Positions 1 through 64,000 of a stretch of 64,000 nucleotides of DNA are shown here, piece by piece (the stretch's first letter is position 1; each line of letters opens with the position of its first letter). The translations under genes and the position numbers were made by a program. Source of the stretch: Aliarcobacter butzleri (lineage in GTDB: Bacteria; Campylobacterota; Campylobacteria; Campylobacterales; Arcobacteraceae); NCBI RefSeq assembly GCF_900187115.1, contig NZ_LT906455.1:744001-808000 (forward strand). The letters run 5' to 3'. Below the pieces are notes generated by a model that was given only the letters and a program-made list of their open reading frames with translations, had not been told where the DNA came from and did no database searches.

Positions 1-610
1 TTCCCATAAAAATAGCAATAGGAATAGTCATTGCAATAGTAAATAATCCCCAAGGTGACTCAGCAAGTGCTTTTACAACAACCATCGCTAAAATAGCAAT
101 AATAATAAGCATTATCCCAAAAATTGCAATCATTGCAACTCCACCAGTAAATGTTCCTAATTCATCTTTTATCATCTCTCCTAAAGATCTACCATTTCTT
201 CTTGTAGAAATAAATAGAACGATAAAGTCATGAACGGCTCCTGCAAAAACTCCACCAACTAGTATCCATAACATAGAAGGTAAATAACCCATTTGAGCTG
301 CCAAAATTGGACCTACAAGTGGACCAGCACCAGCAATAGCAGCAAAGTGATGACCAAATAAAACAGATTTATTTGTAGGAACAAAATCCCTTCCATCATC
401 TTGAACAACAGCAGGTGTTGCTCTGTTTTTATCAAGTTCTAAAACTTTATAAGCAATAAATCTACCATAAAATCTATATCCAATCATATAGATACAAACC
501 GCTGCAACAACTAAATACATAGCTGAAACAGTTTCACCGTTTTGAAGTGCTAAGTACCCAAAGCAAACAGCCCCAAGCAAAGCAACAAAAAACCATAGAA
601 TTTTGTTCAT
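1..610 (-). CDS. cstA: Carbon starvation protein A (CstA), N-terminal part
   Basis: Reading the minus strand from an ATG at 610 gives an open frame of 203 codons that runs off the left edge, so the C-terminal part is missing. The translation begins MNKILWFFVALLGAVCFGYL and has several membrane helices. It contains the CstA-type stretch around FGHHFAAIAGAGPLVGPILA and the segment VHDFIVLFISTRRNGRSLGEM. CstA family proteins are inner-membrane peptide or pyruvate transporters with many helices, and in Campylobacter CstA takes up peptides. Substrate here is inferred from the family. The gene is divergent from ychF; a candidate -10 box lies at 648-653. Confidence 0.93.
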   Translation of the reverse strand, partial: MNKILWFFVALLGAVCFGYLALQNGETVSAMYLVVAAVCIYMIGYRFYGRFIAYKVLELDKNRATPAVVQDDGRDFVPTNKSVLFGHHFAAIAGAGPLVGPILAAQMGYLPSMLWILVGGVFAGAVHDFIVLFISTRRNGRSLGEMIKDELGTFTGGVAMIAIFGIMLIIIAILAMVVVKALAESPWGLFTIAMTIPIAIFMG

Positions 611-647
611 AATCTAGCCTTTTTTATTAATTTTGAAATCGCAATTT

Positions 648-653
648 AGTATA
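648..653 (-). promoter_or_regulatory. Candidate -10 box for cstA
   Basis: On the minus strand the sequence reads TATACT, about 37 nt upstream of the cstA ATG, with an AT-rich stretch and no clear -35 box. That fits the usual sigma-70 promoter form in Campylobacterota. A second TATAAT-like stretch lies slightly further upstream. Confidence 0.45.
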
Positions 654-719
654 ACACATTATTATAAAAAAATTTAATCAAATAGGCAAAAAATCGGATA
701 AGAGAGTACGAAAAGTAAC

Positions 720-754
720 AAAGATAAATTAAATAAAAATTTATCTTTTTTTTT
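720..754 (+). terminator. Terminator-like hairpin upstream of ychF
   Basis: An 11-bp perfect stem (AAAGATAAATT at 720-730, AATTTATCTTT at 738-748) encloses a 7-nt loop, and a run of T extends to 754. This is the form of an intrinsic terminator on the plus strand. No plus-strand gene lies upstream, because cstA is divergent, so its purpose is open. Confidence 0.55.
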
Positions 755-766
755 ATCTATTTTAGC

Positions 767-772
767 TATAAT
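767..772 (+). promoter_or_regulatory. -10 box for ychF
   Basis: A perfect TATAAT lies 32 nt before the ychF ATG and follows a long T-rich tract (746-763). This is the typical Campylobacterota sigma-70 arrangement, with a T-rich region in place of a -35 box. Confidence 0.65.
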
Positions 773-804
773 CAGCCAAAATTATAGTAGTTAAAAGGAT
801 AAAT

Positions 805-1908
805 ATGGGATTAGGTGTAGGTATAGTAGGACTTCCAAATGTTGGTAAATCAACAACTTTTAATGCTTTAACAAAAGCACAAAATGCAGAGGCTCAAAAT
901 TATCCTTTCTGTACTATTGAACCAAATAAAGCGGTAGTTCCAGTACCTGATAAAAGACTTGATGAGTTAGCAAAAATAGTAAATCCAAATAAAATTCAGC
1001 ATTCAACTATTGACTTTGTTGATATTGCAGGACTTGTAAGAGGAGCTTCAAAAGGTGAGGGTTTAGGAAATCAATTCTTATCAAATATTAGAGAAGTTGA
1101 AGTTATTTTACATATGGTAAGATGTTTTGAAGATGGAAATATTACTCACGTTGAAGGTGATGTAAATCCTTTAAGAGATATTGAGATTATTGAAACAGAG
1201 CTTATTTATGCTGATATTTCTCAATTAGAGAAAAAAATAGATAGACTTAAAAAACAAGCAAAAGGAAGTAAAGAAGCTGCTTCTCAATTAGTTATTGCAG
1301 AAGAGTTATATGCTCATATTGGTGAATTACAACCAGTTAAAACTTTTGAAAAACTTGAAGATGAAGCTTTCAAACAACTTGATAAAGAGTTAAGATTTTT
1401 ATCAAATAAAGATGTAATTTATGGAGCAAATGTTGATGAAGATTCATTAGCTGATGGTGGAAATAAATATGTTGATATGGTAAAAGAACATGCAAATAGT
1501 GTAAATGCTGATGTTATTATGCTATGTGCAAAAATAGAAGAAGAGTTAGTTGGACTTTCTGATGAAGAAGCAAAAGAGTTTTTATCAGATTTAGGTGTAC
1601 AAGAATCAGGATTAGAGCAAATTATTCATAAAGCATTTGATAAACTTGGTCTTATGAGTTATTTTACAGCTGGAAAAGTAGAAGTTAGAGCTTGGACAAT
1701 TAGAAAAAATACAAAAGCTCCACAAGCAGCAGCCGTTATTCATAATGATTTTGAAAAAGGGTTTATAAAAGCTGAGGTTATTTCTTACGAAGATTTTATA
1801 ACATTTGGTGGAGAGACAAAATGTAAAGAATCAGGTAAGTTAAGACTTGAAGGAAAAGATTATGTTGTACAAGATGGGGATGTAATGCACTTTAGATTTA
1901 ATGTATAG
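805..1908 (+). CDS. ychF: Redox-regulated ATPase YchF (OLA1 family)
   Basis: The 367-residue protein has the full family length (about 363). It opens with the P-loop GLPNVGKST (residues 9-17), followed by the switch region with the DIAG motif, and ends with a TGS-type domain near the C-terminus (ITFGGETKCKESGKLRLEGKDY). The NKxD guanine-specificity motif of GTPases is replaced by NxxE (NVDE near residue 208), which in this family goes with ATP preference. YchF proteins bind ribosomes and take part in stress responses. The ATG has a short purine-rich site (AAAAGGAT) upstream. Confidence 0.97.
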   Translation: MGLGVGIVGLPNVGKSTTFNALTKAQNAEAQNYPFCTIEPNKAVVPVPDKRLDELAKIVNPNKIQHSTIDFVDIAGLVRGASKGEGLGNQFLSNIREVEVILHMVRCFEDGNITHVEGDVNPLRDIEIIETELIYADISQLEKKIDRLKKQAKGSKEAASQLVIAEELYAHIGELQPVKTFEKLEDEAFKQLDKELRFLSNKDVIYGANVDEDSLADGGNKYVDMVKEHANSVNADVIMLCAKIEEELVGLSDEEAKEFLSDLGVQESGLEQIIHKAFDKLGLMSYFTAGKVEVRAWTIRKNTKAPQAAAVIHNDFEKGFIKAEVISYEDFITFGGETKCKESGKLRLEGKDYVVQDGDVMHFRFNV

Positions 1909-1917
1909 GAATAAAAT

Positions 1918-2742
1918 TTGTTTTCAACTAATATTTTAAATAAGATAGATTCTTTACCTCCTTTACCAAAAACGATAATAGAAGTTGAAGAATTTAGAAA
2001 AAAACCAAATAAAGAAATAGCTGATTTATTAAAGATTATTGAAAAAGATGCCTTAATTGTTTCAACTTTATTAAAAATATCTAATTCAGCGATGTTTGGA
2101 TTTAGATCAAGAGTTGAAACGCCAGCTCGTGCTGTAAGTTTGCTTGGAATTAATTTCACAATTTCTATTGCAATAGCAGGAACTGTACAAAATTTATTAA
2201 AATCAGATTTAGAACCTTATGGTGTAAATGTAAATGATTTTATGAAAGCTTCAAATACCGCCTCAATTTTAGCAAATTTGTGGCTTTCAAAAATTGATTT
2301 AGCTTTAAAAGAAGAGATTGTTTTACCTGCACTTTTACAAGAAACTGGAAAATTTATTTTAGCTGATTATATTAAACAAGAAAATTTATCTGAGACATTT
2401 AGAGGAAAAGTTGATTCAGGTGAATTGATTGAAGATGTTGAAAGAAATCTATTAGGAATTACAACTTCTCAAGTAACAGCTCAAATTTTTAGACATTGGA
2501 AACTAAGTGATAAATTAGTAAATATGATTGAAAATGTTGATAATATCTCAAATGTTAATGATGAATATAAAAAACAGACTCAAATTTTAGAAGTTATAAA
2601 AACAGCAGCTTATATAAAAAATCCATTAAGTGATGAAAATGTTAAAAAAGCTATAGAAAAAGCTTCAAAATATAAACTAGATATAACAAGTTTAAAAAAT
2701 GCAATAACTACTTTAAAAGATAGAGTTGACAATATGTTATAA
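1918..2742 (+). CDS. HDOD domain protein
   Basis: This 274-residue protein starts at a TTG with AGGA seven bases upstream, overlapping the end of ychF, so it is probably translated from the ychF transcript. Its N-terminal 200 residues fit the HDOD fold: the opening LPPLPKTIIEVEEF, then DALIVSTLLKISNSAMFGFRSRVETPARAVSLLGINF. HDOD proteins are HD-related domains without the full metal-binding set and generally act in signalling. No effector domain is attached. Its last 6 bp overlap the convergent recO. Confidence 0.85.
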   Translation: MFSTNILNKIDSLPPLPKTIIEVEEFRKKPNKEIADLLKIIEKDALIVSTLLKISNSAMFGFRSRVETPARAVSLLGINFTISIAIAGTVQNLLKSDLEPYGVNVNDFMKASNTASILANLWLSKIDLALKEEIVLPALLQETGKFILADYIKQENLSETFRGKVDSGELIEDVERNLLGITTSQVTAQIFRHWKLSDKLVNMIENVDNISNVNDEYKKQTQILEVIKTAAYIKNPLSDENVKKAIEKASKYKLDITSLKNAITTLKDRVDNML

Positions 2743-3354
2743 GCCTTGAAGTAGAATATTCCATAAGTATTCAACTTCACTATCACTTAGATGAATGCTT
2801 TTTTTTTCTTTAAATAACTCTTTTATTTTAGAAATCTCAAAAACTTTAGATTTTAATATACACTTCGAGTGAACAGGAATAAATCCACGAATTAAAGAAA
2901 TCTCATTTTCTATTGGTAATTCACATAATAAACATTCAAAATCACTATGTAATCTTCCTTCAAACTCTATTAGAGATATATAAGATTCACAAATTGCTCG
3001 TAATACATTTTGTTTTGAAATAATATGAACTAAATTATCTAAAGAGTAAAAATAGAAACTATCAACTTGTTCTAAATCTTTTAAATGGGGATAAAATAGT
3101 TTTATATATCTTTGCCAACAGTACATTTTTTCATTATCAAGTATCCAAGGAAATCCTAGTTGTAAAACATCTTTAAGCCTTGAAATACTTGATCTAGTTT
3201 TTTCTAATTCAAAATCGATTTTATATCCTATATTTATATTTGAGTGTCTAGCACCATAAAATCGATAAGTTGTTAGAAGTTCATTTTCAGTTAAAATAGT
3301 TACGATTAAATCATCGTCTTTTACAGGTTTTATATCTAGAATATAACCTTGCAT
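2737..3354 (-). CDS. recO: DNA recombination/repair protein RecO (short Campylobacterota form)
   Basis: The 205-residue protein opens with MQGYILDIKPVKDDDLIVTILTEN cut into an OB-like N-terminal domain, as in RecO, and carries a C-terminal Cys/His cluster (CLLC near residue 142, then HSKC near 177) like the zinc finger of RecO. RecO loads RecA on SSB-coated DNA together with RecR. It is shorter than E. coli RecO (242), as I expect for this class. It overlaps the upstream 84-residue gene by one base (TAATG), so the two are translationally coupled. Confidence 0.75.
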   Translation of the reverse strand: MQGYILDIKPVKDDDLIVTILTENELLTTYRFYGARHSNINIGYKIDFELEKTRSSISRLKDVLQLGFPWILDNEKMYCWQRYIKLFYPHLKDLEQVDSFYFYSLDNLVHIISKQNVLRAICESYISLIEFEGRLHSDFECLLCELPIENEISLIRGFIPVHSKCILKSKVFEISKIKELFKEKKSIHLSDSEVEYLWNILLQGL

Positions 3355-3608
3355 TAATCTTCTTTTAGCATCTCTTTTATCTCTTCAATTATCTCTTTGC
3401 ACTCTTCATCATCAATTTCGTTATTTCCCAAATCTTCTAACATATCTTCAAAATCTTTTTTCATTTCTTGCATATGTTTTAACTCTTCTTTTACATTTTC
3501 ATCATCTTTTTTTGAAGCAATAATTTCAAATAAATCATCAATATAATCTTCTATTTCGATAAGAACTTCATCTTTTATTAATTTTTCTAACTCTTTTTGG
3601 ATAGTCAT
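3354..3608 (-). CDS. Small acidic hypothetical protein upstream of recO
   Basis: An 84-residue protein, strongly acidic and rich in Glu, Asp and Lys, predicted to be almost all helical or coiled coil (for example the run of E, D and K over residues 33-84). I do not recognise the family. It has AGGTG upstream of its ATG and is coupled to recO by a TAATG overlap, so the two genes form an operon. No membrane segment or metal motif is visible. Confidence 0.7.
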   Translation of the reverse strand: MTIQKELEKLIKDEVLIEIEDYIDDLFEIIASKKDDENVKEELKHMQEMKKDFEDMLEDLGNNEIDDEECKEIIEEIKEMLKED

Positions 3609-3724
3609 TTTTACACCTTTTTTTAAATTTGGTAATTATAACAAAAAAGAGTTACCCTTTTGCTTCAATTATTTAGTATAATATCTGTGTTAGAATATAA
3701 GATATTTGATAGTAAGGAGAATAT

Positions 3725-4039
3725 ATGGCACAGTTCAAAGGTGTTTCTATTGCAAAAGCAGCAAACATTCTTTATGGAGGAAATATTACTAGTAGATCAA
3801 TTACATTTGAAGATGGTTCTAAAAAAACTTTAGGAATTATGCTTCCAGGTGAATATGAGTTAAATACAGTAAATAAAGAGATTATTGATATTCAAATGGG
3901 TTCTTTAGAAGTTTTATTACCAGCACAAGAGTGGAAAAAATATGATGCTCCTGCTTCTTTTGAAGTTCCAGCAAATTCAAAATTTAAACTAAGAGTACAT
4001 AATTTAACTGATTATTGTTGTTCTTTTATAAAAAATTAA
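3725..4039 (+). CDS. ppnP: Pyrimidine/purine nucleoside phosphorylase PpnP
   Basis: The 104-residue protein matches the length and pattern of the PpnP (YaiE, formerly DUF1255) family: GGNITSRSITFEDGSKKTLGIMLPGEYEL and later GSLEVLLPA and FEVPANSKFKLRV, ending in a cupin-like beta barrel. Family members split several nucleosides with phosphate into base and ribose-1-phosphate. It is a single-gene unit with AAGGAG upstream and a hairpin after the stop. Confidence 0.92.
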   Translation: MAQFKGVSIAKAANILYGGNITSRSITFEDGSKKTLGIMLPGEYELNTVNKEIIDIQMGSLEVLLPAQEWKKYDAPASFEVPANSKFKLRVHNLTDYCCSFIKN

Positions 4040-4047
4040 TTTTACTA

Positions 4048-4070
4048 ACAATGCGAAAAAATCGCATTGT
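4048..4070. terminator. Bidirectional hairpin between ppnP and the NosL-like gene
   Basis: ACAATGCGA (4048-4056) pairs perfectly with TCGCATTGT (4062-4070) around a 5-A loop. It sits between two convergent genes and can serve both. A clean U tract is missing on the plus side. Confidence 0.65.
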
Positions 4071-4078
4071 AATGTAAT

Positions 4079-4780
4079 TTATTCAAAGATAGTTTTATCT
4101 AATTCTTCAAATTTTAAAACTTTTTTCCCAAAATGGTCTTGCATAAACTTTTTAGCTTGAGTTTCATCTTTAAAAGGAATAATCTCTTTTCCCATAGGAC
4201 CATGAACATTAGAATCTATTACAAAATAAGCATTTTTAGCATTAATTGCTTCAAGGAAATAATAGTCAGTTACAGTTATTTCATCTATGTTAACTTCATT
4301 TTTACTATATTTTGATGGATCAAAATAAAATTTTAACATATCTTTTACACCATCAAAATAGTAAGAATTTCCACTTTTTGTTGAAATTTTTGCTACCCAT
4401 TTTGGATATTTTGCTACATACATTCCACAAACTGGACATTTAGCATCTTTAGGAACATCAATAACTTGAGATTTTTCATTTGCTAAAAGTGGATTTGATA
4501 AATAAAGACTTACAGCTTCAACTTTATCTTCATCTAAATTTTTACAAATAGCATTTGCTGTTAAAAACTCTTTTGCTTCATCTAGTGAAGTAAAATCTTT
4601 AATTTGATTTTTATCACACAGTTCTTCAAATATCTTTTTACCTTTTTTTGCAATTAATGTTTCTTTTATATCTACTTTTTTTGATGTCTCTTCCATATGA
4701 TTAGAATGTGACATCATGTCATGAGCATTTAAGCTCGTAAATAAAGAAGCAACAAACATGAAAAATATACTTTTTTTCAT
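4079..4780 (-). CDS. NosL-like periplasmic protein with a cytochrome-like N-terminal region
   Basis: A 233-residue protein with a signal peptide (MKKSIFFMFVASLFTSLNA, cleavage near residue 19) and no lipobox. The C-terminal half is NosL-like: CPVCGMYVAKYPKWVAKI near residue 115 and a FDGVKDMLKFYF stretch, as in copper-binding accessory proteins of nitrous oxide reductase. The N-terminal part is rich in Met and His, then has GKKIFEELC and a distal VEAVSLYLSNP, which resembles cytochrome c but lacks any CXXCH. No nos genes are nearby. It follows the diguanylate cyclase gene by 43 bp on the same strand. Role in copper handling is inferred. Confidence 0.75.
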   Translation of the reverse strand: MKKSIFFMFVASLFTSLNAHDMMSHSNHMEETSKKVDIKETLIAKKGKKIFEELCDKNQIKDFTSLDEAKEFLTANAICKNLDEDKVEAVSLYLSNPLLANEKSQVIDVPKDAKCPVCGMYVAKYPKWVAKISTKSGNSYYFDGVKDMLKFYFDPSKYSKNEVNIDEITVTDYYFLEAINAKNAYFVIDSNVHGPMGKEIIPFKDETQAKKFMQDHFGKKVLKFEELDKTIFE

Positions 4781-4823
4781 AAATTTCCTTTGTTTTAAAA
4801 TATTTAATTATATAAAAAAGGTG

Positions 4824-6215
4824 TTAATTTTTTGTTAAATTATTTAGTTCATCTTCTCCTAAAACTATATTTTTACCACTATTTTTTGCTTTATACAAAA
4901 TTTTATCTACTCTTTTAAATAATTTTTCTTTTGTATCTTCATAATTATAAATTGCAACTCCAAAACTACAAGTTATTTTCTTTTGTGATACGTTAAAATC
5001 ATGTTCAAATATAATTCTTCTTAAATTATTTGCTACTATTTTTGCTTGTTCAAGAGAAGTATTTGGAAGTAGAATTACAAATTCTTCTCCTCCCCACCTT
5101 GAAAGAGTATCTGTTCCTCTAACATTTTTTGTTAGTAAATTTGAAATAGATTTTATTACTTCATCTCCTTCATCATGACCAAAAGTATCATTAATTCTTT
5201 TGAAATCATCAATATCTAGTAAAATAATACTTAATGGATTTTTTTGTATTTTTGCTTTTTGTACTTCTAAATCAAAAAATTCTTCAAACTTCATTCTATT
5301 AAATATACCAGTTAAAATATCGATAGAGGCTTGTTGTTCTAAAGTTTGTGCCATAGAATAAAGCTCATCAACTTTGTGTTTCATAGCTTTATTTAGAGTG
5401 CTTAATTGCTCCTTAGCATTTTCAAATTCTGTTACATCATTTCTTATTGCAATAAATTCAACAATATCTCCGTCAATATCTAAAATAGGTACAATTGTTG
5501 AGTAAACAACATAACTTCTACCATCTTTTCTCAAATTCGTAATAAGCCCTTGCCATGGCTTTTTATTTTTTATTGTGTCCCACAATTCTTTAAATATCTT
5601 ACTTGGCATTGAAGGATGTCTTATTATATTATGAGCTTTTCCTATTAATTCTTCTCTTCTATAACCTGAAACTTCACAAAACTTATCATTTACATAAGTA
5701 ATAAGACCTTTGGGATTTGTTTTTGAAACAATATTGCTTAAATCAACAGCCTTTTTATATTCAGAAAGTAAATTAGAATGATTATCTTTTATATTATATT
5801 TTTGACTAAATAAATGTTCATAATCAATATAAAGTTCATTTTTTATTAATAAAAAGTTTTTTTCTATGTCCGTTTGCAAAGCAAATGATAAGAGTTCTTC
5901 CTCATAAAAAAAACGGAAAAGAGATGCTTTTAGAGATGATAAAAGTGTAAATAGATTTATAATATTTAATGAATTTTTATTTAATAGTTTTAAAAAGTCA
6001 TTTCTAATAGGACAATCTGACATTGTAAGTTCCCATTTTAGAACATTAACTATACAATCAAAAAAATCATAAAATATTCTTTTTTCTTCATTTGATAACT
6101 GAGCAGTTAGACATATATCCTTTACCTCTTGCATTTCAAGCCAGTAATCAACAATTTTATTTTTATTGATTTTTAAAAGATGTGAAAATTCTTTTAAATA
6201 GATAATCCCTTTCAT
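4824..6215 (-). CDS. Diguanylate cyclase with PAS domain
   Basis: A 463-residue soluble protein. Residues 1-150 form an all-helical region that may be an RsbR-type globin-like sensor. A PAS domain follows at about 165-265 (ITYVNDKFCEVSGYRREELIG, HPSMP), then a short coiled coil and a GGDEF domain with an intact GGEEF at 375-379. The inhibitory I-site RxxD is present (RGTD, 366-369), five residues before GGEEF, so product feedback is expected. Its product is cyclic di-GMP. No EAL domain is attached. The ligand of the N-terminal region is unknown. Confidence 0.93.
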   Translation of the reverse strand: MKGIIYLKEFSHLLKINKNKIVDYWLEMQEVKDICLTAQLSNEEKRIFYDFFDCIVNVLKWELTMSDCPIRNDFLKLLNKNSLNIINLFTLLSSLKASLFRFFYEEELLSFALQTDIEKNFLLIKNELYIDYEHLFSQKYNIKDNHSNLLSEYKKAVDLSNIVSKTNPKGLITYVNDKFCEVSGYRREELIGKAHNIIRHPSMPSKIFKELWDTIKNKKPWQGLITNLRKDGRSYVVYSTIVPILDIDGDIVEFIAIRNDVTEFENAKEQLSTLNKAMKHKVDELYSMAQTLEQQASIDILTGIFNRMKFEEFFDLEVQKAKIQKNPLSIILLDIDDFKRINDTFGHDEGDEVIKSISNLLTKNVRGTDTLSRWGGEEFVILLPNTSLEQAKIVANNLRRIIFEHDFNVSQKKITCSFGVAIYNYEDTKEKLFKRVDKILYKAKNSGKNIVLGEDELNNLTKN

Positions 6216-6320
6216 TTATTAACCTTATAAAAAATATAAGTTAATTATACATAAAAATAAAGATATAGTAAATAAAAAAATTATTAAATCTAATAAAACA
6301 AAATTAGCAGTTATATTTGA

Positions 6321-6326
6321 TATAAT
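6321..6326 (+). promoter_or_regulatory. -10 box for thiL, suggesting a leaderless transcript
   Basis: A perfect TATAAT ends only 6 bases before the thiL ATG at 6333. Transcription normally starts 6-8 bases after the box, so the mRNA would begin at or next to the start codon. No Shine-Dalgarno sequence is present, which agrees. Confidence 0.6.
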
Positions 6327-6332
6327 GTCCTA

Positions 6333-7154
6333 ATGAATAAAGAAGAATATTTTATAAAACAATTTTCAAATAATAAATTTATTGGTGATGATGGAGCTTT
6401 TATTGATGGTTTTGTTTACTCAATGGATGCTTTTTTTGAGAATGTTCATTTCAAAAAAGAGTGGATGAGTTTAAAACAAATTGCTTATAAATCAATGATA
6501 GTTAATATTTCTGACGCGATTGCAATGAATGCAAGACCTTTGTATGCACTTTTAAGTGTTGCTATTCCAAAGTCATATTCAAATGAAGATTTACAAGAGT
6601 TAGCAAAAGGTTTTAAAAAAGCTGCTAGTGAATTTGATATAGAAATAATTGGTGGAGATACAATAGCAAATGAAAAACTTGATATTAGTGTAACAATTAT
6701 TTCAAAAACATCAAATCCAATATTTAGAAATGGTATAAAAAAAGGTGAAATTCTTTGTTATACTGGAAAATTAGGAACTACAAAAAAAGATTTAGAAAAA
6801 CTTTTTGAAGATAAAAAAATATCTAAAAAATCAAAATTTATAAAACCCATTTTAAATCCAGAATTTTTTTATGAAATATCTTCTTATGTCACAGCTTCAC
6901 TTGATATTTCTGATGGATTATTTTTTGAACTTGAACGTTTATCAAAAGCAAGTAAAGTAGGCTTTGAATTTTTTCATGAAATAGATGAAAAAATAGGAAC
7001 TTCTGGTGAAGAATATGAAATACTTTTTTCTTTTAATAAAAAGAATTTAAGTAAAATAAAAAAAATAGCAAAAAAACATAAAATAAAACTAAATATTTTT
7101 GCAAAAGCGATAAAAGGTGAATACAAAACAGATTGTAAAAATCATCATTTTTAG
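6333..7154 (+). CDS. thiL: Thiamine-monophosphate kinase ThiL
   Basis: The 273-residue protein carries the ThiL signatures: FIGDDGAF (metal site), MDAFFENVHF, NISDAIAMNARPLYALLS, IIGGDTIANEKL, and near the C-terminus SLDISDGLFFELERLSKAS. ThiL phosphorylates thiamine monophosphate to the active cofactor thiamine diphosphate. It is shorter than the E. coli enzyme (about 325), mostly in the loop regions, with all motifs retained. The ATG appears to be at the very 5' end of the transcript. Confidence 0.92.
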   Translation: MNKEEYFIKQFSNNKFIGDDGAFIDGFVYSMDAFFENVHFKKEWMSLKQIAYKSMIVNISDAIAMNARPLYALLSVAIPKSYSNEDLQELAKGFKKAASEFDIEIIGGDTIANEKLDISVTIISKTSNPIFRNGIKKGEILCYTGKLGTTKKDLEKLFEDKKISKKSKFIKPILNPEFFYEISSYVTASLDISDGLFFELERLSKASKVGFEFFHEIDEKIGTSGEEYEILFSFNKKNLSKIKKIAKKHKIKLNIFAKAIKGEYKTDCKNHHF

Positions 7155-7167
7155 TTAAGAAGTAGAA

Positions 7168-7268
7168 AGAACAACTCGTTGTTCTCTTTAGTATTTTGCT
7201 ACTTTTAACAATTTTTTATAAATTGTTAAAAGTAGTTAAAAATGTATCGGTTCCTTAAAATTAGGAAC
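7168..7268. repeat. Three consecutive inverted repeats between thiL and truD
   Basis: Three hairpins follow each other: AGAACAAC/GTTGTTCT (7168-7175 and 7178-7185, 2-nt loop), a 16-bp perfect AT-rich stem (7199-7214 with 7220-7235, 5-nt loop), and GTTCCT/AGGAAC (7250-7255 and 7263-7268). They fill nearly all of the 133-bp gap. The middle one could end thiL transcription; the last one lies just before the truD ribosome site. Confidence 0.7.
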
Positions 7269-7287
7269 TTAATTTAAAGGAAAAAAT

Positions 7288-8352
7288 TTGGAACAATTAC
7301 AAAGATATTTAAATCACTCTAAAATAGATGTAGTATTTAAGCAAAGCAAAGATGATTTTGTGGTTACAGAAATACCACTTTATGAGTTCTCAGGTGAGGG
7401 TGAACATCTTATATTAAAATTAAGAAAAAAAGATTTAGCAACTTGGGATGCTATTGAAATATTAGCAAGATATTTAGAGTGTAGTACAAGAGAGTTTGGA
7501 TATGCAGGACTTAAAGATAAAAATGCGATGACAATCCAATCTATTTCTATTCATAGAAAGTTTGAAGAAAAATTACAAAACTTTCAACACGAAAATATAA
7601 AAATACTTGAAACAACTTATCATAATAATAAAATCAAAATTGGACATTTAAAAGGTAATAAATTTTTTATTAGATTAAAAAGAGTAGGGCTTGTAGAAAA
7701 AAGAAAAATTGAAGAAGCTTTAGGTCAAATTGCTACTTTTGGAATTCCAAATTACTTTGGTTTCCAAAGATTTGGAATAGAAGGTGATAATTATAAAAAA
7801 GGTAAAGATATAATTGATGGAAAATTAAAAGAGAGAAATAGAAACTTAAAACAAATGTATATCAATGCTTATCAAAGTTATCTTTTTAATTCTTGGCTTT
7901 CTAAAAGAATAGAAATTTCAAAACTTATTGATGCTTTTGAACCAAAAGAGATTTATCAAAAATTAAATCTTCCACTTGAAGTTGTAAAAAGAATGAAAAA
8001 ACAAAAACACCCTTTTAAAATTATGACAGGTGATTTATTATCACATTATCCTTTTGGAAAAATTTTTACTATTGAAGATTTAGAAACAGAATCTTTAAAA
8101 TTTTATGAAAGAGATAGAGTACCAACTGGTCTTTTGTGTGGTAAAAGAGTAAAAAATTCTGAAGGTTTAGCTTACGAAATAGAAAAAGAGTTTGAAGAAG
8201 ATATAAACGAAGATGGAGCAAGAAGATTTGCTTGGATTTTCCCTGAAGAATTAGAAAGTAATTATAAAGAGGATAAAAATTGGATAGAACTACAATTTTA
8301 TCTTCCAAAAGGTTCTTATGCAACTGAAGTAATTGCAGAAATAATTCATTAA
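7288..8352 (+). CDS. truD: tRNA pseudouridine(13) synthase TruD
   Basis: The 354-residue protein begins at a TTG preceded by AAAGG. It holds the TruD signature GYAGLKDKNAMTIQ with the catalytic Asp in KDK, and the later YFGFQRFG and NAYQSYLFN motifs. TruD isomerises uridine 13 of tRNA-Glu. Length and motif order match the family, and no truncation is visible. Confidence 0.96.
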   Translation: MEQLQRYLNHSKIDVVFKQSKDDFVVTEIPLYEFSGEGEHLILKLRKKDLATWDAIEILARYLECSTREFGYAGLKDKNAMTIQSISIHRKFEEKLQNFQHENIKILETTYHNNKIKIGHLKGNKFFIRLKRVGLVEKRKIEEALGQIATFGIPNYFGFQRFGIEGDNYKKGKDIIDGKLKERNRNLKQMYINAYQSYLFNSWLSKRIEISKLIDAFEPKEIYQKLNLPLEVVKRMKKQKHPFKIMTGDLLSHYPFGKIFTIEDLETESLKFYERDRVPTGLLCGKRVKNSEGLAYEIEKEFEEDINEDGARRFAWIFPEELESNYKEDKNWIELQFYLPKGSYATEVIAEIIH

Positions 8353-8404
8353 TTTATTAAGTTAAAATAAGTTAGACTTTTTAAACTATATATAAAGGGA
8401 AAGA

Positions 8405-8758
8405 ATGAAATACGAAGAATTGATAACACAACTTTGTGAAGTGATAAAAGAGTCTGAAAATGATGCAGAGCAAATTTTTAGTAATACTGAAGATATAGCA
8501 AGTATAATTGAAGACTTAGAAATCCCTTTATATAAAAGAGAAAAAATAACTACTTTGATATCAAATATTTATGGTTCTTTACAGCATCAAGATTTATATA
8601 GACAAAAAATTGAAAGAGTAGTAAATTATGTATGTGAAAAAAATGATATTGACAAGAGTCAGTATAATTTAGCGCCAAGTGCAAAAACTATTGATAAGAC
8701 AGAAGATAGTTTAACAGATGAAGAATTAGAAGCTTTGATAAAACAGATGCAAGATTGA
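8405..8758 (+). CDS. Small CheZ-like protein (putative CheY-P phosphatase)
   Basis: A 117-residue, acidic, helical protein. Residues 60-73 read QHQDLYRQKIERVV, which matches the catalytic helix of CheZ (E. coli QDLTGQ): Asp63 and Gln67 keep the D-x3-Q spacing of the phosphatase pair. The C-terminus (LTDEELEALIKQMQ) is an acidic amphipathic helix after a loose linker, placed like the CheY-binding tail of CheZ. It is about half the length of E. coli CheZ (214). It faces a chemoreceptor gene. Function is inferred from the motif; it may also be one of the related distant CheZ proteins of this class. Confidence 0.6.
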   Translation: MKYEELITQLCEVIKESENDAEQIFSNTEDIASIIEDLEIPLYKREKITTLISNIYGSLQHQDLYRQKIERVVNYVCEKNDIDKSQYNLAPSAKTIDKTEDSLTDEELEALIKQMQD

Positions 8759-8759
8759 T

Positions 8760-8789
8760 AAATAAAAGAAGAAAAATCTTCTTTTATTT
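8760..8789. terminator. Bidirectional terminator between the CheZ-like gene and the heme receptor
   Basis: A 12-bp perfect stem (8760-8771 with 8778-8789) around AAAAAT, followed by T-rich sequence on the plus strand and A-rich sequence for the minus strand. It overlaps the stop codon of the convergent receptor gene. Confidence 0.8.
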
Positions 8790-10976
8790 TTGATTTTCTT
8801 TACAGTGGTATTTTTTTAGATTATTTAAATTTTCAAAAATTTGTGCTAATTTATTTTCAACCTCTTCAGCTTTTTTATTTAAAAATGTATTTTTATCTTT
8901 ATTTGAATTTATTTCAACTAATTCTTGAAGTGTTTTGTGGAAACTTTCATCTAGTTTATTTAATTCTTCTATAAATTCAGAATCTATTTCTTTATTAGAA
9001 GCAGATACATTAGTTAGCCAATTTTTTAGATTTTGATTTTTTTCAATTCTAAAATTGTCATAACTTCCAAGTTTTCCATAAATTCCATCTTTTGTATTTA
9101 ATAAATCTACTTTAATTAAAGCTGTATCATAAACTAAGTCAATATCACAAACTTTATCTAAAGAATCTTCTAAGAATGATGCTCTTGAAGCTACAGTTAT
9201 AAGTGAACTTGACATTGAACTAATATTTGATGTTATTGTTGAAATTTGTTTTGCAATTTCAGTATTTTTATGTATTGCTTTATCCAAAAGAGTAATAGCA
9301 TTTCCAATTTGAACAATACCTTTTTCTTGCTCTTTTGACGAATTAGAAACATCATCAATTGTTTCTAATGTAGTTGCAATATTACCACTTAGCTCAGTAT
9401 ATCCATGTATCATATTATCTGAGATTTTTTTACCTTCTTTTGCCTTATTTGTAGCATTTTCAACTATATCTTTTATTTGTCTAGCTGCTTCAGCACTTCT
9501 ATTTGCAAGATTTCGTACCTCTGCTGCAACAACAGCAAACCCTTTTCCTGCTTCTCCTGCAGTTGCTGCTTCAACTGCTGCATTTAAACTTAAGATATTT
9601 GTTTGAAATGCAATTTGATCAATAACTTCAATAGCTTCATTTATTGAGCTTACTTCTTTGTTTATTTCATCCATAGATAGTGCAGTTTGATTTGCTAAAA
9701 CTTGTCCATTTTTTGCTGAATCTATAAGATTTTGTGCAAGTTTAGACATCTCTACAGTTGAAGTTGTATTATTATGAATTGTTGCTGTGATTTGCTCAAT
9801 TGCAGCAGCTGTTTCAACTAAAGATGCAGATTGTTCATTTGACGAAAGAGATAAATTTTTCGAAGCTTCAGTTAAAGTTTTACTATTTTGGTTTAGAGCA
9901 TTTCCTGCATTCATAATCATAGCTAGAATTTCTGAAGTATTATTACCAACTAATTTTATACCAGATACCAAAGAACCTAAGTTTCCATGAATATTATCAT
10001 TCATAATAAAATCATATTTTGATTCAGAATAGTGTCTTAATGTTTCATTTATTTTATCTAAAGTCTCTTTTATAGTGCTTATCATAATATTCAATTTATT
10101 TTTTAAATCTTCTACGTGAGGATTTGCAGCTTTTGAATTTACATTATAAACAAAGAAACCATTTGATGTTTTTTCTATAACATTGCTAACTTCTTCAATA
10201 ACTTTTTCATCTTGTTTTAAACCATCTCTTACTTTATCCATATAAGCATTGAATAGTTTTGCAACATCACCAATCTCGTCGTTTGATTTGATGTTTAAAT
10301 TGATATTAGAATCATTTGAATTTAAAAGATTTGAAAAACCATCTTTTAAATCATCTATAGGATTTGTTGCTTTTCTAACAATTATAAAGATAAGACCAAT
10401 AGTGATTAAACCTAAGATTAATGACATTATTGAAATATCAGCCACTAAACGACTAATAGAAACATCTACTTCATCTAAAGAGAAAGTTAAGTCCATAACT
10501 CCTATAACATCACCTTCATTTTGATTCGCATGACACATCAAACATTCACTTGTTGCAATCATAGGTTTAATCATTCTTAAAGAGTGACCATTTTTATCAT
10601 CACTTTGAATAATTGACGGTTGTTTTGTTTCAAAAGTTTTTAGAATCTCTTTGTCTGTAGTAAATTGAGTATTTGAAGGATATAATTCAAGTAAAGCTTG
10701 ACTTTTTGCAACAGTTAGATTTTTTACACCTTTTATTTGTCTAGCTTCTTCTTCAGCCTTTGCAATTAGTGCAGGATCTCCTGTATTCATAGTATTTCTT
10801 AGAGTTTGAAACATAGATGCGTTTAGCATCCCTAAATTTTCTTTAGCATTAGCAATAGAATCTTTGGTAACTTTAGATGTAGTTATATATACAATAGTGG
10901 TACTACTAATAAACATCAATGCAAATAGAGCAACTATGATCTTATTACTAATCTTTTTAGTTATAATTTCAAACAT
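8784..10976 (-). CDS. Methyl-accepting chemotaxis protein with a periplasmic c-type heme motif
   Basis: A 730-residue receptor with a first membrane helix (about 13-33) and a second near 181-200. The periplasmic part between them carries CLMCH at 145-149, a covalent heme attachment motif, in a domain of the Tll0287/DUF3365 type, so a redox or gas signal is plausible. A HAMP region follows, then the conserved receptor tip ([32 protein letters not shown] split here at the tip) near residues 460-500. The last 115 residues resemble a zinc-binding CZB domain but most metal ligands are missing. There is no WESF tail. Ligand assignment is inference. Confidence 0.9.
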
Positions 10977-11052
10977 CGTACAAGCCTTTTTATTTAAGTG
11001 TATTTATTATATAATGAAGTTTATTTATTAAATATTAATTTTAAATAAAAAT

Positions 11053-11058
11053 TATAAT
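11053..11058 (+). promoter_or_regulatory. -10 box for ruvA
   Basis: TATAAT lies 26 nt before the ruvA ATG, after an AT-rich stretch and without a clear -35 box. It probably drives the ruvA-ddl-hydrolase-murF-HIT run. Confidence 0.5.
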
Positions 11059-11084
11059 TTTTACAAAGAGAAAAAAAATAGTTT

Positions 11085-11642
11085 ATGATAGTAGGACTTA
11101 TAGGAAAAATAATAAAAAAAGAACCAACACAGTTAAATGTAAACGTAAATGGAGTTATTTATGAGGTTTTTGTTTCATTAAATTGTAGTTCAAAGATTGT
11201 TTCTGATGATGTAAAATTGGAAATAACTCATATTATAAGAGAAGATGCACAAAGTTTATATGGTTTTTTGGATTCAAATGAAAAAAAGCTTTTTGATACA
11301 GTTATAAAAATAAATGGAGTTGGACCTAAAGTTGCACTTGCAATTTGTTCTACTTTTACACCAACATCATTTGCACAAATAGTAAGCTCAAATGATGTTT
11401 CAATGTTAAAAAGAGTTCCAGGAATTGGACCTAAAGGTGCTAGTAGAATTTTAGTAGAATTATCTGGATTTATTATTGATTCAAATGATGAAACAAGTGG
11501 TTCATCTTCAGCTTTAGAAGCTGCCTTAGCTTTAGAATCTTTAGGATTTAAAAAAGATTTAGTATCAAGTGTATTAAAAACTTGTGTTAATTCAAATACA
11601 AGTGATTTAGTAAAAGAAGCATTAAAAAAATTACAAAAATAG
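11085..11642 (+). CDS. ruvA: Holliday junction branch migration protein RuvA
   Basis: The 185-residue protein begins [19 protein letters not shown] as RuvA does and has two helix-hairpin-helix motifs ([12 protein letters not shown] and [16 protein letters not shown]) at about 76 and 110. The C-terminal domain III ([20 protein letters not shown]) contacts RuvB. RuvA binds the four-way junction as a tetramer. ddl follows after 18 bp on the same strand. Confidence 0.97.
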
Positions 11643-11660
11643 TATAAAAAAGGTTTATTA

Positions 11661-12704
11661 ATGAAAGTAGCAATAGTTTTTGGTGGAATAAGTTTTGAAC
11701 ATGAAATTTCAATAGTAAGTTCAATTGCATTAAAAGATGTTTTAAAAAAAGATGAAATAATTTATTTGTTTTTAGACTCTTCAAGACAGATGTATCATAT
11801 TCCAACAAATATTATAAAATCAAAACTTTTTAGCAGTGGTGAATACAAAAAATTTGATAAAGTTTATTTTCAAAAAGGTGGTTTTTATAAAAAAGGTGGA
11901 GTTTTCTCAAAAGATAAAAATATAGATTTTGATGTTGTTTTAAATCTTTCTCATGGTGGAGATGGAGAAGATGGTATTTTATCTTCTGTTTTAGATTTTT
12001 ATTCTATTCCTTTTATTGCACCAAGAACAGAAGCTTGTGTTGTTAGTTCAAACAAATTTTTAACAAAAGGTTATGCGAAAAGTGTTAATGTTAATACTTT
12101 AGATTACAAATATTTTACAAAAGATGACAAAATTGAAGTAGATAGTTTCCCTATTATTTTAAAACCTGTAAAATTAGGAAGTTCAATTGGTGTAGCAATA
12201 GTTAAATCTCAAGAAGAACTTCAATATGCTTTAGATGTTGCTTTTGAATTTGATGATGCAATTATAATTGAACCTTTTATTAGTGGAGTAAAAGAGTATA
12301 ACTTAGCTGGAACAAAAGTAAATGGAGAGTTTAAATTTTCAATTATTGAAGAACCACAAAAAGCTGAATTTTTAGATTTTGATAAAAAATATTTAGACTT
12401 TTCAAGAACATCAAAAGCAAAAGAGGTTGATTTAGGCGAGAAGTTAAATAATGAAATAAAAGAGTCATTTAAAAGACTTTATAACACACTGTTTGAAGGT
12501 TCAATCATAAGATGTGATTTTTTTGTGATTAATGATGAGATTTATTTAAATGAAATCAACTCAATTCCAGGATCTATGGCAAACTATTTATTTGAAGATT
12601 TTCAATCTTTATTTCATCAAGTAGCAAAAAATCTTCCTAGAAAAAAACATATTCCAATAACTTATGAGTATGTAAATAAAATTCATTCAGCTAAAGGAAA
12701 ATAA
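11661..12704 (+). CDS. ddl: D-alanine--D-alanine ligase
   Basis: The 347-residue ATP-grasp enzyme opens MKVAIVFGGISFEHEISIVSS, the Ddl N-terminal signature, and has the LSHGGDGEDG motif, the KPVKLGSSIGVAIV stretch and the C-terminal metal site with NEINSIPGSM. It makes the D-Ala-D-Ala dipeptide for peptidoglycan. The gene order ddl, hydrolase, murF puts the product next to the enzyme that uses it. Confidence 0.96.
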   Translation: MKVAIVFGGISFEHEISIVSSIALKDVLKKDEIIYLFLDSSRQMYHIPTNIIKSKLFSSGEYKKFDKVYFQKGGFYKKGGVFSKDKNIDFDVVLNLSHGGDGEDGILSSVLDFYSIPFIAPRTEACVVSSNKFLTKGYAKSVNVNTLDYKYFTKDDKIEVDSFPIILKPVKLGSSIGVAIVKSQEELQYALDVAFEFDDAIIIEPFISGVKEYNLAGTKVNGEFKFSIIEEPQKAEFLDFDKKYLDFSRTSKAKEVDLGEKLNNEIKESFKRLYNTLFEGSIIRCDFFVINDEIYLNEINSIPGSMANYLFEDFQSLFHQVAKNLPRKKHIPITYEYVNKIHSAKGK

Positions 12705-12706
12705 CT

Positions 12707-13426
12707 TTGGCAATCAAAAATATAGTTATTGATAATAAAATTTTTGATATTTCTTATGAGATTATAAATCCAAGTGCAACAAAGGATATAATCTTTCTTC
12801 ATGGCTGGGGTTCAAATAAAGATATTATGAAAAGTGCATTTTCTAGATATCTAAAAGATTTTAGACATATCTATATTGACTTACCAGGTTTTGGAAAAAG
12901 TCCAAATGAGTATGTTTTAACTACAAATGATTATGTAAATATTACTTCAGAATTTTTAAAACTTCTTCACTCTTCTAAAGAGTTTATAGCAGGACATTCT
13001 TATGGTGGAAAAGTGGCAACTTTGCTTAATCCACAAAATCTTATACTTTTAAGTAGCGCTGGAATTTTAGAAGAAAAACCTTTTGATGTGAAACTAAAAA
13101 TCTTTTTTGCAAAAGTTTTAAATTTTTTAGGTTTAAAAAATATAACAAAAAGATTTAGAAGTAAAGATGTAGATAAAATGAGTGAAAATATGTATGCAAC
13201 TTTTAAAAATGTTGTAAATGAAGATTTTTCTTCTTATTTTTCAGATTTTTCAAATAAAGCTTTTATTTTTTGGGGCAAAGATGATAAAGCAACTTCTTTA
13301 GAATCTGGACAAAAAATAGCAAATTTGATAAAAAAATCTACTTTTGAAGCTTTTGAAGGGGATCATTACTTTTTTATAAAAAAAGCAAAAAATATTTGTG
13401 AAAGAATAGAAAATGGAATATATTAA
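12707..13426 (+). CDS. Alpha/beta hydrolase between ddl and murF
   Basis: A 239-residue protein starting at a TTG two bases after the ddl stop, with AAAGGA upstream. The fold is clear: an HGWGSNKD oxyanion region, a GHSYG nucleophile elbow (about residue 102), an acid in FWGKDDKA and a His in EGDHYFF. The substrate is unknown. Its 3' end overlaps murF by 14 bp, so coupling with cell-wall genes is likely. A role in wall metabolism is inferred only from position. Confidence 0.85.
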   Translation: MAIKNIVIDNKIFDISYEIINPSATKDIIFLHGWGSNKDIMKSAFSRYLKDFRHIYIDLPGFGKSPNEYVLTTNDYVNITSEFLKLLHSSKEFIAGHSYGGKVATLLNPQNLILLSSAGILEEKPFDVKLKIFFAKVLNFLGLKNITKRFRSKDVDKMSENMYATFKNVVNEDFSSYFSDFSNKAFIFWGKDDKATSLESGQKIANLIKKSTFEAFEGDHYFFIKKAKNICERIENGIY

Positions 13427-14849
13427 TATAATCACACACATTGTTTTAATAATGAGTTTAGGTTGGTATTTGATAACTAATCTGCAATGGTACAATTATA
13501 AATTAGATAGAGTTATATTTAAACATCATAAATGGCAATGGCATATCACATACTTTCTTTCTCCTATTGTTTTATTTTATATCATTCCTGAACCTTATTT
13601 TACTATTTATTTTTTTCTAGTATTTTTGACAAGTTTTGTTTTATGGAATAAAAAATTAGATCGTGGATTAGTTTTAACTTCAAGAGTTAAAAGATTTTTA
13701 GTGATTTTATTATTGAGTACATTTGCTATAATTTCTTTTTGTTTATCTAATCCAAATTGTGCAAATTTATTTATTTTTACTCCATTACTTTTGGCTTATA
13801 TCTTTTCTACACTATTAGAAAAACTGTTTTTTATCTCTTTTAAGCACAAAGGTAAAAAAAGAGTAAAAAGTATAAAAGATTTAAAAATAGTAGAAATCAC
13901 TGCATCTTTTGGTAAAACTTCAATTAAGAATTATCTTTATCATATTTTGAAAAATAAATATAAAGTTTATAAAACACCAAGAAGTGTAAATACTATTGCA
14001 GGAATAGTTCTTGATGTAAATAAAGATTTACCAGCTGATACTCAAATTTATATAGCAGAAGCAGGGGCTAGAGTAAAAGGTGATATTGAAGAAATAACTA
14101 TGTTTTTAGAACCTCAAATTTGTGTTATTGGAAGTGTAGGTGAACAACACATTGAGTATTTTAAAACTTTAGAAAATATTATAAATACAAAAATGGAGAT
14201 TTTAAAATCTCCAAATATGAAAATGGGATTTGTACATGAATCAGTTCCAATTTCAAACAGTCAAAATATTACAAAATTCCCAAATAGTTTACATATAGTA
14301 AAAAGTAATTTAGATGGTATTTGGTTTGATGTTGAAGTTGGTGGAAATATTGAACATTTTTATGCACCAATTTTAGGAAGTTTTAATGCTATAAATTTAA
14401 CAGCTGTTATTTTAGTTGCACATTATCTAGGAATGGATATTTTAGAGATAAAAGCAGCACTTACAACTTTACCTCAAGTTGAACATAGGTTACAAAAAAT
14501 TGAAGCAAATGGAAAAATTATCGTAGATGACTCTTTTAATGGAAATCTTGAAGGAATGCTTGAAGCTGTGAATATCTGTTCAAGTTATGAAGGTAGAAAA
14601 GTTATTATAACTCCTGGGCTTGTAGAATCAACTGACGAAGCAAATATACTTTTAGCAAAAGCAATAGATGAAAATTTTGATTATGTTATTTTGACTGGAA
14701 GTTTAAATACTCAACTTTTAAAAGCAAATATAAATGAAAATAAAGTCTATATTTTAAAAGATAAATCAAAAATGCAAGAAGTTTTAGCAGAACTTACAAG
14801 AACTGGTGATTTAATTTTATTTGCAAACGATGCACCAAATTTTATATAA
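13413..14849 (+). CDS. murF: UDP-N-acetylmuramoyl-tripeptide--D-alanyl-D-alanine ligase MurF, membrane-anchored form
   Basis: The 478-residue protein begins with about 130 residues containing several hydrophobic helices, then a Mur ligase core. The ATP loop is ASFGKTSIKN (about 165), with EAGARVKGDIEE, VGEQHIEYF and, in the C-terminal domain, IVDDSFNGNLEGM. MurF adds D-Ala-D-Ala to the muropeptide precursor. The N-terminal membrane part is absent from E. coli MurF but is known in this class. The start overlaps the hydrolase gene by 14 bp. Confidence 0.92.
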   Translation: MEYINIITHIVLIMSLGWYLITNLQWYNYKLDRVIFKHHKWQWHITYFLSPIVLFYIIPEPYFTIYFFLVFLTSFVLWNKKLDRGLVLTSRVKRFLVILLLSTFAIISFCLSNPNCANLFIFTPLLLAYIFSTLLEKLFFISFKHKGKKRVKSIKDLKIVEITASFGKTSIKNYLYHILKNKYKVYKTPRSVNTIAGIVLDVNKDLPADTQIYIAEAGARVKGDIEEITMFLEPQICVIGSVGEQHIEYFKTLENIINTKMEILKSPNMKMGFVHESVPISNSQNITKFPNSLHIVKSNLDGIWFDVEVGGNIEHFYAPILGSFNAINLTAVILVAHYLGMDILEIKAALTTLPQVEHRLQKIEANGKIIVDDSFNGNLEGMLEAVNICSSYEGRKVIITPGLVESTDEANILLAKAIDENFDYVILTGSLNTQLLKANINENKVYILKDKSKMQEVLAELTRTGDLILFANDAPNFI

Positions 14850-14859
14850 GGTTTTTTAA

Positions 14860-15348
14860 ATGGAACACCTTTACGCACCTTGGCGATATGAATATGTAAG
14901 TGAAGATAAAATAGAAGGTTGTGTTTTTTGTCATATTGGAAAAAACTTAAAGGATGAAAAACTACAAGTAATATTTAGTGATGAATATTGTTATGTTGTT
15001 ATGAATAAATATCCATATAGTCCAGGTCATATTATGGTTATTCCTTATTTTCATACTTGTAATATCGAAGATTTGGATGAAAATGTTTGGTTAAAAATAA
15101 GCATTAGAGTAAGACAAGCTGTTAAGCTTTTAAAAGAAATTATGCCTTGTGAAGGTTGTAATATTGGAATGAATCTTGGACGTGCAGCAGGTGCTGGAAT
15201 AGAACAACACGTACATTATCATATTTTACCAAGATGGATTGGTGATACAAATTTTATAAGTACAATTGGTGGAACAAGAGTTTATCCTGCTTCTTTTGAT
15301 GAAATATTTAAAAAACTAAAAGATAACGCTTCTAAATATTTTGTATAA
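14860..15348 (+). CDS. HIT family protein (Ap4A phosphorylase-like)
   Basis: A 162-residue protein with the histidine triad HVHYHILPRW at about residue 127 and CxxC near the N-terminus (CVFCHIG). HIT proteins are nucleotide hydrolases or transferases; the opening MEHLYAPWRYEYV is typical of Ap4A phosphorylase-like members. It lies 10 bp after murF and probably ends that operon. Confidence 0.93.
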   Translation: MEHLYAPWRYEYVSEDKIEGCVFCHIGKNLKDEKLQVIFSDEYCYVVMNKYPYSPGHIMVIPYFHTCNIEDLDENVWLKISIRVRQAVKLLKEIMPCEGCNIGMNLGRAAGAGIEQHVHYHILPRWIGDTNFISTIGGTRVYPASFDEIFKKLKDNASKYFV

Positions 15349-15370
15349 ATCTTTTTAAATTATTTGAAAT

Positions 15371-15388
15371 TGTGACGCAAACTGTGAC
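15371..15388 (+). repeat. Direct repeat TGTGAC upstream of a hypothetical gene
   Basis: TGTGAC occurs at 15371-15376 and again at 15383-15388, a period of 12 bases, about 70 bp before the next gene start. Spacing near one helical turn fits a tandem regulator site. No regulator is identified. Confidence 0.35.
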
Positions 15389-15455
15389 AACTTTTTGTTA
15401 TAGTTTTATATTAAAGTGATAATTGATTTCAAAGTAAGAATTTAAAAGGATAAAA

Positions 15456-16448
15456 ATGGTTAAACAAATAGTTAGAAAAATATTTCAAATAAAAAATATA
15501 AAACTAAGAATTTTTATATTGATAATTCTTTTTATAGGTTCATTAGCTATTTTTCAATATGGAATCCAAATAAAAACAATAAAAGAGATGTTTCAACCAC
15601 AATTATCTTCAAATCCAGAAGCAACAGAACATTTTATAGATGCTATGGGAGTAGCATCTTATATTGAAAGGTTACATAATTTTGTGAATTATGATAGTTT
15701 TTTGATGAAACCATTCTTATATAAAATGAATAAAGATTATGAAAAAGGAAAATCATTGCTTCCAGAAACTTCTGCAGAAGATGTATTTTGGTATATGTTA
15801 CTTTATAGAAAAATATATGGAATAGGGGCTATGACATCAAATAATGATAACTCTCTTCGCTATGATAAAGACTTTAAAACAGAAGAAGAGTATAAAAAAT
15901 ATTATGAAGAGATACTAGATAAAATCACAAGATTAGGAACACTTGACTTTAAATATAATGCACTTCTTATAAAAGATAATAAGTTAAGAATGATGAATAT
16001 GCTTCTTACTGAATATTTGGATTTAGTTAATAGATTTATATATGATTATTTGATAGAAAAAAAATCTAATTTAATACTAGAACGAAAATATTTAGATGAT
16101 ATAAATAGTGTTTATAATTTATATCAACATTATTTAATAAACAATGATGATAAACGGCTAATTGATAATAAATATTTTGAAATAAGGATATTATCATATT
16201 TATTAAATATAGATAAGTATCAAACTTTGAAAGTAGATTGTCAAAACTCAAAATATAAAGAATTATTTAAAGGTATAAGAGATATTGAAAATTTGCGTAT
16301 AAATTTAGAAGTAGAATATGATAAACCTTTATTATCATATATATTTAGGAAAACTTCATGGTTAAAAAATTTAGTGAAATCATTAAACAATTGTGATAGT
16401 TTAAAAGAAGAAGTATTTGAAGTTCTTAAAATTTTAAATAAAGAATAA
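15456..16448 (+). CDS. Hypothetical protein with one N-terminal membrane helix
   Basis: A 330-residue protein that I do not recognise. Residues about 18-42 form a single membrane anchor (FILIILFIGSLAIFQYGI) and the remainder is charged, helical and rich in Lys, Asn and Tyr, probably periplasmic. It has AAAGGA before its ATG. The region is even more AT-rich than its surroundings and lies between the cell-wall run and the ribosomal operon. Confidence 0.65.
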   Translation: MVKQIVRKIFQIKNIKLRIFILIILFIGSLAIFQYGIQIKTIKEMFQPQLSSNPEATEHFIDAMGVASYIERLHNFVNYDSFLMKPFLYKMNKDYEKGKSLLPETSAEDVFWYMLLYRKIYGIGAMTSNNDNSLRYDKDFKTEEEYKKYYEEILDKITRLGTLDFKYNALLIKDNKLRMMNMLLTEYLDLVNRFIYDYLIEKKSNLILERKYLDDINSVYNLYQHYLINNDDKRLIDNKYFEIRILSYLLNIDKYQTLKVDCQNSKYKELFKGIRDIENLRINLEVEYDKPLLSYIFRKTSWLKNLVKSLNNCDSLKEEVFEVLKILNKE

Positions 16449-16463
16449 GTAAGGAGTATAAAA

Positions 16464-16505
16464 TGTCAACTGATACACAACATCTGCAATTAAAAGAAAT
16501 AATAA
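16464..16505 (+). CDS. 13-codon open frame with a strong ribosome site
   Basis: An ATG with AAGGAG six bases upstream opens a frame for MSTDTQHLQLKEK. It follows the previous gene by 15 bp and ends 56 bp before the next. It may be the decayed start of a lost gene, or a leader peptide. The strong Shine-Dalgarno sequence is the only support. Confidence 0.3.
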
Positions 16506-16561
16506 ATGGATAAATATTTTATATGATACAATCATTTCTTATTTTATAAATAGGAAAGATG

Positions 16562-17779
16562 ATGAAAAATCAAATTAAAAATTTCTTTTCAAACAATTTT
16601 GTTTATAAAGGAAAAGAAAAACTCTCGAAACTCACTATTTTATCTTTGATTATTTTAAATATTTTAGTTTTATTTATTCTTGATAAAGGAATAGATTTTC
16701 AAACAAGAGTTTTAAATAATCCAATGACAAAATTCCCATACGATTGTAGAGATATTTTTACTTACAATTTAAATGTAGATGACTTTAATAATTATATTTA
16801 CAATGCTCAAAATTATAATTCAAAGTATCAAAATATTAAAGATTTGGAATTAGATAGTAGATGTAGCTTAATATTTGAAAAAATAAGTTTAATTAAAAAT
16901 AATATAGATATTAAAAGTTTAAAAAAGAAAAACGATGAGTTATCAAATAAATCTTATGAATTAAATAATCAAATATCATATTTAAAAGAAAATTATAATA
17001 CTTTATTATTTGAAAAAATCAGTAACCAAGAAGTAGATAAATCTATTGTTGAAGGTAATTTAACAGCACAAAATATCAAAGAAAAGTATGAAAATCTATT
17101 ATTAGAATTAGAAGAAATAACTAAATTAAAAGATGATTTATCTAATAAATTTAAAGAAGAAAACTTAGTAAATGATTTAAGTTCTTACATAAATTCAAAT
17201 AAAACTTCAGTATTAAATGATATTAAAAAAGTTGAAAAATATTATTCAATTAAATATGAATTTGTAATTTTATTATTTTTAATCCCTTTAGTTTTAATCT
17301 TCTTTTATCTAATGAAAAACTATTTAAAAAAAGATAAATATGTTTTATACATCATATATAAAAACATTTTAGTTGTTACTATGATACCAACTTTAATTTC
17401 TATTTTTAGTTTGATAAATATATTTATTCCAAAGATATTTTTAGAAAAACTTTTGATGTTTTTTTATAACTTAGAAGTGCCTTTTATTGTCTATTATTTT
17501 GCTATAGCAATTGCAATTTTATTATTCATTTTTATTATAATTAGAATACAAAAAAGATTTAAAGAAGAAAATGAAAAATTAAAAAATAATAAAATATCAA
17601 TATATGATTCTTATAATAAAAACATTTGTAATATTTGTGGAAATAAAGTTGATTATATTTTTATGAATTATTGTCCTTGTTGTAAAAATCAGTTAAAAAT
17701 TGAATGCAAAGTATGTAATAAACAAACTATAAGTGTATTAGATTTTTGTATGAATTGTGGAAATAACATTAAAGAGTAA
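16562..17779 (+). CDS. Hypothetical membrane protein with coiled coil and C-terminal zinc ribbons
   Basis: A protein of 405 residues from the second of two adjacent ATGs; that start leaves six bases to AGGA, the first (16559) only three. The order is a membrane helix near residue 25-40, a coiled coil over about 110-220, three membrane helices at about 240-340, and two C-terminal zinc-ribbon pairs (CNIC/CPCC, CKVC/CMNC). I do not recognise the family. The ribbons probably face the cytoplasm. Extremely AT-rich. Confidence 0.65.
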   Translation: MKNQIKNFFSNNFVYKGKEKLSKLTILSLIILNILVLFILDKGIDFQTRVLNNPMTKFPYDCRDIFTYNLNVDDFNNYIYNAQNYNSKYQNIKDLELDSRCSLIFEKISLIKNNIDIKSLKKKNDELSNKSYELNNQISYLKENYNTLLFEKISNQEVDKSIVEGNLTAQNIKEKYENLLLELEEITKLKDDLSNKFKEENLVNDLSSYINSNKTSVLNDIKKVEKYYSIKYEFVILLFLIPLVLIFFYLMKNYLKKDKYVLYIIYKNILVVTMIPTLISIFSLINIFIPKIFLEKLLMFFYNLEVPFIVYYFAIAIAILLFIFIIIRIQKRFKEENEKLKNNKISIYDSYNKNICNICGNKVDYIFMNYCPCCKNQLKIECKVCNKQTISVLDFCMNCGNNIKE

Positions 17780-17793
17780 GTTGCTCTTTAATG
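17767..17793 (+). terminator. Hairpin at the end of the zinc-ribbon gene
   Basis: CATTAAAGAG (17767-17776) pairs perfectly with CTCTTTAATG (17784-17793) around 7 bases. The stem covers the stop codon. A T-rich stretch follows about 15 bases later, so termination strength is uncertain. Confidence 0.6.
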
Positions 17794-17890
17794 AAACTTA
17801 AAATATATCTTTTTTAGCTACTATTTTATATATTATTCCTTTTTATAAGGAAATAAATTTACTGTATTTTTAATCAAACTCCCATAATAC

Positions 17891-17919
17891 TTGACATTTA
17901 ACTCAAATTAAGTTATAAT
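17891..17919 (+). promoter_or_regulatory. Consensus sigma-70 promoter of the S10-spc operon
   Basis: TTGACA (17891-17896) and TATAAT (17914-17919) are both perfect and lie 17 bases apart. Transcription should start near 17926, giving a leader of about 60 nt before rpsJ. A full -35 box is unusual for this class and fits a very strongly expressed operon. Confidence 0.85.
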
Positions 17920-17925
17920 CCGCGT

Positions 17926-17964
17926 CCACTAAATGTGGTTAGGGTGTAATTTTACACATCTAAC
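17926..17964 (+). promoter_or_regulatory. Structured 5' leader of the ribosomal protein operon
   Basis: Two hairpins can form right after the expected start: CCAC/GTGG (17926-17929, 17935-17938) and GTTAG plus GTGTA (17938-17942, 17944-17948) with TACAC plus CTAAC (17953-17957, 17960-17964), interrupted by a small internal loop. They share one base, so they may be alternatives. A role in r-protein feedback is inferred by analogy with the S10 leader. Confidence 0.4.
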
Positions 17965-17985
17965 GAGTTCTTTAAAGGAAATTAA

Positions 17986-18300
17986 ATGGAAAAAATCAGA
18001 TTAAAGCTTAAAGCTTATGATCATAGAGTTTTAGACAGAAGTGTTGCTTCAATTGTTGAAGCCGTAAAAAGAACTGGTGCTGATTTGAGAGGTCCAATCC
18101 CTCTTCCAACAAAAATCAGAAGATACACAGTTATTAAAGGTCCTCACGTAAATAAAGATTCAAGAGAACAATTTGAAATCAGAGTTCATTCAAGAATTAT
18201 TGATATCATAGTTGCAACTCCTGAAACAGTAGATTCATTAATGAAACTTGACTTAGCTCCTGAAGTTGATGTTGAAGTTAGATCAATGGGTCAAGAATAA
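17986..18300 (+). CDS. rpsJ: 30S ribosomal protein S10
   Basis: The 104-residue protein has standard S10 length and signature ([46 protein letters not shown]). S10 sits in the 30S head and, in many bacteria, also works with NusB in antitermination. It is the first gene of the operon, with AAAGGA upstream of the ATG. Confidence 0.99.
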
Positions 18301-18318
18301 AAGAAAGGGTAATACAAG

Positions 18319-18894
18319 ATGGAATTTATAGTTCAAAAAATCGGTATGAGTAGAACAGTTTCTGTTCCAAGTACAGCTGTTACACTTTTAAGAGTTCTTG
18401 ATACAAAAGTATGTGAAGTAACTGAAGGTGTAGCACTAGTTTCTTATAGCAATGGTAAAAAATTTAACAAAGCTATTGAAGGTCAACAAAAAAAATTCAA
18501 CTTATCTAAAGAGTTTAATAGATTTGCAACAATTACTGTAGCAAATGCTGAAGCTGGTGATTTAGATGTTTCTGGATTAGGTGAAGCTAAAGTAGTAAAA
18601 TCAACTTTTAAAACAAAAGGTAGAGGTTTCTCTGGTGCTGTTAAAAGATGGAATTTTGCTGGTGGTAGAGCATCTCATGGTCACAGAATGGGTAAAAGAA
18701 CTGGTTCAATCGGTAACTGCGAATGGCCAGGAAGAGTTCAGCCAGGTAAAAAAATGCCAGGGCAATACGGAAATACAAATGTATCTGTAAAAAATGAAAT
18801 TATTTCATTTGATGCTGAAACAGGAATTTTAGTTTTAAAAGGTTCAGTATCTGGTGCAAATGGTTCATTAGGAAAAATAAAGGTTGCTAAATGA
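18319..18894 (+). CDS. rplC: 50S ribosomal protein L3
   Basis: A 191-residue L3 with the conserved central stretch [33 protein letters not shown] (given here only as a landmark near residues 95-130, glycine- and basic-rich) that reaches toward the peptidyl transferase centre. Its last four bases overlap the rplD start (ATGA), so the two are coupled. Confidence 0.98.
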
Positions 18895-19502
18895 GCAAAG
18901 CTATAGTATTAAATGAAAAATTTGAAAATAATGGTGAAGTAGTTTTACCAGCAAGTTATGAAGAGATTAACTCTCACAACTTATATTTATATGTAAAATC
19001 ATATTTAGCTTCATTAAGAGCAAACACTGCAAGAGCTAAAACTAGAGCAGAAGTAAGCGGTGGTGGTAAAAAACCTAAAGCGCAAAAAGGTTCTGGAGCA
19101 GCTAGATGGGGTTCAAAAAGATCACCATTATTTGTTGGTGGAGGACAAGCATTTGGTCCTACAAAAAGAAACTATAACCAAAAAGTAAATAAAAAACAAA
19201 AAGCTTTAGCATTAAAATATGCTTTAAATGCACAAGCTAATAATGGTTCGTTATTTGTTGTTGATTCATTAAAAATTGAATCAGGTAAAACAAAAGAAGC
19301 AGTTGCAGTTTTAAGTAAAATAAATAAGAGAGATACATTAATAGTATGTGATGTTATTGATGAAAAAACTTATTTAGCATTTAGAAATATTAAAAACTGT
19401 TATATGGTTGAAAAGCAAGAAGTTAACGCTTATTTAATTGCTGTTTACCACTCAGTACTAATTGAAAAATCAGTACTTGATGCATTAACAAAAGAGGCTT
19501 AA
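18891..19502 (+). CDS. rplD: 50S ribosomal protein L4
   Basis: A 203-residue L4. The exit-tunnel loop is visible as [19 protein letters not shown] near residues 62-80, followed by GGGQAFGP. L4 binds 23S rRNA early in assembly and in E. coli represses this operon. Whether it does so here is unknown. It starts inside the last codons of rplC. Confidence 0.98.
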
Positions 19503-19503
19503 G

Positions 19504-19785
19504 ATGGCAGATATTACAGATATTAAAGCAATATTATATACAGAAAAAACAATTGAGCTTCAAGAAAATGGTGTAATCGTTGTTCAAACTAGTCCAAGAA
19601 TGACTAAAAACGGTTTAAAAGAAGTATTTAAAGAGTATTTTGGTGTTACTCCATCAAAAGTTAATTCTTTGAGACAAGATGGTAAAGTTAAAAGATTTAG
19701 AGGAAAAATCGGTAAAAGAGCTGATTTCAAAAAATTCTATGTAACATTACCAGAGGGCGCAGCTATTGCGAACCTATCAGCTTAA
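19504..19785 (+). CDS. rplW: 50S ribosomal protein L23
   Basis: A 93-residue L23 with the [16 protein letters not shown] and [20 protein letters not shown] segments. L23 lies at the tunnel exit and is a docking site for trigger factor and SRP. It follows rplD by one base. Confidence 0.97.
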
Positions 19786-19795
19786 GGAGTAAAAA

Positions 19796-20623
19796 ATGGC
19801 AATTAAAAAATTTAGACCAATAACTCCTGCAAGAAGATTTATGTCTGTTATGGATACTTCTGATATTACTTCAAAACCAACAGTTAGATCTTTACTTGTA
19901 AAAGTAAAAGCAAGCGCTGGTAGAAATAATAACGGTAGAATTACATCTAGACACAAAGAAGCAGGTGCTAAAAAATTATATAGAATTATTGATTTCAAAA
20001 GAAATAAATTCGGTATTGAAGGTACAGTAGCAACTGTTGAATATGACCCATACAGAAACTGCAGAATTTGTCTTGTTTCTTATTTAGATGGTGATAAAAG
20101 ATATATTATTCAACCTTCTGGATTAAAAGTTGGTGATAAAGTACAAGCTGCTGAATCAGGATTAGATATTTTACCTGGAAATGCAATGCAACTAAGTAAT
20201 ATTCCAGTTGGTACAATGGTTCATAACATTGAATTAAAACCTGGAAAAGGTGCTCAAATTGCTAGAGCTGCTGGTGGATATGCACAAATTATGGGTAGAG
20301 AAGATAAATATGTTATCTTAAGATTACCTTCTGGTGAAATGAGAAAAATTCTTGGTGTTTGTATGGCTACAGTTGGTGTAGTTGGAAATGAAGATTATAC
20401 AAATATGGTTGTTGGTAAAGCTGGTAGAAGTAGACACCTTGGTATTAGACCTCAAACAAGAGGATCTGCGATGAACCCTATCGATCACCCACACGGTGGA
20501 GGGGAAGGTAAAACTAACTCTGGTAGACATCCTGTTACTCCATGGGGTATGCCAACTAAAGGTTATAAAACTAGAAAGAAAAAAGCTAGTGACAAACTAA
20601 TCATTTCAAAAAGAAAGAAGTAA
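19796..20623 (+). CDS. rplB: 50S ribosomal protein L2
   Basis: A 275-residue L2 of standard length. The strongly conserved C-terminal part with [15 protein letters not shown] is intact, including the His required near the peptidyl transferase centre. AAGGAG precedes the ATG. This N-terminal half reads [13 protein letters not shown] as usual for the family. Confidence 0.99.
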
Positions 20624-20632
20624 GGGTTTAAG

Positions 20633-20908
20633 ATGGCAAGATCAATAAAAAAAGGACCATTTGTAGACGCACACCTAATGAAAAAAGTTCTTAGTGCAAA
20701 TAGTGCTAATGATAAAAAACCAATTAAAACTTGGTCAAGAAGATCAACTGTATTACCAGAAATGATTGGAATAACTTTTAATGTGCACAATGGAAGAAAC
20801 TTTGTTCCTGTATTAATTACAGAGAACCATGTTGGATATAAATTAGGTGAGTTTGCACCAACTAGAACATTTAAGGGCCATAAAGGTTCTGTTCAAAGAA
20901 AGGCATAA
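20633..20908 (+). CDS. rpsS: 30S ribosomal protein S19
   Basis: A 91-residue S19 opening [19 protein letters not shown] with the C-terminal [13 protein letters not shown]-type stretch (here [17 protein letters not shown]). S19 forms part of the 30S head with S13. The frame ends two bases before rplV. Confidence 0.98.
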
Positions 20909-20910
20909 GA

Positions 20911-21243
20911 ATGGCTAAAGCAATATTAAAATTTATTAGAGTTTCTCCTATTAAAGCAAGACTTATTGCAAGAGAAGTTCAAGGAATGAATGCAGAGTAT
21001 GCTATTGCATCTTTACAATTTACTCCAAATAAAGCTGCTGGAATTATCTCTAAAGTTATCGCATCTGCTGTTGCAAATGCAGGTTTAGATCCAGTTGATG
21101 CAGTTATTACATCAGCTAGAGTAGATAAAGGACCAGTTTTAAAAAGATTTACTCCAAGAGCAAGAGGTTCAGCTTCACCAAAGCATAAACCAACTGCACA
21201 TATTATGATTGAAGTAGCTGCTGCAACTAAAGGAGACAAATAA
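20911..21243 (+). CDS. rplV: 50S ribosomal protein L22
   Basis: A 110-residue L22 with [16 protein letters not shown], the [18 protein letters not shown] helix and the extended tunnel hairpin ending [17 protein letters not shown]. Changes in that hairpin confer macrolide resistance in other bacteria; I see no obvious change here. It shares one base with rpsC. Confidence 0.98.
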
Positions 21244-21947
21244 TGGGTCAAAAAGTTAATCCAATTGGACTAAGATTAGGTATTAATAGAAACTGGGAAT
21301 CAAGATGGTTTCCTAAATTTGAAACTATGCCTGCAAACGTTGCAGAAGATGACAAAATCAGAAAGTATGTAAAAAAAGAGTTATACTATGCTGGAATTGC
21401 TCAAACTGTTGTTGAAAGAACTGCTAAAAAAGTAAGAGTTACAGTTGTTGCTGCTAGACCTGGTATTATTATCGGTAAAAAAGGTGCAGATGTTGAAAAA
21501 CTTAAAGATGCACTTTCAAAATTAGTTGGTAAAGAAATCGCTGTTAACATCAAAGAAGAAAGAAAACCACAAATTTCTGCTCAATTATCTGCTGAAAATG
21601 TTGCTCAACAATTAGAAAGAAGAGTTGCATTCAGAAGAGCTATGAAAAGAGTTATGCAAAATGCATTAAAAGGTGGAGCAAAAGGTATTAAAGTATCTGT
21701 TTCTGGAAGACTTGGTGGTGCTGAAATGGCAAGAACTGAGTGGTATTTAGAAGGAAGAGTTCCATTACATACTTTAAGAGCAAGAATTGATTATGGTTTT
21801 GCTGAAGCTCATACAACTTATGGTTGTATTGGTATTAAAGTTTGGATTTTTAAAGGTGAAGTATTAGCAAAAGGTATTCCTACTGAAAAAGCTGAAGAAA
21901 CAACTTCTAAACCAAAAAGAAGACCAGCAAAGAAAAGAGGTAAATAA
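21243..21947 (+). CDS. rpsC: 30S ribosomal protein S3
   Basis: A 234-residue S3 opening [20 protein letters not shown] with the KH-domain motif [15 protein letters not shown] near residue 75. S3 lies at the mRNA entry tunnel. The C-terminal tail is basic ([12 protein letters not shown]). The ATG overlaps the rplV stop (TAATG). Confidence 0.99.
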
Positions 21948-21949
21948 TT

Positions 21950-22375
21950 ATGTTAATGCCTAAAAGAACTAAATTTAGAAAAATGATGAAAGGACGAAAT
22001 AGAGGTATGGCTCATAGAGGTAACTCTTTAGCGTACGGAGATTTCGGAATTAAAGCTGTTGAGCATGGAAGAATCGATTCAAGACAAATTGAAGCGTCAA
22101 GAATTGCTATGACAAGAAAAGTAAAAAGACAAGCTAAAGTTTGGATTATGGTATTCCCAGACAAACCACTTACTGCTAAACCATTAGAAACAAGAATGGG
22201 TAAAGGTAAAGGTTCAGTTGATAAATGGGTTATGAACATTAAGCCTGGAAGAATTTGTTTTGAGATGGCAGGTGTTGGTGAAGAATTAGCAAGAGAAGCT
22301 TTAGCTTTAGCTATGCACAAATTACCATTCAAAACTAAAATTGTAACAAGAGATAGCGAAAATGAACTATACTGA
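21950..22375 (+). CDS. rplP: 50S ribosomal protein L16
   Basis: A 141-residue L16 starting [21 protein letters not shown], the usual L16 N-terminus, which supports the first of two ATGs. It contains the conserved [19 protein letters not shown] stretch. L16 helps to shape the A site. It overlaps the rpmC start by 14 bp. Confidence 0.98.
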
Positions 22376-22553
22376 TTTAAAAGACAAAAACTTGAATGAA
22401 TTACAAGTATTATTAAAAGAGAAAAAGGTGCTTCTTTTTGAATTAAAAGCTAAGCTAAAAACTATGCAGTTAACTAACACTTCTGAATTAAGAGCAACAA
22501 AAAAAGATATTGCAAAAATTCAAACAGCTTTAACTGCTGTAAAAGCTAACTAA
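22362..22553 (+). CDS. rpmC: 50S ribosomal protein L29
   Basis: A 63-residue L29 made of two helices ([20 protein letters not shown], then [18 protein letters not shown]). It sits by L23 at the tunnel exit. Its start lies inside the end of rplP, so translation is coupled. Confidence 0.95.
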
Positions 22554-22563
22554 GGATCTAAGT

Positions 22564-22815
22564 ATGACACATAAAAGAGAGATTCAAGGTGTAGTGGTAA
22601 AAAAATCAGGTGATAAAACTGCTTCTGTATTAGTTACAAGATCTGTTTTACACCCAAAATATCACAAAACGGTAAAAAGATTTAAAAAATATTTAATTCA
22701 TGATGAAAAAAATGAGTTAAATGTTGGTGATAGTGTTATCGCTATTGAGTGTAGACCATTGTCAAAGACTAAATCTTTTAGATTAAAGACGATAGTTGCT
22801 ACAGGAGTTAAATAA
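22564..22815 (+). CDS. rpsQ: 30S ribosomal protein S17
   Basis: An 83-residue S17 with the OB-fold signature [20 protein letters not shown] and [20 protein letters not shown]17 binds 16S rRNA early in assembly. Its stop overlaps the rplN ATG by one base. Confidence 0.98.
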
Positions 22816-23183
22816 TGATTCAAAGTTTTACAAGATTAAATGTAGCTGACAACACAGGTGCTAAAGAGATTATGTGTATCAAAGTTTTAGGTGGTTCTAA
22901 AAGAAGATACGCAACTGTTGGTGATGTTATTGTTGCTTCAGTTAAAAAAGCTCTACCAACTGGAAAAATTAAAAAAGGTCAAGTTGTAAAAGCTGTTGTT
23001 GTTAGAACTCATAAAGAAGTTCAAAGAGAAAATGGTTCATTAATTAGATTTGATGATAATGCAGCTGTTATTCTTGATGCAAAAAGAGAACCAGTTGGAA
23101 CAAGAATTTTTGGACCAGTTGCTAGGGAAGTTAGATATTCAGGTTTCATGAAAATCGTTTCACTTGCACCGGAGGTATTATAA
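22815..23183 (+). CDS. rplN: 50S ribosomal protein L14
   Basis: A 122-residue L14 opening [22 protein letters not shown], of exactly the usual length, with GPVAREVR near the C-terminus. L14 contacts 16S rRNA in an intersubunit bridge. It overlaps rplX by one base. Confidence 0.99.
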
Positions 23184-23422
23184 TGGCAATTAAATTAAAA
23201 ATTAAAAAAGGTGATACTGTAAAAATCATCGCTGGTGATGATAAAGGTAAAACTGGAGAAGTTTTAGCTGTATTACCAAAAGAAAAAAAAGTAATCGTTA
23301 AAGATTGCAAAGTTGCTAAAAAAACTGTTAAACCTGATCAAGAAAAAAATCCAGAAGGTGGATTTGTAAACAAAGAAATGCCAATTGATATTTCAAATGT
23401 AGCAAAAGTAGAAGGTGAGTAA
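23183..23422 (+). CDS. rplX: 50S ribosomal protein L24
   Basis: A 79-residue L24, at the short end of the family (E. coli 104), with the KOW motif [21 protein letters not shown] at residues about 8-28 and the C-terminal [11 protein letters not shown]24 starts 50S assembly. Confidence 0.96.
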
Positions 23423-23423
23423 A

Positions 23424-23972
23424 ATGGCATCAAGATTATTTGAAAAATATAAATCAGAAATTAAACCAGTTTTAGAAACTGAATTTCCAAAAAATAAAAC
23501 TTTAACAGCAAAATTAGAGAAAGTAGTTATCTCTGTTGGTGCTGGTGAAGCTATGAAAGATTCTAAATTAATTCAAAATATTGAAGATACAATTTCTTTA
23601 ATTGCTGGTCAAAAAGCTGTTAAAGTTATTGCTAAAAAATCAGTAGCTGGATTTAAAGTAAGAGAAGGTATGCCAGTTGGTGTTAAAGTTACTTTAAGAG
23701 GTGAACAAATGTATCATTTCTTAGATAAACTATGCAATGTTGCATTACCAAGAGTTAAAGACTTTAGAGGTCTTAATAAAAATGGATTTGATGGTAGAGG
23801 AAACTTTAACTTTGGACTAGATGAGCAATTAATGTTCCCTGAAGTAGTTTATGATAACATCATTAAAACACACGGTATGAATATTTCAATTGCTACTAGT
23901 GCAACTAATGATGCTGAAGCATACAGATTATTAGAATTAGTAGGAATTCCATTTACAAAAGGAAGAGCGTAA
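23424..23972 (+). CDS. rplE: 50S ribosomal protein L5
   Basis: A 182-residue L5 from the ATG at 23424, one base after the rplX stop. An in-frame GTG at 23415 would add MSK but lies within rplX and has a poorer context. The [15 protein letters not shown] opening and the [12 protein letters not shown] and PRVKDFRGL motifs are typical. L5 binds 5S rRNA. Confidence 0.97.
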
Positions 23973-24157
23973 TGGCAAAGAAATCTATGATCGCTAAACA
24001 ACAAAGAACACCTAAGTTTGCTGTAAGAGCATACACAAGATGTTCTGTTTGTGGAAGACCTCACTCTGTTTATAGAGATTTTGGTTTATGTAGAGTTTGT
24101 TTAAGAAAAATGGCTAACGAAGGTTTATTACCAGGTGTTAGAAAAGCTAGTTGGTAG
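23972..24157 (+). CDS. rpsZ: 30S ribosomal protein S14, zinc-binding type Z
   Basis: A 61-residue S14 with two CxxC pairs (CSVC and CRVC, residues about 24-43), the C+ zinc-ribbon form. The zinc-free S14 paralogue would be about 101 residues. The gene overlaps rplE by one base. Confidence 0.98.
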
Positions 24158-24169
24158 GAGATATAAGCT

Positions 24170-24568
24170 ATGATGAATGATATAATCGCAGATGCTTTAA
24201 CTAGAATTAGAAATGCTGCAATGAGAAGATTAGAAGTTGCAACATTATTACACTCAAATACAGTAGTAGGTGTTTTAAACGTTTTATTACAAAAAGAGTA
24301 TATTGCTGGATTCAAAGTTATTGACGGTCAAAACAATAAAAAAACAATTCAAGTTGAATTAAAATATGATGATAATGAGAAATCAGTAATTAATGAAATA
24401 ACAAGAGTTTCTAAACCAGGAAGAAGAGTTTATAAAAGTGCTTCTGAAATTAAAAACTTTAAAAATGGGTACGGTACTATTATCGTTTCAACTAACAAAG
24501 GTGTTATTGCTAATGATGAAGCATATGCAGCTAATGTTGGTGGTGAAGTACTTTGTACTGTATGGTAG
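24170..24568 (+). CDS. rpsH: 30S ribosomal protein S8
   Basis: A 132-residue S8. The first ATG (24170) has TAGGAG nine bases upstream and restores the usual M[15 protein letters not shown] alignment, so it is preferred over the ATG at 24173. The C-terminal [11 protein letters not shown] is typical. S8 binds central 16S rRNA and in E. coli represses the spc operon. Confidence 0.98.
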
Positions 24569-24577
24569 GAGAGTGTA

Positions 24578-25114
24578 ATGTCAAGAATTGGTAAAAAACC
24601 TATCACAATTCCAGCAGGAATTGAAGTAACAGTAAATGGAACACTAATTAGTGTAAAAAAAGGAAACAATGTTTCTACTGTTGAAACTCATGGAAGAGTT
24701 GGTATTGAAGTTGCAAATGGACAAGTTATATTAACTAGAAATGGTGATACAAAAGAGTCTTCTGCATTTTGGGGAACTTATAGAGCATTAACTGCAAACG
24801 CAATTAATGGTTTACACGAAGGATTCACTAAATCTTTAGAAATCAACGGGGTTGGATATAGAGCAACATTAAAAGGTGATATTTTAGAGTTAGCATTAGG
24901 TTACTCTCATCCAATCAACTATGAAATCCCAAAAGGATTAGAAATCACTGTTGAAAAAAATATAGTTAGTGTAAAAGGTGCGGACAAACAACAAGTTGGT
25001 CAGGCTGCTGCAATTATTAGAGGCTTTAGAAAACCAGAACCTTACAAAGGTAAAGGTGTTAAATATACTGATGAGAAAATCATCAGAAAAGCCGGAAAAA
25101 CTTCTAAGAAGTAA
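24578..25114 (+). CDS. rplF: 50S ribosomal protein L6
   Basis: A 178-residue L6 opening [19 protein letters not shown], with two related domains and the C-terminal [21 protein letters not shown]-type stretch. L6 lies near the GTPase-associated centre. AGGAG precedes the ATG. Confidence 0.99.
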
Positions 25115-25123
25115 GGTGTAACT

Positions 25124-25483
25124 ATGAGTAGAGAAAAAGATTTAGCAAAAAAAGTTGCTTTAAGAATCAAAAGAAAAAAAAGAGTTAGAGGTAACATTTT
25201 TGGTACGGCTGAAAAACCAAGAGTATCAATTTTTAAATCTAACAGATACGTTAGTGCACAAGCTATTAATGATGTTGAAGGTGTAACTTTAGCAGCAGTT
25301 AGCTCTAAAACTATGGGTTTAAATGTAAATAAAGAAAATGCTGGAAAAGTTGCAGCACAACTTGCAGAAAATCTAAAAGCAGCTGGTATTGAATCAGTAG
25401 TTTATGATAGAAACGGTTATCTTTATCATGGTGTTGTAGCAGCATTTGCCGACGGATTAAGAGCAAATGGTATTAAATTATAA
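25124..25483 (+). CDS. rplR: 50S ribosomal protein L18
   Basis: A 119-residue L18 with the basic N-terminus (ALRIKRKKRVRGNIFGT), RVSIFKSNRYVSAQ and the C-terminal DRNGYLYHGVVAAFADGLR. It binds 5S rRNA with L5. Confidence 0.98.
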   Translation: MSREKDLAKKVALRIKRKKRVRGNIFGTAEKPRVSIFKSNRYVSAQAINDVEGVTLAAVSSKTMGLNVNKENAGKVAAQLAENLKAAGIESVVYDRNGYLYHGVVAAFADGLRANGIKL

Positions 25484-25492
25484 GGGTTAATG

Positions 25493-25933
25493 ATGGCAGT
25501 AAATAGAGAAGACTTTCAAGAAGCAATCGTTAAGATCGGTAGAGTAACAAAAGTTGTAAAAGGTGGAAGAAGATTCAGATTTACAGCTTTAGTTGTTGTT
25601 GGAGATAAAAACGGTACAGTAGGATTTGGAACAGGTAAAGCAAAAGAGGTTCCTGATGCAATTAAAAAAGCGTTAGATGATGCGTTTAAAAGCTTAGTTA
25701 CTGTTTCTATTAAAGGAACTACAATAGCACATGATATTGAACATAAATATAATGCAAGTAAAATTTTATTAAGACCAGCATCTGAGGGTACTGGGCTAAT
25801 CGCTGGAGGAGCTGCTAGACCTGTTCTTGAGCTTTCTGGTGTTAAAGATATTATTGCAAAATCTTTAGGTTCAAATAATCCTAACAACCTTGTACAAGCT
25901 ACTGTTGAAGCACTAGCTAAGATAAAAGGATAA
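25493..25933 (+). CDS. rpsE: 30S ribosomal protein S5
   Basis: A 146-residue S5 from the second of two adjacent ATGs, six bases after AAGGG; the first (25490) leaves only three. The [19 protein letters not shown] double-stranded RNA-binding stretch and [19 protein letters not shown] are conserved. S5 affects decoding accuracy and mRNA entry. Confidence 0.97.
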
Positions 25934-25936
25934 GAT

Positions 25937-26335
25937 ATGGTATTAGATAACTTACAACCAGCTGCTGGTAGTACAAAAAACGTAAAAAGAATCGGTAGAG
26001 GTCAAGGAAGCGGTACAGGTAAAACTGCTGGAAAAGGTAACAAAGGTCAAAAAGCAAGATCTGGTTATAACGTAAAAAGAGGGTTTGAAGGTGGTCAACA
26101 ACCATTAGCTAGAAGACTTCCAAAAATTGGATTTACTTCAAGAACAGTAAAACCTTATTCAATTAATGTTGATAGAATAACTCAAATTTCAACTTTAGAT
26201 GAAATTACATTAGATTCAATTAAATCTGTGTATAAATTATCAAAATCTGTTGAAAAAGTTAAATTAATTGGAACAACTGCAAAAAATTTAGTAGCTAAGA
26301 TTAAAGACGAAAACGTTACAACTACTGGAAAATAA
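25937..26335 (+). CDS. rplO: 50S ribosomal protein L15
   Basis: A 132-residue L15 with the glycine-rich N-terminus ([20 protein letters not shown]) and the [18 protein letters not shown] motif. The rpmD (L30) gene that sits between rpsE and rplO in E. coli is absent, as expected for this class. Confidence 0.98.
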
Positions 26336-26337
26336 TT

Positions 26338-27600
26338 ATGAGTAAAGATCTAATAAATAAGATTCTTATTACATTAGGCTTTATTTTTCTTTACAGACTA
26401 CTGGCATATGTGCCAGTACCTGGAGTTAATATAGATGTAGTTAAAGAATTTTTTGACTCAAATGCACATAATGCATTAGGTCTTGTAAATATGTTTAGTG
26501 GAAATGCAGTTGAAAGACTAAGTATTATTTCACTAGGAATTATGCCTTACATTACTGCTTCTATTATTATGGAACTTCTAGCAGCAACTTTCCCAGCACT
26601 TGGTAAAATGAAAAAAGAAAGAGATGGTATGCAAAAATATATGCAAATCATCAGATATACAACTATCGTAATCACATTAATTCAATCAATTGGTGTTTCT
26701 GTTGGTCTTAATTCATTAACTGGACAAGGTGGACAAGGTGCAATTTCTATTGATATGAATACTTTTATTGCAGTTTCTGCAATTTCAATGTTAACTGGAA
26801 CTATGCTTTTAATGTGGATTGGTGAACAAATCACTCAAAAAGGTATAGGAAATGGTATTTCATTAATTATCTTTGCTGGTATCGTTTCAGCAATTCCTGG
26901 TGCTATTGGTGGAACAATTGACTTAGTAAATAATGGTCAAATGAACTTCTTAACAGTAATTGGAATTTTAGTTGTTATTTTAACAACAGTTGGAGCTATT
27001 ATTTATGTTGAATTAGGTGAGAGAAGAGTTCCTGTTTCATATTCTAGAAAAGTTATGATGCAGAATCAAAAAAGAAGAGTTATGAATTATATTCCTATTA
27101 AAGTAAATTTAAGTGGAGTAATTCCTGCAATTTTTGCAAGTGCTATTTTGATGTTCCCTGCAACAGTTTTACAAGGAAGTCAAAATAAATATCTAGTTAT
27201 GATTGCTGATTATCTTAATCCAAATTCATATACATTTAATTTATTTATGTTTTTATTTGTTGTTTTCTTTGCATTTTTCTATGCTTCAATAACATTTAAT
27301 GCAAAAGATATTTCAGAAAATTTAAAAAAACAAGGTGGATTTATTCCAGGTGTTAGACCAGGAGCAAGTACAGCTGATTTCTTAAATGAAGTTGCAGGTA
27401 GATTGACTTTTTGGGGTGCAATTTACATGGGACTAATTTCGACATTGCCTTGGCTTATCGTAAAAGCTATGGGAGTACCTTTTTATTTTGGAGGGGTTTC
27501 TGTTTTAATCGTTGTTCAAGTTGCAATTGATACTATGAGAAAAATAGAAGCACAACAATATATGAATAAATATCAAACATTAAGTGCAGTTGGGCTTTAA
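26338..27600 (+). CDS. secY: Preprotein translocase subunit SecY
   Basis: A 420-residue membrane protein with about ten helices. Signature segments are GIMPYITASIIMELL near residue 65, the SYSRKVMM loop, and GGVSVLIVVQVAIDTMRKIEAQ near the end. SecY forms the channel for protein export and insertion, with SecE and SecG encoded elsewhere. It lies 2 bp after rplO. Confidence 0.99.
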   Translation: MSKDLINKILITLGFIFLYRLLAYVPVPGVNIDVVKEFFDSNAHNALGLVNMFSGNAVERLSIISLGIMPYITASIIMELLAATFPALGKMKKERDGMQKYMQIIRYTTIVITLIQSIGVSVGLNSLTGQGGQGAISIDMNTFIAVSAISMLTGTMLLMWIGEQITQKGIGNGISLIIFAGIVSAIPGAIGGTIDLVNNGQMNFLTVIGILVVILTTVGAIIYVELGERRVPVSYSRKVMMQNQKRRVMNYIPIKVNLSGVIPAIFASAILMFPATVLQGSQNKYLVMIADYLNPNSYTFNLFMFLFVVFFAFFYASITFNAKDISENLKKQGGFIPGVRPGASTADFLNEVAGRLTFWGAIYMGLISTLPWLIVKAMGVPFYFGGVSVLIVVQVAIDTMRKIEAQQYMNKYQTLSAVGL

Positions 27601-27601
27601 A

Positions 27602-28366
27602 ATGGCAATTCCATTGAGAAAACCAAATGAGATTGAAAAACTTCGTGTAGCAAATGTTGCTGTTGCAAAAACATTAAACTATTTAAGAGATAATGTAAAA
27701 GCAGGAATGACTTTAAAAGAAGTTGATGCAATGGGAGAAAAGTTTATAAGAGATTTAGGTGCAAGACCTGCATTTAAAGGTTTATATGGTTTTCCTAATG
27801 CTATTTGTACTTCTTTAAATGAAGTTATAATACACGGAATTCCAAGTGATGTTGTCTTAAAAGAAGGTGATATCCTTGGACTTGATATTGGTACAGAGGT
27901 TGACGGTTGGTATGGTGATAGTGCTATTACTATGCCAATTGGTAAAATTTCAAAAGAAGATGAAGCTTTAATTGCTTGTTCGAAAGACTCTTTATATTAT
28001 GCAATTGATATTATAAGAGAAGGCATGAGATTTAAAGAGTTATCTAAAAAAATCGAAGACTTTATTGTTGCTCGAGGATATCAACCACTAGTTAGATTTT
28101 GTGGTCATGGTATTGGTAAAAAACCACATGAAGAGCCAGAAATTCCAAATTATTTAGAAAATGGAGATACAAAATCTGGACCAAAAATTAAAAATGGAAT
28201 GGTATTTTGTATAGAACCAATGATTTGTTGTAAAGACAGAAATCCTGTTATTCTAAAAAATGGTTGGGATGTTGTCTCAGCTGATGGTTTAAGAGGTAGT
28301 CATTATGAACATACAGTTGCTGTTATTGATGGTAGAGCTGTTATTTTAAGTAATTCGGAAAATTAA
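27602..28366 (+). CDS. map: Methionine aminopeptidase, type I
   Basis: A 254-residue enzyme from the ATG at 27602, one base after the secY stop; an upstream in-frame GTG at 27584 lies inside secY and adds six residues foreign to the family. Metal ligands are visible: Asp in LGLDIGTEVDGWYGDSAIT (two Asp), His in CGHGIGKKPHEEPEIP, and Glu in CIEPMI and near SHYEHTV. It removes the initiator Met from new proteins. Confidence 0.98.
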   Translation: MAIPLRKPNEIEKLRVANVAVAKTLNYLRDNVKAGMTLKEVDAMGEKFIRDLGARPAFKGLYGFPNAICTSLNEVIIHGIPSDVVLKEGDILGLDIGTEVDGWYGDSAITMPIGKISKEDEALIACSKDSLYYAIDIIREGMRFKELSKKIEDFIVARGYQPLVRFCGHGIGKKPHEEPEIPNYLENGDTKSGPKIKNGMVFCIEPMICCKDRNPVILKNGWDVVSADGLRGSHYEHTVAVIDGRAVILSNSEN

Positions 28367-28375
28367 GGGGAAAAT

Positions 28376-28594
28376 GTGGCAAAAGATGATGTAATCGTAG
28401 TTGATGGTAAAGTAATAGAAGCTTTGCCTAATGCAATGTTTCGAGTAGAGTTAGATAATGGGCATGTAGTTTTATGTCATATCTCAGGAAAAATGAGAAT
28501 GCACTACATTAAAATTTTACCTAACGATACTGTAAAAGTAGAAATTACACCTTATTCATTAGATAAAGGTAGAATTACTCACAGATACAAATAG
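28376..28594 (+). CDS. infA: Translation initiation factor IF-1
   Basis: A 72-residue IF-1 starting at a GTG with AGGGGAA upstream. The OB-fold pattern ([42 protein letters not shown]) is intact. IF-1 blocks the A site during initiation. It is the last gene of the operon here. Confidence 0.98.
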
Positions 28595-28604
28595 TATCTA
28601 AAAT

Positions 28605-28631
28605 TTAAATAAGGATTTATTCCTTATTTAA
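28605..28631 (+). terminator. Terminator of the S10-spc-secY-map-infA operon
   Basis: An 11-bp perfect stem (28605-28615 with 28621-28631) around TTTAT, eleven bases after the infA stop, followed by a T-containing stretch. It marks the end of the operon. Confidence 0.75.
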
Positions 28632-28649
28632 TCTTCTAAACTACATAAA

Positions 28650-28677
28650 TTGTACTAAAGTAATATTTTTGTAGAAT
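28650..28677 (+). promoter_or_regulatory. Promoter of the UDG-like gene with start next to the ATG
   Basis: TTGTAC (28650-28655) and TAGAAT (28672-28677, preceded by TTTTG) are 16 bases apart. The -10 box ends 5 bases before the ATG at 28683, so the transcript would have essentially no leader. No Shine-Dalgarno sequence is present. Confidence 0.5.
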
Positions 28678-28682
28678 CACGT

Positions 28683-29351
28683 ATGACAAAATCAGTTAAG
28701 AATCAAGTTTTAAGATATTTATATAATTTAAAATCATTTGGATTTTCATACCATGAATCTTTTGATATTTTTTCTAAAGAGATAAAAAATTTCAAATTAC
28801 CAAATGACATAAAAGAGTTGAAAAATAGTGTAGAACACTGTTATTTATGTGAACTTTGTAAGGTAAGAAAAAATGTTCTTTTTGGATATGGGAATATAAA
28901 TTCAAAAATTATGTTTATTTGTGATGAACCTACAAAAAGCGAAGATGAATTAGGCTCTTTTTATGTTGGAAATAGTGGTGAACTATTATCTAAAATGATA
29001 GAAAATGTGCTAAATATTAAAAAAGAGGATGTTTATATAACTACTTTGGTAAAATGTAAAAGCTTAAATGGGGCTACAAATTCAAGTTTTGATACTTGTA
29101 ACGATTATTTACTCAAACAAATTGAATTAATCAAACCTAAATTAATAGTTAGTTTAGGTGAAAAAACTTATTCTTATTTAATGAAAAATGGTGATAATTT
29201 TTTTCAAATTAGAGGTAAAATGCTAAATTTTAATTCAATTGCATTAATAGCAGTATATTCACCAACATTTTTATTAAGAAATCCTTCTTTAAAAAAAGAT
29301 GCTTATTATGATATGTTAAAAATTAAAAGTTTTATGGAGGAGTTAAATTGA
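28683..29351 (+). CDS. Uracil-DNA glycosylase family 4-like protein
   Basis: A 222-residue protein with the iron-sulfur cysteine pattern of family 4 (CYLCELC at 53-59, VKC ending at 125, Cys139) and the order GxG..., YVGNSGELLSKM, VYITTLVKCKS, LIVSLGEKTYSYL, FLLRNPSLK. The two catalytic motifs differ: GEAPG reads CDEPT (80-84) and the HPS-type His is Ser (YSPTFLLRNP, 192-201). It may bind DNA without standard glycosylase activity or use other residues. It overlaps the next gene by four bases. Confidence 0.75.
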   Translation: MTKSVKNQVLRYLYNLKSFGFSYHESFDIFSKEIKNFKLPNDIKELKNSVEHCYLCELCKVRKNVLFGYGNINSKIMFICDEPTKSEDELGSFYVGNSGELLSKMIENVLNIKKEDVYITTLVKCKSLNGATNSSFDTCNDYLLKQIELIKPKLIVSLGEKTYSYLMKNGDNFFQIRGKMLNFNSIALIAVYSPTFLLRNPSLKKDAYYDMLKIKSFMEELN

Positions 29352-30541
29352 AACAATTATTGACTTTATTATTTGTTGCATTTGTTTTTTTAGGTTGTAA
29401 TCAAAAACAAGTAGTACAACTAAAAATGCCAAATCAAAATAAAAGTGTTCCTACAAAAGTTAAAGAAGACAAAACAACTGTTGTTGAAGAGTTTATTTCG
29501 AATGATTCTATAATTAAAGAGGAAGTTATTGATAATAGCAATAATGGAAGTATGAATACAGTGCAACCTCAAGCTGATGAAGAAACAGTTGCACAACAAA
29601 GTATTAATATAAATATAGATGAAACAAGAGCTAATGTTAAATTAGCTTTTGTTTATCCATCAACTTTAGTTTCAAAATATGCAAAAAGTTCTTTAAGTAC
29701 TATTTCTGGTTATTTATCATATAAACAAGCAAACTATAATTTAATTGTGGTTGATAGCAAAAATGAGAGTTATGAGAATATAAATAATGCTTTTTCTAAG
29801 TTAAAAGAAGAGGGTGTTACAAAAGTTATAGCTTTATTTACTCCAAATGCTTTAAATAATTTAAATAAAATTGTAACAGATGATTTTAAAGTTTATTTGC
29901 CATTGATTGAAAAAAAGGATAGTTTAGAAAATAATGATAATTTAATTTTTGGTTCTATCTCTTATGATGATCAACTTAAAAAATTAAGTTATTATTCAAA
30001 TGGAAAAAATAGTACATTTTACCAAGAGACATATTTAGGAACTAAATTAAAAAATAGTTATGATTTTGTTATTGGAAACTCTAATTTAAGAAAAGAGATA
30101 AGTAACGATGAAAAAAATTTTAAAAATATAGTAAATGATTCAAGATTGAGAAATTCATCACTATTTTTAAATACAGATTTAGTTAAAAGCTCTTTGATTT
30201 TATCTCAAATGACAGTTTATGAGATAAATCCAAATACTATTTTAGCAACTCAAATTTTATTTGACCCAATGCTTATGGTATTAACGCAAGAAAGGGATAG
30301 ACAAAATTTAATTATTGCAAATTCTATTGGTAATGTTGATTCAAAATTAAAAGATGAAATAGCAACAGTGGGTGGAAATATAACTTTTGAATGGGTTGAT
30401 TACTCAACATTAGTTGGAACAAACTACTTGTTTTCAAATGGTAATTCATCTTTGATTTCAACAAAAATAGAGAATAATCAAGCAGTTTATACTCCAAGAT
30501 TATTTAAAAGCACAGACATAGGCTTTTTAGAAATTAAGTAG
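29348..30541 (+). CDS. Putative lipoprotein with periplasmic-binding-like fold
   Basis: A 397-residue protein starting at a TTG seven bases after GGAGG and overlapping the preceding gene (TTGA). The N-terminus MKQLLTLLFVAFVFLGC ends in a lipobox (FLGC), so Cys17 is the likely lipid anchor. After a low-complexity linker (about 18-90), residues 95-390 look like a periplasmic-binding type I fold (LAFVYPSTLVSKYAKSSLSTI, VIALFTPNALNNL). It resembles activators of penicillin-binding proteins only in outline. I cannot name a substrate. Confidence 0.65.
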   Translation: MKQLLTLLFVAFVFLGCNQKQVVQLKMPNQNKSVPTKVKEDKTTVVEEFISNDSIIKEEVIDNSNNGSMNTVQPQADEETVAQQSININIDETRANVKLAFVYPSTLVSKYAKSSLSTISGYLSYKQANYNLIVVDSKNESYENINNAFSKLKEEGVTKVIALFTPNALNNLNKIVTDDFKVYLPLIEKKDSLENNDNLIFGSISYDDQLKKLSYYSNGKNSTFYQETYLGTKLKNSYDFVIGNSNLRKEISNDEKNFKNIVNDSRLRNSSLFLNTDLVKSSLILSQMTVYEINPNTILATQILFDPMLMVLTQERDRQNLIIANSIGNVDSKLKDEIATVGGNITFEWVDYSTLVGTNYLFSNGNSSLISTKIENNQAVYTPRLFKSTDIGFLEIK

Positions 30542-30584
30542 AAATTAGGTAAAATCGCGAATTATTTAGAAAAGGAAGTTGAAA

Positions 30585-32354
30585 TTGAGAACACATTATT
30601 GTACAGATGTTACTGAAAAACTTATTGGTCAAACTGTTACTGTTGCTGGTTGGGTAAATAGTAGACGGGACCATGGTGGAATTATATTTATAGATTTAAG
30701 AGATAAAAGTGGATTAGTTCAATTAGTTGCCGATCCACAAGATTGTAAAGATGCTTTAGCTATTGCAGAAACTGTTAGAGATGAGTTTGTTTTAATAGCA
30801 ACAGGAAAAGTGCGAGCAAGAGGAGAAGGATTAGAAAATCCAAATTTAATTACAGGAAAAATTGAAATAATTTTAGAAAACCTTGTAATTGAAAATAGAT
30901 CAAGACCAATGCCTTTTGATATAAATGATGAAAAAGTAAATGATGAAATAAAATTGAGAAATAGATTTTTAGAATTAAGAAGCAAAAAATCATTTGATAT
31001 TTTCCAATTAAGAAGTAAAGCAACTATTCAAGCAAGAAATACACTTGATGAATTAGGTTTTTTAGATGTTGAAACTCCAATTTTAACAAAATCTACTCCA
31101 GAAGGAGCAAGAGATTATTTAGTTCCTTCAAGAGTTCATGCTGGTGAATTTTATGCACTTCCTCAATCACCACAATTATTTAAACAACTTTTAATGGTTG
31201 CAGGATTTGATAAGTACTTCCAAATAGCAAAATGTTTTAGAGATGAAGATTTAAGAGCAGATAGACAACCTGAGTTTACACAAATAGATGTTGAAATGTC
31301 ATTTTGTAATCAAGAAGATGTTATAAAAGTTGCTGAAAAATTAATCTATGATATTTTTACAAAATGTGGAAAAAATGTTCCTTCAACATTTAGAAGAATG
31401 AAATATAGTGAAGCTATGGAAAAATATGGTTCTGATAAACCAGATTTAAGATTTGATATGCCTCTTGTTGATGTTATTGATATTTTTGCGAACTCAACAA
31501 ATGAAATTTTTGCTGAAATTGCAAAAGATAAAAAGAATAATAGAATAAAAGCTTTAAAATGTAAAAATGGAGATAACATCTTCTCAAAAAGACAAATGAA
31601 AAGCTTTGAAGATTATGTAAGAAAATTTGGAGCTAAAGGTTTAGGTTATTTCCAAATGAAAGAAGATGGATTAAAAGGTCCATTAACTAAATTCTTTAGT
31701 GAAGCTGATTTAGAAGAGATTATCAAAGTTACAGAACTTGAAGTTGGTGATGTTGTATTCTTTGGCGCAGGAGCTAAAAAAGTAGTTTGGGATTATATGG
31801 GAAGATTTAGATTGTTCTTAGCAAATGAGATGAATATTGTTCCAAAAGATGCTTATGAATTTTTATGGGTTATTGATTTCCCAATGTTTGAAGTTGAAGA
31901 TGGAAGAACTAAAGCACTTCACCATCCATTTACAATGCCAAATGTTGAAAAATATGATTTAGATAATATTGAAGATTTAGAAGAGATTGAATCAATAGCT
32001 TATGATATTGTTTTAAATGGAACAGAACTTGGTGGTGGAAGTATAAGAATCCACAAAGAAGAGATTCAATCAAAAGTATTTAAACTAATGGGAATTAGCC
32101 AAGAAGAAGCAAAAGAGAAATTTGGATTCTTACTTGACGCACTTTCTTATGGTGCTCCAAGTCATGGTGGTTTTGCATTAGGATTAGATAGAATGATTAT
32201 GCTTTTAGCTGGAACTGATTCAATCAGAGATGTTATAGCATTCCCTAAAACTCAAAAAGCTCAATGTTTACTAACTCAAGCTCCTTCAGCTGTTGATGAA
32301 GAACAATTAAAAGAGTTAAGTATAAGAATAAGAAAAACAGTAGTAGATAGCTAA
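30585..32354 (+). CDS. aspS: Aspartyl-tRNA synthetase
   Basis: A 589-residue class II synthetase. The second in-frame TTG (30585) is chosen: it lies 8 bases after AGGA and gives MRTHYC, matching the usual opening MRTxYC. The first TTG (30579) leaves only 2 bases. The anticodon-binding OB domain ([22 protein letters not shown]) precedes the catalytic motifs ([50 protein letters not shown]). The bacterial GAD insert is present. Such enzymes in this class often also charge tRNA-Asn, inferred from known biology. Confidence 0.97.
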
Positions 32355-32369
32355 TTTTAGCTACTACTA
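32341..32369 (+). terminator. Terminator of aspS
   Basis: An 11-bp stem with one bulged A (TAGTAG-A-TAGCT with AGCTACTACTA) around AATTTT, overlapping the aspS stop codon. CCTTTTTT follows five bases later. Confidence 0.7.
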
Positions 32370-32410
32370 AACCTTTTTTAAACTCCTAAAATCTCAAGAA
32401 TTCTCCAAAA

Positions 32411-32425
32411 GTATATTTTATATAC
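32411..32425. repeat. Short inverted repeat upstream of the Cache-CheW gene
   Basis: GTATAT and ATATAC are separated by TTT, about 70 bp before the next start. It could be an operator, but such AT repeats are common here by chance. Confidence 0.25.
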
Positions 32426-32494
32426 ACTTGTATAAATAAAAAAATTAACCAAAGTTATATAATTTTCTATATTTAATAAGTATTAGGAAATTAT

Positions 32495-35080
32495 ATGTTA
32501 AACGAAACTATAAGTTATAAAGGTATAACTATAAAAAGAGAGTTATATCCAATTATAAAATATATTGAAGATGTAGATAAATATAAAGACGAATTGGGAA
32601 CTTTAAGTTCTTCTTGGGATATGTTAGCACTTTTAGGACAACTTGGTGATATAAACATAGATATAGGAAAAACAAAAGAGAACTTTTTAAATCTAACTTC
32701 AACTTTATTAAATCACTTAAGTTTTCAACAAATAAAAAAAGTAACTCAAGAGATGAGATTTAAGTCACAAGTTACTATTGATGTATTGATTAGAAACTTA
32801 TTTGAAAGAACAGCTGATATAGGATTTTTAGCAACCGATGATGATATTAGACTATTTTTAGAAAACTTTGTGTCAAAATATGATGAAAATAGTCTAGTTA
32901 TAAAACAAGAAATTCAAAAAAAATTCAAAGAATATGTCTCAAAATATTCTGTCTATTTTGATATTGTTTTATTTGATGTTCATGGAAAAATAGTTGTAAG
33001 ATTGAATGAAGATATAAATTTAGAAAAAGTTGATACTTCATTTATTCAAAAAGTTTTAAATACAAGTGATGATTACATCGAAAGTTATAAATATCATGAT
33101 TTCCTTCCTCAATATAAAAAATCATTAGTTTATTCATATAAAGTAACAAAATCAAATGATTCAGGAAGCAAAGATTTAGGAGTTTTAGCTCTTTGTTTTA
33201 GATTTACAGATGAAATGAATGCAATTTTTGGAAATTTAGTAGATACTAAAAATAAAGAGTGTTTAACAATACTAGATGAAGATGGTTATGTAATAGCAAG
33301 TAGTGATAAAGAACATATAAATTTAGGAGTAAAACTTCCTATAGTTTTAAATGAAAACTATAAAATTGTATCTTATGCAGGACGAGACTATATTGCTAAA
33401 ACTTGTGAGACAAATGGTTATCAAGGGTTTTATGGGCTTAAGTGGTATGGACATATTATGATACCTCTTGAATATGCTTTTTTAAGTGATGAACTTAATA
33501 GTTTGGTTGTTGATGAAAATATTATAAATTCTATGATGGAGAATGAACAACATTTTTCAAAAGAGTTAAAAGAAGTTTTTTATAATAGTAAAACAATTCA
33601 AGATAACTTAATAAGAGTTATTTGGAATGGTAATATTGTTCAAAGTAAATTAAACTCAACAAATAGAGAGTTTTCAAGAGCTTTATTAAATGAAATAGGT
33701 ATTACAGGAAATAAAGCAAATTCTTCTTTGGATAATTTAAATCAAACTATTATCTCATCTATACTAAAGGATTGTGAATTTTTATCTTCACTTGCTATTG
33801 ATATTATGGATAGAAATCTTTATGAAAGAGCAAATGATTGTAGATGGTGGGCTTTAAACTCTTATTTTAAAGAAGCTTTAGATGATTATTCAACTATTAG
33901 TGAAAAAAAAGAAGAAATAAGTTCTATTTTAAAATATATAAATGATTTATATACAGTCTATTCAAATCTAATAATTTTTGACAAAAATGGAAAAATTATT
34001 GCTGTTTCAAATGAAAAAGAGCAGTATCTTATTGGAAAAATTTTAACTCAAGATTGGATAGAAAAAACTTTAACTTTAAAAGATACTTCAAAATATTGTG
34101 TTTCAAAATTTGAGAAAACAAATCTTTATGAAAATGAATCAACTTATATATATTGTAGTGCGATACGTTCTTTTAAAGATGATAATGATGTTGTAGGAGG
34201 AATTGCTATTGTTTTTGATTCTTCTGCACAATTTTATACAATGCTTGATGAGATTTTACCAAAAGATATTTATGGAAATAAACAAAAAGGAGTTTATGCT
34301 TTTTTCACTGATAAAAATAAACAAATTATCGCTACAACAAGTACAAACTTTGAAGTAAATTCATATTTGGATATTGATGACTCATTTTTTAAATTGAAAA
34401 ATGGTCAAAACTTAAGTCGTATTATAGAGTTTCGTGGGAATTATTATGCTGTTGGAGTAAAATGTTCAAGTGGATATAGAGAGTATAAAAGTGCAGTTGA
34501 TGATTATAAAAATGATGTTTTATCTTTTGTATTTATACTTATTGGAAAAGCAAATTCAAATGTTATTTTATCTCACTCAAAAACAAAATTTTTAACTTCT
34601 CAAAAAAGAGAATTTATAGGAGAAACTATTGAATTAGCAACTTTTTATTTAGGTAAAAGATTGCTTGCAGTAAATTCAAAAAATGTAATAGAATCTATTG
34701 GAATAGAAGAACTTCAAGAATCAATAGAAATGGATAAGAAAAATCACTTTAAAGGAATGGTTTTACATAAAAATAAACTAATTTCTGTTTTAGATATAAG
34801 AGACTTTGTAAATGAAGAGATAGAAGATGGAACTCTTAAAAATATAATATTAGTAGAATATGATAAAGATAATGTTGAACATTGTGTGGGGCTTTTAGTA
34901 TCATCACTTGAAACTATTTGTACAGTTGAAGAAAAATCAATTCAACATATTCAAAATCACTTTTTAGGAAGTGGAACATTGATTGAAAGTCTTGTAGATA
35001 TAAAAGATAGTGAAGATTCAAAAATTGCAATGCTTTTAAATATTAAAAAGTTAGATGATAACTTCACAAAAAGGGTTTAA
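32495..35080 (+). CDS. Soluble tandem-Cache protein fused to CheW
   Basis: An 861-residue protein without a signal peptide or membrane helix. It has two related sensor modules: one from about 100 to 330 and one from about 440 to 690. Each begins with an almost identical helix, RNLFERTAD (100-108) and RNLYERAND (440-448), followed by Cache/PDC-like strands (VLFDVHGKIVVRL; LIIFDKNGKIIAVS). The last 150 residues (705-855) fit a CheW domain (FYLGKRLLAVNSKNVIESIG, GMVLHKNKLISVLDIRD). There is no methylation or kinase domain, so it probably links a cytoplasmic signal to CheA arrays. Ligand unknown. Confidence 0.8.
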   Translation: MLNETISYKGITIKRELYPIIKYIEDVDKYKDELGTLSSSWDMLALLGQLGDINIDIGKTKENFLNLTSTLLNHLSFQQIKKVTQEMRFKSQVTIDVLIRNLFERTADIGFLATDDDIRLFLENFVSKYDENSLVIKQEIQKKFKEYVSKYSVYFDIVLFDVHGKIVVRLNEDINLEKVDTSFIQKVLNTSDDYIESYKYHDFLPQYKKSLVYSYKVTKSNDSGSKDLGVLALCFRFTDEMNAIFGNLVDTKNKECLTILDEDGYVIASSDKEHINLGVKLPIVLNENYKIVSYAGRDYIAKTCETNGYQGFYGLKWYGHIMIPLEYAFLSDELNSLVVDENIINSMMENEQHFSKELKEVFYNSKTIQDNLIRVIWNGNIVQSKLNSTNREFSRALLNEIGITGNKANSSLDNLNQTIISSILKDCEFLSSLAIDIMDRNLYERANDCRWWALNSYFKEALDDYSTISEKKEEISSILKYINDLYTVYSNLIIFDKNGKIIAVSNEKEQYLIGKILTQDWIEKTLTLKDTSKYCVSKFEKTNLYENESTYIYCSAIRSFKDDNDVVGGIAIVFDSSAQFYTMLDEILPKDIYGNKQKGVYAFFTDKNKQIIATTSTNFEVNSYLDIDDSFFKLKNGQNLSRIIEFRGNYYAVGVKCSSGYREYKSAVDDYKNDVLSFVFILIGKANSNVILSHSKTKFLTSQKREFIGETIELATFYLGKRLLAVNSKNVIESIGIEELQESIEMDKKNHFKGMVLHKNKLISVLDIRDFVNEEIEDGTLKNIILVEYDKDNVEHCVGLLVSSLETICTVEEKSIQHIQNHFLGSGTLIESLVDIKDSEDSKIAMLLNIKKLDDNFTKRV

Positions 35081-35140
35081 ATCGTATCATAAAATCTATT
35101 TGGGTATTATATTAGTAATATATATTTAAAAAGAAGATAG

Positions 35141-36898
35141 ATGAGTAAATTAAATAAATTTTTGCCTACAACAAAAGAAGAGATGAAACAACGAGGTTGG
35201 GATGAACTTGATGTTGTTTTAATAACAGGTGATGCTTATATAGATTCACCTTTTATGGGAATTGCTGTTGTTGGAAGAATTTTAGAAGATATTGGACTTC
35301 GTGTAGGTATTATTGGGCAACCAGATGTTAATAGTGATGTAGATGTAAAACGACTTGGTGAACCTAAACTTTTTTGGGGAGTAAGTGGTGGAAGTATAGA
35401 TTCTATGGTTTCAAACTATACTGCAAGTAAAAAATTTAGAAATGATGATGATTATACTCCTGGTGGAAAAAACAATAAAAGACCTGATCGTGCAACTTTA
35501 GTTTATACAAATCTTATAAGAAGATATTTTAAAAATACAGTTCCAATAGTTTTAGGTGGAATTGAAGCTTCCTTGCGAAGACTTACTCACTATGATTATT
35601 GGTCAAATAGTCTTAGAAAACCAATTTTATTTGATTCAAAAGCTGATTATATGGTTTATGGTATGGCAGAACAAGCTATTATTGATTTAGGAACATATTT
35701 AAAAGAGGGAAAAGATGTACGAACAATAGCAGGGCTTTGTTATATTTCAAAAGAGCCTAAAGATGATTATATTCAAATTCCTTCTCATAAAGAGTGTTTA
35801 ACAAATAAAGAAAAATATATAGACCTTTTTAGAACTTTTTATGATAATAATGACCCAATATATTCAAAAGGACTTTGCCAAGAAGTTGATGGAAGATATC
35901 TAATACAAAATCCACCTAGTAGGCATATGGAAGAAGAGGAAATGGATAAAATAGCATCTTTCCCATATCAAAGAGATGCTCATCCGTATCATGCAAAAGA
36001 TGGAAAAGTTAAATGCTTAGAAACTATCAAATTTTCAATTATGACTCATCATGGATGTTGGGGAGAGTGTAACTTCTGTGCAATTGCAGCTCATCAAGGA
36101 AGAACTATACGAACACGAAGTGAACAAAATATTTTAGCAGAAGCAAAACACTTTGTCAGCATGAAAGATTTTAAAGGAATTATTTCAGATGTTGGTGGAC
36201 CAACAGCTAATATGTATGGATATGAGTGTAAGAAAAAAATAAATCTTGGAACTTGTATAGATAATAAAAGATGTGTTGATGCGCATAGACTTTGCCGAAC
36301 TATGAAAGTTGACCATAATAGAAATATACAACTTTTAAAAGATATTAGAAAAGTTCCAGGAATAAAAAAAGCCTTTGTAGCTTCAGGTGTTAGATATGAT
36401 TTGATAACTGCTGATAAAAACCATGGAAAAGAGTATTTAAAAGAGATGATAGACCATCATATTTCAGGTCAAATGAAAGTAGCCCCTGAACACACAAATG
36501 ATGAGGTTTTACATCATATGGGAAAACCAGGAAAACAAACACTGATTGATTTTAAAAAGATGTATGATGATTTAAATAAAGAGAGTGGTAAAAAACAATA
36601 TCTAACTTATTATTTGATTGCTGCACATCCAGGCTGTGAAGAGAAACATATGCACGAGTTAAAACAGTTTACAACTCATGAACTTAAAATGAATCCAGAA
36701 CAAGCTCAAATCTTTACTCCAACTCCTGGAACTTACTCTGCTGTTATGTATTACACAGAACTTGATCCATTTACGAAGAAAAAAATATTTGTAGAAAAAG
36801 ACCCAAGAAGAAAAGAGAGACAAAAAGAGATTGTAATAGCAAAAAAACAATTTGCTGGAAATAATAAAAAAAGTTTTAGCTCTGGAATGCAAGGATAA
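35141..36898 (+). CDS. YgiQ family radical SAM protein
   Basis: A 585-residue protein with an N-terminal B12-binding-like domain (WDELDVVLITGDAYIDSPFMG) and the radical SAM cluster motif CWGECNFC near residue 306. The YgiQ pattern SFPYQRDAHP and the C-terminal FTPTPGTYSAVMYYTELDPFT are present. The reaction is unknown for the whole family. It ends at a strong shared terminator. Confidence 0.93.
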   Translation: MSKLNKFLPTTKEEMKQRGWDELDVVLITGDAYIDSPFMGIAVVGRILEDIGLRVGIIGQPDVNSDVDVKRLGEPKLFWGVSGGSIDSMVSNYTASKKFRNDDDYTPGGKNNKRPDRATLVYTNLIRRYFKNTVPIVLGGIEASLRRLTHYDYWSNSLRKPILFDSKADYMVYGMAEQAIIDLGTYLKEGKDVRTIAGLCYISKEPKDDYIQIPSHKECLTNKEKYIDLFRTFYDNNDPIYSKGLCQEVDGRYLIQNPPSRHMEEEEMDKIASFPYQRDAHPYHAKDGKVKCLETIKFSIMTHHGCWGECNFCAIAAHQGRTIRTRSEQNILAEAKHFVSMKDFKGIISDVGGPTANMYGYECKKKINLGTCIDNKRCVDAHRLCRTMKVDHNRNIQLLKDIRKVPGIKKAFVASGVRYDLITADKNHGKEYLKEMIDHHISGQMKVAPEHTNDEVLHHMGKPGKQTLIDFKKMYDDLNKESGKKQYLTYYLIAAHPGCEEKHMHELKQFTTHELKMNPEQAQIFTPTPGTYSAVMYYTELDPFTKKKIFVEKDPRRKERQKEIVIAKKQFAGNNKKSFSSGMQG

Positions 36899-36920
36899 AA
36901 AGGGATAAACTCCCTTTTTA
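36896..36920. terminator. Bidirectional terminator between the YgiQ gene and adk
   Basis: A 10-bp perfect stem TAAAAAGGGA (36896-36905) with TCCCTTTTTA (36911-36920) around TAAAC. It has A and T tracts on the two sides and serves both convergent genes. Confidence 0.9.
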
Positions 36921-36933
36921 ATAAAGAAATAGT

Positions 36934-37575
36934 TTATGCTAATGCGTTAAACATATCAGCTGTAACTTCTGAAACATCTTTTGTTCCATCAAGTTCCATA
37001 AATACACCCATTTTTTTATAAAAATCAATAAGTGGTGCAGTTTGTGTATGATATGCGTCAAGTCTGCTAATAACAGTTTGCGCATTATCATCTTTTCTAA
37101 TAATTAATTCACCACCACAATAATCACATACATTTTCTTCTTTTGATGGATTAAATTCTACATGGAAAGATGCTCCACATTTAGAACATACTCTTCTTCC
37201 TGTAATTCTTCCAACGATTAATTCATCAGGAACATTTAAAGAGATTACTTTATCAAGAGAGATTTTCATAGATGACATTAATTCGCTTAAAGCTTCAGCT
37301 TGTGCTAAAGTTCTTGGAAATCCATCAAGAATAAAACCATTTTTACAGTCAGCTTCTGCAAGTCTATCTTTAATAATTCCAATAATTGTCGAATCTGGAA
37401 CTAACTGTCCAGCATCCATAAATTTTTTTGCTTCCATTCCCATATCTGTTTTATCTGCAATAGCAGCTCTTAAAATATCACCTGTTGAGATTTGAGGAAT
37501 ATTATATTTTTCGATTAAGAACTTTGCTTGAGTTCCTTTACCAGCTCCTGGTGCTCCAAATAGCATTAAATTCAT
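36934..37575 (-). CDS. adk: Adenylate kinase, long form with zinc LID
   Basis: A 213-residue adenylate kinase: P-loop GAPGAGKGTQAKF (7-19), the NMP-binding STGDILRAAI, GFILDGFPRTLAQAEAL, and a LID with four cysteines (CSKC and CDYC, 16 residues apart) that binds zinc. It interconverts ATP plus AMP and two ADP. It is convergent with the YgiQ gene and divergent from a second, shorter adenylate kinase. Confidence 0.96.
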   Translation of the reverse strand: MNLMLFGAPGAGKGTQAKFLIEKYNIPQISTGDILRAAIADKTDMGMEAKKFMDAGQLVPDSTIIGIIKDRLAEADCKNGFILDGFPRTLAQAEALSELMSSMKISLDKVISLNVPDELIVGRITGRRVCSKCGASFHVEFNPSKEENVCDYCGGELIIRKDDNAQTVISRLDAYHTQTAPLIDFYKKMGVFMELDGTKDVSEVTADMFNALA

Positions 37576-37668
37576 AGTTTACTTTCCTTACTTTTTCGCA
37601 TATTGTATAGAAAAAGCTTTTAATAACAGATAAGGTTTTCACACTACACCAAGAATTTAAATGATTTT

Positions 37669-37677
37669 TGATACAAT
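37669..37677 (+). promoter_or_regulatory. Extended -10 box of the short adenylate kinase gene
   Basis: TGATACAAT (an extended TGn plus TACAAT) lies 27 nt before the ATG at 37705, after a T-rich stretch. AAAGGGA follows as the ribosome site. Confidence 0.45.
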
Positions 37678-37704
37678 TGTACCTCGAAAATTCAAAGGGA
37701 ATAT

Positions 37705-38274
37705 ATGAAAAAATTATTTTTAATTATTGGAGCTCCTGGTTCTGGTAAAACTACCGATGCAGAATTAATTGCTTCAAAATATACTAATGTAACTCACTAT
37801 TCAACTGGAGATATGTTTAGAGCAGAAGTAGCTAGTGGAAGTCAAAGAGGTCAAATAATTGATACTTATATAAAAGCTGGAAATATAGTACCAATTGATA
37901 TTGCAATTGAAACTATTCTAATGGCTATTAAAAATGCACCAACAGATATTATTGTTATTGATGGATACCCAAGAAGTATTGAGCAAATGTTGGAATTAGA
38001 TAAATATTTAGAAAAAGAAGATGCAGTAAAATTACTAAATTGTATAGAAGTTGAAGTATCTGAAGAAGTAGCAAGAGATAGGGTTCTTGGTCGTTCAAGA
38101 GGTGCTGATGATAATATTGAAGTATTTAATAATAGAATGAAAGTTTATAAAGAGCCTTTAGAGCAGATAAAAGAATTTTATTCAAAAAGAGGTTTATTAA
38201 AAATAATAAATGGTGAAGGCACTATAAAAGAGATTGTTGATGAAATGGATACATTTATACAATCGAGAATCTAA
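37705..38274 (+). CDS. Adenylate kinase, short LID-less form
   Basis: A 189-residue nucleoside monophosphate kinase: P-loop GAPGSGKTTDAEL, STGDMFRAEVASGSQRG, IVIDGYPRSIEQM and GRSRGADDNIEVFNNRMKVY. The LID is reduced to a short loop without cysteines, as in the main Adk of Campylobacter. Two adenylate kinase types side by side is unusual. It may supply AMP phosphorylation or prefer another nucleotide. It overlaps the following gene by one base. Confidence 0.88.
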   Translation: MKKLFLIIGAPGSGKTTDAELIASKYTNVTHYSTGDMFRAEVASGSQRGQIIDTYIKAGNIVPIDIAIETILMAIKNAPTDIIVIDGYPRSIEQMLELDKYLEKEDAVKLLNCIEVEVSEEVARDRVLGRSRGADDNIEVFNNRMKVYKEPLEQIKEFYSKRGLLKIINGEGTIKEIVDEMDTFIQSRI

Positions 38275-39041
38275 TGACAAATAAAAAAATCAATTTTTAT
38301 TCTGTAATTATTGGAACTGAACTTTTAAATGGGCGTCGAAAAGATTCTCATTTTCCTTTTTTAAATGCACAACTTTTAGACCGTGGTTGGGAACACAAAG
38401 CTTCTTTTGTGATTGAAGATGACCCTGAACTTATGTTAAATATTTTTAATCTTATAAAATCAGATCCAAATTCTGTGATGTTTTGTTTTGGAGGAATTGG
38501 TGCAACACCTGATGATTATACAAGGCAAATTGCATCACAAGCTTTTACAAGTGGGAAAATGGAATTTCACGAAGAAGCAAAAACAAATATAATAAATCAA
38601 TTTAAAGATGATGCTTATCCTCATCGAGTAAATATGGCATATTTACCAATAAATGCAAAACTTCTTAAAAATGTAGTAAATAATGTATCTGGATTTTATT
38701 TAGAAGATAGATTTTTTTTCACACCAGGTTTTCCATCTATGAGTCAAGCTATGGTTATTGAAGCTTTGGATAAACTATATCCTAAATCACAAAATAAATA
38801 TAGAAAAGTTATGACTATAAACTCAACTGAAAATGATTTAATAGATACTATGAAAAAAATACCAAAAGAACTTGATTTTTCATCATTACCAAAGTTTATT
38901 GGAAATGAAAGAAAAGTTGTCATTTCACTTGCTGGATATGATGAAGTTCAAGTAGATATTTATTTTCAGCTATTTATAGATTTTTGTATAGAATTTAAAA
39001 AAGAGTATATTTTAGAAGATATACATAATATAAAAGATTGA
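38274..39041 (+). CDS. CinA N-terminal/MoCF-type molybdopterin-binding domain protein
   Basis: A 255-residue protein with the MoaB/Mog-like fold of CinA: IIGTELLNGRRKDSHFPFLNAQLLDRGW, then FCFGGIGATPDDYTRQIASQAF and the FFFTPGFPSM loop. It lacks the C-terminal deamidase domain of full CinA. The role is uncertain: such proteins act in pyridine nucleotide repair or in unknown nucleotide reactions. It is coupled to the short adenylate kinase gene by a TAATG overlap. Confidence 0.85.
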   Translation: MTNKKINFYSVIIGTELLNGRRKDSHFPFLNAQLLDRGWEHKASFVIEDDPELMLNIFNLIKSDPNSVMFCFGGIGATPDDYTRQIASQAFTSGKMEFHEEAKTNIINQFKDDAYPHRVNMAYLPINAKLLKNVVNNVSGFYLEDRFFFTPGFPSMSQAMVIEALDKLYPKSQNKYRKVMTINSTENDLIDTMKKIPKELDFSSLPKFIGNERKVVISLAGYDEVQVDIYFQLFIDFCIEFKKEYILEDIHNIKD

Positions 39042-39066
39042 TAACAACTTATTTTGAAGGAATAAT

Positions 39067-39711
39067 ATGGAATATAAAAAATTTGATATTAATTCATGGA
39101 ATAGAAAAGAACATTTTGAACATTATAGAAATTTACAATGTTCATTTAGTTTAACTTCAGAGATTGAAATTACTACATTTTTACAATATTTAAAAGAAAA
39201 TAAATATAAATTTTATTCATCGATTATATATTTAATTTCAAAATTAGTAAATTCAACTTTTGAATTTAGGATGTCAATCAAAAATAATGAAATTGTTACT
39301 TGGGATGTTTTACATCCAAGTTATACAATTTTCCATCAAAAAGAGGAAACTTTCTCTTCAATTTGGAGTGAATATAGTGACGATAAAACAATCTTTTTTG
39401 ATGAATTTGAAAAAGATTGTACCAATTACGAAAATAATAAATCTCTTTTCCCAAAGTTTAATATTCCAGAAAATCATTTTAATATCTCTTGTTTACCTTG
39501 GATAAAATATAGTGGTTTTAATTTAAATCTTCCACATTTAAATGATTATTTCCAACCAATTATCACAATTGGTAAATATGATAAAAATGAAAATAAAATA
39601 GTGCTACCTGTTACTATTCAAATACATCATGCTGTTTGTGATGGATTTCATGTTGCTAAGTTTATTAATAAATTGCAAGAATGGTGTAATGAACCTGAAA
39701 AGTATTTATAA
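39067..39711 (+). CDS. cat: Type A chloramphenicol O-acetyltransferase
   Basis: A 214-residue CAT of the usual length, with FSLTSEIEITTFL, NISCLPWIKYSGFNLNL and the catalytic HHAVCDG at 187-193. It uses acetyl-CoA to inactivate chloramphenicol. There is no insertion sequence, integron or composition break around it. It lies 25 bp after the CinA-like gene with AAGGA upstream, so it is probably read from that promoter. A resident (intrinsic) gene is likely. Confidence 0.95.
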   Translation: MEYKKFDINSWNRKEHFEHYRNLQCSFSLTSEIEITTFLQYLKENKYKFYSSIIYLISKLVNSTFEFRMSIKNNEIVTWDVLHPSYTIFHQKEETFSSIWSEYSDDKTIFFDEFEKDCTNYENNKSLFPKFNIPENHFNISCLPWIKYSGFNLNLPHLNDYFQPIITIGKYDKNENKIVLPVTIQIHHAVCDGFHVAKFINKLQEWCNEPEKYL

Positions 39712-39835
39712 AGATTTAGTATTTGTTGCTCTTTTGTCTCTTCATCAATACTTTTGTAAAACAACCTTATTAGAAATTGCTTATTCATTTGATTTAAATT
39801 TAGTATATAGATAAAATTAAGAGAAAGGAAGTAAA

Positions 39836-40978
39836 ATGAATAAAGATAATAATACAAGAAGAGAATTTTTAAAAAAATCAGCTTTAGTTAGTACAGCTTT
39901 ATTTTTTGCAGTAAATCCTACAAATTCTTTCTCTTTTCAAAAAAATAGTAATATCAAATCTCGTGGTTATGCAGCTTTTGATGAAACAGGTATTTTAAAA
40001 CCTTGGAGTTTTGAAAGAAAAGCAGTTGGCGAAAATGATATTTTAATAGATATAAAATATACTAGTATTTGTCACTCTGATATTCATCATATAAAAGGTG
40101 ATTGGTTACAACAGCAATATCCTCAAGTTCCAGGACATGAAATAGTTGGAATTGTAAGTGCAATTGGAAAAAAAGTAAAAAAGTTTAAAATTGGAGATAG
40201 AGTTGGTGTTGGTTGCATGGTTGATGGTAGTTGTAGAAATAATAAAGAACAATATTGTGAAGATACAATTTTTACTTATGGTTATGAAACTTCAAAAGAA
40301 CCAACAGGAATTACTCAAGGTGGATATTCAAATAACATTGTTGTAAATAGTCATTTTGCAGTATTTATTCCTAAAAATATTACTTTTCAAAAAGCTGCTC
40401 CACTTTTATGTGCAGGAGTTACAACTTATTCACCAATAATAAAAGCAAAAATAAAAAAAGGTATGAAAGTAGGTGTTGCAGGAATTGGTGGGCTTGGACA
40501 TATGGCAGTAAAATTAGCTATTTCAAAAGGTGCAAAAGTTTATGCTTTTACGACTTCAAAAGATAAAATTGAAGATATTAAAAGTTTTGGAGTAAAAGAA
40601 GTAATTGTTGTAGATGATATAGAAATATTAAAAAAATATAATAAAAAAGTCGATTATATGATTTCAACAATTCCCGAAGTATTTGATATTTCTGCTTATT
40701 GTAATGTCGTAAAACCAAATGGAACTTTTGTTCAATTAGGTTTACCAAAATCAGAATTACCAATAAATAGCTTTTTGATGGCACAAAATAGAGTAAATTT
40801 TAAATCATCTCTTATTGGTGGGATGAAAGATACTCAAGATGTATTAAATTATTGTGCAACAAATAAAGTTTTACCAAAAATTGAGATAATAAAAGCAGAA
40901 CAAATAAATGAAGCTTGGCAAAAAGTTTTAGATAAAAAAGCTAGATTTAGATATGTTATTGATGCTTCTACATTTTAG
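39836..40978 (+). CDS. Tat-exported zinc-dependent alcohol dehydrogenase
   Basis: A 380-residue medium-chain dehydrogenase of the cinnamyl alcohol/YahK type. The N-terminus has a twin-arginine signal (RREFLKKSALVSTALFFAV, residues 8-26). The catalytic zinc site is present (Cys79 in CHSDIHH, His101-Glu102 in GHEIVG, Cys near 195), and the NAD(P) fold has GIGGLGHMAVKLA. The structural zinc lobe is reduced: of the usual four cysteines, the middle ones are lost (GCMVDGSCRNNKEQYC, 126-141). A substrate in the periplasm and its cofactor supply remain unknown. Confidence 0.88.
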   Translation: MNKDNNTRREFLKKSALVSTALFFAVNPTNSFSFQKNSNIKSRGYAAFDETGILKPWSFERKAVGENDILIDIKYTSICHSDIHHIKGDWLQQQYPQVPGHEIVGIVSAIGKKVKKFKIGDRVGVGCMVDGSCRNNKEQYCEDTIFTYGYETSKEPTGITQGGYSNNIVVNSHFAVFIPKNITFQKAAPLLCAGVTTYSPIIKAKIKKGMKVGVAGIGGLGHMAVKLAISKGAKVYAFTTSKDKIEDIKSFGVKEVIVVDDIEILKKYNKKVDYMISTIPEVFDISAYCNVVKPNGTFVQLGLPKSELPINSFLMAQNRVNFKSSLIGGMKDTQDVLNYCATNKVLPKIEIIKAEQINEAWQKVLDKKARFRYVIDASTF

Positions 40979-41015
40979 AAGAATATAGATAAAATTACAA
41001 AAAAGGAGTAAATTT

Positions 41016-42143
41016 ATGGAAAATTTTAGTTTTTATAATCCAACGAAAATTGAGTTTGGAAAAGATAAAGAAAAAAACATTGGAAAATATCTTAGTGTAT
41101 ATAATATAAAAAAAGTTTTATTAGTTTATGGAAGTCAAAGAGTAAAAAAAGATGGGCTTTTTGATAGTGTGACAAATAGTTTAAAAGAAAATGGTGTTGA
41201 GTTTATAGAGTTTGGTGGAGTTATTAGTAATCCAATTTTAGGAACAATTCAAGATGCTATAAAAATTGCAAAAAAAGAAAATATTGAAGCTATTTTAAGT
41301 GTTGGAGGAGGTTCTGTACTTGATAGTTCAAAAACAATAGCTGTTGGAACTTTATATGATGGTGATGTTTGGGATTTTTTTGTTGGTAAAAAAGTAATAG
41401 AAGATGCATTACCTATATTTGATATTATAACTTTAGCAGCAACTGGAAGTGAAATGAACGGATATGCAGTTGTTACAAATGAAAAAACAAAACAAAAGTT
41501 ATCTATTTGGTCTTCATGTATTTATCCAAAAGTATCAGTTATTAATCCAGAACTTCAAAAAAGTGTTTCAAAAGAGTATTTAGTTTATTCTGCTTCTGAT
41601 ATTATTGCTCACTGTATTGAAGGATATTTTACTGCAAAAATTCAACCAACTTATATGAGTAGGGTTGTTGAATCTATCATAAAAACAGTTATTGAAACAA
41701 CAGAAATTTTAATAGAAAATAAAGATGATTATAGTGCAAGAGGAGAGTTTGCTTGGGCAGCTACAAATGCTTTAAATGGAACAACAACAGTTGGAACAAA
41801 AGATTTTTCTTTTCCAAATCATCTAATTGAACACTCTTTATCAGCACTTTATAATGTTCCTCATGGAGCAGGGCTTTCTGTTGTAATGCCAGCTTGGATG
41901 AAGTGGTATTATAAACAAAATGAAGCTCAATTTATAAGATTTGCAAAAGAAGTTTTTGCTAAAAATAGTGCATTAGAAGGAATTGAAGCTTTAGAAAATT
42001 GGTTTAATAAAATAGGAACACCAACAAGATTAAATCAATTTAATTTATCAAAAGAGAATATTCCTGAGATTATAGAAAACTTATCAAATCAACAAGAGTT
42101 TTCAAAAGAGCAGTTAGAACAAATCTTAAATAATATGATATAA
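41016..42143 (+). CDS. Iron-containing alcohol dehydrogenase (YqhD/butanol dehydrogenase type)
   Basis: A 375-residue group III alcohol dehydrogenase. The NAD(P) site is SVGGGSVLDSSKTIAVG, and the metal ligands are in SASDIIAHCIEGYFT (Asp, His) and NHLIEHSLSALYNVPHGAGLS (two His). Related enzymes reduce aldehydes with NADPH. It follows the Tat-exported dehydrogenase by 37 bp with AAAGGAG upstream and may share its transcript. Confidence 0.93.
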   Translation: MENFSFYNPTKIEFGKDKEKNIGKYLSVYNIKKVLLVYGSQRVKKDGLFDSVTNSLKENGVEFIEFGGVISNPILGTIQDAIKIAKKENIEAILSVGGGSVLDSSKTIAVGTLYDGDVWDFFVGKKVIEDALPIFDIITLAATGSEMNGYAVVTNEKTKQKLSIWSSCIYPKVSVINPELQKSVSKEYLVYSASDIIAHCIEGYFTAKIQPTYMSRVVESIIKTVIETTEILIENKDDYSARGEFAWAATNALNGTTTVGTKDFSFPNHLIEHSLSALYNVPHGAGLSVVMPAWMKWYYKQNEAQFIRFAKEVFAKNSALEGIEALENWFNKIGTPTRLNQFNLSKENIPEIIENLSNQQEFSKEQLEQILNNMI

Positions 42144-42146
42144 AAG

Positions 42147-42176
42147 ATTTGAATGGATTTTAAAATCCATTCAAAT
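42147..42176. terminator. Bidirectional terminator after the iron alcohol dehydrogenase
   Basis: A 30-bp perfect palindrome: 15 bases at 42147-42161 with their complement at 42162-42176, forming a hairpin with a TTTTAAAA turn. It lies 4 bp after the stop codon, between convergent genes. Confidence 0.85.
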
Positions 42177-42191
42177 TTAAAAAAACTGCTT

Positions 42192-44453
42192 TTAATTTAT
42201 TTTATCTTTTCCAATAAACTCTTTTTCATTTGCTTTACTTACAATTAAATTTGCTATGTTATCTGTAGAAACTGCAATTTCTTGAGTTTGAGATGCAATA
42301 GAAGCATTTTGTTGTGTTTGTTGGTCTAGTTGATTTATTGCATGATTTATTTGTTCAATACCTAAAAGTTGTTCTCTTGAAGAATTTTCAATATCATAAA
42401 TCAATTTTGTAGAGTTAGAAATATTTGTATTTAACTCTTTATAACCATTTATCATATTATTAGCTATCTCTTTACCTTCATTAGTTTTTAAAGTTGCATT
42501 TTCTACTATAGTTTTTATTTCTCTAGCAGCTTCAGCACTTCTATTTGCTAGGTTTCGCACCTCTTGTGCAACAACAGCAAATCCTTTTCCAGCTTCTCCA
42601 GCAGTTGCAGCTTCAACAGCAGCATTTAGTGAAAGAATATTTGTTTGGAAAGCTATGTTATCAATAACTGAAATGGCTTCATTTATTTCTGTTACTTGAT
42701 TGTTGATATCATCCATTGCTTGAGTTGTTTTACTTGCAAGTTTTTCACCTTCTATTGCAGAATTTGTCAACTCTTTTGAGAATTTTGACATTTTTGAAAC
42801 ATTTTGCGTATTATTTCTAATATTTGAAGTAATTTGCTCTAAAGAAGCTGCAGTTTGTTCTAAAGAAGCTGCTGCTTCATTTGAACTAGTATTTAGTTTA
42901 TCAACATTTGTTAATAATACATTTGAGCTTTTTCTTAGTGTTAAACCATTTGATTTATTTTCAACTAACATTTCAGTTATCGAATCACCTAAAATATTTA
43001 CTCCATTTGCAAGATTTAAAAGATGTTCTTTTAAATCTTTTGTTGAAATCTTATTTAAATAGTTATAGTGAGAATACTCTTCTAAAATATGTAAAACATT
43101 ATCGATATTTGATTCAAGAGTATTTGCCATATTATTTAAAACATTTTTTAGTTGCATTAAAGCTGGATTTGAAACTTCTATATTTAATCTTTGGCATAAA
43201 TCACCTTGTTCAAATTCACCTAATACTGCTATTGTTTCATCTATTAGTTTTCTATCTTCATCAATTGATTTCTCAATCTTTTCTATATTTTCATTTATCT
43301 GTTTTGCAATAACTCCAAATTCATCTTCTGTATCAATATTTATTTTTTCAGCGTGAACAATTTCTCTATTTAAATATTCAAAGAAAGATAAAAGACCATC
43401 TTTTATTTTTTTAAGAGATCTTAGTGAAATTCTCATTGTTATAAATATTGATAAAGATATTATAACTACTGTTATAATAGATAAAGTTATGATTAAAACC
43501 ATTATTTTATTCGCATCTGCAAATATTTCACTTGAATTAACACCACCTACTAAAAGCCAATTCCACTCTTCAAAGTTTTCAAATACTACAAACTTTTCAC
43601 CTTCATTCCAAAGATAAGTTAATTCACCATTTTTAGCTTTTAACATCTCTTTTACTATCAATAGACCATTTTTATCAGTTAGCTCTAATCCTGAAGTATC
43701 TTTTAGTTTTGGATGAATTATAAAATTACCATATTTTGAATCTTTTTCATTAGAATTTACAATATAGTAATAACCAGTTTTTCCAATAACTTTGCTATTT
43801 ATTGTTTGTGTTAAATTATCTAAATCTTTGCTAATATCAGAACCTATAAATGCAATTGCAATAACTTCACCATCTTGTTTTATTGGAATATACTTTGTCA
43901 TATAGTTTTTCCCAAATAATGTAGCTTTTCCTAAATAAGTCTCACCTTGTAATACTTTTTTATACCCAGGATGATTGATGTCTAGTTTTGTACCAATTGC
44001 TCTATTTCCATCTTCTTTTTTCAAACTTGTTGAAATTCTTATGAAATCATCACCTTTTCTTACAAAAATAGTTGCAACTGAACCATTTGTCATTTCAGTA
44101 AATTTATCAACAATATCAAAGTTAAGGTTTAAAGCTTTACCATTTATTGATAAAACAGGTGTTTGTAAATCTCCAACTTTTATGTTTTGAGATTTATCTA
44201 TTTTTATTCCTTGAAGCATATCTAAAAATATATTACCTATTGTGTCTGCTCCAGTTTTTGCTACTTTATTAAAAGTATTAATATTTTCAACTAATAAAGA
44301 TATCTCTTTATGTACTGTACTTTCAGTATTTTTTTTCATTGCTTCAAAAGTATTATTTGATACTAAAAAAGTTAAAATACTCATAGAAATGATAATAGAA
44401 ATAATCGATACAAAAATTACTTTTGCAATTACTGATTTTTTTAAAAAATCCAT
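42192..44453 (-). CDS. Methyl-accepting chemotaxis protein, Cache_3-Cache_2 type
   Basis: A 753-residue receptor. A membrane helix at about 10-30 precedes a long periplasmic sensor resembling the Cache_3-Cache_2 fusion ([48 protein letters not shown]). The second helix near 320 is followed by HAMP-like repeats and the receptor tip ([20 protein letters not shown]). It ends [10 protein letters not shown] and lacks the roughly 40-residue tail with WESF found in the four receptors further on. Ligand unknown. Confidence 0.93.
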
Positions 44454-44568
44454 TTTATGTCCTAAAAATTATGTAAATTTGTCTTTTGAACATAATTATA
44501 GTCAATTTTAATTAAATTAATAAATATTATTTATTTAGTATGAAATATGATAGAAAAAGCGAAAGTTA

Positions 44569-44594
44569 AAAAAGAGATTAAATTATCTCTTTTT
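44569..44594 (-). terminator. Terminator of alr
   Basis: A 10-bp stem AAAAAGAGAT (44569-44578) with ATCTCTTTTT (44585-44594) around 6 bases. It overlaps the alr stop codon. The T run is part of the stem on the minus strand. Confidence 0.55.
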
Positions 44595-45600
44595 CTATAT
44601 TAGGGTTTAAAGTAGTTGTTATTTCATAAGTAATTGTATCGTGAATTTTTGCTAACTCTCTTACATCATCAAAAATACAAACCTTTTCATCATCTGTATT
44701 TAAAGATAAGTTATCCATAGATACTCTTCCTAAAACTTTATATCCTTTTGGTGTTGTGTAAGATTTTCTTTCATTTAACCTTAAAAAGCCATCTCCATAG
44801 CCTACATCATAAGTTGAAACTAGCATATCTTCAGTTGTTGTAAATGTTCCACCATAACCAACACTTTGTCCTTTTTTTAAAATTCTAGTTGATAATCTAC
44901 TTGCCCAAAGTGACATAACTGGTTTTAACTTTGGAAAATTAAAAACATCAGAATCATCTAAATAACCATAAGTTGCAATTCCAACTCTTGTAAAATCTTC
45001 ATCAAAATTTTCTGTTCTAAAAAGTGCTGCTGAATTACAAGAATGAAATAGTGGAATTGGTAAAAAAAGTTTTTCACATATATTTTTTACACTCTTTTTC
45101 ACAAGAGAAAAATTCTCTTTTTGCCAGAAAAAATCTGTTGACAATTCATCTGCCCCTCTATGGTGCGTAAACACGCCAGTTACCTTGATATTTCTTTCCA
45201 AAAGCCCTAAAAAAGCCTTTTCTAAATCTTCTGGATAGATTCCATTTCGGTGCATTCCTGTATCAACTTTTATGTGAACATTACTATTATTTGGTAGTTT
45301 ATCTATATCTTCAAGGCTATTTAATGCAATGTGAAAAGTATGTGAATAAGTGTGAAATGATTTTTCTGCTAATACTAAAATAAAGTCAAATAATTTTTCA
45401 ATTTTTAGTGCATCATCTATTGTTCTAACTACTGCTTTTTTTATTCCAAATTCTTTTGCTAAAGTTGCAATTTCTACAAGACCATGTCCATATGCATTAT
45501 CTTTTAGAACGACTGCAACTTTTTCTTTTGAGCCAGCTTTTTTTGAAATAACATCTAAATTGTAAAATAGATTCTCTTTGCTTAATAAAATTTTTGCCAA
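44578..45600 (-). CDS. alr: Alanine racemase
   Basis: A 340-residue PLP enzyme. The lysine motif is [13 protein letters not shown] (about 28-40), with [12 protein letters not shown], the PLP-phosphate region [10 protein letters not shown] and the Tyr loop [10 protein letters not shown]. It makes D-alanine for the Ddl and MurF steps encoded at 11661-14849. It lies 2 bp after uvrC on the same strand. Confidence 0.95.
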
Positions 45601-45602
45601 AA

Positions 45603-47453
45603 TTAATCCTTGAAATTAGTAAAATAATCTAAAATTGTACTTGCATCTTTTTCGTTTAAAACAGTTTTTAGTTCATCAAATGATGCTTTTTTAATCTTTT
45701 CAAATTCTCCAAAATATAAAAGAAGCTTTTTGATTTTTGCTTCACCAATACCTTTGATTTGTAATAAAGAGATTTGTTTATCTTGTGCTCTTTTTTGCTT
45801 TTTATGAAAAGTTATTGCAAATCTATGAGCTTCATCCCTTTGTCTTTGAACGAATTGTAGTCTTTTATCACTTGTTAATAAGTTAAAACTTTTAAATTCA
45901 CCATTTTTTGTTTTATAGTGAATTATATCTTTTGCTTTTCCTTTTGCTCTATGGGCTTTCGCATCAATTTTTTCTTTTGCTATTGCAATAATATCAAGAT
46001 TTACACCAACAGATTGCACTATATCAAAAGCTAATTTTAGTAAAGTTTCTCCTCCATCTATTATCCATAAATCAGGAGCAGGATTTTTTTCAAAACTCTC
46101 AATTCTTCTTATTAACATCTCTTTCATTTGAGAGTATTCATCTTTTGATTCAAGATTATAATGTCTAAAGGCTTTTTTATCAAAAGTATTTAAACTTTCA
46201 TTCCAAACAATCATTGCTCCAACTGTTGCTTGTCCCATCATATGAGAGTTATCAAAACTCTCTATTAAATATGGAAGAGTTTGAAGATTAAACAACTCTT
46301 TTAATTCTTCATAAATTGATGTTTGATTTTTTGAATTTTCAATTCTTAATAATTCATCACAGTTATTTAAAGCTATATTTACAATCTCTCTTTTTTTATC
46401 TTTTTTAGGATTTATTAGTTTAATCTTTTTGTTAAATCTTGTATGTAAAAACTCTTCTAATTCATTTGTAATTTCAAGTTCATGGGCAATCAAAATCTCT
46501 TTTGGTAAAAGAGGAATTTCATTATCATAGTAGTTAATAATTGCTCTTTCATAAGCTTCTTGATAATCAAATTCGAACTCTTCATCAAAGTTATCTATTT
46601 TTAAAAAATCATGACTTGATGAGGTTAGTTTTCCATCTCTTAAAAACATTCTTACAATTACAGCTTTTTTATTATTTGCATTTATTGCAAAAATATCAAT
46701 ATCTTCATTTGTTGCTAAATCAATACCAGATTTTATTTGAGATTTTTCAATAGTTTTTATTCTATCTCTTAAAGTCATTGCTTCTTCAAACCTAAAATCA
46801 TTTGAATATTGAAGCATTTTTTCATTTAGTTTTGAAATTAGTTTTGTTTTATTATATATGTACTCTAAAGCATTTTCAACTATTTTTGCATACTCTTCTT
46901 TTGAGATTTTATTTTCACAAGGCGCTAAACATTTTTGTATTTGATAAAATAAACAGGCTTTTTTACCCTTTACACAAGATTTCTTTTGTACTAATGGAAC
47001 TATTTCATAAATAGAATCAAGCATATCTCTAGCACCAGTTGAGTATGGTCCAAAATATTTGATACTTTTACTTTTTTGAATTCTTCTAGTTATATCAAGT
47101 CTTGGAAAATCTTCATCAAAATCTACAAAAATGTATGGATAAGTTTTATCATCTCGAAGTAAAATATTATATTTTGGTTTTAATTGTTTGATTAAAGAGT
47201 TTTCAAGAATTAAAGCATCATGTTCATTTGGTACAACAATCCACTCGCAACTTTCCACTTCACTAATCATTTTATAAATTCTTGGACTTAATTTATCTGC
47301 TGGTTGTAGTTTTGGAGTAAATTTAAAATAGGATTTAACTCTATTTTTTAGAATCTTTGCTTTTCCTATATAAAGTAAATGACCATTTTTGTCAAAGTAT
47401 TGATAAACTCCTGCATCATTAGGAAGTTGTTGTAGCTTTTCTTGTAAATTCAT
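45603..47453 (-). CDS. uvrC: Excinuclease ABC subunit C
   Basis: A 616-residue UvrC: the GIY-YIG nuclease domain ([30 protein letters not shown]-terminal), a UVR motif ([13 protein letters not shown]), the central RNase H-like nuclease ([18 protein letters not shown]) and C-terminal helix-hairpin-helix motifs ([20 protein letters not shown]). It cuts on both sides of DNA lesions with UvrB. alr follows directly. Confidence 0.98.
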
Positions 47454-47561
47454 TTGGGGATTGTATCAAAAAAGCATTAAATTATAAAACAGTATATAAA
47501 AAGAACAAAAAAATAAACACATATAATAAAATATAATATATAATTGTTTTGTAATTCAAAT

Positions 47562-47583
47562 AAAATATAATTCATTATATTTT
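47562..47583. repeat. Inverted repeat in the leader of the first tandem receptor gene
   Basis: AAAATATAA (47562-47570) and TTATATTTT (47575-47583) flank TTCA, 26 bp before the start codon. It may be an operator or chance in AT-rich sequence. Confidence 0.3.
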
Positions 47584-47608
47584 AGAAATTAGGATAGAGG
47601 AAAATAAA

Positions 47609-50005
47609 ATGAAAAAATTAAATTTTGGAACTAAATTGTTGTTAGTTTTAGTTTCAATCACGGCAGTTTCTTTAAGTTTAATGATATATATAATATCTTC
47701 AAACACTTTTGAATCTTTGAAAAATCAATCTCAAGAGTATGTTAATGAAATGGCTAAAAGTAACGCTTTAGAAATAAGAAATACGCTTGACAAAGCTATT
47801 GTTATCTCAAATAATATAGCAAACAGATATGAAAGTGCGATTGAGCATAATGAAAAACTTTCAAAAGAGGGGACTATAAAATATTTAAAAGAAGTGTTAA
47901 ATCAAAATAAGTTTTTATTAGGTGTTTGGTTCACTTTTGAAGATGGAACACTTGTTTATACAAAAAATGATGGTTCAGATAAAACAAACTATTATACTAA
48001 AGATGGAGTATTTCAACCTTATGTTGTAAGAAATAGTGATGGTTCTTTTACTATTCAACCTTCATCAGATTTTAGTTTAGAATCAGAATGGATAAATAAG
48101 CCATATAAAAATAAAGAAGTATCTATAACAGAACCATATAATTATGAAATAGATGGAAAAAATGTACTTTTAACAACAGTTTCATCGCCTGTTTATTATA
48201 AAGGAAAATTTGTAGGTGCCGTTGGAGTAGATTTTTCTTTAGACTTTTTTAACAAAAAAATAGGTGAGATTAAATTGTTTGAAAATGGATATGGAGCATT
48301 ATTTGATAACTATGGAAAATTTATAGCTCATCCAAAACCTGAAAATATAGGTAAATATATAAAAGATGTAACAAAAAATGAAACTATATTAAATGCAATT
48401 GAAAAAAGTAAAAATGGTGAAAAAAATTCATATTTTGCTAAAAATCTAAAAACAGGAACAGACTCTTATAACTATGTATATCCAATACAATTTGGAGATA
48501 CAAAAAATTATTGGACATTTATAGCAACTGCTCCTGAAAGTGAGTATTTAAGTGAAGCTAGTTTTGTTAGAAACTTTTCTATTGTTGCGGGTATAGTTGT
48601 TTTATCTATAATCATTTTTGTGATACTAATTAGTATGAGAATATTAAATAAAAATTTAACAATAATAAAAGATGGACTTTTAGGATTCTTCTCTTTCTTA
48701 AATAAAGAAGAAAAGAAAGCTCATTTAATAGAGTTAGATTCTCAAGATGAATTTGGGCAAATGGCAAAAGTGATAAACGAGAATATCAAAAAAACTGAAA
48801 GTTTGATACTTCAAGATAATATTTTAATAGATGATGTAAAAAGAGTAGTTGATGAGGTGAAAGCAGGTTATTTAGATAAAAGAATTGAAAAATCTACTCA
48901 AAATGAGAGTTTAGAAGAGCTAAAAAATAATTTCAATGGAATGCTAGAAATTACAAAACAAAATATCTGTATAGATATAAATAAGGTTGTAGCAGTATTA
49001 GATAGTTTTGGAAAACTTGATTTTAGACCTAAAATAGAAAATGATAATGGAAAAGTTGCAGTTGGTATAAATAACCTAGCAACAATCATCAATGAAATGC
49101 TAGTAGAGAATAAAACAAATGGATTAACATTGGATAAAAGCTCAAATGTATTATTAGCAAATGTAGATAAATTAAACCTAAGCTCGAATGAAGCAGCAGC
49201 AAGTTTAGAAGAGACAGCAGCAGCTCTAGAAGAAGTAACTTCAAATGTAAGAAATAATACACAAAATATAGCACAAATGGCAAAACTATCAACAGAAGTA
49301 ACAGCCTCTGCTAACCAAGGTGAAAAATTAGCAAATGAAACAACAGTTGCTATGGATGAAATAAATAATCAAGTTAATTTGATTAATGAAGCAATAGGTG
49401 TAATCGATAATATAGCATTCCAAACAAATATCCTTTCTTTAAATGCAGCTGTAGAAGCAGCAACTGCTGGAGAAGCAGGAAAAGGATTTGCAGTTGTTGC
49501 AGGAGAAGTAAGAAATCTAGCATCTAGGAGCGCAGAAGCAGCAAGAGAAATAAAAACAATAGTTGAAAATGCAACAAGTAAAGCAAATCAAGGTAAAAGT
49601 ATCGCAACAAATATGATAGAAGGATATAAAGAGTTAAATCAAAATATTTCTCAAACAATAAGCTTGATAAGTGATATACAAAACGCAAGTAAAGAACAAT
49701 TGCTTGGAATTGAACAAATAAATGATGCAGTAACACAATTAGATAGACAAACACAACAAAATGCAATGATAGCAAGTCAAACACATGATGTAGCATTGAT
49801 AACAGATGAGATATCAAAACTAATAGTAAGTGATGCAGATGCAAAAGAGTTTGTTGGTAAACATGATGTTAAAGCTAAAAATGTAAATGTAGGAACAAAT
49901 AATAAACAAATACATGAAGTAGAGAAGAAAATAGTATCACCAACAAAAAAAGATACAAAAGTAGTATCATCTAAAACTAACGACAATGAATGGGAAAGCT
50001 TTTAG
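47609..50005 (+). CDS. Methyl-accepting chemotaxis protein, dCache type (tandem receptor 1)
   Basis: A 798-residue receptor. Membrane helices lie at about 8-30 and 318-340. The periplasmic part is a double Cache domain (GVWFTFEDGTLVYTKND, ITEPYNYEIDGKNVLLTTVSSPVYY, FVGAVGVDFSL; GYGALFDNYGKFIAHPKPENIG). After HAMP-like segments comes the methylation and tip region. The C-terminus is EWESF, a match to the docking pentapeptide for the methylation enzymes. Its last 780 bp or so are shared with receptor 3. AGAGG precedes the ATG. Confidence 0.95.
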   Translation: MKKLNFGTKLLLVLVSITAVSLSLMIYIISSNTFESLKNQSQEYVNEMAKSNALEIRNTLDKAIVISNNIANRYESAIEHNEKLSKEGTIKYLKEVLNQNKFLLGVWFTFEDGTLVYTKNDGSDKTNYYTKDGVFQPYVVRNSDGSFTIQPSSDFSLESEWINKPYKNKEVSITEPYNYEIDGKNVLLTTVSSPVYYKGKFVGAVGVDFSLDFFNKKIGEIKLFENGYGALFDNYGKFIAHPKPENIGKYIKDVTKNETILNAIEKSKNGEKNSYFAKNLKTGTDSYNYVYPIQFGDTKNYWTFIATAPESEYLSEASFVRNFSIVAGIVVLSIIIFVILISMRILNKNLTIIKDGLLGFFSFLNKEEKKAHLIELDSQDEFGQMAKVINENIKKTESLILQDNILIDDVKRVVDEVKAGYLDKRIEKSTQNESLEELKNNFNGMLEITKQNICIDINKVVAVLDSFGKLDFRPKIENDNGKVAVGINNLATIINEMLVENKTNGLTLDKSSNVLLANVDKLNLSSNEAAASLEETAAALEEVTSNVRNNTQNIAQMAKLSTEVTASANQGEKLANETTVAMDEINNQVNLINEAIGVIDNIAFQTNILSLNAAVEAATAGEAGKGFAVVAGEVRNLASRSAEAAREIKTIVENATSKANQGKSIATNMIEGYKELNQNISQTISLISDIQNASKEQLLGIEQINDAVTQLDRQTQQNAMIASQTHDVALITDEISKLIVSDADAKEFVGKHDVKAKNVNVGTNNKQIHEVEKKIVSPTKKDTKVVSSKTNDNEWESF
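49095..49875 (+). repeat. Long direct repeat, copy 1 (shared with 53571-54351)
   Basis: By eye these 781 bases equal those at 53571-54351, a shift of 4476 bp, with no difference found in line-by-line comparison. They code for the receptor tip of receptors 1 and 3. The first difference after the block is T/G at 49876/54352, and similarity continues through the stop and hairpin. Confidence 0.9.
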
Positions 50006-50012
50006 GCTTTCC
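49993..50012 (+). terminator. Hairpin formed by the WESF codons of receptor 1
   Basis: GGAAAGC (49993-49999, part of the Trp-Glu-Ser codons) pairs with GCTTTCC (50006-50012). The loop is the last Phe codon plus the stop codon. A pyrimidine-rich stretch follows. Confidence 0.65.
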
Positions 50013-50192
50013 TCTACCCTTTATTTATCTAACTTATAATAATTTATTACAATTTTTTATTTTAAAAAAATCAATAAACTCTTCATACTAAAAAAATATT
50101 TTATTTCAGATTTCCTCTGATTCCTCAGATTTTGCTAGTAGTTTACTTACATTCTAATATTATAATTACTTAATTAATTTAGGAGATAAAAA

Positions 50193-50258
50193 ATGTTTTT
50201 TAAATTTAAAAATAAAAGTAAAGTTACTCGAGTTAGTAGAATTAAAAAAAGTAAATAA
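50193..50258 (+). CDS. Very small basic peptide (21 residues)
   Basis: An ATG with AGGAG seven bases upstream opens a frame for 21 residues, MFFKFKNKSKVTRVSRIKKS and a final K. There are nine basic and no acidic residues. TATAAT occurs at 50161-50166, a good distance for a promoter. I recognise no family. It may be a real small protein or a leader. Confidence 0.4.
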   Translation: MFFKFKNKSKVTRVSRIKKSK

Positions 50259-50350
50259 TCAGCTAAAAAGTAATAATGATAAAGTTATTTTTAAATCTTA
50301 ATTTTAAGAAACATTATTAATAAAAGGACTCGATTTTATCGTTATTTTAA

Positions 50351-50367
50351 TAGCATTCAAATAGCAT
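50351..50367 (+). repeat. TAGCAT direct repeat upstream of receptor 2
   Basis: TAGCAT at 50351-50356 and 50362-50367, 11 bases apart, lies 25-40 bp before a -10 box. This is the geometry of a tandem response-regulator site. No regulator is assigned. Confidence 0.3.
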
Positions 50368-50391
50368 CGCATAAAATGAGATTTTTTATTA

Positions 50392-50397
50392 TATAAT
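50392..50397 (+). promoter_or_regulatory. -10 box for receptor 2
   Basis: TATAAT lies 41 nt before the ATG at 50439, preceded by a T run (ATTTTTTATTA). AGGAGAAGG is the ribosome site. Confidence 0.5.
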
Positions 50398-50438
50398 TAT
50401 AAATAGGATATGAATTTACCAGTTAATAGGAGAAGGAA

Positions 50439-52442
50439 ATGAGCATAAAAAATAAAATAATGGGTGCATTTTTAATATTAATAGTTGTATCAATAATAAG
50501 CAGTTTATTGGTCTCTTTTAATATAAAAAATATCAATAATAACACAGATAATTTAGCGGAAAAAGATTTTGCTGGTATTACAGTATTATTAGAAGCAGAT
50601 AGGGACTCTTATCAATCAAATTTGGCTTTGAGTCAAATAATGAATCTAAAAGATAATCAACAAATTGAAAAGCTAATAACAAAAGGTGTAGAAGATAATT
50701 TATCACAAATTAGACAAAGATTTGATAAGTTTAAAGGATTTTTAAAAGATGAATTGTCTTCTAAATCAAAAGAGTTAGATGATTTTGACAAATATTATAA
50801 TTTAACAAAAAGTAATACTCAAACATTAATTAAGCTAGTAAAAGATGGAAAAATAGATGACGCAAAAACATTTTATTTTTCAACATACTCAAAAGATTAT
50901 GAGTCTATGAGAGACATAATAGATTTTTTTAGTGATGAGACTTATAAGATTGTTGAGAAAAATAAAATTGAAGTTGAGTCACTAATATCTTCATCTTTAA
51001 ATACTTTTGTGAGTATAACAATATTAACAATATTAATAACACTATTTTTCTCATATGCAATTAGTAAAACATTTAATAATTCAATTAAAAAATTACAAAA
51101 TGGTTTACTAGAATTTTTCAATTTTTTAAATAAAGAGACAAAAAGTGTTTCATTATTAGATACTTCTTCAAAAGATGAAATAGCTCAAATTTCAGAAGTA
51201 ATAAATAAAAATATAATAAAAACTGAAAACTTGATAGTTCAAGATAACCTATTAATTGAAGATGTAAAAGCTGTTGTAAGTGCAGTAAATGATGGTAAAT
51301 TTACTAAACGAATAGAAAAATCAACTGAAAATCAAAATCTTGAAGAGCTAAAAAATATTTTTAATGAAATGTTAGAAAGTACAAAAAATAGTGTAGCAAA
51401 AGATATAAATGAACTATTAAAAGTTTTAGATAACTTTGCAAAACTAGACTTCAAAGAGAGAATCCAAGACAATGGAAAAGTTGCAGTTGGTATTAATAAT
51501 CTAGTAGAAACAATAACACAAATGTTAGTTGAAAATAAATCAAACGGATTAACATTAAGAGAGAGTTCAGATATATTATTAGCAAATGTAGATAAATTAA
51601 ATATAAGTTCAAATGAAGCAGCAGCATCTTTAGAAGAAACAGCAGCAGCTTTAGAAGAAGTAACTTCGAATATTAGAAATAATACTCAAAATATAGCACA
51701 AATGGCAAAACTATCAAGTGAAGTAACAACTTCTGCAAATCAAGGTGAAAAATTAGCAAATGAAACAACAGTTGCAATGGATGAGATAAACAATCAAGTT
51801 CATTTAATAAACGATTCTATTTCAGTAATAGACCAAATAGCATTTCAAACAAATATTCTTTCTCTTAATGCTGCTGTTGAAGCGGCAACTGCTGGAGAAG
51901 CTGGAAAAGGATTTGCAGTAGTTGCACAAGAGGTGCGAAACCTAGCAAGTAGAAGTGCTGAAGCTGCAAAAGAGATAAAAGCAATAGTTGAAAATGCTAC
52001 AAGTAAAGCAAATCAAGGTAAAGAAATAGCGACAAATATGATAGATGGATACAAAGAGTTAAATCAAAATATCTCTCAAACAATAAATCTAATCTCAGAT
52101 ATAGAGATGTCAAGTAAAGAGCAATTAGCTGGTATTGAGCAAATAAATGATGCCGTAACACAATTAGATAGACAAACACAGCAAAATGCAGCAGTGGCAA
52201 ATCAAACAAACGATGTTGCAGCAATAACGGATGAAATAGCAAAATTAATCGTTTCAAGTGCTGATGAAAAAGAGTTTATAGGAAAACATGAAGTTAAGGC
52301 AAAAAAGATAAATTCAAATAAGGAGAGTTTTACTACAACTAAGAAATCAAGTTCAAAAATAGTAGAAAAAAATGAGGTATCAAAAAAAGATACAAAAGTG
52401 GTATCAGCAAAAACAAACAGTGATGAATGGGAAAGCTTTTAG
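50439..52442 (+). CDS. Methyl-accepting chemotaxis protein, four-helix-bundle type (tandem receptor 2)
   Basis: A 667-residue receptor with membrane helices at about 8-28 and 188-208 and an all-helical periplasmic part of about 155 residues, as in 4HB receptors. The cytoplasmic half has the segment [23 protein letters not shown]-like repeats and the tip [20 protein letters not shown], and ends DEWESF. The WESF codons form only a weak hairpin here, and receptor 3 follows after 41 bp, so the two are probably co-transcribed. Confidence 0.94.
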
Positions 52443-52483
52443 GCTTTTATAAAAAATTAAAATTAGAATAAAGGGAAGAAAAA

Positions 52484-54478
52484 ATGCTTAAGAATTTAAA
52501 GGTATCGAAGAAACTTTTTACAGGTTTTGGGATAATAGTAGGTTTAGTTATCATATTAGGGATACTTTCAACACAAAAGATGTCAACAGTAAATGACCAA
52601 TCAACAATAATCTCAGAAAATTGGTTACCAAGCGTGGTAATAACAAATAAAATTAATACAGCAACATCTGATTATAGAATACTTGAATACGATCATATCT
52701 TATCAAAAACAGATGAAGAGATGACAAAGAATGAAGCAAAAATGAAAGAGCTGTTAGATATTATGAAAAAAGATCTTGAAAAATATGAAAAATTAATCTC
52801 TTCAGAAAATGAAAAAGCAATCTATGCAGATTTTTCAAAAGAGTTTAATAAATATTTAAAAATGCATGATGAGCTAATAGCTGTTTCAAGAGATAACAGA
52901 ACAGACGATGCTTTAAAACTAATTAGAGAAAGTACAGTAGTGTATGACAGTTTTTCTACAGATTTATCAAAATTGGTTAATTTAAATGTAAAAGGTGCAC
53001 AAGATGCAAGTGCAAATGGAGATGAGATTTACTCAAATTCAAAAGTTTTACTTATAACTATTATTTCTATTGTTATTTTATTTTCAGTACTTATTGCATT
53101 TTTTATTACAAACTCAATTGTTATTTCTCTTAAAAATTTACAAGACGGATTATTTAGCTTTTTTGCATACCTAAACCGAGAATCAACAAAAGTAGAGTTA
53201 ATAAACTTAGACTCAAAAGATGAGTTTGGAGAGATGGCAAAAGTAGTAAACCACAATATAGAAAGAACACAAAAAGGGATAGAAGAAGATAGAAAACTAA
53301 TAGATGAAGCAATATCAGTATTAGGAGAATTTGAACAAGGAGATTTATCTCAAAGATTAAATATTAGTGTTAATAATCCAGCTTTAACTCAATTAAAAGA
53401 AGTTCTAAATAAAATGGCTTCTAATTTAGAAAATAATATAGCTGGTGTACTAAAAGTATTAGAACAATACTCTAATTATAATTACTTAAATAAAATAGAC
53501 CAAAAAGGTTTAAAAGAACATCTTCTAAAACTATCAAATGGTGTAAATACTTTGGGTGATTCAATAACACAAATGCTAGTAGAGAATAAAACAAATGGAT
53601 TAACATTGGATAAAAGCTCAAATGTATTATTAGCAAATGTAGATAAATTAAACCTAAGCTCGAATGAAGCAGCAGCAAGTTTAGAAGAGACAGCAGCAGC
53701 TCTAGAAGAAGTAACTTCAAATGTAAGAAATAATACACAAAATATAGCACAAATGGCAAAACTATCAACAGAAGTAACAGCCTCTGCTAACCAAGGTGAA
53801 AAATTAGCAAATGAAACAACAGTTGCTATGGATGAAATAAATAATCAAGTTAATTTGATTAATGAAGCAATAGGTGTAATCGATAATATAGCATTCCAAA
53901 CAAATATCCTTTCTTTAAATGCAGCTGTAGAAGCAGCAACTGCTGGAGAAGCAGGAAAAGGATTTGCAGTTGTTGCAGGAGAAGTAAGAAATCTAGCATC
54001 TAGGAGCGCAGAAGCAGCAAGAGAAATAAAAACAATAGTTGAAAATGCAACAAGTAAAGCAAATCAAGGTAAAAGTATCGCAACAAATATGATAGAAGGA
54101 TATAAAGAGTTAAATCAAAATATTTCTCAAACAATAAGCTTGATAAGTGATATACAAAACGCAAGTAAAGAACAATTGCTTGGAATTGAACAAATAAATG
54201 ATGCAGTAACACAATTAGATAGACAAACACAACAAAATGCAATGATAGCAAGTCAAACACATGATGTAGCATTGATAACAGATGAGATATCAAAACTAAT
54301 AGTAAGTGATGCAGATGCAAAAGAGTTTGTTGGTAAACATGATGTTAAAGCGAAAAATATGAATATGGGAACAAATAATAAGCAAATACATGAAGTAGAG
54401 AAGAAAATAGTACCAACAAAAAAAGATACAAAAGTAGTATCATCTAAAACTAATGACAATGAATGGGAAAGCTTTTAG
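52484..54478 (+). CDS. Methyl-accepting chemotaxis protein, four-helix-bundle type (tandem receptor 3)
   Basis: A 664-residue receptor: membrane helices near 10-30 and 188-210, a helical periplasmic domain, then the GLFSFFAYLNREST segment, a further HAMP-like part and the tip. From residue about 363 the DNA is identical to receptor 1 for about 780 bp, then slightly divergent with one 3-base deletion. Its sensor half is unrelated to receptor 1, so the shared part has been moved or homogenised as a block. It ends NEWESF. AAGGGAAG precedes the ATG. Confidence 0.94.
   Translation: MLKNLKVSKKLFTGFGIIVGLVIILGILSTQKMSTVNDQSTIISENWLPSVVITNKINTATSDYRILEYDHILSKTDEEMTKNEAKMKELLDIMKKDLEKYEKLISSENEKAIYADFSKEFNKYLKMHDELIAVSRDNRTDDALKLIRESTVVYDSFSTDLSKLVNLNVKGAQDASANGDEIYSNSKVLLITIISIVILFSVLIAFFITNSIVISLKNLQDGLFSFFAYLNRESTKVELINLDSKDEFGEMAKVVNHNIERTQKGIEEDRKLIDEAISVLGEFEQGDLSQRLNISVNNPALTQLKEVLNKMASNLENNIAGVLKVLEQYSNYNYLNKIDQKGLKEHLLKLSNGVNTLGDSITQMLVENKTNGLTLDKSSNVLLANVDKLNLSSNEAAASLEETAAALEEVTSNVRNNTQNIAQMAKLSTEVTASANQGEKLANETTVAMDEINNQVNLINEAIGVIDNIAFQTNILSLNAAVEAATAGEAGKGFAVVAGEVRNLASRSAEAAREIKTIVENATSKANQGKSIATNMIEGYKELNQNISQTISLISDIQNASKEQLLGIEQINDAVTQLDRQTQQNAMIASQTHDVALITDEISKLIVSDADAKEFVGKHDVKAKNMNMGTNNKQIHEVEKKIVPTKKDTKVVSSKTNDNEWESF
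53571..54351 (+). repeat. Long direct repeat, copy 2 (shared with 49095-49875)
   Basis: Second copy of the 781-base identical block, within receptor 3. The upstream border is at an AATGCTAGTAGAG stretch where the coding sequence for the HAMP end meets the methylation region. Confidence 0.9.
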
Positions 54479-54485
54479 GCTTTCC
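54466..54485 (+). terminator. Hairpin formed by the WESF codons of receptor 3
   Basis: GGAAAGC (54466-54472) pairs with GCTTTCC (54479-54485) around the Phe and stop codons, followed by TCTTCCCTTTT. It is better than the receptor 1 copy as a terminator. Confidence 0.7.
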
Positions 54486-54828
54486 TCTTCCCTTTTAAAT
54501 AAATATATTTTGTTTACTATAATCAATATTATTTAATAATAATCTTATTTAAATAATAAAATTTATCTAAAAAATAATTATTCAAATAAATAAAAAAACT
54601 TAAATAAAATATTATTTAATCTTTATAAGAATATTTTTTAATATCAATTATTTTGTTATTACTTAGTTGATATATCGATAAATAATAAAATAAAAAATCT
54701 ATATATTTTCTCTTTTAAATCTTATTATAAAATAATTATAAAGTAATTGGCAAATTAATAGAAAGATAAGATAAGATAAGATAATAATTTTTAGAGCTAA
54801 AAAAATAATTTAAATTGAAGGGGATAAA
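54479..54828. other. 350-bp AT-rich intergenic region between receptors 3 and 4
   Basis: The stretch is around 85-90% A+T and contains no convincing gene. It has a tandem GATAA repeat at 54765-54784 and several TATAAT-like boxes. GAAGGGG before the ATG at 54829 is the ribosome site. Confidence 0.6.
54765..54784 (+). repeat. Four tandem GATAA units
   Basis: GATAA is repeated four times without interruption, 45 bp before the receptor 4 start and probably in its leader or promoter. Such 5-base repeats can change length by slippage. Confidence 0.7.
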
Positions 54829-56853
54829 ATGAGTTTTCTAAGAAACTTAAAGGTTAAATCAAAGTTATTATTAATTTTGATAGTGTTTACTGTTGTTGCT
54901 ATTACTATTTCATGGCGAGGATTATCTACATCATCATTATTAAATAGTGAAATTACCGATATTATAGATACAAATGTTCCAAGAATTGAGTTTGCAAATC
55001 AAATTACAATTGCTTTAATGTCTATGCAAAGAGTTGAAAAAAATGCAATTTTAGCTGAAAATGATGAAGAGACAAAAAAATATATTGATAGATTTGAAGA
55101 GTATGATAAAAGATTTGATGCTATGGCAAAAGAATTGAGTGCTGTAGCTTCAAAAGAGGGGAAAGAGTTTTTACAAAGATGTATTGATAGTAAAAACAAA
55201 TATGCCAAAATTGCAAATGAAATATTTGATTTAACTTTAGCAAAAAATAATAGTGAAGCAATACTATTGTCTCAAACTAAAGGAAGAGAAGAAGTTGATA
55301 ATTGTGAGAATCTTTTAAATCAACTTGTAATGATGAATAAGGAAATGTTAAAACAAAAAGATGAAATAACAAACAAATTATATGAGAGTTCAAGAGATAT
55401 AATAATAGCAATATCTATAATAGGTATTTTAATAACAATTGTTTTATCTTTATTGATTTCTTCAATGTTAGTAAATGCTTTAACAGTTTTTAAAGATGGA
55501 CTATTTAGTTTCTTTGCTTATTTAAACCGAGAATCAACAAAAGCAGAATTAATAAACCTAGACTCAAAAGATGAATTTGGACAAATGGCAAAAGTGGTAA
55601 ATGAGAATATAGTAAAAACACAAAAAGGAATAGAAGAAGATAGAAAACTAATAGATGAAACAATAGCAGTATTAGGTGAATTTGAACAAGGTGACCTTTG
55701 CCAAAGATTAAACCTAAGTGTTTCAAACCCAGCATTGATGCAGTTAAAAGAAGTTCTAAATAATATGGCTTCTAATTTAGAGAATAATATAGATAATGTA
55801 TTAAAAGTATTAGAACAATATAGTAACTATAATTACTTAAATAAAATAGACCAAAAAGGTTTAAAAGAACACCTTTTAAAACTAGCAAGTGGTGTAAATA
55901 ACTTAGGTGACTCAATAACGCAAATGTTAATCGATAATAAAACAAATGGATTAACTTTAGATAAAAGCTCTAATATTTTATTAGCAAATGTAGATAAACT
56001 AAACCTAAGCTCAAATGAAGCAGCAGCATCTTTAGAAGAAACAGCAGCTGCTTTAGAAGAGATAACAAGTAATATAAGAAATAATACAGAGAGTATTGCA
56101 AAAATGGCAAGTTACTCTAGTAATGTAACAGCTTCCGCAAATCAAGGTGAAAAATTAGCAAATGAAACAACAGTTGCTATGGATGAAATAAATAATCAAG
56201 TTAATTTGATTAATGAAGCAATAAGTGTTATAGATCAAATAGCATTTCAAACAAATATTCTTTCTTTAAATGCAGCAGTTGAAGCAGCAACAGCAGGAGA
56301 AGCAGGAAAAGGATTTGCAGTTGTTGCTCAAGAAGTGCGAAACCTAGCATCAAGAAGCGCAGAAGCAGCAAAAGAGATAAAAGCAATAGTTGAAAATGCT
56401 ACAAGTAAAGCAAATCAAGGGAAACAAATAGCGACAAATATGATAGAAGGTTATAAAGAATTAAATCAAAACATCATAAATACAATTAACTTAATTTCTG
56501 ATATTGAAATGTCAAGTAAAGAACAATTATCAGGAATAGAGCAGATAAATGTAGCTGTAACGCAACTTGACCAACAAACACAACAAAATGCAAATGTAGC
56601 AATGCAAACTCATACAATTTCTACTATGACAGACCAAATAGCTAAATTGATTGTTTCTAGTGCTGATGAAAAAGAGTTTATTGGAAAAAATGAAGTAAAA
56701 GGTAAAGATATTAATGAATCAAAAGAGTTGAATAATAATCAAAAAGTAAAATCATTAAATTCGCCATTTGTAAATAAAAAGAGTTCAAATAAATCAGAAA
56801 AAGATACAAAAGTAGTATCTAAAAATAATGATAATGATTGGGAAAGCTTTTAA
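54829..56853 (+). CDS. Methyl-accepting chemotaxis protein, four-helix-bundle type (tandem receptor 4)
   Basis: A 674-residue receptor with membrane helices near 12-30 and 187-210 and a helical periplasmic domain. The cytoplasmic half matches receptors 2 and 3 ([37 protein letters not shown], tip near residue 480) but is not identical in DNA. It ends NDWESF. The convergent response regulator gene lies 7 bp away. Confidence 0.94.
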   Translation: MSFLRNLKVKSKLLLILIVFTVVAITISWRGLSTSSLLNSEITDIIDTNVPRIEFANQITIALMSMQRVEKNAILAENDEETKKYIDRFEEYDKRFDAMAKELSAVASKEGKEFLQRCIDSKNKYAKIANEIFDLTLAKNNSEAILLSQTKGREEVDNCENLLNQLVMMNKEMLKQKDEITNKLYESSRDIIIAISIIGILITIVLSLLISSMLVNALTVFKDGLFSFFAYLNRESTKAELINLDSKDEFGQMAKVVNENIVKTQKGIEEDRKLIDETIAVLGEFEQGDLCQRLNLSVSNPALMQLKEVLNNMASNLENNIDNVLKVLEQYSNYNYLNKIDQKGLKEHLLKLASGVNNLGDSITQMLIDNKTNGLTLDKSSNILLANVDKLNLSSNEAAASLEETAAALEEITSNIRNNTESIAKMASYSSNVTASANQGEKLANETTVAMDEINNQVNLINEAISVIDQIAFQTNILSLNAAVEAATAGEAGKGFAVVAQEVRNLASRSAEAAKEIKAIVENATSKANQGKQIATNMIEGYKELNQNIINTINLISDIEMSSKEQLSGIEQINVAVTQLDQQTQQNANVAMQTHTISTMTDQIAKLIVSSADEKEFIGKNEVKGKDINESKELNNNQKVKSLNSPFVNKKSSNKSEKDTKVVSKNNDNDWESF

Positions 56854-56860
56854 GCTTTCC
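56841..56860. terminator. Hairpin formed by the WESF codons of receptor 4
   Basis: GGAAAGCTT (56841-56849) pairs with AAGCTTTCC (56852-56860); the loop is tight, so the top pairs will open. It contains the TAA stop of receptor 4 and ends at the stop of the convergent regulator gene, so it may serve both. Confidence 0.7.
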
Positions 56861-57523
56861 TTATTTAATAAGTTTATATCCAATAGATCTTAGATTTAAT
56901 ATCATTCCATTTTTAAGCTTTTTTTTCAGTTTATGAACAATTGTTCTCATGCTAACTGCTTCCATCTCTTTGTTGTCCCAAACATATTCATGAATCATTT
57001 CATTTGTAACTGTGTTATTTATATTTTTTACAAGTAGGCTTAAAAGTAATTTTTCTTTACTTGTCAGTTCTATTTCATTGTTTGATTTAAATAAAGTTTG
57101 CTCAAGTAAATTAAAGGAAAAGTCATAACCTAACTCTACTATAAAATCACTATTTTCATCTTTTCTTATATGACTTAAATGATATTGGATTCGCAAAAAT
57201 AGCTCTTCAAAATCAAATGGTTTTTTAATATAATCATTACAACCTAAAGTGTAAGATTTTTTGATATTTTCAATATCAATTTCAGCACTTATCATAATAA
57301 TTGGAACAGTTAAATCATCTTTTCTAATAAATTCTAAAATCTTGTGTCCGTCAAATCCCAAAACATTTAAATCCAAAATATATAAATCATATTTACTATT
57401 TAAAATCACATCAACAGCTTTGTATCCATCACTAAAACTATCGACAAAAAAACCTCTATTTTGTAGTGAAATTTTTATGATTTTATTTAGAGCAAAATCA
57501 TCTTCAAGTAAAAATATTTTCAT
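56861..57523 (-). CDS. OmpR-family response regulator
   Basis: A 220-residue regulator: receiver domain with Glu-Asp-Asp at 7-9, phosphorylation site Asp51 (YILDLNVLGFDG) and Lys in YIKKPF, then a winged-helix DNA-binding domain (about 125-220, ELTSKEKLLLSLLVKN and VSMRTIVHKLKKKL). It overlaps the upstream kinase gene by four bases (ATGA), so the two form a pair. Targets are unknown. Confidence 0.94.
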   Translation of the reverse strand: MKIFLLEDDFALNKIIKISLQNRGFFVDSFSDGYKAVDVILNSKYDLYILDLNVLGFDGHKILEFIRKDDLTVPIIMISAEIDIENIKKSYTLGCNDYIKKPFDFEELFLRIQYHLSHIRKDENSDFIVELGYDFSFNLLEQTLFKSNNEIELTSKEKLLLSLLVKNINNTVTNEMIHEYVWDNKEMEAVSMRTIVHKLKKKLKNGMILNLRSIGYKLIK

Positions 57524-58584
57524 AAAATTTTTCCTTTAGAAATCAGATCTTTTGGAAAAATGTAGCTAAAAGTTGTTTGATTGTTTAAAGAGTTTACCTC
57601 TATTCTTATCTCATATTTATCACAAATCTCTTTTACAATACTAAGTCCTAATCCAAAACCTATATTTTTATCTTTTTGTTGATAATAAGCATTAAAAATT
57701 GCTTTTGTATCAAGGATTTCTATTCCTTCATTTTTTATTTCAAGTTTATAAATATCATCTATAACTTCTAAAAGAATATCTATATTTGAATCTTCAAAAG
57801 AGTATTTTATGGCATTTGAAAGGGTGTTATCAATAACTCTTTCTAACTCATAAGAATCCATCAAAATATCGAACTCTTCATGAATATCTAAACTCATGTC
57901 TATATTTTTTACATTTGCCATTTCATCAAAAAAAGCAACTCTTGAAGATAAAAATCTTACTAAATTTATATTTGATATTTCAGAAACTCTTTTCTTTTTT
58001 TTACTTAGATAATATAAATCATTGTAGATTGAAGATAAAGATTTACTTGAAGCTTTGATTGTTTCAAACTCCTCTTTATGACCTAAAGTTGATTCTAAAT
58101 TATCGATATTTAGATTTATTATACTAAGTGGAGTGTTCATTTCATGGATGATTTTTTTTAGGAAAAAATCTTGTTGTTCTAAAAGATTTGAGATAGTTTT
58201 TTTACTTTCAAAAATATTTAATTGAGTTTTTATTCTTGCAAGAACTTCTTCTTTTTCAAAAGGTTTAGTTATATAATCAACTCCACCATTTTCAAAAGCT
58301 TTTATTTTACTTTGCACATCGTCTAAAGCACTAATAAAAATAATAGGAATATCTTTTAAATTCTCTTCATTTTTAAGAAGTTTACAAACCTCAAATCCAT
58401 CTAAATTTGGCATTTTTATATCTAAAAGAATTAAATTTGGAGGATTTACTTTTGAAGAGTTTATAGCAAATATTGCATCTGTTGAAGCTCGTACTAAATA
58501 ATTTTCTTCTTTTAAAAGAGTATTTAAGTAGTGTAAATTTTCTGTTTTATCATCTATTATTAGTATTGTGTATTTTTTATCCAT
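57520..58584 (-). CDS. Receiver-histidine kinase fusion
   Basis: A 354-residue soluble protein with a receiver domain first (Asp55 in LILLDIKMPNLDG, Lys in YITKPF) and a kinase after it: His147 in IIHEMNTPLSI, N-box VIDNTLSNAIKYS, and G-box GFGLGLSIVKEI. There is no membrane helix. It therefore takes its input from another kinase through Asp55 or from protein contacts, and probably passes phosphate to the OmpR-type regulator encoded next. Confidence 0.93.
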   Translation of the reverse strand: MDKKYTILIIDDKTENLHYLNTLLKEENYLVRASTDAIFAINSSKVNPPNLILLDIKMPNLDGFEVCKLLKNEENLKDIPIIFISALDDVQSKIKAFENGGVDYITKPFEKEEVLARIKTQLNIFESKKTISNLLEQQDFFLKKIIHEMNTPLSIINLNIDNLESTLGHKEEFETIKASSKSLSSIYNDLYYLSKKKKRVSEISNINLVRFLSSRVAFFDEMANVKNIDMSLDIHEEFDILMDSYELERVIDNTLSNAIKYSFEDSNIDILLEVIDDIYKLEIKNEGIEILDTKAIFNAYYQQKDKNIGFGLGLSIVKEICDKYEIRIEVNSLNNQTTFSYIFPKDLISKGKIL

Positions 58585-58649
58585 ATAATTATTCTTTTTA
58601 CATATTGTAGTTTGTTAAGATTATATGGAAAAATTAATTAGGATTTAGT

Positions 58650-60947
58650 TTGAAATTAAAGAATTTATTTATGTTGCTGTTTATTTTAAATACAGTTTCT
58701 TTTATTTGTGTTGCATTTGTTATAAATAAATATCAAAAAGCCACAATAAAACTTGAAGATGCTTATAATATGCAATACAAATCTTTAATACTTGCAGATG
58801 AGTTAAGACAAAGTAGTGATGATTTAACAAGAATGGCTCGAACATATGTAATAACTGGAAATCCTATGTTTGAAGAACAATACAAAACTGTTTTAGCCAT
58901 ACGAAACGGAGAACTTCCAAGACCAAAAAGATATAATGGAATTTTTTGGGATTTTTTGACTTTAGAAGGGACAAAACCTTTACTTGATGGTGAAAAAATA
59001 CCACTTCGAGAACTGATGAAAAATGCAAATTTCCCAGAATCAGAGTTAAATCTACTTTTTACTTCACAAAATGAATCAGATGATTTAACAAATCTTGAAC
59101 ACAAAGCCATGAATGCAATAAAAGGAATTTTTCAAGATGAAAATGGAAATTATACAATCAAAGGTGAGCCTGATTTTGTTTTAGCTAAAGAATTAATGCA
59201 TTCATCACAATATCATCTTGCAAAAATAAGAATTATGGAACCACTTGATAGGTTTTATAAAGCCTTTGAAAATAGAACAAAACAAAAAGTTGAAGAGGCA
59301 AAAAAGAGTGTAAATGAACAAGAGTTTAATGTAAATGCAATAGTTATTCTTTCAATAATTTTGTTTTTAATGTCATTTTTTATCATTTTATTTAGAATTA
59401 TTTATCCTATGGATTTACTTAGAATCGTGATGTTAAAACTCTCATCAAATGAAACAAATGTAGAAATAGAAAAAAATGAATTTGATGATGAAATGGGAGA
59501 TATGATAGGAGCTGTTGAGATTTTCAAAGAAAATACAGAAAAACTAATCACAAGTGAACATCAACTAAAAATTGCAATGGAAGATGCCAAAAATGCAAAC
59601 CAAGCAAAATCAATATTTTTAGCTCGAATGAGCCATGAATTAAGGACTCCACTAAATGCAATTTTAGGTTTTGCAAATATCTTAAAAAAATCAATGAACG
59701 CCACAAATCAGGAAAAAGAGAATCTAAATATCATCAAAAAAAGTGGTGAACACTTACTAAATATCATAAATGAGATTTTGGAACTTTCAAAAATTGAAGC
59801 TGGGAAAATAGAAATCAATCCTAAGAATTTTGATTTTTGTGAGTTAATAAAAGAGATAGAGGATATTTTTGCTTTAAGATGCAAGAGTAAAAATCTAAAA
59901 TTTACTATAAATCAAACAAATAATTTGCCAAAATTTATAAAAGCAGATGAGCAACGACTGCGGCAAATTTTAATAAATCTTTTAGGAAACTCTTTGAAAT
60001 TTACAAATGAAGGACAAATTTTTTTAAATATTTATTCTTTAAATAATAAGTTATTTTTTGAGGTAAAAGATACGGGAATTGGAATTGACCTAAAAAATCA
60101 AGAAAAAATCTTCAAACCATTTGAGCAAGTAAAACTAGATAATTACACACAACAAGGAACAGGTTTGGGTCTTGCAATTACAAAAGAATTAATCGCATTA
60201 ATGGGTGGAACGATTTATGTTAAAAGTCAAATAAACAAAGGAAGTGAGTTTTATTTTAGTATCAATTATGAGAAAGTAGATAATGGAGAATTAAGTTTGA
60301 ATTCTCAAATAAAAGAGATAAAAGGAATAAAAAATTCTGAAGATAATAAAACAATTTTAGTAGTTGATGATATAAAAGAAAATAGAGATTTAATAGTGCA
60401 ACTTTTAAGTTTTTATGGCTTTAAAACTCTCGAAGCAAATAGTGGATTGATGGCTCTTGAGGTTTTTGAAAAACAAAATGAAAATGAAAAAATAGATTTG
60501 ATTTTTATGGATATTTTGATGGAAGATTTAGATGGTTTAGAAACTATAAGAATTATTAGAGAAAAACAAAATGGTATAAATATTCCAATCATTGCTTTAA
60601 GTGCAAATGTTTTTGAAGATGATAAAAAACAAGCAATAAAAGCTGGAGCAAATGACTTTTTACCAAAACCAGTTGAAGAAAAAGAGATTTTGCAAATACT
60701 TCAAAAATATCTAAAACTAGAGTTTGAATATGAAGAAAAAGAGCAAATAAATGAGATATCTCAAGAGTTAAAAAATCTTCCAAAAGAGTTTTTAGAAAAA
60801 CTAAATAAAGAAGTTTTATTGATGAATAACGATGAGATTTTAAACCTGTTAAAAGAGCATAACTTATCGAAAAAACTACAAAATTATATAAAAAATTTAA
60901 TAAATGAGTTTAAATATCAAGAATTATTGGATTTTCAAAAAATCTAA
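58650..60947 (+). CDS. Hybrid sensor histidine kinase with C-terminal receiver
   Basis: A 765-residue protein starting at a TTG six bases after AGGA. Membrane helices at about 5-25 and 228-250 enclose a periplasmic sensor of about 200 residues (DDLTRMARTYVITGNPMFEEQY, AIRNGELPRPKRYNGIFWDFL) that I have seen in other sensor proteins but cannot name. The kinase follows: His329 in MSHELRTPLNAI, GTGLGLAITKELI. A receiver domain occupies about 567-690 (MDILMEDLDG), then a short helical tail. The 3' end overlaps the NUDIX gene by 24 bp. It could feed the neighbouring REC-kinase. Confidence 0.94.
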   Translation: MKLKNLFMLLFILNTVSFICVAFVINKYQKATIKLEDAYNMQYKSLILADELRQSSDDLTRMARTYVITGNPMFEEQYKTVLAIRNGELPRPKRYNGIFWDFLTLEGTKPLLDGEKIPLRELMKNANFPESELNLLFTSQNESDDLTNLEHKAMNAIKGIFQDENGNYTIKGEPDFVLAKELMHSSQYHLAKIRIMEPLDRFYKAFENRTKQKVEEAKKSVNEQEFNVNAIVILSIILFLMSFFIILFRIIYPMDLLRIVMLKLSSNETNVEIEKNEFDDEMGDMIGAVEIFKENTEKLITSEHQLKIAMEDAKNANQAKSIFLARMSHELRTPLNAILGFANILKKSMNATNQEKENLNIIKKSGEHLLNIINEILELSKIEAGKIEINPKNFDFCELIKEIEDIFALRCKSKNLKFTINQTNNLPKFIKADEQRLRQILINLLGNSLKFTNEGQIFLNIYSLNNKLFFEVKDTGIGIDLKNQEKIFKPFEQVKLDNYTQQGTGLGLAITKELIALMGGTIYVKSQINKGSEFYFSINYEKVDNGELSLNSQIKEIKGIKNSEDNKTILVVDDIKENRDLIVQLLSFYGFKTLEANSGLMALEVFEKQNENEKIDLIFMDILMEDLDGLETIRIIREKQNGINIPIIALSANVFEDDKKQAIKAGANDFLPKPVEEKEILQILQKYLKLEFEYEEKEQINEISQELKNLPKEFLEKLNKEVLLMNNDEILNLLKEHNLSKKLQNYIKNLINEFKYQELLDFQKI

Positions 60948-61334
60948 AATAATTTGTTTATGGTCAAAAACTAACTTCTCAAGTGGTATTTCATCTAACT
61001 TATAAACATAAACCTCTTTTGCGTCATCTTGTGCAATAGGTTCTCCATAAGCTTTACAAACATAAACCACAGAAGCTGTGTGAAATCTTTCATCTCTTGC
61101 GGGGTCTGAATAAACTCCAAGAAGTGATTCAATAGTAATATCAAGTGAAGTTTCTTCTTTCATCTCTCTTATAACTGCATTTTCAACAGTTTCACCAATA
61201 TCCACAAATCCACCTGGAATTGCAATACCTAAAGGTTTGTTTAATCTTTCGATTAAAACTATTCCTTGAAATTTTTCATTTTCATCATATAGTTTTATTA
61301 TTCCATCAACTGCTAAAAATGGTGTTTTTATCAT
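60924..61334 (-). CDS. NUDIX hydrolase
   Basis: A 136-residue protein with a complete Nudix box: Gly-x5-Glu-x7-REMKEET in GFVDIGETVENAVIREMKEE. It hydrolyses a nucleoside diphosphate linked to some other group; the substrate cannot be told from sequence. AAGGAAAAAC lies upstream of the ATG. It overlaps the convergent kinase by 24 bp. Confidence 0.93.
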   Translation of the reverse strand: MIKTPFLAVDGIIKLYDENEKFQGIVLIERLNKPLGIAIPGGFVDIGETVENAVIREMKEETSLDITIESLLGVYSDPARDERFHTASVVYVCKAYGEPIAQDDAKEVYVYKLDEIPLEKLVFDHKQIILDFLKIQ

Positions 61335-61410
61335 CTGTTTTTCCTTTTTTAGATATATTAAACTGTGAGATTAAAGTTAAGACTAATTTCTTATATTAGA
61401 CATCATTAAA

Positions 61411-62181
61411 TTAGGAATTATGACATTCATCTAAAAAATATTGATTATTTCTCCACTCTAATTTTTCGTAGGTAATATTTAACTTTGAAGACAACTCTTT
61501 TATAGTTGGCAAATACACTTTTGGAAAGCTATCTCCCAATATTATAAATTTTAAAGAATCAGAAATATCAACAAAAATATTTTTATAAAAATTATTCTCA
61601 GTTTTTTGAATTAAAATTATTCTAAATTCATTTTCATCTTTATAATCTAAATGTTTTTGGAATAAAAAATTTTGATAATTTTCTTCTATATTGTTTATAA
61701 CTACTTGTCTCACGCTTAAATCATCATCATAAATATATAAATCTTCAAAACTAATTTTTTTATAATTTATATTTTTACCATAAATTAGATAATCGTTTGA
61801 TAATTGATTCTTGATAGTTTTTATGAGTGATTTTTTTGAAAAAACTAAACAAATTCCTGAATGATTTTGACCATATTGTGACCACATTCTAGGTTTTTCA
61901 TATCCTTTATTCTTTGAATTTTTACAAAAAGATAAAAAAGGTGCATTTTTAATAGTATTATCAATTAAATCCATTGATTTATTAAATAAAGAGTCATTAA
62001 TATGTCCTAATCCTGTGGCAGAAGTTAATCTATCTTTATATTCATATGGGTCATTAGTAGAATGAAAAAAACCAAATTTTAATTTTTTATCATTTAGTAT
62101 ATATTCCATTGCAGTTTCTTTTTTTGTGTAATGAAATATTGCATCATCAGAATTTAGAAAATTTGTTAATTCTTCAGTCAT
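61411..62181 (-). CDS. DUF2971 family protein, third gene of the mntA-hepT operon
   Basis: A 256-residue protein from the ATG at 62181, whose first codons overlap the hepT stop (ATGACTGA). An in-frame TTG at 62208 would lie deeper in hepT. It shows the DUF2971 pattern: FHYTKKETAMEYILNDKKLKFGFF, STNDPYEYKD, FLSFCKNSKN, and PRMWSQYGQNHSGICLVF. DUF2971 proteins are of unknown function, and several occur in defence regions. No membrane segment is present. Confidence 0.8.
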   Translation of the reverse strand: MTEELTNFLNSDDAIFHYTKKETAMEYILNDKKLKFGFFHSTNDPYEYKDRLTSATGLGHINDSLFNKSMDLIDNTIKNAPFLSFCKNSKNKGYEKPRMWSQYGQNHSGICLVFSKKSLIKTIKNQLSNDYLIYGKNINYKKISFEDLYIYDDDLSVRQVVINNIEENYQNFLFQKHLDYKDENEFRIILIQKTENNFYKNIFVDISDSLKFIILGDSFPKVYLPTIKELSSKLNITYEKLEWRNNQYFLDECHNS

Positions 62182-62536
62182 TAAAATTTTCTTTTTTAAT
62201 ACTCTCAATAATGTTCTTAAAAATAGGCAAGTTATACCTAATCACATCTTCAATGATATTATCATCAGTACTATCATAATCGTGAGCTATATAATTTCTA
62301 ACTGAACTAATACCTTTCAAATCTTCATTTGTGAAGTTTTCTAGTATTTTGAATTCATTATCATCTTTTAGTTTTGCAAACTGTTCAGCAATTCTTATAA
62401 TATTCATTCTAATAGCTGGTTTTATGATTTTATCTTCTATTGCTTGAGTTATTTTTAGATTACTTTCATTGATAATAAAATCAATATTTTCAATACATTC
62501 TAAAATCTTATCTAGTCTATGTATTACTTTACACAT
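62174..62536 (-). CDS. hepT: HepT-type HEPN ribonuclease toxin
   Basis: A 120-residue helical HEPN protein with the RNase motif Rx4HxY: Arg80, His85, Tyr87 in RNYIAHDY. In known HepT/MntA pairs the antitoxin transfers AMP to that Tyr and blocks the nuclease. It overlaps mntA by 8 bases and the DUF2971 gene by 8 bases. The catalytic residues are intact, so the toxin is probably functional. Confidence 0.88.
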   Translation of the reverse strand: MCKVIHRLDKILECIENIDFIINESNLKITQAIEDKIIKPAIRMNIIRIAEQFAKLKDDNEFKILENFTNEDLKGISSVRNYIAHDYDSTDDNIIEDVIRYNLPIFKNIIESIKKENFND

Positions 62537-62828
62537 AAATTATATCTTTTAAAATTTTTTTATTTGAATCAGGTACAAAATCAATCTCTTTTTTGAATAT
62601 TGATTTTAATTCATCTTTGATTGAGTCGATTCTTAGAAGTTTAGAAAAGCCACCAACATATTTTTTTGAGAACTCTTCATAGTTTAATTTATAAGCAATA
62701 TCAATGTCACTATATTCAGTTTCATTATCTTTTGCATAACTTCCAAAAAGACCAACTATTTCTAAGCCTTCTTGTTGATATATTGGTTTTAGTTCTTTTA
62801 ATTTATTTAGTATTTCTTCTTTTTTCAT
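62529..62828 (-). CDS. mntA: MntA-type nucleotidyltransferase antitoxin
   Basis: A 99-residue minimal nucleotidyltransferase from the ATG at 62828. The signature GSx10DxD is complete (GS at 29-30, Asp41 and Asp43 in GLFGSYAKDNETEYSDIDIA) and a third acid lies in EIDFVPD. A GTG at 62885 would add 19 residues, but it has no better ribosome site and would start upstream of the -10 box at 62836-62841. It transfers AMP to the toxin in related systems. The ATG seems to be at the 5' end of the mRNA. Confidence 0.85.
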   Translation of the reverse strand: MKKEEILNKLKELKPIYQQEGLEIVGLFGSYAKDNETEYSDIDIAYKLNYEEFSKKYVGGFSKLLRIDSIKDELKSIFKKEIDFVPDSNKKILKDIIYV

Positions 62829-62835
62829 AGGAAAG

Positions 62836-62860
62836 ATTATATCATAAAATATTTTATGAT
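62836..62860 (-). promoter_or_regulatory. -10 box and 20-bp palindrome in front of mntA
   Basis: On the minus strand TATAAT (62841-62836) ends 7 bases before the mntA ATG. A perfect palindrome ATCATAAAATATTTTATGAT at 62841-62860 touches it from upstream, in the region contacted by RNA polymerase. It looks like an operator for autoregulation. Confidence 0.55.
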
Positions 62861-62929
62861 TTTTTCTAATAAAATCAAAAAACACCTCTTGTCTAAAATC
62901 TATACACCAACTATTTCCAACCTACAATA

Positions 62930-62951
62930 AAAACAACACTAAAACAACACT
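62930..62951 (+). repeat. Tandem 11-bp repeat upstream of the urea transporter gene
   Basis: AAAACAACACT occurs twice in direct succession (62930-62940, 62941-62951), 42 bp before the start codon. The 11-base period puts both copies on the same face of the helix. Confidence 0.5.
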
Positions 62952-62993
62952 TCTTTTTTATACTTCTTTTGTAAATAAAATAAAGGAGACCAG

Positions 62994-64000
62994 ATGAAAA
63001 AACTATTTGCAAAAGCAATCGTAACTTCTGCATTGTTAGGTGGTATGATAGTTCACGCTGCTGATACTATTAAAGTTGGAGTTTTACACTCACTTTCAGG
63101 AACTATGGCTATTAGTGAAACAACACTAAAAGATACAGTTTTGATGTTAATTGAAGAGCAAAATAAAAAAGGTGGAGTTTTAGGAAAAAAACTTGAACCA
63201 GTTGTTGTTGATCCTGCGTCAAATTGGCCACTTTTTGCTGAAAAAATGAGAGGATTATTAACAAAAGACAAAGTTGATGTAACTTTTGGTTGTTGGACAT
63301 CAGTTTCAAGAAAATCAGTTCTTCCAGTTGTTGAAGAGTTAAATGGATTATTATTTTACCCAGTTCAATATGAGGGTGAAGAGTCTTCTAAAAATGTATT
63401 TTATACAGGTGCTGCGCCAAACCAACAAGCAATTCCAGCAGTTGATTATTTAATCAACGAAATGGGTGTAAAAAGATTTGTTCTTGCAGGAACTGACTAT
63501 GTTTATCCAAGAACTACAAATAAAATCTTAGAGGCTTATTTGATGTCAAAAGGTGTTAAAAAAGAGAATATTATGATTAATTATACTCCATTTGGTCACT
63601 CTGATTGGCAATCAATTGTATCTGATATTAAAAAGTTTGGTTCAACTGGAGTTAAAACAGCAGTAGTTTCAACTATCAATGGTGATGCAAATGTTCCGTT
63701 TTATAAAGAGTTAGGAAATCAAGGTATAAAAGCTGAAGATATTCCAGTTGTTGCATTTAGTGTTGGTGAAGAAGAACTTTCAGGAATTGATACAAAACCA
63801 CTTGTTGGACATTTAGCTGCGTGGAATTATTTTGAAAGTGTAAAAACACCAGAAAATGATAAATTTATCGCAAACTGGAAAAAATTCATCAAAGATGATA
63901 AAAGAGTTACAAATGACCCAATGGAAGCAACATATATCGGATTTAATCTTTGGGTAAAAGCTGTTGAAAAAGCTGGAACTACAGATGTTAATGCAGTTTC
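62994..64000 (+). CDS. urtA: Urea/amide ABC transporter substrate-binding protein, partial
   Basis: The frame is open from the ATG at 62994 (AAGGAGA upstream) to the right edge, 335 codons, so the C-terminus is missing. A Sec signal peptide (about residues 1-22, ending VHAAD) is followed by a type I binding protein: KVGVLHSLSGTMAISETTLKD, VFGCWTSVSRKSVLPVVEEL-type (here TFGCWTSVSRKS) and FYPVQYEGEESSKNVFYTGAAPNQQAIPAVDYL. This is the UrtA/FmdD pattern. Ligand is urea or a short amide by family. Confidence 0.92.
   Translation, partial: MKKLFAKAIVTSALLGGMIVHAADTIKVGVLHSLSGTMAISETTLKDTVLMLIEEQNKKGGVLGKKLEPVVVDPASNWPLFAEKMRGLLTKDKVDVTFGCWTSVSRKSVLPVVEELNGLLFYPVQYEGEESSKNVFYTGAAPNQQAIPAVDYLINEMGVKRFVLAGTDYVYPRTTNKILEAYLMSKGVKKENIMINYTPFGHSDWQSIVSDIKKFGSTGVKTAVVSTINGDANVPFYKELGNQGIKAEDIPVVAFSVGEEELSGIDTKPLVGHLAAWNYFESVKTPENDKFIANWKKFIKDDKRVTNDPMEATYIGFNLWVKAVEKAGTTDVNAV

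Follow-up and report, generated by a model that had tools for sequence, protein, structure and literature searches.

The input to bacterial chemotaxis is normally credited to the chemoreceptors. The locus described here raises the question of whether a soluble protein, in which two sensor domains are followed by a CheW domain, could convey an internal signal to the kinase CheA. The gene lies in a 64,000-nucleotide stretch of Aliarcobacter butzleri DNA (contig NZ_LT906455.1, positions 744,001 to 808,000, hereafter the window), where it occupies positions 32495..35080 of the forward strand, from the ATG at 32495 to the stop codon at 35078-35080. It is an intact open reading frame of 861 codons, the opposite strand being closed, and the sole copy in the 2.35-Mb genome; full-length homologs occur in four phyla.

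Genomic setting and the chemotaxis proteins of the cell

The encoded protein is soluble and has the architecture dCache-dCache-CheW. A Pfam scan detected in it neither MCP, receiver or kinase domains, nor a PF00015 match indicative of an MCP signaling hairpin, nor any match to the CheR family, and a search of its sequence against the PDB returned chance matches only. In the Arcobacteraceae the gene has one conserved place, flanked on one side by a radical-SAM gene and on the other by aspS, often together with one small gene; it stands as an orphan beside aspS, and at the loci read no che operon surrounds it. A clue to the ligand from operon structure is ruled out, the neighbors differing in nearly every lineage and being mostly housekeeping-like genes. 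The gene is absent from a dozen congeners, and in another (G030) the same syntenic place holds a decayed remnant with several in-frame stops (L180:7392-7989, i.e., G030:C6:27391-27988); it is therefore dispensable in the genus.

Elsewhere in the window four methyl-accepting chemotaxis protein (MCP) genes lie consecutively on one strand (47609-56853), with a fifth nearby at 42192-44453 (-) and a sixth at 8784-10976 (-), and two adenylate-kinase-like genes adjoin on opposite strands between 36934 and 38274, namely at 36934-37575 (-) and 37705-38274 (+).

The genome as a whole encodes one CheA, one CheW, one CheV and 30 MCPs, so that CheW domains are found in four proteins, the fourth being the dCache-CheW protein; none of the MCPs holds a further copy of this sensor. 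The CheA gene is one of several consecutive che genes, consistent with the cheYARDB operon, of class F7, described for Arcobacter (PMC9321776). CheA is present in 45 of the 46 tested genomes carrying the tandem sensor, the exception being a metagenome bin, a co-occurrence of little weight because the groups that carry the sensor are motile and nearly all have CheA anyway.

Anatomy and origin of the protein

The initial annotation had singled out two modules beginning with a near-identical helix, RNLFERTAD at residues 100-108 and RNLYERAND at 440-448, and both positions are correct. This resemblance is not due to chance, because the two motifs vary little or not at all among 62 diverse homologs and the two units align profile to profile. 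Over the whole protein, the dCache_1 family (PF02743) is matched in two stretches with an E-value of 1.2e-15 and 58.1 bits against a cut-off of 45; the single units (1.5e-07 and 31.7 bits for unit 1, 2.2e-09 and 37.6 bits for unit 2) score under this whole-protein cut-off, which they exceed jointly.

The full-length AlphaFold model, built from the 62 homologs (pLDDT 81.6), yields Foldseek matches to CheW (6s1k_C, 3.4e-09; 2ch4_Y) and to dCache domains. Because such a search does not tell which of the two units was matched, residues 1-345 were also modeled alone (pLDDT 84.7), and the matches listed by Foldseek for this part are dCache-type sensors, with DctB (3e4p, 1.2e-10) at the top. The models and the Foldseek matches indicate that in each unit two PAS-like modules come after a long helix. 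Thus, the Cache folds anticipated at residues 95-335 and 435-695 are there, both units being dCache-like by Pfam, AlphaFold and Foldseek, but these limits were too narrow, since the long helices 57-113 and 391-452 belong to the units, which when widened span about 57-328 and 391-690.

Read from its N-terminus (all coordinates on the plus strand), the protein begins with a segment (residues 1-56, 32495..32662) modeled by AlphaFold as two short strands and helices 15-21 and 25-50, with a mean pairwise identity of 40%. Sensor unit 1 (residues 57-328, 32663..33478), assigned from the Foldseek search of residues 1-345, the dCache_1 match and homology to unit 2, contains the signature helix RNLFERTADIGFLATD (residues 100-115, 32792..32839), mostly invariant or nearly invariant in the 62 homologs. 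The connector (residues 329-390, 33479..33664) has in the AlphaFold model a helix at 356-385 and bears the motif W377-N-G-N380, of which W377, N378 and G379 are invariant in the same set. Unit 2 (residues 391-690, 33665..34564), identified from the model and from the dCache_1 match at 452-625, contains the signature helix DIMDRNLYERANDCRWWAL (residues 436-454, 33800..33856), in which every residue from I437 to L454 is invariant and which is also common to the soluble MCP-tip proteins considered below.

The proposed internal duplication is borne out by hhalign, the profiles of the two units aligning over 235 columns with a probability of 98.9 and an E-value of 1.7e-17. Furthermore, in a maximum-likelihood tree all first units (S1) form one group and all second units (S2) another, each with support of 100/99 and with CheW-less forms included, so that the duplication predates the spread of the family; the branches are long and details within the two groups are unsure. 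The tandem sensor is the product of one ancient duplication. The connector is not homologous to an MCP tip, as judged by hhalign against shuffles. The idea that the hairpins preceding each dCache are degenerate MCP tips, which came from the MCP-tip-dCache relatives and from inspection by eye, was rejected, hhalign giving probabilities of at most 2.5% with scores that column shuffles also reach and the positive control reaching 99.6% and 1.6e-23.

That the C-terminus is CheW is agreed upon by Pfam, Foldseek and a profile search of the PDB. The CheW-like domain extends over residues 711-853 (34625..35053, plus strand), PF01584 being matched at 714-853 with 1.3e-11 and 44.7 bits (cut-off 23.5), and the C-terminal profile retrieves from the PDB CheW structures only, with E-values down to 3.7e-15. 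Among the proteins of its own genome, the domain is closest to stand-alone CheW (5.9e-18), followed by CheV (3.4e-08) and CheA (2.4e-04). Within it, only F717 and G754 are invariant in the 62 homologs, and the NLRG receptor-contact motif appears from the alignment to be partly eroded, the equivalent of E. coli Arg62 being Lys or Arg in 39 of 60 sequences and the next Gly being found in 14 of 60.

Cellular location, spread and relatives of the family

The first reading of the gene, that neither a signal peptide nor a membrane helix is visible, stands: the best 19-residue hydropathy is 1.64 and falls in a predicted strand, compared with a family median of 1.42 and with values above 1.9 in 27 of the 30 MCPs of the same genome. 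Hydropathy exceeds 1.8 in 3 of 102 family members, the two highest peaks lying at the end of unit 2, at about residue 680, where a strand is modeled in the A. butzleri protein; the long N-terminal extensions of some translated ORFs reflect the choice of an upstream start (e.g., L024). The periplasmic setting between two membrane helices that is usual, if not universal, for dCache_1 is thus absent from this protein. A cytosolic dCache_1-type lineage is unusual, since in a census of Cache domains, about 78% of which were confidently predicted to be extracellular, the principally intracellular families were only Diacid_rec and YkuI_C (PMC4822843).

Far from being an isolated case, the Cache-Cache-CheW architecture with no receptor domain belongs to a conserved family with hundreds of relatives in at least four phyla. 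Matches were found in 29 of 60 related genomes, in 38 of 298 genomes of the class and in 18 of 150 genomes of a betaproteobacterial set, and scanning of genome contigs gave 574 confirmed candidate stretches, of which the best 80 are nearly all full length. The taxa are Campylobacterota, Pseudomonadota (Beta- and Gammaproteobacteria), Thermodesulfobacteriota and Deferribacterota. Two further loci may be recorded here: a second paralog, about 42% identical, in which an in-frame stop splits the CheW part to give 812 + 77 amino acids (L178:5616-8294, genome G021), and one of two paralogs near a gene fragment of 270 amino acids with a CheA dimerization domain on the other strand (L173:5120-9685, genome G031).

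Mean pairwise identity amounts to 0.51 and 0.50 in the two sensor units and to 0.30 in the CheW domain, and the residues invariant in the 62 homologs cover both units, PAS-like cores included. This stronger conservation of the sensors, with their many invariant residues, suggests one shared cytosolic ligand, which would be identical or similar from member to member. Membership of the amino-acid-binding dCache_1 subfamily, with its core motif Yx4RxW[YF], was rejected, the motif being absent from 102 of 102 family sequences.

Two kinds of relatives lack the complete architecture. The first are tandem forms devoid of CheW, of about 617-708 amino acids, found in several Campylobacterota. In one genome (G056) cheV starts 22 bp downstream of such a gene and in another (G049) it lies two genes upstream; as a general rule this association was discarded, these being two cases only among about 15. 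In three related Campylobacterota genomes the CheW-less genes (L149:5943-8224, L150:5695-8045 and L152:6028-8457) are immediately followed by a gene for a 99-aa protein and one for a large ATPase, which together resemble clpS-clpA, and a link between the tandem sensor and protein degradation through these neighbors is possible.

The second kind are soluble proteins of about 345 amino acids, encoded on plasmids or large replicons in such bacteria as Burkholderia, Caballeronia and Methylobacterium, in which an MCP signaling tip (PF00015, 1e-15 to 1e-16) precedes one dCache. Their dCache aligns by hhalign with the units of the dCache-CheW protein at 7.9e-26 (unit 1) and 1.5e-31 (unit 2), the signatures RNLYERxxDxRWWATD and GYETYxGLGWYG being shared; they differ in having one dCache instead of two and in docking to the array through an N-terminal MCP tip instead of a C-terminal CheW. 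In them the same cytosolic sensor class is connected to the array through a different part, which represents its second link to the array. Three of them (L181:3279-4319, L183:3189-4217 and L184:3168-4202) are minimal soluble chemoreceptors, with N-terminal MCP tip and C-terminal dCache, annotated as "MCP" only.

A proposed metabolic input beside the receptors

The reading that we consider fairly probable is that of a soluble sensor-adaptor, in which the dCache units sense a metabolite, CheW docks in the array and the activity of the single CheA is altered. In terms of mechanism, the two cytoplasmic units would bind an intracellular small molecule, as their conservation suggests; the C-terminal domain would let the protein take the place of CheW in the F7 chemoreceptor array; and the ligand-bound protein would alter the activity of the only CheA kinase of the genome, thereby providing an internal metabolic input parallel to the 30 chemoreceptors, by analogy with CheWS and S-adenosylmethionine (SAM). 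An effect of a metabolite on the CheA array by way of CheW is plausible, in that it fits the anatomy of the family, the single CheA system and the CheWS precedent (PMC10653840). The sensor-adaptor reading is further favored by the higher conservation of the sensors relative to CheW, by the closeness of the domain to stand-alone CheW and by the second link through the MCP tip; against it stand the partly eroded NLRG motif, the location of the gene outside any che operon at the loci read, the metagenome bin that showed no CheA, and the CheW-less forms, most of which lack a cheV neighbor. The wording of the initial annotation, that this would occur "without a receptor", may be too strong, because the CheW rings of arrays are built on receptors, and "beside the receptors" is safer.

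In PMC10653840, CheWS (TDE1492) of Treponema denticola is described as a soluble SAM-binding domain on CheW that reads the intracellular metabolite; the protein is reported to bind CheA, to be anchored to the array and to alter behavior, and it is called the first characterized CheW-fused chemotaxis sensor, more being expected. CheWS has its CheW at the N-terminus and a CheR-like SAM domain at the C-terminus, whereas in the present protein a tandem dCache sensor precedes a C-terminal CheW, in a family that covers at least four phyla. CheW-CZB and CheW-PAS, named in the same paper, likewise fuse a soluble sensor to CheW, with folds other than dCache. Cache is unnamed in the main text of that study, and dCache-CheW may be among the 30 undescribed architectures of its Fig. 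S10; a literature search found no description of a Cache fused to CheW, apart from a possible mention in surveys of CheW architectures, and the searched passages of two surveys of Arcobacter chemotaxis genes (PMC9321776, PMC2147049) do not mention such a protein. CheV (CheW-REC) is comparable as a CheW-like adaptor with an extra regulatory domain, and its gene lies near a CheW-less form in two genomes; its extra domain is a receiver, whereas that of dCache-CheW is a tandem sensor, no receiver appearing in the Pfam scan. DctB, Tlp3 and PctA have the dCache fold in common with our protein but are membrane-flanked and periplasmic, whereas the latter has neither membrane helix nor amino-acid motif; the known Cache domains predicted to be intracellular share its location and differ from it in Cache family and output. 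Thus, the principle of CheW-fused sensing is precedented by CheWS, and what differs is the sensor class, the tandem layout and the breadth.

Could the CheW domain have left the CheA array to bind another partner, making the protein a soluble sensor with a non-chemotaxis output? The domain is the least conserved part of the protein, with its two invariant residues and eroded NLRG motif, and several Campylobacterota lineages have tandem forms without CheW, the genes of three of which immediately precede the clpS-clpA-like genes; all this would suit such a departure. It is nevertheless rather unlikely, given the clear CheW fold, the profile match to canonical CheW at E-values down to 3.7e-15 and the retention of the domain across four phyla, and no partner of CheW-type domains is well known outside the arrays. 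Nor is it likely that the dCache units are structural or protein-binding elements and the protein a scaffold, or a brake competing with CheW. Many invariant residues do lie on long helices, as would be expected of surfaces for dimerization or packing, and the dCache_1 receptor motif is missing throughout the 102 sequences, but the PAS-like cores of both units are conserved too, simple competition would not need two units, and many characterized dCache domains bind ligands. As to export or membrane attachment, with sensing of the outside as by ordinary Cache domains, the prevalence of extracellular members in the census (PMC4822843) speaks for it, yet signal peptide and membrane helix are absent from the protein and its family and CheW works in the cytoplasm, so that this explanation is hardly credible.

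Returning to the sensor-adaptor, what is new is the sensor class on CheW and its unexpected breadth; the anatomy is confirmed, and the mechanism is plausible and precedented. A wider, more tentative proposal is that of a widespread class of cytosolic sensors embedded in the array, in which one dCache lineage, duplicated early, would respond in many phyla to one central metabolite or one molecule reflecting the energy state; its docking part would be exchangeable (CheW, an MCP tip or, perhaps, a CheV encoded nearby), and CheA would receive an input independent of receptors. Because the sensor is strongly conserved across phyla, the question of the ligand can be put to the test in any convenient member, and the single-dCache MCP-tip proteins, whose ligand may be identical, provide another system for it. 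If a conserved sensor-adaptor does operate in hundreds of genomes, signals from within the cell would have a second and common way into the array, via its CheW positions.
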